A DNA stretch of 37,206 nt, taken from Alphaproteobacteria bacterium. Its GTDB lineage: Bacteria > Pseudomonadota > Alphaproteobacteria > Elsterales > Elsteraceae. This document shows positions 1 to 37,206 of this stretch, piece after piece (the stretch's first letter is position 1; each line of letters begins with the position of its first letter). The notes under the pieces are model-generated. The model did not search any database. It saw only the letters and a list, made by a program, of their open reading frames with translations, and was not told the origin of the DNA. The stretch covers positions 1 to 37,206 of the forward strand of contig JAAFIC010000028.1 in assembly GCA_013298565.1 (NCBI GenBank), in the 5' to 3' direction. The position numbers were made by a program, and so were the translations under genes.

Positions 1-167
1 GTTTTTCTTCAGTCATCGCCGCGCTACCTTGCCCATCTTCATTCTGCGATCATCATATCAAACCGCCCCTAGATTTCGCGCAATTGTTAAGCTACTGATT
101 TACAATGATTTTTCTTATTTTCAGGGATATTGGGATGTCATTTTTGAATTCATGTTCAATTGTTTTT
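1..167. other. AT-rich left-edge intergenic stretch
   Basis: I see no convincing gene here. A short plus-strand open frame (29-226) has no recognisable domain and runs into the 3' end of the minus-strand gene at 168. The stretch is much richer in A and T than most of the window, like the neighbouring AlbA_2 gene, so both may belong to one acquired segment. No clear terminator hairpin was found. Confidence 0.5.
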
Positions 168-1622
168 CTACGCCCAATGCGGTAAATATCCACTACGCGG
201 CCTCTGTTCATCCGCAGATTTTATAAGATCAGCTTTCAGTGCCGAGCTAATGACATTAGAGATTTGAGGACTGTTTTCCTTAGAAACCCCCAAACGCTCG
301 CGTAAACTTTCATTACGCATCATCTCGCCACTCAAAAATTTTAGAACAGCATGTTGATAACAGGCGCGTAATCTTTCACTACTTGTCATATCATTAAAAC
401 TTCGTGGAGCGAACAAGATCACTCGCATGGCATGCGTCTCCTGCCGAAACTCTGGTGGTGGCAATTGATATAGTTCAACTGCCTTAATAACCTTATCAAT
501 GCCTGAGCCGCGTTCTTCGCATAACCCTGAACGACGCATCAAATCGGCTAAAGCCTCATTTCTCGATCCCGGCGCTGAATCGATGAAGCGATCAGGGGCA
601 ATCAGGGGCACCCCTGGATTAGTGATTTCAATTCGGTTTGAGAAAATATCAACAGAGGGGCAAACGCCCTTAAGTGTCATATCTTGGTGAATAAGCGCAT
701 TCGCGACAAGTTCTCGCAAAGAAATTTCGGGATAGAGCGGCGTTTCTGCCCGAAAAGCCTGCCCAATATGCTCATTTTTCGGTAGGACTGTCTTGATGTA
801 ATCAATAATTTCATTAAAGCCATTCGCGTAACCTTTTACCTCATCCCGCGAATGGACGACGGTACTGGCTCGGTTCAGCCCTTCGTAGACAGTAACTCTA
901 ACAGCTTTCCGGCTAATAGGCAGGTCGAAACTATCCAGACGTTTCGCAAACAGTATCGCCCCCAGATTTGTAATATCAAATTTCCCACCATGATCCTGTC
1001 GGATAATTTTAGCGTTTGAAAGCCGATCAAGGATTCCAGCTAAATCGGTTGGGAGAGGCATTTTCACTAAATCAAAGTAAGAAGGATAGTCAATCAGTTT
1101 GATAATTTCTTCTGGCGGCAGAAACTGTTTTGCAACCCCTTCCTCCCAGATAAAGGGTTGAAGTTTTGTCCAAAGGTCATGTTGCCGTTCAGGATAATCG
1201 GCTAATCGAGGGGTTGCGCTGCCGATACGGATATAGGCCATCCGGTCAAATTCAACAGGATTTCGCGTAGCGGCAGGGATTTCAAGCAGGACCAATCGCC
1301 CTAGTGGATGATTGATGGTTCTAAATTGAAAGGAGGGGCCATTTTGGAGGCGCTTGGTCAGCCAAAAATCCAAAGGCTCCCCTGGACTAACGACAACAGC
1401 CGGATCAAACTTAGTTCCGATGATTTCGCCCGTTTCATCCTCAACGCCCCAAACGACATACGCATAGCGCTGGTCGTACAAACGTGCCGAATTGCTAAGT
1501 GCTGATATATATTCTCCGATTTTCTTTGGTTCTTGGAAATTTTTCTTAAATTCAACGCAATTTTGCTCAGACCGCTTGCGGCAAAAATCGTCAATCATCG
1601 CAATATCACGGGCTTCGCTCAT
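168..1622 (-). CDS. AlbA_2/Schlafen-type ATP-binding protein
   Basis: This 484-residue protein has an N-terminal AlbA_2 (Schlafen-like) region at about residues 15-130, seen in VEFKKNF followed by a VVWGVED strand. A GHKL-type ATPase region (HATPase_c_4) follows, with the motif ISLRELVANALIHQD near residues 305-320 and GSGIDKVI further on. The C-terminal part resembles a winged helix. Family members are annotated as putative regulators or RecG-like ATP-binding proteins, and the biochemical role of most is unknown. The ATG overlaps the mtaB stop by 4 bp (ATGA), with GGAG a few bases upstream inside mtaB, so it is probably translated by coupling. The gene is clearly richer in A and T than dapF-mtaB, which suggests recent acquisition. 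In many alphaproteobacteria ftsY occupies this position after mtaB. The family call is firm; the function is not. Confidence 0.85.
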   Translation of the reverse strand: MSEARDIAMIDDFCRKRSEQNCVEFKKNFQEPKKIGEYISALSNSARLYDQRYAYVVWGVEDETGEIIGTKFDPAVVVSPGEPLDFWLTKRLQNGPSFQFRTINHPLGRLVLLEIPAATRNPVEFDRMAYIRIGSATPRLADYPERQHDLWTKLQPFIWEEGVAKQFLPPEEIIKLIDYPSYFDLVKMPLPTDLAGILDRLSNAKIIRQDHGGKFDITNLGAILFAKRLDSFDLPISRKAVRVTVYEGLNRASTVVHSRDEVKGYANGFNEIIDYIKTVLPKNEHIGQAFRAETPLYPEISLRELVANALIHQDMTLKGVCPSVDIFSNRIEITNPGVPLIAPDRFIDSAPGSRNEALADLMRRSGLCEERGSGIDKVIKAVELYQLPPPEFRQETHAMRVILFAPRSFNDMTSSERLRACYQHAVLKFLSGEMMRNESLRERLGVSKENSPQISNVISSALKADLIKSADEQRPRSGYLPHWA

Positions 1623-2863
1623 GCCGCTTCTCCGCGCATCTGTTCGCCTTCGCGCGCCAGCAGGCGGGCCTGTACCCGCGCGCCGGGCATGCCGGAAACG
1701 CCGATGACCGGGACGAAATGGCGCGTGCGCCCGAGGTTTGTTTCTTCCAGCAGAATCTCTTCAACCCGGCCTACGTGGCTGTCGAGATAGCGGCTCAAGG
1801 CAGCCTCGCCCGTCGCGCGCAACTCAGCCGCGCGGGCTTTGATGATTGGGCCACTCAGTTGCGGCATTTTCGCCGCCGGGGTGCCGGGGCGGGGGGAGTA
1901 GGGGAAGACGTGCAGATAGGTTAGATGCGCTTCCGCAACGATCCTTAGAGAATCTTGAAAATGGTCGTCCGTCTCAGTGGGGAAGCCTGCAATCAAATCC
2001 GCCCCGAACACCGTATCGGGGCGCAGGCGCAGGGCTTTTTCCGCCACGGCAATCGCATCGGCGCGTAGGTGGCGGCGCTTCATGCGCTTTAGAATCAGGT
2101 CTGCCCCGGCCTGCACCGACAGGTGCAAATGCGGCATCAGCCGTTCTTCTTCGGCCAGCGCCGTCCACAGATCAGCGTCGATTTCGACCGGATCGAGGGA
2201 GGAGAGGCGCAAACGCGGCAACTCCGGCACCAGCTTCAGCACCCGGCGCACCAGCATTCCTAACGTGGGAGTGCCGGGTAAATCATGCCCGTAGGACGTA
2301 ACATCAACCCCCGTAAGCACGATTTCGGCATACCCATTCTCAACCAAGCGGCGCACCTGGGCCACCACGTCGCCCGCCGGAACCGAGCGCGAATTGCCGC
2401 GCCCATAGGGGATGATGCAGAAAGTGCAGCGGTGATCGCAGCCTTGCTGCACCTGCACGAACGCCCGCGCTCGCCCATCGAAGCCTTCAATGAGGTGCTG
2501 GGCGGTTTCGCGCACCTGCATAATGTCGTTTACCTCAACGCGGGCCTCGTTCGGCGTTACGCCCCAGGCTTCCGGCTTTAGCTTTAGATCATTGCCGATG
2601 ATGCGGTCGATTTCCGGCATGTCGGCGAATTTGGCCGTGCTCACCTGAGCAGCGCAGCCGGTAACGATAATGCGCGCATCGGGGTGATCGCGACGGGCCT
2701 TGCGAATGGCTTGACGGGCTTGGCGTTCGGCTTCCGATGTCACCGCGCAGGTGTTGAAAATAATCGCCTTATCCTCGCCCGCTTTGGTGGCAAGGTCGCG
2801 CATCACTTCCGACTCGTAGGTATTGAGGCGGCAGCCGAAGGTTACAAGCTGCGGGCCGGTCAC
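1619..2863 (-). CDS. mtaB: tRNA t6A37 methylthiotransferase MtaB
   Basis: This radical-SAM enzyme converts N6-threonylcarbamoyladenosine at tRNA position 37 to its 2-methylthio form. The 414-residue protein shows the three N-terminal cysteines of the UPF0004 domain (C11 in FGCRLN, C39 in NTCAVT, C70 in TGCAAQ). It also has the radical-SAM CxxxCxxC set (C142, C146, C149 in GCDHRCTFCIIPYGRG). Together these bind the two 4Fe-4S clusters. A TRAM-like C-terminal end follows residue 350. Length and motif order fit the MtaB branch better than MiaB or RimO. Translation starts at GTG, overlapping the dapF stop as GTGA, so the two genes form one operon. The next gene downstream overlaps in the same way. 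Confidence 0.95.
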   Translation of the reverse strand: MTGPQLVTFGCRLNTYESEVMRDLATKAGEDKAIIFNTCAVTSEAERQARQAIRKARRDHPDARIIVTGCAAQVSTAKFADMPEIDRIIGNDLKLKPEAWGVTPNEARVEVNDIMQVRETAQHLIEGFDGRARAFVQVQQGCDHRCTFCIIPYGRGNSRSVPAGDVVAQVRRLVENGYAEIVLTGVDVTSYGHDLPGTPTLGMLVRRVLKLVPELPRLRLSSLDPVEIDADLWTALAEEERLMPHLHLSVQAGADLILKRMKRRHLRADAIAVAEKALRLRPDTVFGADLIAGFPTETDDHFQDSLRIVAEAHLTYLHVFPYSPRPGTPAAKMPQLSGPIIKARAAELRATGEAALSRYLDSHVGRVEEILLEETNLGRTRHFVPVIGVSGMPGARVQARLLAREGEQMRGEAA

Positions 2864-3705
2864 GCGAAGCGCTCCAGCGCTAAATCGCCGACGAATTCAC
2901 CAAAAAAGCTAATAGCGATGGGGCCAGTCATCAGCACATGACCGTCTTCCTCGCGCCATTCGAGCGTAAGGTCGCCGCCGTCCATCGTAACAATCATCTG
3001 CCGATCCGTCAGCCCGCGCCGGATCGCCGCTACCGCTGCCGCACAGGCCCCCGAACCGCAGGCGCGCGTAATGCCCGCGCCGCGTTCCCACACGCGGAAG
3101 CGGATATGGTCCCGCGCCAAAACCGAGACGATGCCGATATTCGCCCGTTCCGGCAGCAGCGGATGATGTTCGGCCTGCGGCCCCCAGGAGGCAAGATCGA
3201 CCGCCTCGGCATCGGGCACGAAGAAGGTGATGTGCGGGTTGCCCATATTGCTGGCGACGCCATCGTCGAGCGGACCCAGGCGCATTGGCACGTGCAGCGT
3301 ATCGAGGGCTTCTGCGAGCGGAATGGCGTCCCACCCCAGTCGCGCTGGCCCCATATCGACGCTCACGATATTTGTATCGACCCGTTCGGACGGCAACATC
3401 CCCGCCAGGGTTTCGATGACAACCGCGCCGCGCCCTTCGGCCTGCATAGCAAGATGGGCGACGCAGCGGGTAGCATTGCCGCACGCCCCGGATTCCGAGC
3501 CGTCGGGGTTGAAAATCCGCATGAAAAGGTCCGCCCGCCCATCGCTCGGCGGCTCCATCACGATCAGTTGATCGAAGCCCACGCCCGTGCGCCTATCCCC
3601 CACCGCCCGAATCCAATCGCGCGGCAACTCTAGCGGTGCCCGGCGGCCTTCGAGGATGACGAAATCATTCCCCAGGCCGTGCATTTTCAAAAACGACAAT
3701 CCCAT
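2860..3705 (-). CDS. dapF: diaminopimelate epimerase
   Basis: DapF interconverts LL- and meso-diaminopimelate, the penultimate step of lysine synthesis and the source of the peptidoglycan cross-linking residue. The N-terminal MHGLGNDF motif, the first catalytic cysteine C75 (SGACGNATRC) and the second, C216 (GITRACGSGAC), are all intact. Numbering is from the ATG at 3705, giving 281 residues. A TTG six bases further upstream is also in frame, but the ATG has AGGGG at proper spacing and gives the usual family start. The stop overlaps the mtaB GTG. The pairing dapF-mtaB is common in alphaproteobacteria. The gene faces the vapB-like gene across a 117-bp divergent region. Confidence 0.97.
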   Translation of the reverse strand: MGLSFLKMHGLGNDFVILEGRRAPLELPRDWIRAVGDRRTGVGFDQLIVMEPPSDGRADLFMRIFNPDGSESGACGNATRCVAHLAMQAEGRGAVVIETLAGMLPSERVDTNIVSVDMGPARLGWDAIPLAEALDTLHVPMRLGPLDDGVASNMGNPHITFFVPDAEAVDLASWGPQAEHHPLLPERANIGIVSVLARDHIRFRVWERGAGITRACGSGACAAAVAAIRRGLTDRQMIVTMDGGDLTLEWREEDGHVLMTGPIAISFFGEFVGDLALERFA

Positions 3706-3822
3706 GCACAACCCCTAATCGGAATGGCCGGGGGAATCAATCCACGCCTCGCGCATGGGGGGATTTCATCCCTCGCCTCTCCGAGTATTTCGGTCTATTC
3801 TGAAACCTGGATGGGGGGATAA

Positions 3823-4071
3823 ATGGCCATCACGATTATAAATTTGGAAACCGAGACCGCGATTCGACGGCTGGCAACCCTCACGGGGAAAGACCCCAGC
3901 ACCGCTGTTCGGGGCGCTGTCGAGGCCGCGCTGGCGAAAGTTGGAAAGAATCGTTTCTGGGAAGCGCGAATGGGGACCGTGCGTGCTAAACTCGCCTCGG
4001 CAGAGGCCGACCCGCACGAGCGCGCGCGCACTGCCAATAAGCCTTTCTACGATGCCTTGTGGGATCAATGA
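3823..4071 (+). CDS. orphan VapB-like (PSK family) antitoxin
   Basis: This is an 82-residue protein with the N-terminal pattern of Rv0623/PSK-type VapB antitoxins: a short ITIINLETE strand, then a helix with LATLTGKDPSTAVRGAVE. Such proteins form ribbon-helix-helix-like DNA-binding dimers, and their C-terminal tails wrap a PIN-domain VapC toxin. The ATG has a run of six G residues (GGGGGG) just upstream as ribosome-binding site. No PIN-domain gene follows. Instead an unrelated 278-residue protein begins 6 bp after the stop. The antitoxin may be an orphan regulator, the survivor of a broken vapBC pair, or partner of the unknown neighbour. The family call rests on weak N-terminal similarity judged by eye. 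Confidence 0.65.
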   Translation: MAITIINLETETAIRRLATLTGKDPSTAVRGAVEAALAKVGKNRFWEARMGTVRAKLASAEADPHERARTANKPFYDALWDQ

Positions 4072-4077
4072 CGCTGG

Positions 4078-4914
4078 ATGGCCAATCTTACGCTTTCCAA
4101 CCGCCGCCGCCGGTTTTATCTTTGGCTCGATCCGCGTTTGCCCAGCGTGCGGAAGCAGGTAAGCCTATTCGGGCGCGTGGAGACGGAGGCGGCTGAAGAG
4201 GACGCCCCCACCGTAACGCTTACCGTCGCTGGTGCGCCCGCCCCCAGCCCCAGCGGCGTCGCGCAACCGGCGCAGCGGCGCGTTCATCGGGCGGAACTTG
4301 TGCTGGAGAACCACCGCGCCCAATACCTGCCCGGTTATCCCGCCCGTGACCGCGCCGCCCTAGTGTTTGATCGGCTGGAAGATGCTTGGCTTTACCACGA
4401 TATGCACCATGAAGCCCTCAGCGGCCATGTGCTAAAATTAGCAGAAACGCGCGGCCTGTTCATCGTATCGTTGCATGATTCGCTGTGGACCGAGATTCTG
4501 GCGGGCTACGATAGCGAGGCGGTCGATGCTTCCGTCGCCCGCGCCTATTGGGGTGGGGAGACCACCACCGGGCGCATTCCCGATGGCGTGATCTTCAATC
4601 GGCTGCGGCGACCCGAGCGGATTCCGGCCCTAGAAGGTCTATTCTACGGCACCTTGCGCTTCCCCGATCAGCAGTTGGAGCGGCACGATCTCCCTCGGCC
4701 CGCTGCTGTGCGTGCGCGGCTGGCGGCTTGGGGCGTGGGAGACTGGAGCCTGGTTCACGAACCCGGCGAGGAAAGCGAGGCCGTGGCCCTCGATCCTTCC
4801 GACCCAGACGATGACGACGACGACGATCTCTTTACCGCCGAGGCAGAGGCCGACGACGATGACCGCGCGCGCGCCGTTGCCAGACACACGACAGAAACGG
4901 CAAAAGACGCCTAA
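4078..4914 (+). CDS. unknown 278-residue protein, acidic C-terminal tail
   Basis: I do not recognise this protein. It begins basic (NRRRRFYLWLDPRL). It has a Pro/Ala-rich linker near residues 50-65, then a folded-looking core of about residues 70-225 with DRLEDAWLYHDMHHEALSGH and LHDSLWTEILAGYDSE. It ends in an acidic tail containing seven consecutive aspartates followed by an Asp/Glu-rich stretch. The histidines and acids of the core could be catalytic or metal-binding, but no named motif is evident. The gene lies 6 bp after the VapB-like antitoxin and has no clear ribosome-binding site of its own, so translation is probably coupled. There are no membrane segments and no signal peptide. Codon use is GC-rich like the neighbours, so it is a real gene and not a shadow. 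Confidence 0.8.
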   Translation: MANLTLSNRRRRFYLWLDPRLPSVRKQVSLFGRVETEAAEEDAPTVTLTVAGAPAPSPSGVAQPAQRRVHRAELVLENHRAQYLPGYPARDRAALVFDRLEDAWLYHDMHHEALSGHVLKLAETRGLFIVSLHDSLWTEILAGYDSEAVDASVARAYWGGETTTGRIPDGVIFNRLRRPERIPALEGLFYGTLRFPDQQLERHDLPRPAAVRARLAAWGVGDWSLVHEPGEESEAVALDPSDPDDDDDDDLFTAEAEADDDDRARAVARHTTETAKDA

Positions 4915-5095
4915 GCTCTCACCTGTTACGGCAAGCGCGCCGGATAAGCGACGAGTCGATAACAGAAAATTTAGAATCATCCCGCTCGACAGCAGGAAGG
5001 GGCTTTGCTACGATTGTGTTACTGAAATGTCAGCAGGGCCTCTGTGAGCCTTCTCCTGGTGGAGGGGGGTGCACGGCCCAGGTTCGGGACCGATC

Positions 5096-6013
5096 ATGTG
5101 CCGTTGGCTTGCCTATACCGGTGCCCCTCTGCGGCTTCACTCACTCCTGTTTGAAGCGCAGAACTCGCTGATTAACCAGTCGCTCGCCTGCCAGCGCGGC
5201 AGTGTTGCCACCAATGGCGACGGGTTCGGCGTGGGCTGGTACGGAACCCAAGAAAAGCCGGGCCTCTACCGTGATATTCGCCCGGCTTGGAACGACGATA
5301 ACCTTCGCAGCCTTGCCGAACAAATCGAAGCGCGGCTGTTCTTTGCCCATGTTCGCGCCTCAACCGGCACGCCGACGACGCGGCAAAACTGCCACCCCTT
5401 CCGCCACGGCAACTGGTTGTTCATGCACAATGGCCGGATTGGCGGCTACGATAAGCTGCGGCGCGATCTGGAATTCCGCATCGCCCCGCACCTGTACAAT
5501 GACCGCATCGGCACGACCGACAGCGAAATCATTTTTCTGCTGCTGATCAGCAACGGGCTTTTAACAGACCCGGCGCGCGCCTATCGCCAGACCATCGCCG
5601 AGATTGAAAGCGCGATGCAGGCCAATGGCGTGACCGAACCATTGCGTTTCACCGCCTGCGCTACCGATGGGCAAACGCTGCACGCCATCCGCTATTCCTC
5701 CGATAACAGCGCGCCCTCGCTCTTCTACGCTCAAGGGCAAGAAGTGCAGGTGGAAAACGGTGCCTGCCACTTCCCCTGCGGCACGGGGGCGGTGCTGGTG
5801 CTCTCCGAACCGCTCGACCGCGACGATGCCTGCTGGAGTGAAGTGCCGGAAGGCTATTTCCTCACCGCTTCAGCGCACCGGGTGGCGCTAGAGCCGGTGA
5901 TGGGGGTGGAGAAGATTGGTGTCCGAGAACCCGGAAGCCTAAAGGGAAAGATAGTGATTGGGCCTGACTTCGAGGCTCCCTTACCCGCTTTTCTGGATGG
6001 CGCGCACTCTTGA
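5096..6013 (+). CDS. class II glutamine amidotransferase (GATase_4/EgtC-like)
   Basis: This is a 305-residue Ntn-type amidotransferase of the YafJ/EgtC group. The start was set at the ATG giving MCRWLAY, because removal of Met exposes Cys2 as the nucleophile. A GTG upstream at 5069 would bury it. Supporting motifs are NGDGFGVGWYG near residues 40-50, AHVRASTGTPTTRQNCHPF and FMHNGRI near residues 85-120, all typical of the glutaminase fold. The family hydrolyses glutamine or gamma-glutamyl amides; EgtC acts in ergothioneine synthesis. No ergothioneine gene is nearby, so the substrate is unknown. The gene stands alone between the unknown gene and rbfA, with about 180 bp of upstream DNA in which I found no clear promoter. 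Confidence 0.9.
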   Translation: MCRWLAYTGAPLRLHSLLFEAQNSLINQSLACQRGSVATNGDGFGVGWYGTQEKPGLYRDIRPAWNDDNLRSLAEQIEARLFFAHVRASTGTPTTRQNCHPFRHGNWLFMHNGRIGGYDKLRRDLEFRIAPHLYNDRIGTTDSEIIFLLLISNGLLTDPARAYRQTIAEIESAMQANGVTEPLRFTACATDGQTLHAIRYSSDNSAPSLFYAQGQEVQVENGACHFPCGTGAVLVLSEPLDRDDACWSEVPEGYFLTASAHRVALEPVMGVEKIGVREPGSLKGKIVIGPDFEAPLPAFLDGAHS

Positions 6014-6069
6014 CAGAAGGGTGTAGGCGGCGCATTTAGCCCGATTACGTTGGTTTCAGGATTCAGGTT

Positions 6070-6570
6070 ATGCCCCGCCCGCCCCGCCCCGCCGCCTCTC
6101 ACACTCCGTCCGCGCCCACGGGCAAAGCGACTTCGCCGCGCCAGTTGCGCGTGGGGGAAGAGGTGCGGCATGTGCTCACGCAGATTTTCGCGCGCGATTC
6201 CTTGCGCGATCCCGATTTGGCGGGCGTGCCCATAATGGTAACGGAAGTGCGGATGAGTCACGATCTTAGCCACGCCACCGCCTTCGTCGCTAAGTTGGGC
6301 GGGGATGATACGCCGGAAGCGCAAAAGGCGCTGGTGAAAGCCTGCCGCCGGGCGGCCCCCTTCCTGCGTGGGCAGATGGCGAAGGAGTTGCGGTTGCAGT
6401 TTGTGCCGGAACTGGGTTTCCAGGCCGATACGTCCTTCGGGGAGGCGGCGCGCATCGGCGCGCTGTTCAACCGCCCGGAAGTGCTGCGCGATCTGCTTCC
6501 CAAAGAGGATGAAGACGCGGGCGATGATCTGGGCGAAGACGACGTAGCTGACCCCGACCCTGTAAAATGA
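6070..6570 (+). CDS. rbfA: 30S ribosome-binding factor RbfA
   Basis: RbfA is a small KH-fold protein that binds immature 30S subunits and helps 16S rRNA maturation, notably in the cold. In this 166-residue protein the core spans about residues 22-130 (RQLRVGEEVRHVL, SHDLSHATAFVAKLGGD, LRLQFVPELGFQAD). It has a Pro-rich N-terminal extension and an acidic C-terminal tail, both common in alphaproteobacterial forms. The stop overlaps the truB ATG by 4 bp. The gene heads the cluster rbfA-truB-rpsO-pnp. The usual upstream partner infB is absent, its place being taken by a glutamine amidotransferase gene. Confidence 0.95.
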   Translation: MPRPPRPAASHTPSAPTGKATSPRQLRVGEEVRHVLTQIFARDSLRDPDLAGVPIMVTEVRMSHDLSHATAFVAKLGGDDTPEAQKALVKACRRAAPFLRGQMAKELRLQFVPELGFQADTSFGEAARIGALFNRPEVLRDLLPKEDEDAGDDLGEDDVADPDPVK

Positions 6571-7520
6571 GCCGCAAGCGGCGCGGTGTGCCGATTCATG
6601 GCTGGCTGGTGGTCGATAAGCCCTTGGGCGTTAGCTCGGCAGCGGTCGTCGGTACGGCGAAACGCCTGCTGAATGCCGAAAAAGTCGGCCACGGCGGTAC
6701 GCTCGATCCGTTAGCGTCGGGCGTTCTGCCGCTGGCGTTCGGGGAAGCCACCAAAACCGTCTCGCTGGTGATGGATGGGCGCAAAACCTATCGGTTCACC
6801 GTGCGCTGGGGCATTGCCCGCACGACCGACGATGCCGAAGGCGAGATTACCGCCACCGCCGATCATCGGCCCGACCGCGCGGCGATTAATGCTGCCCTGC
6901 CGGGCTTTCTCGGCACTCTTCTTCAGCAACCGCCCGCTTATTCCGCCCTCAAGGTCGATGGGCAGCGCGCTTACGATCTTGCCCGTGCGGGGGAAGTGGT
7001 GGAGCTTGCCGCCCGCCCGGTGGAAATTTTCAGCCTCAAGCTGGTCGATCTGCCCGATGCAGACCATGCCACGCTGGAAATGGACTGCGGCAAGGGCACC
7101 TATGTGCGCGCGTTGGCGCGAGATTTGGCCCTAGCTTTAGGCACGGTGGGGCATGTCTCGATGCTGCGGCGCACCGCAGTCGGCCCGTTCCACGAGCGGG
7201 ATGCGATTTCGCTGGATTCGACGGAGGATTCTGGTCATAGTCCGCCGCTGTCGGATCGCTTGCTGTCGATTCTGACCGTGCTGGACGACATCCCGGCTCT
7301 GGCCTTATCGGCAGCACTGGCGCAGCGCCTTCGCCAAGGGCAAACCTGCTCGCTCGCCTTGAGTGACTGGGGCGTTCTAGCGAATTGCACTCCGAACGCT
7401 GTCATTGTGGCCATTTCGGATTCCCTCCCTATAGCCCTCTGCCATCGCGAGGGGGCGGTTTTGCGTCCTATCCGCGTGTTTAACCTTCAACGGGAGAGAC
7501 CCGATGTCGATTACCGCTGA
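6567..7520 (+). CDS. truB: tRNA pseudouridine(55) synthase TruB
   Basis: TruB makes pseudouridine 55 in the T-loop of nearly all tRNAs. The 317-residue protein carries the family signature [16 protein letters not shown] with the catalytic aspartate at D47, and the [10 protein letters not shown] and [14 protein letters not shown] motifs downstream. The C-terminal 90 residues form the PUA-like region. The ATG overlaps the rbfA stop (ATGA). The 3' end overlaps the first 17 bp of rpsO, so the rpsO ribosome-binding site lies inside truB. This gives tight co-expression of tRNA modification and ribosome assembly genes. Confidence 0.96.
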
Positions 7521-7773
7521 GCGCAAAACCGCGCTTATCCTAGAATATGCCACCAAAGCCGGGGATACCGGTTCGCCTGAAGTGCAGGTTGCGATCCTGT
7601 CGGAACGTATCCGCAATTTAACGGACCATTTGTCGGGCCATAAGAAAGATTTCCACTCGCGCCGTGGTCTGCTGGTCCTCGTCGGTCAGCGCCGCCGCCT
7701 GCTGGATTACTTGAAGCGGAATGATCACGGTCGCTATGCGACCCTCATTCAACGCCTCGGCCTGCGTCGCTAA
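7504..7773 (+). CDS. rpsO: 30S ribosomal protein S15
   Basis: S15 is a primary 16S rRNA-binding protein of the small subunit platform and contacts the 50S subunit. The product has the standard length of 89 residues and the standard motifs: [36 protein letters not shown], and [12 protein letters not shown]. The start codon overlaps the end of truB by 17 bp, with GGGAGAGA as ribosome-binding site. A strong terminator follows 28 bp after the stop. In other bacteria S15 represses its own translation by binding its leader; here that leader would lie inside truB. Confidence 0.98.
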
Positions 7774-7801
7774 CCTGCGCCGCTGGAGGTAAGATTAGCA
7801 G

Positions 7802-7843
7802 CGATCCGCCCCTGGAGCATCCTAGGGCGGATCGTTTGTTTTT
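7802..7843 (+). terminator. rho-independent terminator after rpsO
   Basis: A perfect 10-bp stem (7802-7811 with 7825-7834, CGATCCGCCC and its complement) encloses a 13-nt loop and is followed by TTTGTTTTT. This is a textbook intrinsic terminator. It separates the rbfA-truB-rpsO transcript from pnp, although partial read-through into pnp is common in this cluster elsewhere. Confidence 0.9.
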
Positions 7844-7846
7844 GAG

Positions 7847-7926
7847 GCCGGACTGAAGCCTTTTTTCAAAGGGTCCGGCGCAGGGTGGGGCGGGCTGCAT
7901 CCTGGGGGAAACCCAGCCCGCGCGGA
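7847..7926 (+). promoter_or_regulatory. structured pnp leader, possible autoregulatory hairpins
   Basis: Two mutually exclusive hairpins can form upstream of pnp. In one, GCCGGAC at 7847-7853 pairs with GTCCGGC at 7873-7879. In the other, GCGGGCTG at 7890-7897 pairs with CAGCCCGC at 7914-7921, extendable by GTCCG at 7873-7877 with CGGAC at 7922-7926. In enterobacteria pnp is autoregulated through RNase III cutting of a 5' leader hairpin followed by PNPase action. The position here suggests something similar, but that is inference. No clear promoter was identified. Confidence 0.4.
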
Positions 7927-7977
7927 CGAGGCAAGCGATGAGCGCCCCCGCCGCACGAACGACCGGAAGGAATGACG

Positions 7978-10101
7978 ATGTTCACTATGTTCAAAAAAGA
8001 AATTCAGTGGGGTGGCCGCACGCTGACGCTGGAAACGGGCCGTATCGCCCGTCAAGCCGATGGCGCTGTGCTGGCAACCTATGGCGAAACCACAGTGCTC
8101 TGCACGGCGGTGTTCAATAAATCGGTAAAGCCGGGCGTGGATTTTTTCCCGCTGACGGTGAATTACCAAGAAAAAACCTTTGCTGCCGGTAAAATTCCGG
8201 GGGGTTTTTTCAAGCGCGAAGGCCGCCCGTCGGAAAAGGAAGTTCTGGTCTCGCGCCTGATCGACCGCCCGATCCGCCCGCTGTTTGTGGAGGGTTTTCG
8301 CAATGAAACCCAGGTGGTCTGCACTGTTCTCAGTCACGATATGGAAAACGATCCCGATATCGTTGCCATGATTGGCGCGTCTGCCGCGCTCACCCTGTCA
8401 GGCTCGCCGTTCCTCGGCCCTATCGGTGCGGCGCGCGTCGCCTATATCGACGGCCAGTATGTGCTGAATCCAACTCCCGCGCAGCTCGATGCCTCAAGCC
8501 TCGACCTCGTGGTTGCGGGCACTGTCGAAGGCGTGCTGATGGTTGAATCGGAAGCCAAAGAGCTTCCTGAAGATATTATGCTCGGCGCGGTCAACTTCGG
8601 GCACGATCAGTTCCAGGCCGTGATCGACGCGATCATAGATCTCGCCAATGCCGCCGCTAAGGAACCCTACGATCTTCCGGCCCCTCCCGAAGCCGAAGCT
8701 GCGATTGCCGCCCGTCTGAAAACCGTTGCCGCCGATAAGCTGACGGTTGCCTATTCGGAAGTGCAAAAGCAGGCGCGGTACGAAAAAGTTGGTGCGGTAA
8801 AGTCCGAAACGGTCAAGCTGCTGGTGGCAGAAGGCTTCGCCGCCGATCTCGTTTCCGCTAAGTTCAAGGACTTGGAAGCCGACATCGTGCGCGGCAACGT
8901 GCTGAAAACCAAGCGCCGCATTGATGGCCGCGACCTTGTGACCGTTCGCCCGATTGTGGCGGAAGTGGGCATCCTGCCGCGTGCTCATGGTTCTACCCTG
9001 TTCACGCGCGGTGAAACGCAAGCCCTCGTGGTCGCAACTCTCGGCACTGGCCAGGACGAGCAGATCATTGATGCGCTGGCCGGCGAATATCGCGAAAACT
9101 TCCTGCTGCATTATAATTTCCCCCCCTACTCGGTGGGTGAAGCAGGCCGCATGGGGTCGCCAGGTCGCCGTGAAATCGGCCACGGCAAGCTCGCGTGGCG
9201 CGCAGTGCATCCGGTACTGCCGGGGAAAGAAAAGTTCCCGTACACCATCCGCGTTGTCTCGGAGATCACCGAGTCGAACGGCTCCTCGTCGATGGCCTCG
9301 GTCTGTGGCGCGTCGCTAGCGATGATGGATGCAGGCGTGCCGCTGTTGCGCCCTGTTGCCGGGATTGCGATGGGTCTGATTAAGGAAGGCGCGGATTTCG
9401 CCGTTCTGTCAGACATTCTGGGCGACGAAGATCACCTGGGCGATATGGACTTCAAGGTTGCGGGGACGGAAGTCGGCATCACCGCCCTTCAAATGGACAT
9501 TAAAATCACCTCGATCACGCGCGATATTATGAAAATCGCGCTCGATCAGGCGAAAGATGGCCGTTTGCATATTTTGGGCGAAATGGCCAAGGGGCTAGAG
9601 GCGCCGCGCGGTCAGGTGTCGGCCAATGCGCCGCGCGTGACCAGCTTCCAGATTCCGAAAGACAAGATCCGCGAAGTCATCGGTTCGGGCGGTAAGGTGA
9701 TCCGCGAGATCACTGAAACGACCGGCACTAAGATCGACATTGAAGACGATGGCACGATTAAAGTGGCGGCCAGCGATCCCGAAAAGGCGCAAGCCGCGAT
9801 CGATTGGATCAAAGGCATCGTTGCTGAACCGGAAGTTGGCGTTATCTACACGGGTAAAGTGGTGAAAACGGTCGATTTCGGCGCGTTCATCAACTTCCTC
9901 GGTAGCCGCGACGGCCTTGTACATATCTCCGAACTCGCCCCGAAGCGCGTCGCCAAGACCGAAGACGTGGTAAAGGTTGGCGATAGCGTAAAGGTGAAAT
10001 GCCTCGGTTTCGATGATCGCGGCAAAATCCGCCTGTCGATGAAAGTCGTCGATCAGGAAACGGGCGAAGATTTGTCGAAGAAGGAAGACGCTGAGGCTTA
10101 A
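7978..10101 (+). CDS. pnp: polynucleotide phosphorylase (PNPase)
   Basis: PNPase degrades RNA 3' to 5' phosphorolytically and is a core subunit of degradosomes. Two RNase PH domains (about residues 10-220 and 300-540) are joined by a helical linker. They are followed by a KH domain near residues 555-610 ([12 protein letters not shown]) and an S1 domain near residues 615-690 ([17 protein letters not shown]). The start is set at the second ATG (7978), giving 707 residues, because AAGGA at 7967-7971 abuts the first ATG at 7972 and is correctly spaced only for the second. The last 197 bp occur again at 10651-10847 as a diverged partial copy. Two hairpins follow the stop. Confidence 0.98.
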
Positions 10102-10115
10102 GGCTTCCGCTTTCT

Positions 10116-10151
10116 GGGATTGTTAAGGGGCTGCGGTCCCTTAACAATCCC
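10116..10151 (+). terminator. long perfect hairpin after pnp
   Basis: A perfect 14-bp stem (10116-10129 with 10138-10151, GGGATTGTTAAGGG and its complement) with an 8-nt loop lies 14 bp after the pnp stop. It has no T-run, so it may act less as an intrinsic terminator than as a 3' end stabiliser, or together with the next hairpin. The stem composition is AT-rich in the middle, unlike the other terminators here. Confidence 0.6.
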
Positions 10152-10161
10152 GGTGTTTACG

Positions 10162-10197
10162 AAGAACGCTCACGAGGTGACTCGGGGCGTTCTTTTA
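10162..10197 (+). terminator. second terminator-like hairpin after pnp
   Basis: AAGAACGC (10162-10169) pairs with GCGTTCTT (10187-10194), with an inner CGAG/CTCG stem closing a GTGA loop, followed by TTTTA. The order of stem plus short T-run fits an intrinsic terminator isolating pnp from higA. Confidence 0.65.
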
Positions 10198-10340
10198 TGA
10201 TATTGACGGGTTTAACTTCTCTCCCACACGCATCCTTAAGGGTGGCTGCGTTTGCGTAGTTATTGGCAGGCTGGATCACCGCGCCTTTAGCGCCGAGGCC
10301 ACACTCTCTCCTCCATAGTGTCAATTGAGAGGGCACCGCC
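10198..10340. other. gap before higA lacking a higB toxin gene
   Basis: Canonical higBA modules have the RelE-fold toxin gene directly upstream of higA. This 143-bp gap cannot hold a complete HigB (about 90 residues), and none of the forward frames shows the usual HigB C-terminus. I found no convincing promoter either, beyond an isolated TTGACG at its left end. Confidence 0.6.
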
Positions 10341-10625
10341 ATGATTGCCGTTCATCCGGGACGCATTTTGAAACGCGAGTTACAGGCGCGGGCCTTGTCG
10401 GCCAATAAACTTGCGCTGGCTCTCCGGCTGCCTTCGGGCCGAATCACGGATATTCTGAACAGCAAGCGCGGGATTTCGCCCAATACCGCCTTACGTCTTG
10501 GGCGCTATTTTGGTAATAGCGCCCGCTTTTGGCTCACCCTTCAGACGGATTTCGAGCTTGCTGTGGCCGAGCGGGAAACCGGCGCGCGTATTCTGACCGA
10601 AGTGAACCCCGCCGAAGCGGCTTAA
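10341..10625 (+). CDS. higA: HigA-family antitoxin, orphan
   Basis: This is a 94-residue XRE-type helix-turn-helix antitoxin. HPGRILKRELQARALSANKLA opens the fold; the recognition helix lies around LPSGRITDILNSKRGIS, followed by the HigA hallmark ALRLGRYFGNSARFWLTLQTDFEL. HigA normally neutralises the ribosome-dependent mRNase HigB and represses the operon. No higB is present on either side. The gene sits between pnp and a partial second copy of the pnp 3' end. After the TAA the same reading frame stays open through a short linker into that S1-domain fragment, to 10847. It may be a free-standing regulator or a relic of an acquired module. Confidence 0.9.
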   Translation: MIAVHPGRILKRELQARALSANKLALALRLPSGRITDILNSKRGISPNTALRLGRYFGNSARFWLTLQTDFELAVAERETGARILTEVNPAEAA

Positions 10626-10650
10626 GACTGCCCCTCATACGTCCACAGCC

Positions 10651-10847
10651 GCCGCGACGGCCTTGTGCATATCTCTGAACTTGCCTCGAAGCGCGTCGCC
10701 AAGACCGAAGACGGGGTGAAGGTTGGCGATAGCGTAAAGGTAAAATGCCTCGGCTTCGATGATCGCGGCAAAATCCGCCTGTCGATGAAAGTCGTCGATC
10801 AGGAAACGGGTGAAGATTTGTCGAAGAAGGAAGACGCGGACCTGTAA
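10651..10847 (+). pseudogene. partial second copy of the pnp 3' end (S1 domain)
   Basis: This 197-bp stretch aligns without gaps to pnp 9905-10101 (constant offset 746) with about 14 differences, or roughly 93% identity. It encodes the distal S1 domain from [10 protein letters not shown] to the end, finishing KKEDADL where pnp ends KKEDAEA. Of the nine differences before the final codons, seven are synonymous and two change residues (Pro to Ser, Val to Gly). The frame is intact and in phase with the upstream higA frame. A GTG at 10665 could start a 60-residue peptide, but there is no good ribosome-binding site. Two explanations fit: a pnp tail imported from a related strain, or the right-hand junction of an insertion at the pnp 3' end. 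Confidence 0.9.
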
Positions 10848-10875
10848 ACCGCTCCCTCGTATTTCTACCAGGAAG

Positions 10876-10907
10876 GCCGGACTCTTTCGAGAGTTCGGCT
10901 TTTTTTT
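10876..10907 (+). terminator. strong terminator after the pnp-tail copy
   Basis: GCCGGACTCT (10876-10885) pairs with AGAGTTCGGC (10890-10899), with one G-T pair and a TTCG tetraloop, followed by eight T residues. It is the strongest T-tract terminator in this part. It may be the ancestral pnp terminator, separated from pnp by the higA insertion. Confidence 0.9.
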
Positions 10908-10981
10908 GCCTGCCCGCAACCTCACCGTCACAGGGTTTTTTTATACTGCGTGTCCCATCGTCCCTTATCAGAGGAACCGTC

Positions 10982-11962
10982 ATGCTTCGTTTTGTCCGTA
11001 CCGCCGGGCTTACTGCCGCACTGTTGCTGACCGTCACGACCGCTCCGGCGCTTGCCGAGCGCTTCACCTTTGTCGCCCTGGGCGATATGCCCTACACCAT
11101 TCCGCAGGATTACCCGCGCTTCGAGCGGCTGATTGCCCGCATCAATAGCGTAAAGCCCAGCTTTTCGGTGTTCATTGGCGATACCAAAAGCGGTTCCTCC
11201 TCCTGCGCCGACGAAACGCTGCTGAAAACCCGCGACCTGTTCCAAACCTTCGATCAGCCGTTGGTCTATACCATCGGCGATAATGAATGGACCGACTGCC
11301 ACCGCGAGCGGGCGGGTAAGTTCGATCCGCTAGAGCGCCTTGCCCGCGTGCGTGCGCTGCATTTCGCCGACACCAAAACCTTCGGTAAAGCGCCGATGAC
11401 GGTGGAACGCGAAGCCGACGTGATGCCCGACCATAAGCAAATCGTTGAAAACGCCCGGTGGGAAAAAGATGGTGTCGTGTTCGCAACACTGCACATCGTT
11501 GGCTCCAACAACGGCATGGAGCGCAATATCGACTCGGTGAAGGAGTTCTTTGCCCGCGATGCCGCTAATACCGCCTGGATCAACGATACGTTTGCCAAGG
11601 CCACTGCCAGCAACGCCAAGGGCGTCGTCTTCGCTTTCCAGGCCGATATGTCGCTGGAACGCGATTTGGGCGATCTTGCTTACGCCAATCAGGGTTTCTG
11701 GAACACTATCGAAGCCTTCCGTAAGGGCGCGTTGGCGTTCAAAAAGCCGATTTTGCTGATTCACGGCGACTCGCACGTGTTGAAGATTGATCAACCGTTG
11801 AAGACCGATAAAAAAGAAACGATCGAAAACGTCACGCGCCTTCAGGTGATGGGTGCCAATGAAATCCACGCCGTCGCCGTAAGCATTGATACGGAAGCCC
11901 CCGGCCTGTTCAGCTACCGTCCGCTGATCGTGCCGGAGAATATTACGAACCCGAAGCCGTAA
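10982..11962 (+). CDS. secreted calcineurin-like metallophosphoesterase
   Basis: This 326-residue protein has a clear Sec signal peptide ending near APALA (residue 25), so it is probably periplasmic. The metallophosphoesterase metal-binding motifs appear in order: GDM (D35), GDTKSG (D67), GDNEWTDC (D100, N101) and HGDSH near residue 260. Cysteines C75 and C106 could form a disulfide. The substrate is unknown; relatives hydrolyse phosphomonoesters or diesters. The start has GAGGAA as ribosome-binding site, and a TATACT box at 10942-10947 could be its -10 element. The gene is monocistronic, between terminators at both ends. Confidence 0.88.
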   Translation: MLRFVRTAGLTAALLLTVTTAPALAERFTFVALGDMPYTIPQDYPRFERLIARINSVKPSFSVFIGDTKSGSSSCADETLLKTRDLFQTFDQPLVYTIGDNEWTDCHRERAGKFDPLERLARVRALHFADTKTFGKAPMTVEREADVMPDHKQIVENARWEKDGVVFATLHIVGSNNGMERNIDSVKEFFARDAANTAWINDTFAKATASNAKGVVFAFQADMSLERDLGDLAYANQGFWNTIEAFRKGALAFKKPILLIHGDSHVLKIDQPLKTDKKETIENVTRLQVMGANEIHAVAVSIDTEAPGLFSYRPLIVPENITNPKP

Positions 11963-11971
11963 GCCTGAGCG

Positions 11972-12007
11972 GCAAAAGGCCGGGCAACTTTCTGCCCGGC
12001 CTTTTGC
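11972..12007. terminator. bidirectional terminator between convergent genes
   Basis: A perfect 15-bp stem (11972-11986 with 11993-12007) with a 6-nt loop lies exactly between the convergent metallophosphoesterase and glycosyltransferase genes. AAAA on one arm and TTTT on the other let it serve both strands. Confidence 0.9.
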
Positions 12008-13570
12008 TTACCCCTCATATTTCCACAGCCGCCAAAAGCCTTTTTCCGCCACCAGTTTCCAGCCGTGCTGGGTCGGGTCTTCGCCCAGGTATTTTTCCAC
12101 GTAGTTCGGCCAGTCGCAGAACCAGACGATATTATTCTCCCGCAAATAGTCCCACATGCGGGCTTGATACGGCACGGCGGCGCGGTTGACCTTGCCATCG
12201 ACATTCACTGAACTGGGGCGGAAGTAGCCCAAGGTGCCGGATTGCCCGGCGGCAACGCGGGCATCGTCCGGTACATGCTGTTTAATCAGAGCGAGTTGCT
12301 CGAAATAGACCGTTTCCACATGCAGGGTTTTGCCGCCCTGCGCCAGGATAGCCGAGGTAATAGTTGGCAGCGCGAGCACCCAGAAGGCCACGGCGGCAAG
12401 CTGCGTTCGGCCCCTATCCTGCGCCACCCAGGGCGCGAGCAGCCAGGCTATCCCTGCGGTCGTCAGCAACACAAAGAAGAAGAGATAGCGGTAATAGAAC
12501 CAATAGGCGATGAAGCTGAAGCCGTAATAGAGGCACAGCACCAGCAGGGCTGCCGCCAAAATCGCTGCGAACTCCCAGGTGCGGCGTGGCTTCGCCTCTT
12601 TTTGCGCGAAGGGTTTGCGCTGCTGCACCGCATGCCAGAACGCCCACAGCAGCCCGCCACCGACGAGAGCACGCAGGAGGGATAACAGAATCCCGTCGTA
12701 GAACATTTCATCCAACTCCCCCAGCCAAAGCTGCGGCAGTCCGGCAACGCCCAAAGCCCAGAACACCCAGCGCAGGCGGCGTTCGTTGATTGCCCACTCC
12801 TGCTGCGCGGTGCCGCTGGTAGGCATTAGGCTGCCGAATTCGAGGAAATTATAGGCCCACCAGGGCGCGGAAATCAGCAGCGCCGCCACCCCCATCGGCA
12901 CCGTGCGCTTTAACGCCGCCAGCAACCCGAAGCGCCGGGTTTCTTGCACCAACAGCCAGAGGCCGAAGAGGGCCGCAAAAATGGCGGCATCAATGCGGGT
13001 GAGTACCAGCAACCCCAGCATCGCGCCGATCCACAGCGGGCCGTTTTTTTGCTCATAAACACCCTGCTGCCACCCCCGCCACAGGCTGGCATAGCCCAAC
13101 ATCAGCAACCCGGTTTCAAGCCCGTTGAAGTGGTGCATGAAGGTTAGGAACCCGCTGAGATACAGAAGGGTTGCCAGCCACCCGCGCGTGGCTTTTTCGG
13201 CCAAACTGCCGCCCGCGCCGTCGCGCGCGATCCGGCCTAGCAGAAGCGCCGTTGCGATCCAGAGTGCCCAAGAGAGGCCGAGAACGAGGCGAACCCCCAG
13301 CTTTTCATCGCCCCCGGCCAGCGCGTAGGCTCCGGCTTCCATAAAGGTGAACAGGGGCTGAAACCCGTTCGTCGGCAAGGTTCCGTCGATGGTAACGCCG
13401 CGCCCGGCAGCGATATTGCGCGCGACCGACAGGCTGTAATAGGCATCCTCCGTCAGCGGCGTCGTGAAGATCGTGGCGTCGGGGCGAAAGGCGAGCAGTC
13501 CCCCAACGGCCACGAGGATCAAGGCTAAAATCCGCGCCGCACGCGGCCAGGAAGCAGAAACAACAGCCAT
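12008..13570 (-). CDS. GT-C-type membrane glycosyltransferase, putative
   Basis: This is a 520-residue polytopic membrane protein with about ten hydrophobic segments. The first transmembrane segment (about residues 12-28) is followed by a loop with TEDAYYSLSVARNIAAGRG. An acidic pair in that first loop is typical of GT-C fold, dolichyl/undecaprenyl-phosphate-sugar-dependent transferases (PMT/GT39-like). TNGFQPLF is also common in such proteins. The C-terminal 130 residues form a soluble-looking domain. It probably transfers a sugar from a lipid carrier to a protein or lipid in the periplasm, but neither donor nor acceptor can be inferred. The gene is monocistronic and ends at the shared terminator. 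Confidence 0.75.
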   Translation of the reverse strand: MAVVSASWPRAARILALILVAVGGLLAFRPDATIFTTPLTEDAYYSLSVARNIAAGRGVTIDGTLPTNGFQPLFTFMEAGAYALAGGDEKLGVRLVLGLSWALWIATALLLGRIARDGAGGSLAEKATRGWLATLLYLSGFLTFMHHFNGLETGLLMLGYASLWRGWQQGVYEQKNGPLWIGAMLGLLVLTRIDAAIFAALFGLWLLVQETRRFGLLAALKRTVPMGVAALLISAPWWAYNFLEFGSLMPTSGTAQQEWAINERRLRWVFWALGVAGLPQLWLGELDEMFYDGILLSLLRALVGGGLLWAFWHAVQQRKPFAQKEAKPRRTWEFAAILAAALLVLCLYYGFSFIAYWFYYRYLFFFVLLTTAGIAWLLAPWVAQDRGRTQLAAVAFWVLALPTITSAILAQGGKTLHVETVYFEQLALIKQHVPDDARVAAGQSGTLGYFRPSSVNVDGKVNRAAVPYQARMWDYLRENNIVWFCDWPNYVEKYLGEDPTQHGWKLVAEKGFWRLWKYEG

Positions 13571-13695
13571 CGAACGAACTACCTAACCCTAGCAGGAACG
13601 GAACAAAGGGGCTACAGTCGCCCCCAACCGAGAAGGCTGTTATCCCAGATGTGCTCGGTTCTGTCTATTCAGGGTGGGCGAGCGTGGTGCAAGCG

Positions 13696-15060
13696 ATGGA
13701 CATAGCGTTGATTTTGATAGGGTTGGCGGCGCTGCTGCTGGGGCTGCTGTTAGGCTGGCTGATTGCGCGCAGCCGCACCGGCATTCTCAGCGCCCATCTG
13801 GAAGACCGTGATAGCCGCCTGGCCCGCTTGGAAACCGATCTTACCGACGCCAGCGGCTCGATTGGCGATCTGCGTGCCGAGAACGCCGAGTTGCGCGTGT
13901 TGCTGGAAACCGAAAAAGCCCGCACGGGGGAGAATTTGGCGCTGCTGGACGATGCCCGCCGCGCCCTGACCGATCAGTTCCGCGCCCTTTCCACCGATGC
14001 GCTTGCGCGCTCCAACGCTAGTTTTCTGCAACTGGCGGAGGAGAATTTCGGCAAACTCCACTTAGCCGCTAAGGGCGATCTCGATCAGCGCGGGCAGGCC
14101 ATTCAGGCCATGCTTCAGCCGGTTACGGAGCGCCTGGGGCTGCTCGATACCAATTTGCGCGAGATGGAGAAGAATCGCGAAGGGGCTTACCACGGGCTGC
14201 GAGAGCAAGCCACGCTCATGGGGCAGCTTTACCATGATCTTAAAGCCGAAACCGGCAATCTCACCCGCGCCCTCCGCGCCCCTATTGTGCGCGGGCGTTG
14301 GGGGGAAATTCAGCTCAAGCGCGTCGTAGAACTCGCAGGCATGCTCGATCATTGCGATTTTCAAGAACAGGTGCAAACGCCGGAAGACAGAAAACTACGG
14401 CCAGATTTGGTCGTGCGGCTGCCAGGCGGAAAAAGCGTGATCGTTGATGCGAAAGCGCCGCTGGAAGCCTATCTCTTAGCGGTGGAAGCGGTGGATGATG
14501 AAACTCGCCGCCTGCATCTGTTGCACCACGCGCGCCAGATTCGGACCCATATCAAGGCGCTGTCCGAAAAAACCTATTGGGAGCAGTTTAAGGGCAATAC
14601 GCCGGAATTTGTCGTGTTGTTCCTTCCCGGCGAACATTTCTTCGCCGCCGCCTTGGAGCATGACCCCGGCTTGATCGAAGTCGGCGTGGAGCAAAGCGTG
14701 ATTCTAGCGACGCCGACGACGTTGATCTCCTTGTTGCGCGCCGTTGCTTACGGCTGGCGGCAGGAGCGACTGGCCGACAATGCCCGCGAGATTGCCGCCC
14801 ACGGGCGCGAGATGCACAAGCGGCTGTCCACGTTCACAGAGCATCTTACGAAGATCGGTAAGGGGCTGGAAACCGCCTCCAGCGCGTATAACAGCGCTGT
14901 GGGGGCTTTCGATAACCGCGTGCTGGTGCAAGCGCGCAAACTTGCTGACTGCGATACGGCAGGGCTTGGTGAAAGCCTGGAAACCCCACCACCCGTGGAA
15001 ACCGCGCTGCGCTGGACGAGCGCCGTCCCTAGCCTGCCGGGACTTCCCAATAATGGATGA
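13696..15060 (+). CDS. rmuC: DNA recombination protein RmuC
   Basis: RmuC family proteins limit recombination at inverted repeats; the fold is related to restriction-type nucleases. The start is placed at the ATG giving MDIALILIGLAALLLG, a single N-terminal membrane anchor (residues 3-24), for 454 residues. An in-frame GTG at 13651 would add 15 residues. A coiled-coil region spans about residues 35-150, followed by the RmuC core with RGRWGEIQLKRVVELAGML, DLVVRLPGGKSVIVDAKAPLEAY and PTTLISLLRAVAYGWRQE. The 3' end overlaps a small gene by 8 bp. The upstream region is shared with the divergent glycosyltransferase gene. Confidence 0.95.
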   Translation: MDIALILIGLAALLLGLLLGWLIARSRTGILSAHLEDRDSRLARLETDLTDASGSIGDLRAENAELRVLLETEKARTGENLALLDDARRALTDQFRALSTDALARSNASFLQLAEENFGKLHLAAKGDLDQRGQAIQAMLQPVTERLGLLDTNLREMEKNREGAYHGLREQATLMGQLYHDLKAETGNLTRALRAPIVRGRWGEIQLKRVVELAGMLDHCDFQEQVQTPEDRKLRPDLVVRLPGGKSVIVDAKAPLEAYLLAVEAVDDETRRLHLLHHARQIRTHIKALSEKTYWEQFKGNTPEFVVLFLPGEHFFAAALEHDPGLIEVGVEQSVILATPTTLISLLRAVAYGWRQERLADNAREIAAHGREMHKRLSTFTEHLTKIGKGLETASSAYNSAVGAFDNRVLVQARKLADCDTAGLGESLETPPPVETALRWTSAVPSLPGLPNNG

Positions 15061-15442
15061 AACCGCCCTCGCTAGTTTTTTTGCGCAGCAGAGGCTTGCC
15101 ATTATTGAAGGCTATCTAAAAGCCGGGCGGATGTTTGAGGGCCTGAGCACCGAAGCGCTGCAAACCGCTTGGCGCGAATGCTTCATCACTCTGGCCGACG
15201 ATCCTAGCTACGCGCCGATTTTAAGCCGAATCGCGGGGCTTGAATCGGAATTTGGCCTCCGCCACACCACGCCAGATTTCACGGGATTGGAAGACGTGAT
15301 GGGACTCCTGCAAACGCGGATGGCCGCGCAGTACCGTAAGCACGCCGAGGCCGATCCCGAGATGTTTGCTGCCTTCACCGCTAACCTGGAAGCGGAGATC
15401 GAGGCGGCGGCGCTGCCGGTGCCGCAGGGGCAGCAGAATTAG
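15053..15442 (+). CDS. small unknown protein coupled to rmuC
   Basis: This 129-residue protein begins MDETALASFFAQQRL; its ATG lies inside the last codons of rmuC (8-bp overlap). It is predicted mostly helical, acidic, soluble, without cysteine clusters or membrane segments. I do not recognise a domain. The overlap suggests translation coupled to rmuC. The stop is shared within 4 bp with the convergent hbd gene. A longer frame upstream of the chosen start lies over rmuC in another frame and is discounted. Confidence 0.75.
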   Translation: MDETALASFFAQQRLAIIEGYLKAGRMFEGLSTEALQTAWRECFITLADDPSYAPILSRIAGLESEFGLRHTTPDFTGLEDVMGLLQTRMAAQYRKHAEADPEMFAAFTANLEAEIEAAALPVPQGQQN

Positions 15443-16308
15443 CGCGTTGGAACGGGCTTTTCGCCGCGATAATCGTAGAAGCCGCGCCCGGCTTTGCGCC
15501 CCAGCCACCCGGCTTCGACATATTTCACTAGCAGCGGGCAGGGGCGGTATTTAGTGTCCGACAGTCCTTCGTGCAGCACTTGCATAATAGCGAGGCACGT
15601 ATCGAGACCGATGAAATCCGCAAGCTCTAGCGGCCCCATTGGGTGATTGGCCCCCAGCTTCATAGCCGTGTCGATAGCCACGACCGAACCGACGCCTTCG
15701 TAGAGCGTATAAATCGCCTCGTTAATCATCGGTAGCAGAATGCGGTTGACGATGAAGGCTGGAAAATCTTCCGATACCGCAACCGTTTTACCTAAAGATT
15801 CCGCCAAGGTCCGCACGCGCGAAAACGTCTCTTCGTCGGTCGCGATACCGCGAATAAGCTCCACCAACTGCATCACCGGCACCGGGTTCATAAAGTGCAT
15901 CCCGATGAACTTACCGGGCCGGTCGGTGGCGGCGGCAAGGCGGGTAATGGAGATGGAGGAGGTGTTAGAGGCAATAATCGCCTCCGGCTTCAAATAGGGC
16001 ACCAGGGTTTTGAAAATATCGCGCTTCAGCGCTTCGTTTTCGGTCGCGGCTTCAATGACCAGATCGGTTTGCCCGAAGGCGGTAAACTCGGTGCCTGTCG
16101 TAATCCGCCCCAAGGCAGTTTGCTTATCCGCCTCGGACAATTTGCCGCGCGCGATTTGTCGGTCGAAGTTTTTGGCGACCATAGAAACGCCTGCCGCCAG
16201 CTTTTCTTCCGCTACGTCCAAAATATGCACCGGGTAGCCTGCGGCTGCGAAAACCTGAGCAATCCCGCTGCCCATTTGGCCCGCGCCGATGATACCGATG
16301 GTGTTCAT
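15439..16308 (-). CDS. 3-hydroxybutyryl-CoA dehydrogenase
   Basis: This enzyme oxidises 3-hydroxyacyl-CoA with NAD(P), or runs in reverse, in short-chain fatty acid and polyhydroxybutyrate metabolism. The product has 289 residues. The N-terminal Rossmann motif is GIIGAGQMGSGIAQVFA, and FIGMHFMNPVPVMQLVELIRG holds the catalytic histidine. The C-terminal helical domain has NHPMGPLELADFIGLDTCL. The ATG at 16308 was chosen because it opens directly into the Rossmann strand and has AAGGAAC upstream; a longer frame to 16344 adds unrelated residues. It follows etfB-etfA, which supply the electron-transfer partner for acyl-CoA oxidation. A terminator hairpin sits between etfA and this gene. Confidence 0.95.
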   Translation of the reverse strand: MNTIGIIGAGQMGSGIAQVFAAAGYPVHILDVAEEKLAAGVSMVAKNFDRQIARGKLSEADKQTALGRITTGTEFTAFGQTDLVIEAATENEALKRDIFKTLVPYLKPEAIIASNTSSISITRLAAATDRPGKFIGMHFMNPVPVMQLVELIRGIATDEETFSRVRTLAESLGKTVAVSEDFPAFIVNRILLPMINEAIYTLYEGVGSVVAIDTAMKLGANHPMGPLELADFIGLDTCLAIMQVLHEGLSDTKYRPCPLLVKYVEAGWLGRKAGRGFYDYRGEKPVPTR

Positions 16309-16326
16309 AGTGGGTTCCTTCTCCGA

Positions 16327-16362
16327 CAAAAAAGCCCTTCGCATCTGCGATACGAAGGGCTT
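16327..16362 (-). terminator. terminator or attenuator between etfA and hbd
   Basis: On the minus strand AAGCCCTTCG (16362-16353) pairs with CGAAGGGCTT (16341-16332) around an 11-nt loop and is followed by a run of Ts. Its T-run ends only about 20 bp before the hbd ATG, leaving no room for a separate promoter. It therefore probably lets a fraction of the etfBA transcript through, setting a lower hbd level. Confidence 0.8.
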
Positions 16363-16377
16363 GTAGCTTACCCAGGC

Positions 16378-17316
16378 TTAGGCGCTGCGGTCTAGTTCCT
16401 CTTTCAACTCGGGCACGGCTTTGAAGAGGTCGGCCACTAAGCCATAATCGGCAATTTGGAAGATCGGGGCTTCTTCGTCCTTATTGATCGCCACGATTAC
16501 CTTGCTGTCCTTCATCCCGGCGAGATGCTGGATGGCACCGGAAATACCAACGGCGATGTAGAGATCGGGGGCCACGATCTTACCCGTTTGGCCAACCTGA
16601 TAATCGTTCGGCACGAACCCGGCATCCACGGCGGCGCGACTGGCCCCCACGGCGGCGCCCAGCTTATCGGCGACGGCTTCGAGAAGTTGGAAGTTCTCGC
16701 CGTTCTGCATCCCGCGCCCGCCGGAAATAACAATCCGCGCGGCGGTAAGTTCCGGGCGCTCGGACTTCGAGAGTTCCTGACCGACGAAGGCCGATTTGCC
16801 GGAGCCTGCGATCACCGCAACCGCTTCCACCGAGGCCGAACCGCCGATAGCCGGGGCCGCATCAAAGGCAGTCGCGCGCACGGTCATCACTTTAATCGTG
16901 TCGGCGGATTTTACGGTTGCGAGTGCGTTCCCGGCATAAATCGGGCGCACGAAGGTGTCGGCATTTTCAATTGCCACCACTTCTGAAATCTGCTGCACGT
17001 CGAGCAAGGCGGCCACGCGCGGTAGCAGGTTCTTGCCGAAAGTGGTCGCCGAGGCCACCACTGCATCATAGCCCTTGGCAACCGAAACGACGAGCGGCGT
17101 TAGCGCTTCCGCAAGGCCGTGGGCATAGTCGGCGCTGTCGGCGCTCAGAACCTTGCTCACGCCTGCGATGGCCTTGGCGGCCTCGACGGCAGCGCCAATC
17201 CCGGCCCCAGCGACCAGCACATGAACGTCACCGAGCTTGGCGGCTGCCGTGACGGCGTTGAGCGTTGCGGGCTTCAGGCTGCCCGCACCTTGTTCGGCAA
17301 TAACGAGAACGGCCAT
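16378..17316 (-). CDS. etfA: electron transfer flavoprotein alpha subunit
   Basis: EtfA and EtfB form the heterodimer that takes electrons from acyl-CoA and other flavin dehydrogenases to ETF:quinone oxidoreductase. In this 312-residue protein the N-terminal domain covers about residues 1-190. The C-terminal FAD-binding domain shows [44 protein letters not shown] and [11 protein letters not shown]. The gene starts 2 bp after the etfB stop, so the pair is one translational unit. The longer interdomain stretch near residues 120-150 looks normal for the alphaproteobacterial type. Confidence 0.97.
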
Positions 17317-17318
17317 GA

Positions 17319-18068
17319 TTAGATCACCTTCGCTTCAGTGCGGAGCTTCGCCACCAAATCGGCGACCGACGCGACCTTGACGCCGCCCTGGCGTTTCGGT
17401 GGTTCCGTAACCTTCAAGGTGGTTAGGCGCGGGGCGATATCGACGCCAAGGCTGGCCGGGTCGATCACATCCAGCGGCTTTTTTTTCGCCTTCATGATGT
17501 TTGGCAGCGAGGCATAACGCGGCTCATTCAGGCGCAGATCCGTGGTGATGATCGCGGGCAGGCTAACGGCAAGCGTTTCCAAACCGCCATCTATTTCGCG
17601 TGTGACCGTAGCCTCGCTGCCTGCAACCACGACTTTCGAGGCGAAGGTAGCCTGCGGCCAATCCAGTAGGGCTGCGAGCATTTGGCCGGTCTGGTTACTG
17701 TCGTCGTCAATCGCCTGCTTACCCAGAATTACAAGCTGCGGTGCTTCTTTATCCACAACCGCTTTCAGCAGTTTGGCGACCGCGAGCGGCTGCAATTCAG
17801 CATCGGTCTGCACGAGAATAGCGCGATCCGCACCCATCGCAAGCGCAGTCCGCAGGGTTTCTTGAGATTGGAGCACGCCAAGGCTAACCACCACCACTTC
17901 GGTGGCAATCCCGGCTTCCTTGAGGCGAACCGCCTCTTCGACGGCGATTTCGTCGAAGGGATTCATCGACATTTTGACGTTAGCGAGATCGACGCCCGTC
18001 TGATCCGCCTTAACCCGCACCTTGACGTTATAGTCAATGACGCGCTTCACCGCGACGAGTAGCTTCAT
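17319..18068 (-). CDS. etfB: electron transfer flavoprotein beta subunit
   Basis: This is the 249-residue AMP-binding partner of EtfA. Typical motifs are [19 protein letters not shown] at the N-terminus, [19 protein letters not shown] near residue 35, and [20 protein letters not shown] near residues 117-135. The C-terminal helix carries the basic KAKKKPLD stretch. The ATG has GGAGGAA nine bases upstream. It is the first gene of the etfB-etfA-hbd operon, with about 120 bp upstream that must hold the promoter. I saw a TTGACG there but no convincing -10 partner. Confidence 0.97.
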
Positions 18069-18192
18069 TGCTGCGAATTCCTCCGCCCATCGTATTTTCT
18101 AATTAGGGCCTCTGTTCTGCGGGGCAACGCTCGACAAGTCAAGAGTGACGCTGACGTATAGGTTATGCGGCTAACCAGCGCGTCAATAACCC

Positions 18193-18756
18193 TCATCCTT
18201 CCCGATTCTTACCCGGCACCCACAGAATATCGGACGCGCCCTTATCGTTCACCCAGCGCCCGACAACGAACAAGAGATCGGACAGGCGATTAAGGTAGCG
18301 TAGGGTAACGGGATTAACCGTTGCATCGTGGCGCATCAGCGTTACGCAGTGCCGCTCCGCCCGCCGCGCCATTGTGCGCGCCAAATGCAGATAGGCGGCG
18401 CAGGGGGTGCCGCCGGGTAGAATGAAGCTATCGAGCGGTTTTAGCTCAGCGTTCAGCCCGTCAAGCGTGGTTTCCAGCCAATCGACCTGAGCTTGCGTGA
18501 CCCGCAAACTCCACGGCTGATCGACCGGGCAGGCAAGGTCTGCCCCCAGATCGAACAGATCATTCTGGATGTGCGCCAGAATTGCTTCAATCGCGGGTAT
18601 CGCCTGCAATCGGGCGAGGCCGATAGCGCTGGAGCATTCATCGACGGTGCCATAGGTTTCGACGCGCAGATCGTCTTTCGGCACGCGGCTACCGTCGCTC
18701 AGCGAGGTTTCGCCCGCGTCACCGCCGCGCGTGTAAATTCGCGTCAAGCGCACCAC
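18193..18756 (-). CDS. cob(I)yrinic acid a,c-diamide adenosyltransferase, PduO type
   Basis: This enzyme adenosylates reduced cobalamin or corrinoid to make the B12 coenzyme form. The product has 187 residues. The N-terminal ATP-binding motif is YTRGGDAGETSLSDGSRVPKD, preceding VETYGTVDECSSAIG. The C-terminal RRAERHCVTL helix and YLNRLSDLLFVVGRW complete the five-helix bundle of the PduO (MMAB) family. Translation starts at GTG (18756; a second GTG follows directly). It lies 2 bp after the twin-membrane HIG1 gene, an arrangement I recall as frequent in alphaproteobacteria. No other cobalamin gene is present here. Confidence 0.94.
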   Translation of the reverse strand: MVRLTRIYTRGGDAGETSLSDGSRVPKDDLRVETYGTVDECSSAIGLARLQAIPAIEAILAHIQNDLFDLGADLACPVDQPWSLRVTQAQVDWLETTLDGLNAELKPLDSFILPGGTPCAAYLHLARTMARRAERHCVTLMRHDATVNPVTLRYLNRLSDLLFVVGRWVNDKGASDILWVPGKNREG

Positions 18757-18758
18757 GG

Positions 18759-18956
18759 CTAGGTTTGGCTCTGAAGCAGTATCAGAACAAACAGCACGAG
18801 CGCTAAAGCCTGAAAGCCGACGCGCATTTGCATCAGCTTATTCTGCTTAACGCCCGTACCATCGCCGCCGCGCGCCATGGTGAACAGGCCGATGAAAAGG
18901 GTTGCTAGCACCGCGAGCATGGCCGCGCCTAGCATGACAAGAAGGATCGTGCTCAT
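18759..18956 (-). CDS. twin-transmembrane HIG1-domain protein
   Basis: This 65-residue protein has two hydrophobic segments (about residues 4-27 and 46-62). Between them lies a basic loop with GVKQNKLMQMRVGFQALAL, the signature of the HIG1 (hypoxia-induced gene 1) family. Mitochondrial relatives associate with cytochrome c oxidase and respiratory supercomplexes. A similar inner-membrane role is plausible in this bacterium, but it is inferred. The gene directly precedes the adenosyltransferase gene. The ribosome-binding site is poor. Confidence 0.88.
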   Translation of the reverse strand: MSTILLVMLGAAMLAVLATLFIGLFTMARGGDGTGVKQNKLMQMRVGFQALALVLFVLILLQSQT

Positions 18957-19018
18957 GACAAAGAGATTAGGGCGGAATAGGGGGTTTGGCTAGGGGGGCT
19001 GTTTTAGAGTGTGCGGGG

Positions 19019-19732
19019 TTAAATTTTGATCTCCGCCACGGTCGCTTTGGCGTCTTTCAGCAGTGCGTGCGCCGCTTCCTGCGCGCCATCGACATCGCGG
19101 GCCAAAACCCGCTCTAACAAAATCTTATGCAGCGGCAGCCCCTGGCGCGGTGCGGGTATATGTTTTGCGGTGAAATCGAAGCTAGTACTTAGCGCTAGAT
19201 CAATCAACGCGCCCAAGGAGGCGATAAGCTCGTTGCCCGTCGCGGCCATCAAGGCTTGGTGAAAGCGTACGTCGGCGGCGTTCCAAGCATCGAGATCCGG
19301 CGCGGCAACCATGCCGGCGAAGGCGAGGCGAAGGGCTTCGGCTTGCGCGGGGGTATGATTGCGCGCGGCCAGGGCTGCCGCGCCCGGCTCCACCATTTCG
19401 CGCAACTCCAGCAGCTTATCTATGAACTCCAGCACGGGGCGCGTGGCGAGCGACCAAGCAAGAATATCGGGATCGAGCAGGTTCCACACGCGCTGCGGGC
19501 GCACGCGCGTGCCGATTTTCGGGCGGCTTTCGATCAAACCCTTCGAGGTCAGCACTTTAATAGCCTCGCGTAAGGCCGTGCGGCTTACCCCAAGCTCCCC
19601 CGAGAGGGTGTCTTCATTCGGCAGGAGTGCGCCGGGGGCATATTCCCCACTCATGATGCGAGTGCCTAGCGTATGCGCCACTTTACCGTGTAGGCTGCGT
19701 CGTGAGTAGGTGCGTTTTCCGCGATCCGCCAT
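19019..19732 (-). CDS. GntR/FadR-family regulator of the sugar-acid operon
   Basis: This 237-residue regulator has an N-terminal winged helix at about residues 10-75 (SGEYAPGALLPNEDTLSGELGVSR, TALREAIKVLTSKGLIESRP in two adjoining pieces) and a C-terminal FCD ligand-binding domain. The FCD histidines and aspartate (DVRFHQALMAATGN) bind a metal that holds sugar-acid type effectors. Three ATG codons occur in tandem (19738, 19735, 19732). GGAGG abuts the first and is correctly spaced for the third, which I chose. A longer frame to 19795 is less likely. It is divergent from dgoK, so it probably represses that operon and is relieved by a pathway intermediate, as DgoR is by galactonate. Confidence 0.9.
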   Translation of the reverse strand: MADRGKRTYSRRSLHGKVAHTLGTRIMSGEYAPGALLPNEDTLSGELGVSRTALREAIKVLTSKGLIESRPKIGTRVRPQRVWNLLDPDILAWSLATRPVLEFIDKLLELREMVEPGAAALAARNHTPAQAEALRLAFAGMVAAPDLDAWNAADVRFHQALMAATGNELIASLGALIDLALSTSFDFTAKHIPAPRQGLPLHKILLERVLARDVDGAQEAAHALLKDAKATVAEIKI

Positions 19733-19777
19733 CATCATCCTCCGTTGGGCCGAACCCTCGCATTCTCCCCCCTGACT

Positions 19778-19816
19778 GGCAAGCGTCACGGGCAAGCGTC
19801 ACGGGCAAGCATCGCA
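19778..19816. repeat. 13-bp tandem repeat in the divergent regulatory region
   Basis: GGCAAGCGTCACG occurs twice head to tail (19778-19790, 19791-19803) and a third, diverged unit GGCAAGCATCGCA follows (19804-19816). It lies just upstream of the regulator gene. It may be chance slippage, or a helically phased site; the 13-bp period does not match a DNA turn. Confidence 0.7.
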
Positions 19817-19831
19817 ACGGCGGCACAGGCG

Positions 19832-19859
19832 TTGAGGATTTTGCTATTCATCATACAAT
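19832..19859 (+). promoter_or_regulatory. dgoK promoter with overlapping operator-like site
   Basis: TTGAGG (19832-19837), a 16-bp spacer and TACAAT (19854-19859) form a plausible sigma-70-type promoter about 70 bp before dgoK. On the opposite strand TTGTATGATGAA (complement of 19847-19858) covers the -10. It resembles the TTGTATGAnnAA style of FCD-type GntR operators. Binding here would block the promoter, matching repression by the divergent regulator. Confidence 0.5.
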
Positions 19860-19927
19860 AATCTGTTAGCATCGACTGCGGCTAAACGGCGCATATACGG
19901 AAGTGTCCCCAAAAAGATGAGGAAAGC

Positions 19928-20875
19928 GTGAGCGGTTCGATTTTCGCCCTGGATTGGGGCACCAGCAATCTGCGGGCGTTTCGGCTTACGTCAGATGGCG
20001 TTTGCGTGGCCCAGCGCACCGCTGCGAAAGGTATTCTCGCTGTTCCCCCTGGCGGGTTCGAGGCGGCGCTCACCGAGATCATCGGCGATTGGCTGACCGA
20101 TGCGCCCACAGCGCCGATCATCCTGTCGGGCATGGTTGGCAGCCGTCAGGGCTGGGTAGAGGTTCCCTATGCCGAGGCGCCTGCGGGGATCGAAGCGTTG
20201 CTGGCAAAGGCTACCGCAAAAACCCTCACCGATGGCCGCACGGCCCTGTTTCTTCCCGGCGTATCATGCCTGCGGAACGGCGTGCCGGACGTGATGCGCG
20301 GTGAGGAAACTCAGATTATCGGCGCGCTGGCCCTGTCTGGTTTGGCCGATGGCCCCGTTTGCGCCCCCGGCACGCACAGCAAATGGGTGCAGGTCGAAGG
20401 TGGGCGGATTATGCGGTTTGCCACTTATATGACGGGCGAACTCTTTGCGTTATTGCGCGATCAGTCTCTGCTTGGGCGCGGTATGGCGCGCGACGGGCAG
20501 GGGGCTATCGAGACCGCGCCGGTTGAGGTGGCGCGCGCGGGGTTCGAGCGCGGCGTGGCCCAGGCGTTTGCCGATCCGGCCCTGCTTCGCACACTGTTTT
20601 CGGCGCGCACGCTCGGGCTGTTTGATCGGCTTCCCGCTGTTGCCATCGCCGATTATCTCTCTGGTTTGTTGATTGGGGCGGAGGTTGCGGCGGCGCTGCC
20701 TGAAGGCTTTGGCACCCCCATTCCTGTTATCGCCAGCGCGGCACTGGCTGACCGGTACGCTTGGGCGCTGGCGTTGCGCGGTTATACGGCCCATCCGATT
20801 TCGGGCGATGCCGCCGCTGTGGCCGGTCTCGCTCAGTTTGCCATCTTCCACCGCGCGCAAGGAGACGCCCGATGA
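19928..20875 (+). CDS. dgoK: 2-dehydro-3-deoxygalactonokinase
   Basis: DgoK phosphorylates 2-keto-3-deoxy-galactonate at C6 with ATP. The 315-residue protein has the N-terminal ALDWGTSNLRAF motif of the ASKHA kinase fold, IILSGMVGSRQGWVE near residue 60, and CAPGTHSKWVQVEGGRI near residue 148. All are characteristic of DgoK. It starts at GTG with GAGGAAA upstream. It is the first gene of a plus-strand operon; its stop overlaps the dgoA start by 4 bp. Close relatives act on related keto-deoxy acids, so the galactonate assignment depends partly on context. Confidence 0.93.
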   Translation: MSGSIFALDWGTSNLRAFRLTSDGVCVAQRTAAKGILAVPPGGFEAALTEIIGDWLTDAPTAPIILSGMVGSRQGWVEVPYAEAPAGIEALLAKATAKTLTDGRTALFLPGVSCLRNGVPDVMRGEETQIIGALALSGLADGPVCAPGTHSKWVQVEGGRIMRFATYMTGELFALLRDQSLLGRGMARDGQGAIETAPVEVARAGFERGVAQAFADPALLRTLFSARTLGLFDRLPAVAIADYLSGLLIGAEVAAALPEGFGTPIPVIASAALADRYAWALALRGYTAHPISGDAAAVAGLAQFAIFHRAQGDAR

Positions 20876-21501
20876 GCTTTTGGTTTGAGATCGAAGCGCT
20901 ACCGCTAGTGGCCATTCTGCGCGGCCTGAAACCCGATGAGGCGGAAGGCGTGGCCGCAGCCCTGATCGAGGCGGGGTTCCGCTGCCTTGAAGTGCCGCTA
21001 AACTCGCCGCAGCCGTTCGATTCCATCGCGCGCATCACGCGCCGCTTTGGCGATCAGGCGCTCATCGGCGCGGGCACGGTAACGACCGAGGCCGAGGTTG
21101 CGCGGCTGAAAGACATTGGCGCGCGCGTGATCGTCTCCCCCCACACCGATCCTGCCGTTATCCGCGCGGCAAAAGCGGGTGGATTGTACGCGCTGCCAGG
21201 CTTCTTTACTGCAACCGAAGCCTTTGCCGCGCTTCAGGCTGGAGCCGATGGGTTAAAACTGTTTCCCGCCGAAGCCGCCTCGCCGCAAATGGTGAAAGCC
21301 TTGAAGGCCATTCTGCCGCCCGGAGTACCGCTGTTTGCCGTTGGCGGGGTAACGCCGGAGAGCCTTGGCCCGTGGCTTGCCGCCGGGGCGCAAGGCTTTG
21401 GCCTTGGCTCGGCCCTATATAAGCCGGGCATGACGCCGGTGACCGTTGGTAAAAACGCCCGCGCCTTCGTGGCGGCTTGGGCGGCCTCTATTTCCCGCTA
21501 A
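20872..21501 (+). CDS. dgoA: 2-dehydro-3-deoxy-6-phosphogalactonate aldolase
   Basis: This class I aldolase splits 2-keto-3-deoxy-6-phosphogalactonate to pyruvate and glyceraldehyde 3-phosphate. The 209-residue TIM-barrel protein has PLVAILRGLKPDEAEG at the N-terminus, the EVPLNSPQPFDSI stretch near residues 40-52, GAGTVTTEAEV, and the Schiff-base lysine K129 in DGLKLFPAE. The EVPLNS motif points to the KDPGal type, where KDPG aldolases have EVTLRT. The ATG at 20872 overlaps the dgoK stop; a longer frame from 20761 lies over dgoK and is discounted. It continues into the dehydratase gene after 12 bp. Confidence 0.94.
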   Translation: MSFWFEIEALPLVAILRGLKPDEAEGVAAALIEAGFRCLEVPLNSPQPFDSIARITRRFGDQALIGAGTVTTEAEVARLKDIGARVIVSPHTDPAVIRAAKAGGLYALPGFFTATEAFAALQAGADGLKLFPAEAASPQMVKALKAILPPGVPLFAVGGVTPESLGPWLAAGAQGFGLGSALYKPGMTPVTVGKNARAFVAAWAASISR

Positions 21502-21513
21502 GGACGCATCCCG

Positions 21514-23286
21514 ATGAGCAAACTCCGCAGCCGCGACTGGTTCGACAATCCCGAAAACCCGGATATGACCGCCCTCTATCTGGAGCGCTATCTGAATTAC
21601 GGCATCACGCGCGAAGAGTTGCAGTCGGGCAAGCCCATTATCGGCATCGCTCAGACGGGCAGCGACCTTTCCCCCTGCAACCGCCATCATATTGACTTGG
21701 CGCAGCGCGTGCGGGACGGGATCCGAGACGCGGGCGGCATTCCCATCGAGTTCCCGGTTCACCCGATCCAGGAAACGGGCCGACGACCGACGGCGGCTAT
21801 CGACCGCAATCTTGCTTATCTTGGGCTGGTCGAAATATTGCACGGCTACCCGCTCGATGCGGTTGTGCTCACCACGGGCTGCGATAAAACCACCCCGGCG
21901 TGCCTTATGGCGGCGGGGACGGTGGATATTCCCGCCATCGTGTTGTCGGGCGGGCCGATGTTGGATGGGCACTGGCAAGGCAAGCTCGCGGGGTCCGGCA
22001 CGATCATTTGGGATTCCCGCAAGCGCATGGCAGCGGGCGAAATTGATTATGAGCAGTTTATGCAAGCTACGGCGGCGTCCGCCCCCTCGGTCGGGCATTG
22101 CAATACCATGGGCACTGCCCTGTCGATGAACGCGGTGGCGGAAGCGTTGGGCATGTCGCTGCCCTACTGCGGCTCCATCCCCGCGCCCTATGCCGCGCGC
22201 GGCCATATGGCCTATGAAACCGGGCGGCGGATTGTGGCGATGGTGGCGGAAGAGCTGACACCGCGTAAAATTATGACCCGCCCGGCGTTTCTGAATGCCA
22301 TTCGCGCCGCCTCTGCCATTGGCGCATCCACCAACTGCCCACCTCATCTTATTGCCATTGCCCGCCATGCCGGAGTGGAACTGAGTCTGGACGATTGGCA
22401 AACGTATGGCCACGAAATCCCCCTGCTGGTCGATTGCCAACCGGCGGGACGCTATTTGGGCGAAGCCTTCCACCGGGCGGGCGCGGTGCCTGCGGTAATG
22501 GCCGAATTGTTGCGGGCGGGGAAGCTCGACGGCAGCGTAATCACTGTCACCGGCAAGCCGATTGGCGATATTTTGGCCGGCATCCCGGCAGGCAACCCGG
22601 ACGTGATCCGCCCCTATACCGATCCCCTAAAAGCGGCGGCAGGGTTCGTCGTTCTAAGCGGCAATCTGTTCGACAGCGCCTTGATGAAAACCAGCGTGAT
22701 CGACCCAGATTTCCGCGCGCGCTATCTCGCCAATCCAGCCGATCCAGAGGCGTTTGAAGCCCGCGCAATCGTCTTCGAGGGGCCGGAGGATTATCACGCG
22801 CGCCTGAACGATCCCGCTTTGGGCATTGATGAGACCTGCATTCTGGTGATTCGTGGGTGCGGCCCTATCGGCTACCCCGGCTCGGCGGAAGTTGTGAACA
22901 TGCAGCCGCCCGATGCGCTCATTCAACGCGGCATTATGGCTTTGCCCACGTTGGGCGATGGGCGGCAGTCTGGCACGTCGGGTAGCCCGTCGATCCTCAA
23001 TGTGTCGCCGGAAGCGGCAGCGGGCGGCGGGTTGGCGTGGTTGAAGACGGGGGACCGCATTCGCGTCGATCTGCGCGCCCGCACGGTGAATGTGCTGCTA
23101 CCCGCCGACGTTTGGGAGGCGCGCAAGGCCAACGAGCCGCCGCAACCGCCGATCCCGGCCCATCAAACCCCCTGGCAAGAGATGTATCGAAAGTCGGTCG
23201 GGCAGTTGCAAACGGGGGGCTGTCTCGATTTTGCAACCGCCTACCATCAGGTCGTAGCGCGCAGCACGCTGCGGCACTCCCATTAA
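21514..23286 (+). CDS. IlvD/Edd-family sugar-acid dehydratase
   Basis: This is a 590-residue iron-sulfur dehydratase. Cysteines C55 (SPCNRHH), C123 (TGCDKTTP) and C196 (GHCNTMG) are spaced 68 and 73 residues apart. That is the spacing of the [2Fe-2S] ligands in the characterised L-arabinonate dehydratase of Rhizobium (C59, C127, C200). The N-terminus RSRDWFDNPENPDMTALYLERY also belongs to this aldonate branch, not to branched-chain IlvD. It would turn an aldonate into the 2-keto-3-deoxy acid used by DgoK. Whether galactonate, arabinonate, xylonate or fuconate is preferred cannot be read from the sequence. Context with dgoK-dgoA favours galactonate. Confidence 0.92.
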   Translation: MSKLRSRDWFDNPENPDMTALYLERYLNYGITREELQSGKPIIGIAQTGSDLSPCNRHHIDLAQRVRDGIRDAGGIPIEFPVHPIQETGRRPTAAIDRNLAYLGLVEILHGYPLDAVVLTTGCDKTTPACLMAAGTVDIPAIVLSGGPMLDGHWQGKLAGSGTIIWDSRKRMAAGEIDYEQFMQATAASAPSVGHCNTMGTALSMNAVAEALGMSLPYCGSIPAPYAARGHMAYETGRRIVAMVAEELTPRKIMTRPAFLNAIRAASAIGASTNCPPHLIAIARHAGVELSLDDWQTYGHEIPLLVDCQPAGRYLGEAFHRAGAVPAVMAELLRAGKLDGSVITVTGKPIGDILAGIPAGNPDVIRPYTDPLKAAAGFVVLSGNLFDSALMKTSVIDPDFRARYLANPADPEAFEARAIVFEGPEDYHARLNDPALGIDETCILVIRGCGPIGYPGSAEVVNMQPPDALIQRGIMALPTLGDGRQSGTSGSPSILNVSPEAAAGGGLAWLKTGDRIRVDLRARTVNVLLPADVWEARKANEPPQPPIPAHQTPWQEMYRKSVGQLQTGGCLDFATAYHQVVARSTLRHSH

Positions 23287-23293
23287 GAGGTGG

Positions 23294-24184
23294 ATGATGA
23301 CCAATCCCGTTTTAACGCAACTCACCGAAACTTCCTGCGCGCTCGGCGAAGGCCCAGTTTGGCACGATAACGCCCTATGGTGGGTGGATATTAAACAGCC
23401 AAGCCTGCATCGGTTAGCGGGCGGGGTTGTGGGCGGTGATTATCAGCGCTTCCCCTTGCCCGAGCCAGTCGGCGCAGCGGTGCCGACAACGGCGGGCGAC
23501 TGGCTGGTCGGACTGAAATCCGGCGTTTATCGCTTCCACCCTTCATCCGGCGCGCTAACGCCCTTTGCTACCTTGGAGCCGGGAATGCCGGGCAATCGGC
23601 TGAACGACGGCAAGGTCGATCCCCGTGGTCGCTTCTGGATTGGCAGCATGGATGATTCTGAAGCCGCGCCGACAGGGCATTTCTACTGCCTCACTGGCCC
23701 TGTGCCGCAGGTGGCAACCCTCCCCGTCAACTTTACGGTCACGAACGGTATCGGCTGGTCCGGCGATGGCCGCACCCTCTATCTAACCGATAGCGCCAAC
23801 CGCACGATCTATCGTGCCGATTACGAGCTTGCAACCGGCGCGGTGGGTGCGCGCCAGGTCTTCGCGCAGCTTACTCCGGAGGAAGGTTATCCCGATGGGC
23901 TGTGCGTTGATGCCGAAGATCATATCTGGTCCTGCCACTGGGACGGCGGACGGATTACGCGCTATCGCCCCGATGGCAGCCGCGAGCGCGTGCTGGCCGT
24001 GCCGATGGCAAGGCCAACCTCCTGCTGCTTCGGCGGCCCAGCCTTGGACATACTCTACGTAACCTCTGCGCGAAATATAACAGAAAAAGATGGTTATGTT
24101 TGGTCGATTACCGGGCTTCATAAGATAAATTCTGTCGTTTCGGTGTCAATTTTTGGGGTAAAATCGGTTCTTTTTGCGGGATGA
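23294..24184 (+). CDS. SMP-30/gluconolactonase family lactonase
   Basis: This is a 296-residue six-bladed beta-propeller lactonase that would open the aldonolactone to the aldonate at the start of the pathway. Metal-binding and family motifs are CALGEGPVWH (Glu), GNRLNDGKVDPRGRFWIGSM (Asn/Asp), NGIGWSGDGRTLYLTDS and GYPDGLCVDAEDHIW. It follows the dehydratase by 7 bp. The last 40 or so residues after VTSAR are unusual: the DNA becomes AT-rich and the sequence departs from the family pattern, though it still ends GVKSVLFAG, like the usual GVKG...FAG end. The final blade may be altered and activity is uncertain. Confidence 0.9.
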   Translation: MMTNPVLTQLTETSCALGEGPVWHDNALWWVDIKQPSLHRLAGGVVGGDYQRFPLPEPVGAAVPTTAGDWLVGLKSGVYRFHPSSGALTPFATLEPGMPGNRLNDGKVDPRGRFWIGSMDDSEAAPTGHFYCLTGPVPQVATLPVNFTVTNGIGWSGDGRTLYLTDSANRTIYRADYELATGAVGARQVFAQLTPEEGYPDGLCVDAEDHIWSCHWDGGRITRYRPDGSRERVLAVPMARPTSCCFGGPALDILYVTSARNITEKDGYVWSITGLHKINSVVSVSIFGVKSVLFAG

Positions 24185-24279
24185 TACTTTCGTCTTCCTT
24201 CCGCAAGGGTGTAACATCAGTGTAATGAGGCGCTCTAAAAGATCGAATAACGATCAGCTTCGTTGGGGGAGATAGGGAT

Positions 24280-26397
24280 ATGCGGCTCACAATTAAAACG
24301 AAGCTGTTCGTGGCATTGGCAGGTTTAGCCGCTTTGGTGGCCGTTGGCGGCGGTGCCGCCCTTTGGGCTTACGAGCGAATGGGTACGGCCTTCACGCAGG
24401 TGCAGGAAGAGAATCTGCCCGCAGTCGCGGTGGCAGGCGATTTGAAAGCGGAAGCAAATGCCATTGCGGCGATTGCCCCCGCCTTGGCTGATGCGCCCGA
24501 TATAGCCAACCTAGAAGCGAGCAAGATCACGCTCGACAATCGTATTGAGAAGCTGTGGGAGTTGACCCGTAAGCTCAAGGATAATGAGCGTTTAAGCGAG
24601 ATGGTAACCAAGTTTAACACGCAGGTAACAGAAGTTCATAAAGTTCGCGAATTATACCTAACGAACGAGGAAGATTTGCGCGCTAAGTTAGCAAATATTG
24701 CTGTAACTGCACGAGTTTTGAATGATCGGCTTGCCCCGATTAATGAAAAAGCCCGCTTTAATTTATCACTCTCACTCACTGAAGCGCCGCTCGAACTCTC
24801 TAGTGATTTCGAGAAAGGGTTGAACATACTTCAATCTCTAGCAGAAATACATTTCCCGCTGTATGAACAAAGCTCGGCCTTTATGATGGATGTTGAACGC
24901 GCTTCGGTCATGGCGCGTCAGGCAGCACAGGCCACGAGCGCCGATCAGATGATGCGGAATAAGACTCAAGCCCTCGCCATTCTACGCCACCTTGAAACCC
25001 GTCTGATAACGCTCTCGAAAGACGCGCAGAATGTTGATCTGGTGACGCCGGTGCGGCGTTTGATTTTGCTGGCAACCGAAGACAAAGTCGGCGCTTTCGT
25101 GCTGGCGGAGCAGCGGATTGCGGCCCAAATTGATGTTACTAAGGCGTTGAAGCGCGTTAGTGCTCAAGCGCAGATGCTCTCGGCGCAGGTCGATGAAATG
25201 GCTCACGCCGTTCAGGCAGAGGCGCGCGCTGAAGGCCAGCGCACGCTCGCGCTGGTCGATCAAGCGGGCGTCATGCAGATTGCTCTTGTTGCTGTCAGCT
25301 TAGTGATTGCCTTGGCGGTTGCCTGGGGCATCGGTCATCGCACGATTGCCCGCCGCCTTACGCTGCTGTCGGAGGGGATGGACGCTGTTCGGCAAGGCCG
25401 CTTGAACGAGACGCTGCGGGTAGGCGGTCAGGATGAAATCGGCACGATGGCGCGCGCGCTGGACGTGTTCCGGCAGACGGCCTTGGAGGTCGAGAGCGCC
25501 CGCGCCGACGCTGAGGCGGAGCGCCATCGCTCTGCCGAAGAGCGGCGGCAAGCGCTTCGCACGATGGCCGATCAATTCGAGCAAAGCGTGGCGAAGATCG
25601 TGACGACGGTGCGGCGCGCTGCCGATGAAATGCGGAACGCTTCGGGTTCCATGGCCACGATGGCCGATGGGGCGACACAGCAGACGACCGAAGTTGCGGC
25701 AGCCGCCGCGCAAGCTATCGGGAATGTCGATGCAGTGGCTGCTGCTTCGGCGCAGTTGACAGTCTCGATTACCGAAATTGCGCGGCAAGTGGTTCATTCC
25801 AACACGATTGCCGATCAAGCGGTGTTGGAAGCGCGCAAAGCGGGCGATACGGTGCGCGGCCTCGCGGGGGCCGTGGAGCGCATTGGCGAAGTTGCCAAGA
25901 TGATTGATGGCATTGCCGCTCAAACCAATCTGTTGGCCCTCAATGCCACTATCGAGGCGGCACGGGCGGGGGATGCGGGTAAAGGCTTTGCGGTGGTCGC
26001 CAGCGAAGTCAAAACCCTCGCCAGTCAAACCGCCAAAGCCACCGAGGAAATCAGCGCGCAAATCAGTTCGATTACTCAAGGCTCGCGCGCTGCCATCACG
26101 GCGATTAACCAGATAGATACGATCATCGGCGACATTAGCGGTATCGCCGCAACGATTGCCGCAGCGGTAGAACAGCAAGGGGCCGCGACCGGCGAAATCG
26201 CACGCAGTGCCGATCAAGCGGCGCAAGGAACCCAAGGCGTTGCCCGCGTGATCGAGCGAGTGCGGGGGGCCACGACGTCCACCGGGCAAGCGGCCAAAGG
26301 CGTGCTGCACGCGGCTGAACTCTTAGCGGGCGAAGCGGGCGACTTGCATCGGGAGGTCGATGGTTTCTTAGGTGCGATCCGTACCGGAACCGTATGA
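24280..26397 (+). CDS. methyl-accepting chemotaxis protein
   Basis: This 705-residue chemoreceptor has a first transmembrane segment at about residues 9-30. A long helical periplasmic ligand domain follows (about 31-328), with the second transmembrane segment near 330-352 and a HAMP linker to about 405. The cytoplasmic signalling domain has its hairpin tip in [20 protein letters not shown] near residues 546-565, where it contacts CheA and CheW. Downstream heptads [19 protein letters not shown] are methylation-type helices. No CheR/CheB-binding pentapeptide is visible at the C-terminus. The ligand domain is AT-richer than the signalling half. It follows the sugar-acid operon by about 95 bp and may sense a related compound, but that is a guess. 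Confidence 0.95.
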
Positions 26398-26405
26398 TAA
26401 CCGGT

Positions 26406-26876
26406 TTACGCGAGCAGGCTTAACTGCGAGTCCGTTAGCGCCCCCGGCACGATCGTAATCGGAATCCGTAAGCGCCCGGCCACGCGCCCGGCGACGTGGG
26501 AGACCAGGGGGCCAGGGCCTTCGCTACCAGTACCCGCGCCAAGCACGAGAATGGAGATCGAGTCGTCCTCCTCGATCAAGCGCAACAGTTCTTCTCGGCG
26601 GTCGCCTTCGCGCACGTAGAGCGCTGGGATTTGGCCCGACCAGTCGATTGCCTCGCCGCCCAAACGCTGCAAGGTTTGCTCGGCCTGCTCGCGTTTTTCG
26701 GCGCGGATGAGGTGTTCGATGGACAGCCACTGCTGCCCGTCTACAGGTTCGATCACATACAGCAGCGCTACGTGGCCGCCGGTGTGGCGCGCGCGCAGAC
26801 AGGCAAAATGCAGCGCGGTGTTCAACTCCGGGCTATCATCGACGACGACGAGAAACACCCGATGATCGTGGGGCAT
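26406..26876 (-). CDS. universal stress protein (UspA family)
   Basis: This is a 156-residue Usp-fold protein. VFLVVVDDSPELNTALHFAC forms the first strand and helix with the conserved Asp, and VALLYVIEP follows. The C-terminal nucleotide-loop region is LVLGAGTGSEGPGPLVSHVAGRVAGRLRIPI in form, with glycines roughly where ATP-binding Usps have them. The ATG at 26876 was chosen for its GGAGGAAG site and homology start; a frame to 26996 is longer but unlikely. It is the third gene of an operon after a TauE/SafE permease and a TIGR02186 protein. ATP binding is plausible, not proven. Confidence 0.9.
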   Translation of the reverse strand: MPHDHRVFLVVVDDSPELNTALHFACLRARHTGGHVALLYVIEPVDGQQWLSIEHLIRAEKREQAEQTLQRLGGEAIDWSGQIPALYVREGDRREELLRLIEEDDSISILVLGAGTGSEGPGPLVSHVAGRVAGRLRIPITIVPGALTDSQLSLLA

Positions 26877-26899
26877 GGCGTCTTCCTCCGAAAAGTCTA

Positions 26900-27643
26900 T
26901 TACCGGGCGCGGAACGCCCAAAAGCCGAAGCCGCCCATCAGGACCGCAAGGCTGAGCGAGACCAAGGCATAGATCAAGGGGTGGATATAGGCCCAATCAT
27001 GCACATCAGCGGCAATGCCCACCTGACTGGTAATCAAGGGTGTCGTGATCGCACCGATAATCTGCCGATCTTTAACCGCATAAACTGAAACCTGAAACGG
27101 CCCCACCGGCACATTCGAGGGCAGGGCGAAATTGACCTTGAATAATCGCCCGGCCAAGAGGCGAATCGGCTCCGGCTTTTGCACAATCAGGCCGCGTTTG
27201 GCGAGTTCGCTGACCACGGCGGCGCGGTCGGTGTCTAGCACCTCCGGGCCGCTGGTCGCCCTCACGGGGTCTAAGCTGGCTTGCAGTGCCGAAAGGCCCA
27301 GCCGGTTCTGGTTCAGGTCTTCAAGCGAGAGCAGACTGCTCACAGGCTTCGTTGCCGCTAGCCCATAAAAGCCGGGGACTTGCACGAAAAGCTGCGCCGG
27401 ACCGTTGAGCCACAGGCCGAATACCCGCTGCTTATGACGCAACTTAAGCGTTTGGCCAGGGCCGCGCAGCACGACGATAACATCCGCCCCCGCCTCTTCC
27501 AGCGTGCCGAACACAGTAACCTCCGTTCCGCTAAAGCCGGTCGTGATCGCCACCAGCGGGTCCGTCACGTCCGCCAACACCGCTTGCGCCCGCGTGCCGT
27601 GGGGAGTGAGCAGGAGCAGGGCCGCCAGCAACCAGCGGATCAT
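26900..27643 (-). CDS. TIGR02186 family membrane-anchored protein
   Basis: This 247-residue protein has a signal peptide (residues 1-19), an Ig-like or beta-rich periplasmic region (FSGTEVTVFGTLEEAGADVIVVLRG in adjoining parts), and one C-terminal transmembrane segment (about residues 218-242). The protein is therefore anchored with its bulk outside. It matches the TIGR02186 conserved alphaproteobacterial family, whose function is unknown. The ATG overlaps the stop of the upstream TauE/SafE gene by 4 bp. A usp gene follows 23 bp later. Context suggests a role with the permease, perhaps in sulfur-compound or stress handling. Confidence 0.85.
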   Translation of the reverse strand: MIRWLLAALLLLTPHGTRAQAVLADVTDPLVAITTGFSGTEVTVFGTLEEAGADVIVVLRGPGQTLKLRHKQRVFGLWLNGPAQLFVQVPGFYGLAATKPVSSLLSLEDLNQNRLGLSALQASLDPVRATSGPEVLDTDRAAVVSELAKRGLIVQKPEPIRLLAGRLFKVNFALPSNVPVGPFQVSVYAVKDRQIIGAITTPLITSQVGIAADVHDWAYIHPLIYALVSLSLAVLMGGFGFWAFRAR

Positions 27644-28554
27644 CGCACCACCTCCAGCGAAAACAGATCGGTGGGTGTGAGGGTGAGATCGAAAAACAGC
27701 TTTACCGCCACGGCCAGAATGAGCAGCGCCATTAACATGCGCGACTGCTCGCCGCGTAGTTTGACGCCGAAGCGCACCCCGAACTGCGTGCCAACAATTC
27801 CGCCCAACAGCAGCAGCAGCGCCAGAAACACATCAACGGTTTGATTGGTCACGGCCTGTAACAAGGCCGTAATGGCGGTAACGAAAATAATTTGAAACAG
27901 CGAGGTGCCTGCCACGACGCTCGGCGGCATCCCGACGATGTAAACCATGGCCGGGATCATGAAAAACCCGCCGCCCACGCCCATGATCGCAACAATCAAC
28001 CCACCGAGAAAGCCAATGGTGATCGGCACGAACACGGAGATATACAGGCGGCTTTTGGGGAATTTCATCTTCCAGGGCAGCCCGTGCATCCATAAATGTT
28101 GGTGCAGGCGGCGCAGCGCTAAGCTGGGGTTTCGCGCGGCCCGATAGGCTTTAAGGCTTTCGATCAGCATTAGGCCGCCGACGCTGCCTAGGACCAGCAC
28201 ATAGAGAATAGAAATCGCCGTATCAATCTGGCCTAAGCGCTGCAACAGCCCGAAAATCCACACGCCGAGGCCAGAGCCAATCACGCCCCCCCCCAGCATA
28301 ACGCCCGCCATGCGCGGATCAACCCCGCCGCGCTGCCAGTGCCCGAGCACGCCGGACAGCGAGGCACCGACCAGTTGATTTGCTTGCGTTCCAACGGCAA
28401 CGGCGGGCGGCACCCCGAGGAAAATGAGAATCGGCGTCATTAAAAACCCGCCGCCGATGCCGAACAAGCCCGAAATAAACCCCACGCCGCCGCCCAAGGC
28501 CAGCAACACCAGGACGTTGATCGACATTTCGGCAATCGGCAGATAGACCTGCAT
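27640..28554 (-). CDS. TauE/SafE-family anion permease
   Basis: This is a 304-residue membrane protein with about eight transmembrane segments. Two repeated Gly-rich motifs mark the family: GLFGIGGGFLMTPILIFLG near residue 33 and MGVGGGFFMIPAMVYIVG near residue 190. TauE/SafE proteins export or import sulfite, sulfoacetate and similar anions. The ATG at 28554 is preferred by its initiator type; a GTG at 28563 adds three residues. Neither has a strong ribosome-binding site. It is the first gene of the three-gene operon and is divergent from the saccharopine-dehydrogenase-like gene. Confidence 0.93.
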   Translation of the reverse strand: MQVYLPIAEMSINVLVLLALGGGVGFISGLFGIGGGFLMTPILIFLGVPPAVAVGTQANQLVGASLSGVLGHWQRGGVDPRMAGVMLGGGVIGSGLGVWIFGLLQRLGQIDTAISILYVLVLGSVGGLMLIESLKAYRAARNPSLALRRLHQHLWMHGLPWKMKFPKSRLYISVFVPITIGFLGGLIVAIMGVGGGFFMIPAMVYIVGMPPSVVAGTSLFQIIFVTAITALLQAVTNQTVDVFLALLLLLGGIVGTQFGVRFGVKLRGEQSRMLMALLILAVAVKLFFDLTLTPTDLFSLEVVR

Positions 28555-28633
28555 TCCGCTCACTCAATCTCGGGTATCCGCACTCCCGGCAGGCTTAAGT
28601 TATGGGCCTTTTCCCGCGCGGCTTCATCTGTTT

Positions 28634-28720
28634 TTGCCGAAACTATTAAAACACCGGAATAATCCGGCGAAACGCCGAAAATTTCTCTCCTTCCGGCGAT
28701 TCGCCGGGTAGCCTGCCGAC
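28634..28720. promoter_or_regulatory. inverted-repeat-rich divergent regulatory region
   Basis: Between the divergent permease and dehydrogenase genes, CCGGA-ATAA-TCCGG (28654-28667) is a perfect inverted repeat. It overlaps a weak promoter-like pair, TTGCCG at 28634-28639 and AATAAT at 28658-28663, 18 bp apart. Further on, CCGGCG-ATT-CGCCGG (28693-28707) forms a second hairpin in the leader of the dehydrogenase gene. The shared CCGG core hints at a common binding protein or a structured leader. Confidence 0.35.
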
Positions 28721-28768
28721 ACTGCTGCCCGGCACACTCCGGTTCAAGATCTCAAGGAGGGGGCAGCA

Positions 28769-29839
28769 ATGCACAAGATTTTGATTCTGGGGGCCGGGCG
28801 TATCGGCACGTCGATGGCGGCGCTGTTGCAAGGAACGGGCGACTATCAGGTTACGATTGGCGACGTGAACCCGGCGGCGCTGGCCGCTGTCGATGTACCG
28901 GGTGCCTACACGCGCCCCGTCGATTCAACCGACGCGGCGGCGCTGGCCGAGGCGATGCAGGGGCATGGGGCTGTCGTGGGTGCCGGGCCGTTCGCGGTGA
29001 ATGTTCACATCGCTGAAGCCGCCCGCGCTTATGGGTTGGATTATTACGATGTGACCGAAGACGTGGCCGTGACCAACCGGGTTCGCCACTTGGCGGCAGG
29101 GGCTTCAACCGCGTTTGTGCCGCAGTGTGGCCTGGCACCAGGGGTCATTTCCATTGTCGCCCACGATCTTGCGAGCCAGTTCGATAGTTTGCGCGAGTTG
29201 CGCTTGCGCGTCGGCGCGCTACCGAAATATCCCGCTAACGGCCTTGGCTATAATCTGACCTGGAGCACCGAGGGGCTGATTAACGAATATCTCAATCCCT
29301 GCGATGTGATTATGGACAATCATCGGGTGGCAGTGCCGCCGATGGAAGGGCTTGAGCATTTCGCCATCAATGGCGTCGAGTACGAAGCCTTCACCACGTC
29401 GGGCGGGGTCGGCAGCCTCTGCGAAACCTATGAAGGCCGGGTGGAAACCCTCACCTATAAAACCATCCGCTTCCCCGGCCATTGCGCCGCCATGCGCCTC
29501 ATTCTGGAAGATTTGAACCTTAAGAGCCGTCGCGGCTTGCTAAAGGAAATTCTGGAAGGCGCGATTCCGCAAACCCGTCAGGATGTGGTCGTGGTGTTCG
29601 TCACCGCCACGGGCTTCCAAAAGGGCCGCTTGATGCAAACCAGCTTCGCCCGCTCGATCTCCGGGCAGATGGTGGGCGAGCGTGAGTTCAGCGCGATCGA
29701 ACTAACTACGGCAGCGGCGGCTTGCGCGGTGATTGACCTGAAGAACAGCCGCCACCTGCCGCAAACCGGCTTCGTGCGGCAAGAAGACGTATCGCTTCCG
29801 GCGTTCTTGGCGAACCGTTTTGGCAAGGTTTATGCGTAA
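28769..29839 (+). CDS. saccharopine dehydrogenase-like NAD(P) enzyme
   Basis: This is a 356-residue oxidoreductase of the saccharopine dehydrogenase family. The N-terminal Rossmann loop is ILGAGRIGTSMAALL (G8, G10, G13). GAGPFAVNVHIAEAARAYGLDYYDVTED is the family pattern in adjoining parts, and CGLAPGVISIVAHDL opens the substrate domain. The size fits lysine 6-dehydrogenase or other small bacterial relatives, not the large bifunctional eukaryotic form. AAGGAGG gives a very strong ribosome-binding site. The gene is alone on its transcript; a repeat element lies about 80 bp downstream. The exact substrate is not evident. Confidence 0.88.
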   Translation: MHKILILGAGRIGTSMAALLQGTGDYQVTIGDVNPAALAAVDVPGAYTRPVDSTDAAALAEAMQGHGAVVGAGPFAVNVHIAEAARAYGLDYYDVTEDVAVTNRVRHLAAGASTAFVPQCGLAPGVISIVAHDLASQFDSLRELRLRVGALPKYPANGLGYNLTWSTEGLINEYLNPCDVIMDNHRVAVPPMEGLEHFAINGVEYEAFTTSGGVGSLCETYEGRVETLTYKTIRFPGHCAAMRLILEDLNLKSRRGLLKEILEGAIPQTRQDVVVVFVTATGFQKGRLMQTSFARSISGQMVGEREFSAIELTTAAAACAVIDLKNSRHLPQTGFVRQEDVSLPAFLANRFGKVYA

Positions 29840-29888
29840 GCTTAGGGCTGCGTGCGATTAATCGGACGCAACTCTAAAAGCAGCATCA

Positions 29889-29986
29889 GGCGTGTTTGAC
29901 ACGCCAAGCGTGTCGGGTGAGGCTGCGGCCAAGGGCTAAGATAAAACTAGAGCGTCTTGCGTCAACCTTTACGCAAGACGCTCTAG
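29889..29986. repeat. multi-hairpin repeat element, copy A
   Basis: The core (29918-29986) matches copy B at 36500-36590. It opens with a 19-bp block sharing 18 bases with B, then an A-rich stretch (TAAGATAAA) and a 16-bp perfect stem (29947-29962 with 29971-29986, 8-nt loop). Stem positions that differ from copy B are changed on both arms, so pairing is kept. A smaller hairpin (29889-29895 with 29899-29905) precedes the core. It lies between convergent genes and could act as a terminator, a processed RNA or a small mobile palindromic unit. Confidence 0.8.
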
Positions 29987-30140
29987 GAGAGCCAATAACA
30001 GGCTAGGTCCATAATTTTATGCTGAGTCATCGCGCTATCTTGAGTGTATTTATGCTTAAACACGATATTTAAGACCATCATGATAGGCTTAAAAAACTCC
30101 CGCAAGCGTATCAGGCCAACGTATATCGCCCCTATTTGCT
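29987..30140. other. AT-rich intergenic remainder
   Basis: The rest of the 301-bp gap between the dehydrogenase gene and the I78-like gene is AT-rich, with no open frame of note and no other clear hairpin. I see nothing else assignable. Confidence 0.5.
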
Positions 30141-30551
30141 CTAACGGCAGAAGGCCCGGCTTACCTTTCCCGCAGCGGTGACGATCAAGGTTAGCCGTTC
30201 CGGCACGCGCTCGTAGGTTACGGGAGTTTCGAGGGCGATGACGCGGACCTGCATCAGGTTCATGGTGCGGACTTTGGCTAAGGCGGCCTCGCGCGGCATT
30301 CCGGCGAGCGCGGCGACTTTTGCGTCGAGGCAGGGGGCATAAAGATAGGCGTGGGGGCGCGTCGTGCGGCCCACTTCGGTTGGTGTCGGCGGTGGTTGGT
30401 AGAAATTCGTGAGCGGGTAGGGCTGCGGTTTCTGGTCGGCTGCCGTGCGCGGCACTTTGGTAGCGTTTTGGGGCGGACTCGTTTGTTGTGCCGTGGCGCT
30501 CAGGCTGACGGCGACCAGGAACATTCCCAAACTTAGAGCGCGCACAATCAT
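30141..30551 (-). CDS. I78-family inhibitor-like secreted protein
   Basis: This 136-residue protein has a signal peptide (about residues 1-21, ending SATA). A Pro/Gln-rich spacer follows, then a domain with a conserved cysteine (YAPCLDAKVAALAGM) and the I78 peptidase-inhibitor pattern: VRVIALETPVTYERVPERLTLIVTAAG in adjoining parts, with a final cysteine in RAFC. The two cysteines probably pair. I78 inhibitors act on serine proteases such as subtilisin; whether this one inhibits anything is unknown. A terminator precedes it, so it has its own promoter or depends on read-through. Confidence 0.7.
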   Translation of the reverse strand: MIVRALSLGMFLVAVSLSATAQQTSPPQNATKVPRTAADQKPQPYPLTNFYQPPPTPTEVGRTTRPHAYLYAPCLDAKVAALAGMPREAALAKVRTMNLMQVRVIALETPVTYERVPERLTLIVTAAGKVSRAFCR

Positions 30552-30560
30552 CTTAAGTCC

Positions 30561-30597
30561 AACAAAAAACCCGGCGCAACAGTGTCGCGCCGGGTTT
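30561..30597 (-). terminator. terminator after the Bax inhibitor-1 gene
   Basis: On the minus strand a perfect 11-bp stem (30597-30587 with 30577-30567, AAACCCGGCGC and its complement) with a 9-nt loop is followed by a T-rich run. It ends the Bax inhibitor-1 transcript just ahead of the I78-like gene. Confidence 0.88.
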
Positions 30598-30624
30598 CGT
30601 TTCAGGTCAAGTGACCTTCCGTCC

Positions 30625-31338
30625 CTACTCCCGGTCGCCCATCAGATTGAGCAGCGCGGTGAAGATATAGATGAAGTTGAGGTAGAGCGACAGCGCCCCG
30701 ATCAACGACATTTTCATCAGGCTTTCGTGACCGTACCCTTCGGCATACTCTTCCTTCAGGCGCTGCGCGTCGAACGCGGTCAGGCCTGTAAAAACAATCA
30801 CCATCACTACCGAGATGAGCATACTCATCAAGCTAGAGCCAAGGAAGATATTCACGATCGCGGCGATGAAAACCCCGACCATCCCGATCAGCATGAAGCT
30901 GCCCATGGACGTCAGGTCTTTTTTCGTCGTGTAGCCATAGACCGCAGCCGTGAGGAATACCGACGCCGAGATGAAGAAGACCTTAGCAATCGACTGGCCA
31001 GTGAAAACCATGAAGATGCTGGCCATCGACAGGCCCATCAGCGCCGAATAACCCCAGAATACCGCCTGGGCTGTTGCGGCCGACATGCGGTGGATCATGC
31101 TGTAGAATAGCAGCACAACGCCAATCGGGGCGAGCATTGCCACCCACTTCAGCGGTGTGCCGAAAATCATCTGCGTCATCGCGGGGCTGCTCGCCACCAT
31201 TGCGGCAACGACACCCGTGACCGCCAAACCGCCGGCCATATACGCGAAAATGCGTAACATATAGCTGCGGAGGCCGGCGTCGTATGCTGCCTGATCGACG
31301 GTGCGCGTCGTGCGCTGCGTCTGCCAACCTTGAGCCAT
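30625..31338 (-). CDS. Bax inhibitor-1/YccA family membrane protein
   Basis: This 237-residue protein has about seven transmembrane segments and a short N-terminal cytoplasmic stretch (TTRTVDQAAYDAGLRSYML). FTGLTAFDAQRLKEEYAEG near the sixth-seventh helix and YLNFIYIFTALLNLMGDRE at the end are family hallmarks. Bacterial members include the pH-sensitive calcium leak channel BsYetJ and YccA, an FtsH-interacting protein. The start at 31338 (MAQGWQ) has GGAGAG upstream; a longer frame to 31365 is discounted. A strong terminator follows. Confidence 0.94.
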   Translation of the reverse strand: MAQGWQTQRTTRTVDQAAYDAGLRSYMLRIFAYMAGGLAVTGVVAAMVASSPAMTQMIFGTPLKWVAMLAPIGVVLLFYSMIHRMSAATAQAVFWGYSALMGLSMASIFMVFTGQSIAKVFFISASVFLTAAVYGYTTKKDLTSMGSFMLIGMVGVFIAAIVNIFLGSSLMSMLISVVMVIVFTGLTAFDAQRLKEEYAEGYGHESLMKMSLIGALSLYLNFIYIFTALLNLMGDRE

Positions 31339-31450
31339 TTTTCTCTCCGTCTCAATCCCTGGCAAATCTACCAGGACACAGCCCTACTTTGGCAAGCCTA
31401 CGGGAAAGTTCAATGGCTTTTTGCGATTTACCCCTCAGAATCTTATTTTG

Positions 31451-31846
31451 TTATTTTTGTTTTGTGGCGGCTAAACGCTTGCGGCGGGCTTCCATCGGGT
31501 CCGCATTGGGGTCCGCCTCTTCTGCGTCGGCCTGTGCTGGGGCGCCATCGGCTTCATCCAGCAGTTCGGCAACATCGCGGGCATCGAAGGAAAAGCCAAC
31601 CATTTGAGTGAGAACCCGGCCTGTCAGCCCCAAGATCATATCTTTGCTCATCCGTTGCCCGCCTGCCGCTTGGCGCGCGCGCAGCAGCACGTGAACATAG
31701 ATCGTACGGGCAAGGGCAACGATGTCTTCGGCCACAAATTCGCGGCTCGCCATCTGCTGTACGAACAGCGCGAGTTGCGGATCTATAGCGAGCTTAGGGC
31801 CGCTCTGTGGTGCAATGGTTGGGGACGACTGGGCCATGCGCTGCAT
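31451..31846 (-). CDS. small unknown helical protein
   Basis: This is a 131-residue protein from the ATG at 31846, preceded by AGGA at good spacing; an in-frame start at 31918 is possible but weak. Residues 25-95 look helical (LALFVQQMASREFVAEDIV, ALARTIYVHVLLRARQAAG). The C-terminal part is Asp/Glu/Ala-rich, with a closing basic stretch ARRKRLAATKQK. There is no signal or membrane segment. I do not recognise the family. It lies 74 bp after psuG on the same strand and may be the last gene of that transcript. Confidence 0.7.
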   Translation of the reverse strand: MQRMAQSSPTIAPQSGPKLAIDPQLALFVQQMASREFVAEDIVALARTIYVHVLLRARQAAGGQRMSKDMILGLTGRVLTQMVGFSFDARDVAELLDEADGAPAQADAEEADPNADPMEARRKRLAATKQK

Positions 31847-31920
31847 ACTATCCTGTTTCCGCGTGTCCCCCAACGGCTTCGCAGGGTGAGGAGGCGAAAA
31901 ATCTACACACAATTGCACTC

Positions 31921-32850
31921 CTAAGCGACGGGCCGTCGTCCTGCCAAGGCTACCGCAATCGCCGCCCCCAACCGCGCATTATTTTCCACCAGCGCGATAT
32001 TGGCGGCAAGGGAGCGGCCTTGGCTCAGTTCGGCAATGCGTTTCAATAGAAATGGCGTTTCCGCCTTACCGCGCACGCCGGTTGCGCGCGCCTCGGAAAT
32101 CGCTTGCGCTATATAGGCTTCCACCTCGTCGGGCGGCAGCGCTGTTTCTAAGGGGGCCGGATTGGCGATAACCACGCCGCCATCAAGCCCTAGAGACCAT
32201 TTTGCCGAGAGAATAGCGGCAATCTCTGTCGCGCTCTCCGCCCGATGATCGACCGGCAGGGTTGAGGTGCGGGCGTAGAACGGCGGAAAACTATCGGTTT
32301 GATAACCGATCACGGGCACGCCCAGGGTTTCCAGCACTTCCAAGGTTTTGGGCAAATCGAGAATAGATTTCGCCCCGGCGCAGACCACGCCCATGTTGGT
32401 GCGGCTGAGTTCGGTCAGGTCAGCAGAAATATCGAAACTATGCTCCGCCCCGCGATGAACGCCGCCGATACCCCCGGTTACGAAAATCGCAATCCCCGCC
32501 AAGCTGGCACCGATCATCGTTGTTGCCACTGTGGTCGCGCCGAGGCGTTTGGTGGCAAGGGCAATCGGCAAATCCCGCCGGGAGAGCTTGGCGACATCGG
32601 GGGCAGTGCCGAGGCGCTCCAGCAAAACATCATCCAGCCCCACCTGAAGCGCGCCATCTATCACGGCAATCGTCGCCGGAACCGCGCCGCCCGTGCGGAT
32701 TAAGCCTTCTACCCGGCGCGCGGTTTCTACATTCTGCGGGTAGGGCATACCGTGGGCGATAATGGTCGATTCGAGCGCCACTACCGGGCGGCCTTCAGCC
32801 AGAGCGTCGGCAACTTCGGGGTGCAGTCGAACGGCGAACGGCAGGGCCAT
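31921..32850 (-). CDS. psuG: pseudouridine-5'-phosphate glycosidase
   Basis: PsuG reversibly splits pseudouridine 5'-phosphate to uracil and ribose 5-phosphate. The 309-residue protein shows the family signatures VALESTIIAHGMPYPQNVETA at the N-terminus (adjoining parts), LGATTVATTM, VTGGIGGVHRGAEHSFDIS, and CAGAKSILDLPKTLEVLETLG. It begins 1 bp after the stop of the upstream PfkB kinase gene, giving the psuK-psuG pair that salvages pseudouridine from RNA turnover. The C-terminal ELSQGRSLAANIALVENNARL is also typical. Confidence 0.96.
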   Translation of the reverse strand: MALPFAVRLHPEVADALAEGRPVVALESTIIAHGMPYPQNVETARRVEGLIRTGGAVPATIAVIDGALQVGLDDVLLERLGTAPDVAKLSRRDLPIALATKRLGATTVATTMIGASLAGIAIFVTGGIGGVHRGAEHSFDISADLTELSRTNMGVVCAGAKSILDLPKTLEVLETLGVPVIGYQTDSFPPFYARTSTLPVDHRAESATEIAAILSAKWSLGLDGGVVIANPAPLETALPPDEVEAYIAQAISEARATGVRGKAETPFLLKRIAELSQGRSLAANIALVENNARLGAAIAVALAGRRPVA

Positions 32851-32851
32851 A

Positions 32852-33721
32852 TTAGACTCCCAAACGGGTCAAAGTTTCAGCGGCAAGGCGCATTCCCCCA
32901 CGCAGGGCATCGGGCAGGGCTTCGCCGCGCACCAGCCCAACCAAGGTTCCCGCCACCAGCGAGTCGCCCGCGCCGGTTTCATCTACAATCGGGCCGGGCA
33001 GCGGGGGCGGTGGCAGCAGAAGCTCCACGCCGTCCGCTGCAAGCGCGGCACCGCGCGGCCCATCGGTAACGATAACGGCGCGGCAGCCCCGGTTCCGCAG
33101 GGCAATCGCCAACGGCAAACCTTCTACCGCTTTTGGCGCGCCGGTGAGAAGTTGGGCTTCGTCGCGGTTGCAGAACAGCAGATCGAGCGCGGGCAGGCAG
33201 GCGTTTAGCCGCTCGGCTTTGGAAACTGAAACCGCATCGACCACCAGTCGCGTGCCGTTCGGGCGGTGCTGGGCTAGATGCTCCAGCGTTTCTGCGGTTA
33301 GGTTCGTGTCCAAAAACCATAGCGGCGTAGCCGAAAGCGCGATCATCAGCGGCTGGAAGAAGGCCGGGGTCATCGCTTCTAACACGGTCATATCGGCCCA
33401 GGCCACGTGCAGACTGCCATCGGGGTTGAGCAGGGCGGCATAACTGGCAGTCGGCAGGCTGCGATGCGGGGTGATGAGCCGGGTTTGCACGTGATCGGCG
33501 GCCAATTCGCGCAGCAGAATCTCGCCTTCCACGTCCCGGCCAATCAGGCTAACGAGTTCGGTTTGAAGCCCTGCCCGCGCTGCCATCACGGCCACATTGC
33601 GCGCAACGCCCCCCGCAGAATGGCTAACGACCACTGGATTCGAGGTTCCCGTTATCACCGACTGTTGAGCGATTGCCAGGGTATCCCACACCAGCCCACC
33701 GATACACACAATATCCGTCAA
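32852..33721 (-). CDS. psuK: PfkB-family pseudouridine kinase
   Basis: This kinase makes pseudouridine 5'-phosphate for PsuG. The PfkB fold is evident from CIGGLVWDT at the N-terminus, SAGGVARNVAVMAARAGL near residue 35, and the C-terminal active-site motif DETGAGDSLVAGTLVGL. The start is uncertain: TTG at 33721, preceded by AAGGGGGCGGGG, gives 289 residues. A TTG at 33739 and a GTG at 33709 are alternatives. The substrate assignment rests on direct coupling to psuG. Confidence 0.9.
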   Translation of the reverse strand: MTDIVCIGGLVWDTLAIAQQSVITGTSNPVVVSHSAGGVARNVAVMAARAGLQTELVSLIGRDVEGEILLRELAADHVQTRLITPHRSLPTASYAALLNPDGSLHVAWADMTVLEAMTPAFFQPLMIALSATPLWFLDTNLTAETLEHLAQHRPNGTRLVVDAVSVSKAERLNACLPALDLLFCNRDEAQLLTGAPKAVEGLPLAIALRNRGCRAVIVTDGPRGAALAADGVELLLPPPPLPGPIVDETGAGDSLVAGTLVGLVRGEALPDALRGGMRLAAETLTRLGV

Positions 33722-33768
33722 TCCCCGCCCCCTTATCAACCGCGCTCGAAGACTATACGCTGCGAAGA

Positions 33769-34653
33769 CTATAGGCTTCGTCTGGCCTTGGCGGCTGTCA
33801 CGGTATTATGCAAAAGGCAAGCAATCGTCATCGGGCCAACCCCGCCCGGCACGGGGGTAATCGCGCCCGCCACCTGAACGGCTTCGGCGTAATGAACATC
33901 GCCGACGAGGCGGCTTTTACCCGTCTCATCAGGCGGCAGGCGGTTGATGCCGACATCAATCACCGTTGCCCCCGGCTTGATCCAATCGCCGCGCACCAGT
34001 TCGGGCCGGCCGACGGCGGCGACCAGAATATCGGCCCTCCGGCAGAGTTCAGGCAAATCGCGGCTGCGCGAATGGGCGATAGTAACCGTACAATCGGCCT
34101 TTAGCAGCAAATGCGCCATTGGCTTACCGACGATATTGGACCGCCCGAGAATGACCGCTTCCATCCCGGCGAGGCTACCCCCCAGAACACTAGAAAAATG
34201 GTCTTGCAGCAGCATCAAGCACCCTAGCGGCGTGCAGGGCACGAGCGCAGCCGCCCCCGTTGCCAGTCGCCCGGCATTGACCGGGTGGAAGCCATCGACA
34301 TCTTTGGCCGGATCAATGGTGAGCAGCACTTTGTCGGCAGCGATCTGTTTGGGCAGGGGCAGTTGCACGAGAATACCATCAACGGCAGGATCGGCGTTTA
34401 GGCGCGCGACGAGGCTCAACACGTCGGCCTCGCTTGCCGTCTCGGGCAGCCTATGCTCGAAGGACCGCATACCCACTTCCAGCGTTTGCGCGGCTTTGTT
34501 GCGAACATAGACCTGACTGGCCGGATCCTCCCCCACCAGAACCACCGCAAGGCCGGGCTGAAACTCAAGCCCGCCGATCTCGACCGCAAGGCGCGCGCGC
34601 AGCTTTTCGGCAAAGGCTTTACCGTCGATTCGAGTGGCAGTGGGGGTCGTCAT
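33769..34653 (-). CDS. folD: methylenetetrahydrofolate dehydrogenase/cyclohydrolase
   Basis: FolD interconverts 5,10-methylene-, methenyl- and 10-formyl-tetrahydrofolate, supplying one-carbon units. The 294-residue protein shows [21 protein letters not shown] (catalytic Tyr49 and Lys53), [27 protein letters not shown] in the nucleotide-binding domain, and [15 protein letters not shown] near the C-terminus. The ATG at 34653 has AGGAG eight bases upstream; the longer frame to 34725 is not needed. It lies between the YggT gene and psuK on the same strand. Confidence 0.97.
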
Positions 34654-34696
34654 GGCGCGCACGCTCCTAGTTCCTCGATGATCCGCAGCACGGGAG

Positions 34697-34993
34697 TTAC
34701 GGCAGCATCGGATAGACGTAAGCAATCAACACCCGCTCAACGAATTGCAGCAAAACCAGCAACACCAAGGGCGACAGATCGACACCGTTGAAATTCGGCA
34801 AGATCGCGCGGATGGGGCGGAGCAGCGGGTTGGTGAGCCGATTGGTCAAATCCCAAATCGTTGCAACCACAGGGTTGCGGGTATTGACCACGTTAAACGC
34901 CATCAGCCAGCTTAAGATGGCCTGAATGAGAATGATCCAAAACAGCAGATTAATCGCTGTGCTAATCAACCAAGCAAAGGGGGAAGCAAACAT
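34697..34993 (-). CDS. YggT family membrane protein
   Basis: This is a 98-residue protein with two hydrophobic segments (about residues 8-30 and 68-92). The family motif appears as [28 protein letters not shown] in the middle loop and [18 protein letters not shown] near the end. YggT proteins are linked to osmotic adaptation and, in some lineages, to division-site or complex assembly. AGGAG lies nine bases before the ATG. It precedes folD by 43 bp, so the two are probably co-transcribed. Confidence 0.93.
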
Positions 34994-35014
34994 CCGAACG
35001 CATCTCCTGACGGA

Positions 35015-35040
35015 TCAAAAACAACCGCCGGTCCTCCGGC
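35015..35040 (-). terminator. terminator upstream of the YggT gene
   Basis: On the minus strand GCCGG (35040-35036) pairs with CCGGC (35031-35027) around a 4-nt loop, followed by GGTTGTTTTT. It is a short stem but well placed to end the MFS transporter transcript before the YggT gene. Confidence 0.6.
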
Positions 35041-35208
35041 TGCCATGCCTCAGAAGCTAGCGATCCCGCCCCGGTCCTTCAAGGCCGCAGAAGCGTTTGA
35101 CTTTGAAAAGGCGTGCGGACTTCGCCCCGGCGGGAGAGCGCTGCAATCGCATTGTTCGGGAGCAAGCGGGTCTTTGGCTGGTATTCTTGCGGCAAACCTG
35201 GAAATCCC

Positions 35209-36435
35209 TCACCCCTGCCGCTGGTCCCACAAGGCAATGCCGCCCGCAATCAGCATCAGTCCGGCGCTTACCGCCGTTACGGGCGCATAGCCCCAGGTAT
35301 CGAGGACTCGGCCCATGCTGGCGGTGCCGATCATGAGGCCGATGTAAGTGCTGGCCGTGTTCAGCGAGAGCACCACGCCGCGTTGCGCCCCACCCCGAAT
35401 CGAGAGCAGGCCGATGAAGCAGTTCAGAATAAGATGCTGCGTGAAGCCGAACCCCATCATCACCACGATCAACGCGGGCAGCACGCCCACCACCATCGGC
35501 AGGGTCAGGAAAATGCCAATCAAGGCGCAGCAGGCTACCGGCAGCACACGGCGTGCGCCAAGCCGGTCGATGAAACCGCTGAGCAGCGCCGTAATGGTAA
35601 AGCCGACGCCATAGGCCAGCACCGGCACCGCCCCTAGGGCCGAGCCGCCGTTCAGCGCCGCCCGCACTGCCGTGCCGAGATAGGCGTAGGTGCCATAAAA
35701 AGCGGTCATATTGAGGAAACCAACGCACAGCATCGGCGCAACCCCAGCCACGCGCACCGCAGTCCCCAAGCGGCTGATAACACTGGTCGCCCCGCCCCGT
35801 TCGGTGCGCGGATCGGGCAGCGCGAAAGCGACCGGCATGGCCAGCAAGACCGGCACCGCCAGCCCCGCGAACACGCCGCGCCAGCCGATAACCTGCCCCA
35901 GCAATCCTGCCAGCGGCACGCCCAAAATCAGCGCCACCGACCAGCCGAGCAGTACCCGCCCCAGAATGGCCGAACGGCGTTCCACCGGAGCTAAATCCCC
36001 CGCCGAGGCATAGGCCGTCGGCAGGACCACACCCGCAGCGGCCCCCATCAATGCCTGCCCGCCCGCAAACACGATCCAATTGACGCTGGTTGCACACAGC
36101 GCTAGCCCGCCGATCAGGCCGACCATCCCCGCCACCAACGCCTGCCCGCGCTTCAGTCGATCCGCCAACGGCCCGAGGAAGAGGGCAGAGAGCGCCGCCA
36201 TCGCCCCATAGGCCCCCAGCGCTTGACCGATGTCGGCAATGCTCGCCCCCAACCCCTGCGCGATGTCTGGCACCAGCGGTGCTGCCAACAGCGCTTGCAG
36301 CCCGACCAGCGCCACGCAGGCAATCAGCACCGCCACCGAACGGTTCAGCGACGGTGCGGGGCGGCCCGTCCGAGCCTTCGCAGGCCCAAAAAACGGAAGA
36401 GCGGCGCTTAGGCCGGTCGCAAGGGCGTGGCTCAT
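35209..36435 (-). CDS. MFS transporter
   Basis: This is a 408-residue protein with twelve predicted transmembrane segments. The loop 2-3 motif of the major facilitator superfamily is present as LGPLADRLKRGQALVAG, and the first helix is VAVLIACVALVGLQALLAAPLVPDI in adjoining parts. The pattern resembles DHA1-type efflux or YnfM-like transporters; the substrate is unknown. The ATG has AGGAGA upstream. It is divergent from the Lrp/AsnC gene at 36694, which could regulate it. A longer open frame on the same strand in another register is a shadow. Confidence 0.92.
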   Translation of the reverse strand: MSHALATGLSAALPFFGPAKARTGRPAPSLNRSVAVLIACVALVGLQALLAAPLVPDIAQGLGASIADIGQALGAYGAMAALSALFLGPLADRLKRGQALVAGMVGLIGGLALCATSVNWIVFAGGQALMGAAAGVVLPTAYASAGDLAPVERRSAILGRVLLGWSVALILGVPLAGLLGQVIGWRGVFAGLAVPVLLAMPVAFALPDPRTERGGATSVISRLGTAVRVAGVAPMLCVGFLNMTAFYGTYAYLGTAVRAALNGGSALGAVPVLAYGVGFTITALLSGFIDRLGARRVLPVACCALIGIFLTLPMVVGVLPALIVVMMGFGFTQHLILNCFIGLLSIRGGAQRGVVLSLNTASTYIGLMIGTASMGRVLDTWGYAPVTAVSAGLMLIAGGIALWDQRQG

Positions 36436-36491
36436 GATAGTCTCCTACTGGCATTGGAGCCGCGCGCCTTAACTCTGGCGCGGCTCTATAA

Positions 36492-36590
36492 GCCGCCATT
36501 GAGGCGGCGGCCAAGGGCGCGGATGCGCCCGCCCGGCGAGGGCTAAAATAAAGCGAGAGCATCGTGCGTCATAGTTGACGCACGATGCTC
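36492..36590. repeat. multi-hairpin repeat element, copy B
   Basis: Copy B shares with copy A (29918-29986) the 19-bp opening block (36500-36518), the A-rich stretch (TAAAATAAA) and a strong terminal stem. The terminal stem is 15 bp, perfect (36557-36571 with 36576-36590), with a TAGT loop. Relative to A it carries a 25-bp insertion (36519-36543). Two smaller hairpins precede: GCCGCC-ATTGA-GGCGGC (36492-36508) and GGGCGC-GGAT-GCGCCC (36515-36530). It lies in the divergent region between the MFS transporter and the Lrp/AsnC gene. Confidence 0.8.
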
Positions 36591-36643
36591 GAGAAGCACA
36601 GCATGGCGTAGATTATTCAGAGATAAAAGCGATAGACTGAACC

Positions 36644-36667
36644 CCATTCAAAATACGAATGGCATTC
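36644..36667. promoter_or_regulatory. candidate Lrp/AsnC autoregulatory operator
   Basis: CCATTC (36644-36649), a 7-bp AT-rich spacer and GAATGG (36657-36662) form a perfect inverted repeat. GAATGGCATTC (36657-36667) overlaps it as a second dyad. The site ends about 26 bp before the regulator's ATG, where autoregulation by Lrp/AsnC proteins would be expected. Confidence 0.45.
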
Positions 36668-36693
36668 GGCTAATTCGTTCAGGAGACCCCGCG

Positions 36694-37131
36694 ATGGATA
36701 GTTTCGACCGAAAAATCCTCGGCTTGCTGCGGGAGGATGCCACCCGCACCTATGCCGATATGGCCACTCACCTGCATCTCTCGCCGCCCGCGCTGCATGA
36801 CCGGGTAAAGAAACTGAAAGCCAAGGGCGTCATCAAACGCACGACCATCGAGCTTGACCCGCAGGCGCTCGACCGTAATTTCTGCGCCTTCGTCCATATC
36901 GAAACCGAAGGCTATGCCAAAGATATTCTGCGCGAGGTGGCGGAGGCCGATCCGGCGGTGGAAGAAATGCACGGCGTCGCCGGAAGCTCCTCCGCCATCC
37001 TCAAAGTCCGCACCCACGACGCCGCCGGGCTTGAGGAACTGCTGCGCCGCCTGTTCGATACCGGCGCGGTGCGCCGCACAGAGAGCTTCGTGGTGCTGCG
37101 GACGTATTTGGAGCGGGGGATTAGTCCTTAA
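36694..37131 (+). CDS. Lrp/AsnC-family transcriptional regulator
   Basis: This is a 145-residue regulator. The N-terminal winged helix (about residues 3-55) reads MDSFDRKILGLLREDATRT, YADMATHLHLSPPALHDRVKKL in pieces. The C-terminal RAM domain (about residues 62-140) binds amino acids and mediates octamer assembly. AGGAG precedes the ATG at good spacing. It is divergent from the MFS transporter and convergent with a truncated membrane protein at the window edge. Ligand and targets are unknown. Confidence 0.95.
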   Translation: MDSFDRKILGLLREDATRTYADMATHLHLSPPALHDRVKKLKAKGVIKRTTIELDPQALDRNFCAFVHIETEGYAKDILREVAEADPAVEEMHGVAGSSSAILKVRTHDAAGLEELLRRLFDTGAVRRTESFVVLRTYLERGISP

Positions 37132-37206
37132 CCGCCGAGAAGCAGCGTCACCGCCAACCCTAACGCTGCACACCCTGCCAGCACTTCCCCCGTGCCGCGT
37201 TTGAAG
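37128..37206 (-). CDS. C-terminal end of a membrane protein (partial)
   Basis: Reading the minus strand from the right edge gives an open frame whose last 25 residues are RGTGEVLAGCAALGLAVTLL-like and hydrophobic, ending GG before TAA. The TAA overlaps the Lrp/AsnC stop by 2 bp on the opposite strand. A terminal hydrophobic helix of this kind fits a LysE/RhtB-type exporter, often a neighbour of Lrp-type regulators, but the fragment is too short to be sure. Confidence 0.45.
   Translation of the reverse strand, partial: FKRGTGEVLAGCAALGLAVTLLLGG

Follow-up and report, generated by a model that had tools for sequence, protein, structure and literature searches.

Organization of the locus

The window, meaning the whole stretch of DNA that was analysed, is contig C48 (37,206 bp) of a 3.02-Mb Elstera genome. 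It contains a gene for an 82-residue VapB-like antitoxin that is followed, after 6 bp, by an open reading frame for a 278-residue protein (Table 1). An earlier note on this DNA had described both reading frames, their coordinates, their common strand and their close spacing, and all of these were confirmed when the sequence was re-read. It had also pointed out that the position after the antitoxin, usually occupied by a VapC nuclease, is taken by a protein of unknown fold. The absence of VapC was borne out by profile search, which found no PIN/VapC match on contig C48, the 278-residue protein included, and nine on other contigs of the genome. The locus therefore lacks the adjacent PIN-domain toxin by which a VapBC module is recognized. 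On the left lies a gene that, from its sequence rather than a family search, we take to be dapF-like.

Table 1 Features at and around the vapB/278-residue locus of the window
Feature	Position	Strand	Basis or comment
dapF-like gene, left flank common to window and E. litoralis	2860..3711	-	DNA alignment
Segment without E. litoralis counterpart	3742..4077	.	DNA alignment; E. litoralis holds 1,979 bp there
Gene for an 82-residue VapB-like antitoxin, probably orphan (PF07704 / Rv0623-like)	3823..4071	+	Pfam; neither of the other two Elstera genomes has a DNA match or a close protein match
Spacer, 6 bp	4072..4077	+	Size equals the vapB-vapC spacer of family relative L100 (+6)
Elstera-specific 278-aa protein; core about residues 1-240, variable acidic tail	4078..4914	+	Orthologue comparison
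GAC trinucleotide run coding for the polyaspartate tract	4807..4826	+	6.7 copies
Promoter-like site TCGACA-17-TACGAT, 5' of the amidotransferase gene	4986..5014	+	Present in both Elstera relatives too
Class II glutamine amidotransferase (PF13230)	5096..6013	+	Neighbour of the 278-aa gene in 3 of 3 Elstera genomes

Elsewhere in the window, the region 10341-10840 contains another lone antitoxin-like gene, encoding 94 residues with a HigA-like helix-turn-helix by eye (20.5 bits against PF01381, short of the cut-off of 23). No HigB-like frame was noticed beside it, and a 190-bp copy of the 3' end of pnp comes after it (9905-10094 and 10651-10840, 94.7% identical). In the related genome G001, DNA alignment shows pnp and the next shared gene without an equivalent of the 10341-10840 insertion between them.

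A VapB-like gene without a VapC partner

Identification of the first gene as VapB-like, as proposed earlier, is upheld by a match to PF07704 (35.7 bits against a cut-off of 28.3) that spans profile positions 1-80 of 82, and the 82-residue frame is intact and matched over its full length. In these respects, and in the short spacer to the next gene, the protein resembles the Rv0623-like VapBs of VapBC modules, and its C-terminal DALW also occurs in VapBs of E. litoralis (L104) and G001 (L106). It differs from them in that no VapC comes next, its profile score is weak and it has no close homologue in the genus. A PF07704 profile scan of nine genomes of the family gave 18 matches, among which the window protein scored 34.4 bits and 12 others scored 57.8-98.9 bits. 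Because the sequence is divergent and its profile score low, it is not certain that the protein behaves as an antitoxin.

Relatives of this VapB are scarce. Protein searches found no homologue at E 0.001 in the other 142 genomes and no match in plasmids, and the segment 3742-4077 had no DNA match in the other eight genomes of the family. Among 385 genomes of the class, seven weak protein matches were obtained besides the window itself. Two of the seven have internal stops and one lies inside an 865-codon frame; the downstream genes of the other four were inspected. At two of these four loci (L137 and L140) the gene located 3' of the match encodes a PIN domain according to Pfam; at L135 a VapC-like frame lies downstream, by eye only; and L141 looked like a chance match.

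In the family as a whole, a PIN-domain gene directly follows the PF07704 gene in 12 of the 18 cases, at a distance of -16 to +13 bp from the stop codon of vapB (five partners recognized by position, seven by Pfam), and the VapC frames are 129-177 residues long. The spacing of +6 in the window falls within this range, which places the 278-residue gene in the vapC slot. The six matches without a direct PIN partner include, besides the window, L099, where the frame tested had no Pfam match; L107, a partial match below cut-off with an internal stop; L108, where the match ends at the contig end; L111, with no PIN match on its contig; and L109. The last of these, from contig C32 of G001 (reverse strand, about positions 1358-1740 of L109), has after its vapB a short frame that keeps just the two terminal parts of a vapC, apparently through an internal deletion. 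Deletion of vapC thus seems to happen in the genus. No trace of a vapC was recognized in the window, so the former presence of one at this locus is argued by analogy.

The 278-residue protein is conserved in Elstera

The earlier note had called the second protein unrecognized, and it has indeed no match in Pfam, NCBIfam, PHROGs or PADLOC; the best match among PDB sequences was at E 0.29. Homologues occur in three of 143 genomes, the window's own included, and are absent from six other genomes of the family. The three are the Elstera genomes compared here, one per species: the window genome, G001 (orthologue on contig C32, 75% identity) and G002, evidently E. litoralis Dia-1 (orthologue on contig NZ_LAJY01000063.1, 83% identity). 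In the 385 class genomes, alignment A1 gave a list of 53 genomes at E up to 1; the true carriers among them are the window genome and G001, and all others stand at E 0.01 or worse. With the core alignment A3, 398 genomes of the phylum yielded no credible homologue; two weak matches (E 0.007) were attributed by eye to chance, one lying in an antisense-looking open frame and the other in a photolyase-looking frame. Plasmids, phages and viral contigs gave no credible homologue either, and at 50 amidotransferase loci the only one was that of E. litoralis. A single-protein scan of the genome-contig collection returned no match, which carries little weight because it also missed E. litoralis, a member of that collection.

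The core of the protein is under purifying selection in Elstera. Its dN/dS is 0.10 between the window and E. litoralis, 0.09 between the window and G001, and 0.08 between E. litoralis and G001, and the three copies differ mainly at third codon positions (in the core, window against E. litoralis, 22, 19 and 99 changes at the first, second and third). The window copy and that of E. litoralis carry 16 and 9 amino-acid changes in the core, compared to 5 and 3 in the adjoining amidotransferase. The core thus has no excess of changes relative to the neighbouring gene, so the window copy does not look as if it is decaying, although decay after a recent event would be missed by this comparison.

Two features that had been singled out as unusual fared unevenly. 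The polyaspartate tail is acidic in all three orthologues, with 12-16 aspartate or glutamate residues of 34-37, but its sequence is poorly conserved (dN 0.42-0.89, as against 0.09-0.12 for the core) and in the window it is encoded by the GAC repeat. In the His/Asp-rich core DAWLYHDMHHEAL, all three orthologues have the same DAWLYHD and final AL, but the later histidines vary, with MHH in the window and MHR and TNR in the relatives.

AlphaFold2 modelling of the protein from the three-sequence alignment gave unusable models, with a mean pLDDT of 34.0 at full length and 37.5 for the core. A Foldseek search with these low-pLDDT models found nothing at E 0.001 or better, and its matches were disregarded. 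A resemblance by eye to an ADP-ribosyltransferase-like fold was dropped as being without any support. We expect the protein to be soluble and cytosolic, with a disordered acidic tail, and to act independently of VapB.

The 5' end of the gene differs from that of its relatives

The earlier note had raised the possibility that the two genes form a novel pair, a view it held to be refuted if they were not linked in relatives, and this is the case. They stand together in just one of the three genomes that carry the 278-residue gene, as both other Elstera genomes have it without an adjoining vapB. The amidotransferase gene, in turn, lies directly downstream in all three. Upstream of the 278-residue gene is a methyltransferase gene in G001 and, in E. 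litoralis, a gene for 98 residues (PRC-barrel-like by eye, without a Pfam match) that is preceded by a GSDH-like gene (PF07995).

DNA of the window matches that of E. litoralis over 1615-3741, a block whose two genes read as mtaB-like and dapF, and again from the first base of the start codon (A, 4078) onwards. Between dapF and the 278-residue gene the window has 336 bp with vapB, whereas E. litoralis has the 1,979 bp noted above. The GSDH-like and 98-residue genes occupy this interval in E. litoralis (L034, 3679-5383), which shows that it is variable between species. The match with G001 starts at 4070. A 5' leader block (GATCTTGCGGTATCGC...) common to E. litoralis and G001 is missing from the window. 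Judging from these alignments, the window gene has evidently lost its leader and has vapB in its place. As the relatives share the leader despite different upstream genes, a gene with this leader most likely represents the ancestral state, from which the window has departed. The relatives thus resemble the window in their 278-residue orthologues and downstream neighbour, and differ from it in keeping the gene's own leader and ribosome-binding site and in having no vapB. By the same comparisons, the 278-residue gene appears to be older than the vapB junction, unrelated to vapB and, as far as searched, specific to the genus.

Before the 278-residue frame, the anti-SD match is weak in the window, with a duplex energy of -4.0 kcal/mol at a site inside vapB, as against -6.9 and -11.8 kcal/mol in the relatives, both of which have purine-rich ribosome-binding sites there. 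The vapB gene itself has a strong ribosome-binding site (-9.3 kcal/mol). Translational coupling of the 278-residue frame to vapB, which the earlier note had called apparent, is plausible. It would be comparable to the coupling proposed for vapB-vapC of Acidovorax citrulli from the overlap of the two genes (PMC4701950). Neither a sigma-70-like promoter nor a clear operator palindrome was found upstream of vapB in the window. We infer that the 278-residue gene may be transcribed from upstream of vapB; since no promoter-like site was found there, expression of either gene from that side is proposed with reserve.

Origin of the arrangement

The earlier note had left a choice between a broken module and a novel toxin-antitoxin partner. 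The broken module is supported; the novel partner is not, given that the genes are unlinked in relatives and that VapC is the usual partner in the family. The vapB gene is likely an orphan remnant of a VapBC module, and has captured the 5' end of a gene that is specific to the genus and unrelated to it; the resulting pair resembles a toxin-antitoxin system but is very probably not one.

A new type II pair, in which the 278-residue protein would be a toxin of new fold neutralized by the VapB-like protein, is what the antitoxin-first order, the 6-bp spacer, the intact antitoxin and the missing VapC would suggest. However, in neither relative does an antitoxin of the PF07704 family adjoin the putative toxin, and neither has a homologue of the window vapB at E 0.001; the protein is longer than the VapC frames of the family (129-177 residues), and the breakpoint at the start codon marks a secondary junction. 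The lack of linkage in relatives largely refutes this explanation, which we regard as highly improbable. Still less credible is that the 278-residue frame is not a real gene: it has no family match, but its conservation in three species, the excess of third-position changes and a dN/dS of about 0.1 refute a spurious frame. A third explanation is that vapB arrived alone, was never part of a VapBC module here, and serves as an orphan antitoxin against other or invading VapCs. Such anti-addiction by orphan antitoxins is proposed in the literature (PMC7354431), and the genome's nine PIN matches outside this contig would offer possible targets, but the spacer fits a former vapBC junction, and we hold a lone arrival to be unlikely.

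The remnant reading also has a functional extension, regulatory capture, whereby VapB would repress its own promoter, thus control the 278-residue gene, and so give it a new expression pattern. The loss of the gene's native leader and ribosome-binding site, the strong ribosome-binding site of vapB with its stop codon 6 bp before the next frame, and the continued constraint on the core are consistent with it. Autorepression by VapB antitoxins is usually most effective when the toxin acts as co-repressor, and here the toxin is gone; nor was a promoter or a clear operator palindrome found before vapB. We therefore consider such control possible but rather doubtful.

Under the preferred explanation, an orphan remnant of a VapBC module, vapBC would once have lain between dapF and the 278-residue gene, or would have been imported there with a rearrangement. 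In the simplest account of this inferred history, vapC was lost along with the leader of the 278-residue gene. To within a few bases of the start codon, the rearrangement would have stripped this gene of its leader and ribosome-binding site, so that it is now preceded by vapB with its stop codon and by a 6-bp spacer like that before a vapC. The encoded protein, older, unrelated, genus-specific and probably cytosolic, would keep its own job. The copies in the relatives have a leader of their own, and the amidotransferase gene is preceded by a separate promoter-like site. In the window, ribosomes coming off the end of vapB probably translate the 278-residue protein, whose gene may thereby fall under whatever control acts on vapB.

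Orphan VapBs, and canonical antitoxins paired with proteins outside toxin-antitoxin systems, are described in a review (PMC7354431), and the window locus is like the orphan antitoxins treated there in having a lone antitoxin gene beside a gene that is not a known toxin. It is unlike them in that relatives show the neighbour to have lost its leader, and in that vapB ends 6 bp before the start codon. Literature searches on orphan VapB/VapC antitoxins, on Elstera and on translational coupling brought up no description of the locus; a paper that mentions Elstera deals with defence-gene density in Elsteraceae.

The 278-residue protein, strongly conserved, unstudied and genus-specific, is of modest interest in itself. 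The locus also serves as a caution that gene order and spacing, the usual clue to new toxin-antitoxin pairs, can mislead, as the layout of such a pair can also arise when a deletion or replacement brings an antitoxin gene up against an unrelated one. More tentatively, the orphan VapB may have taken over the 5' end of the 278-residue gene in a functional sense, subjecting it to translation from the toxin slot and to autoregulation of the antitoxin type. If true, this capture would be a natural case in which the architecture of a toxin-antitoxin operon rewires an unrelated gene.
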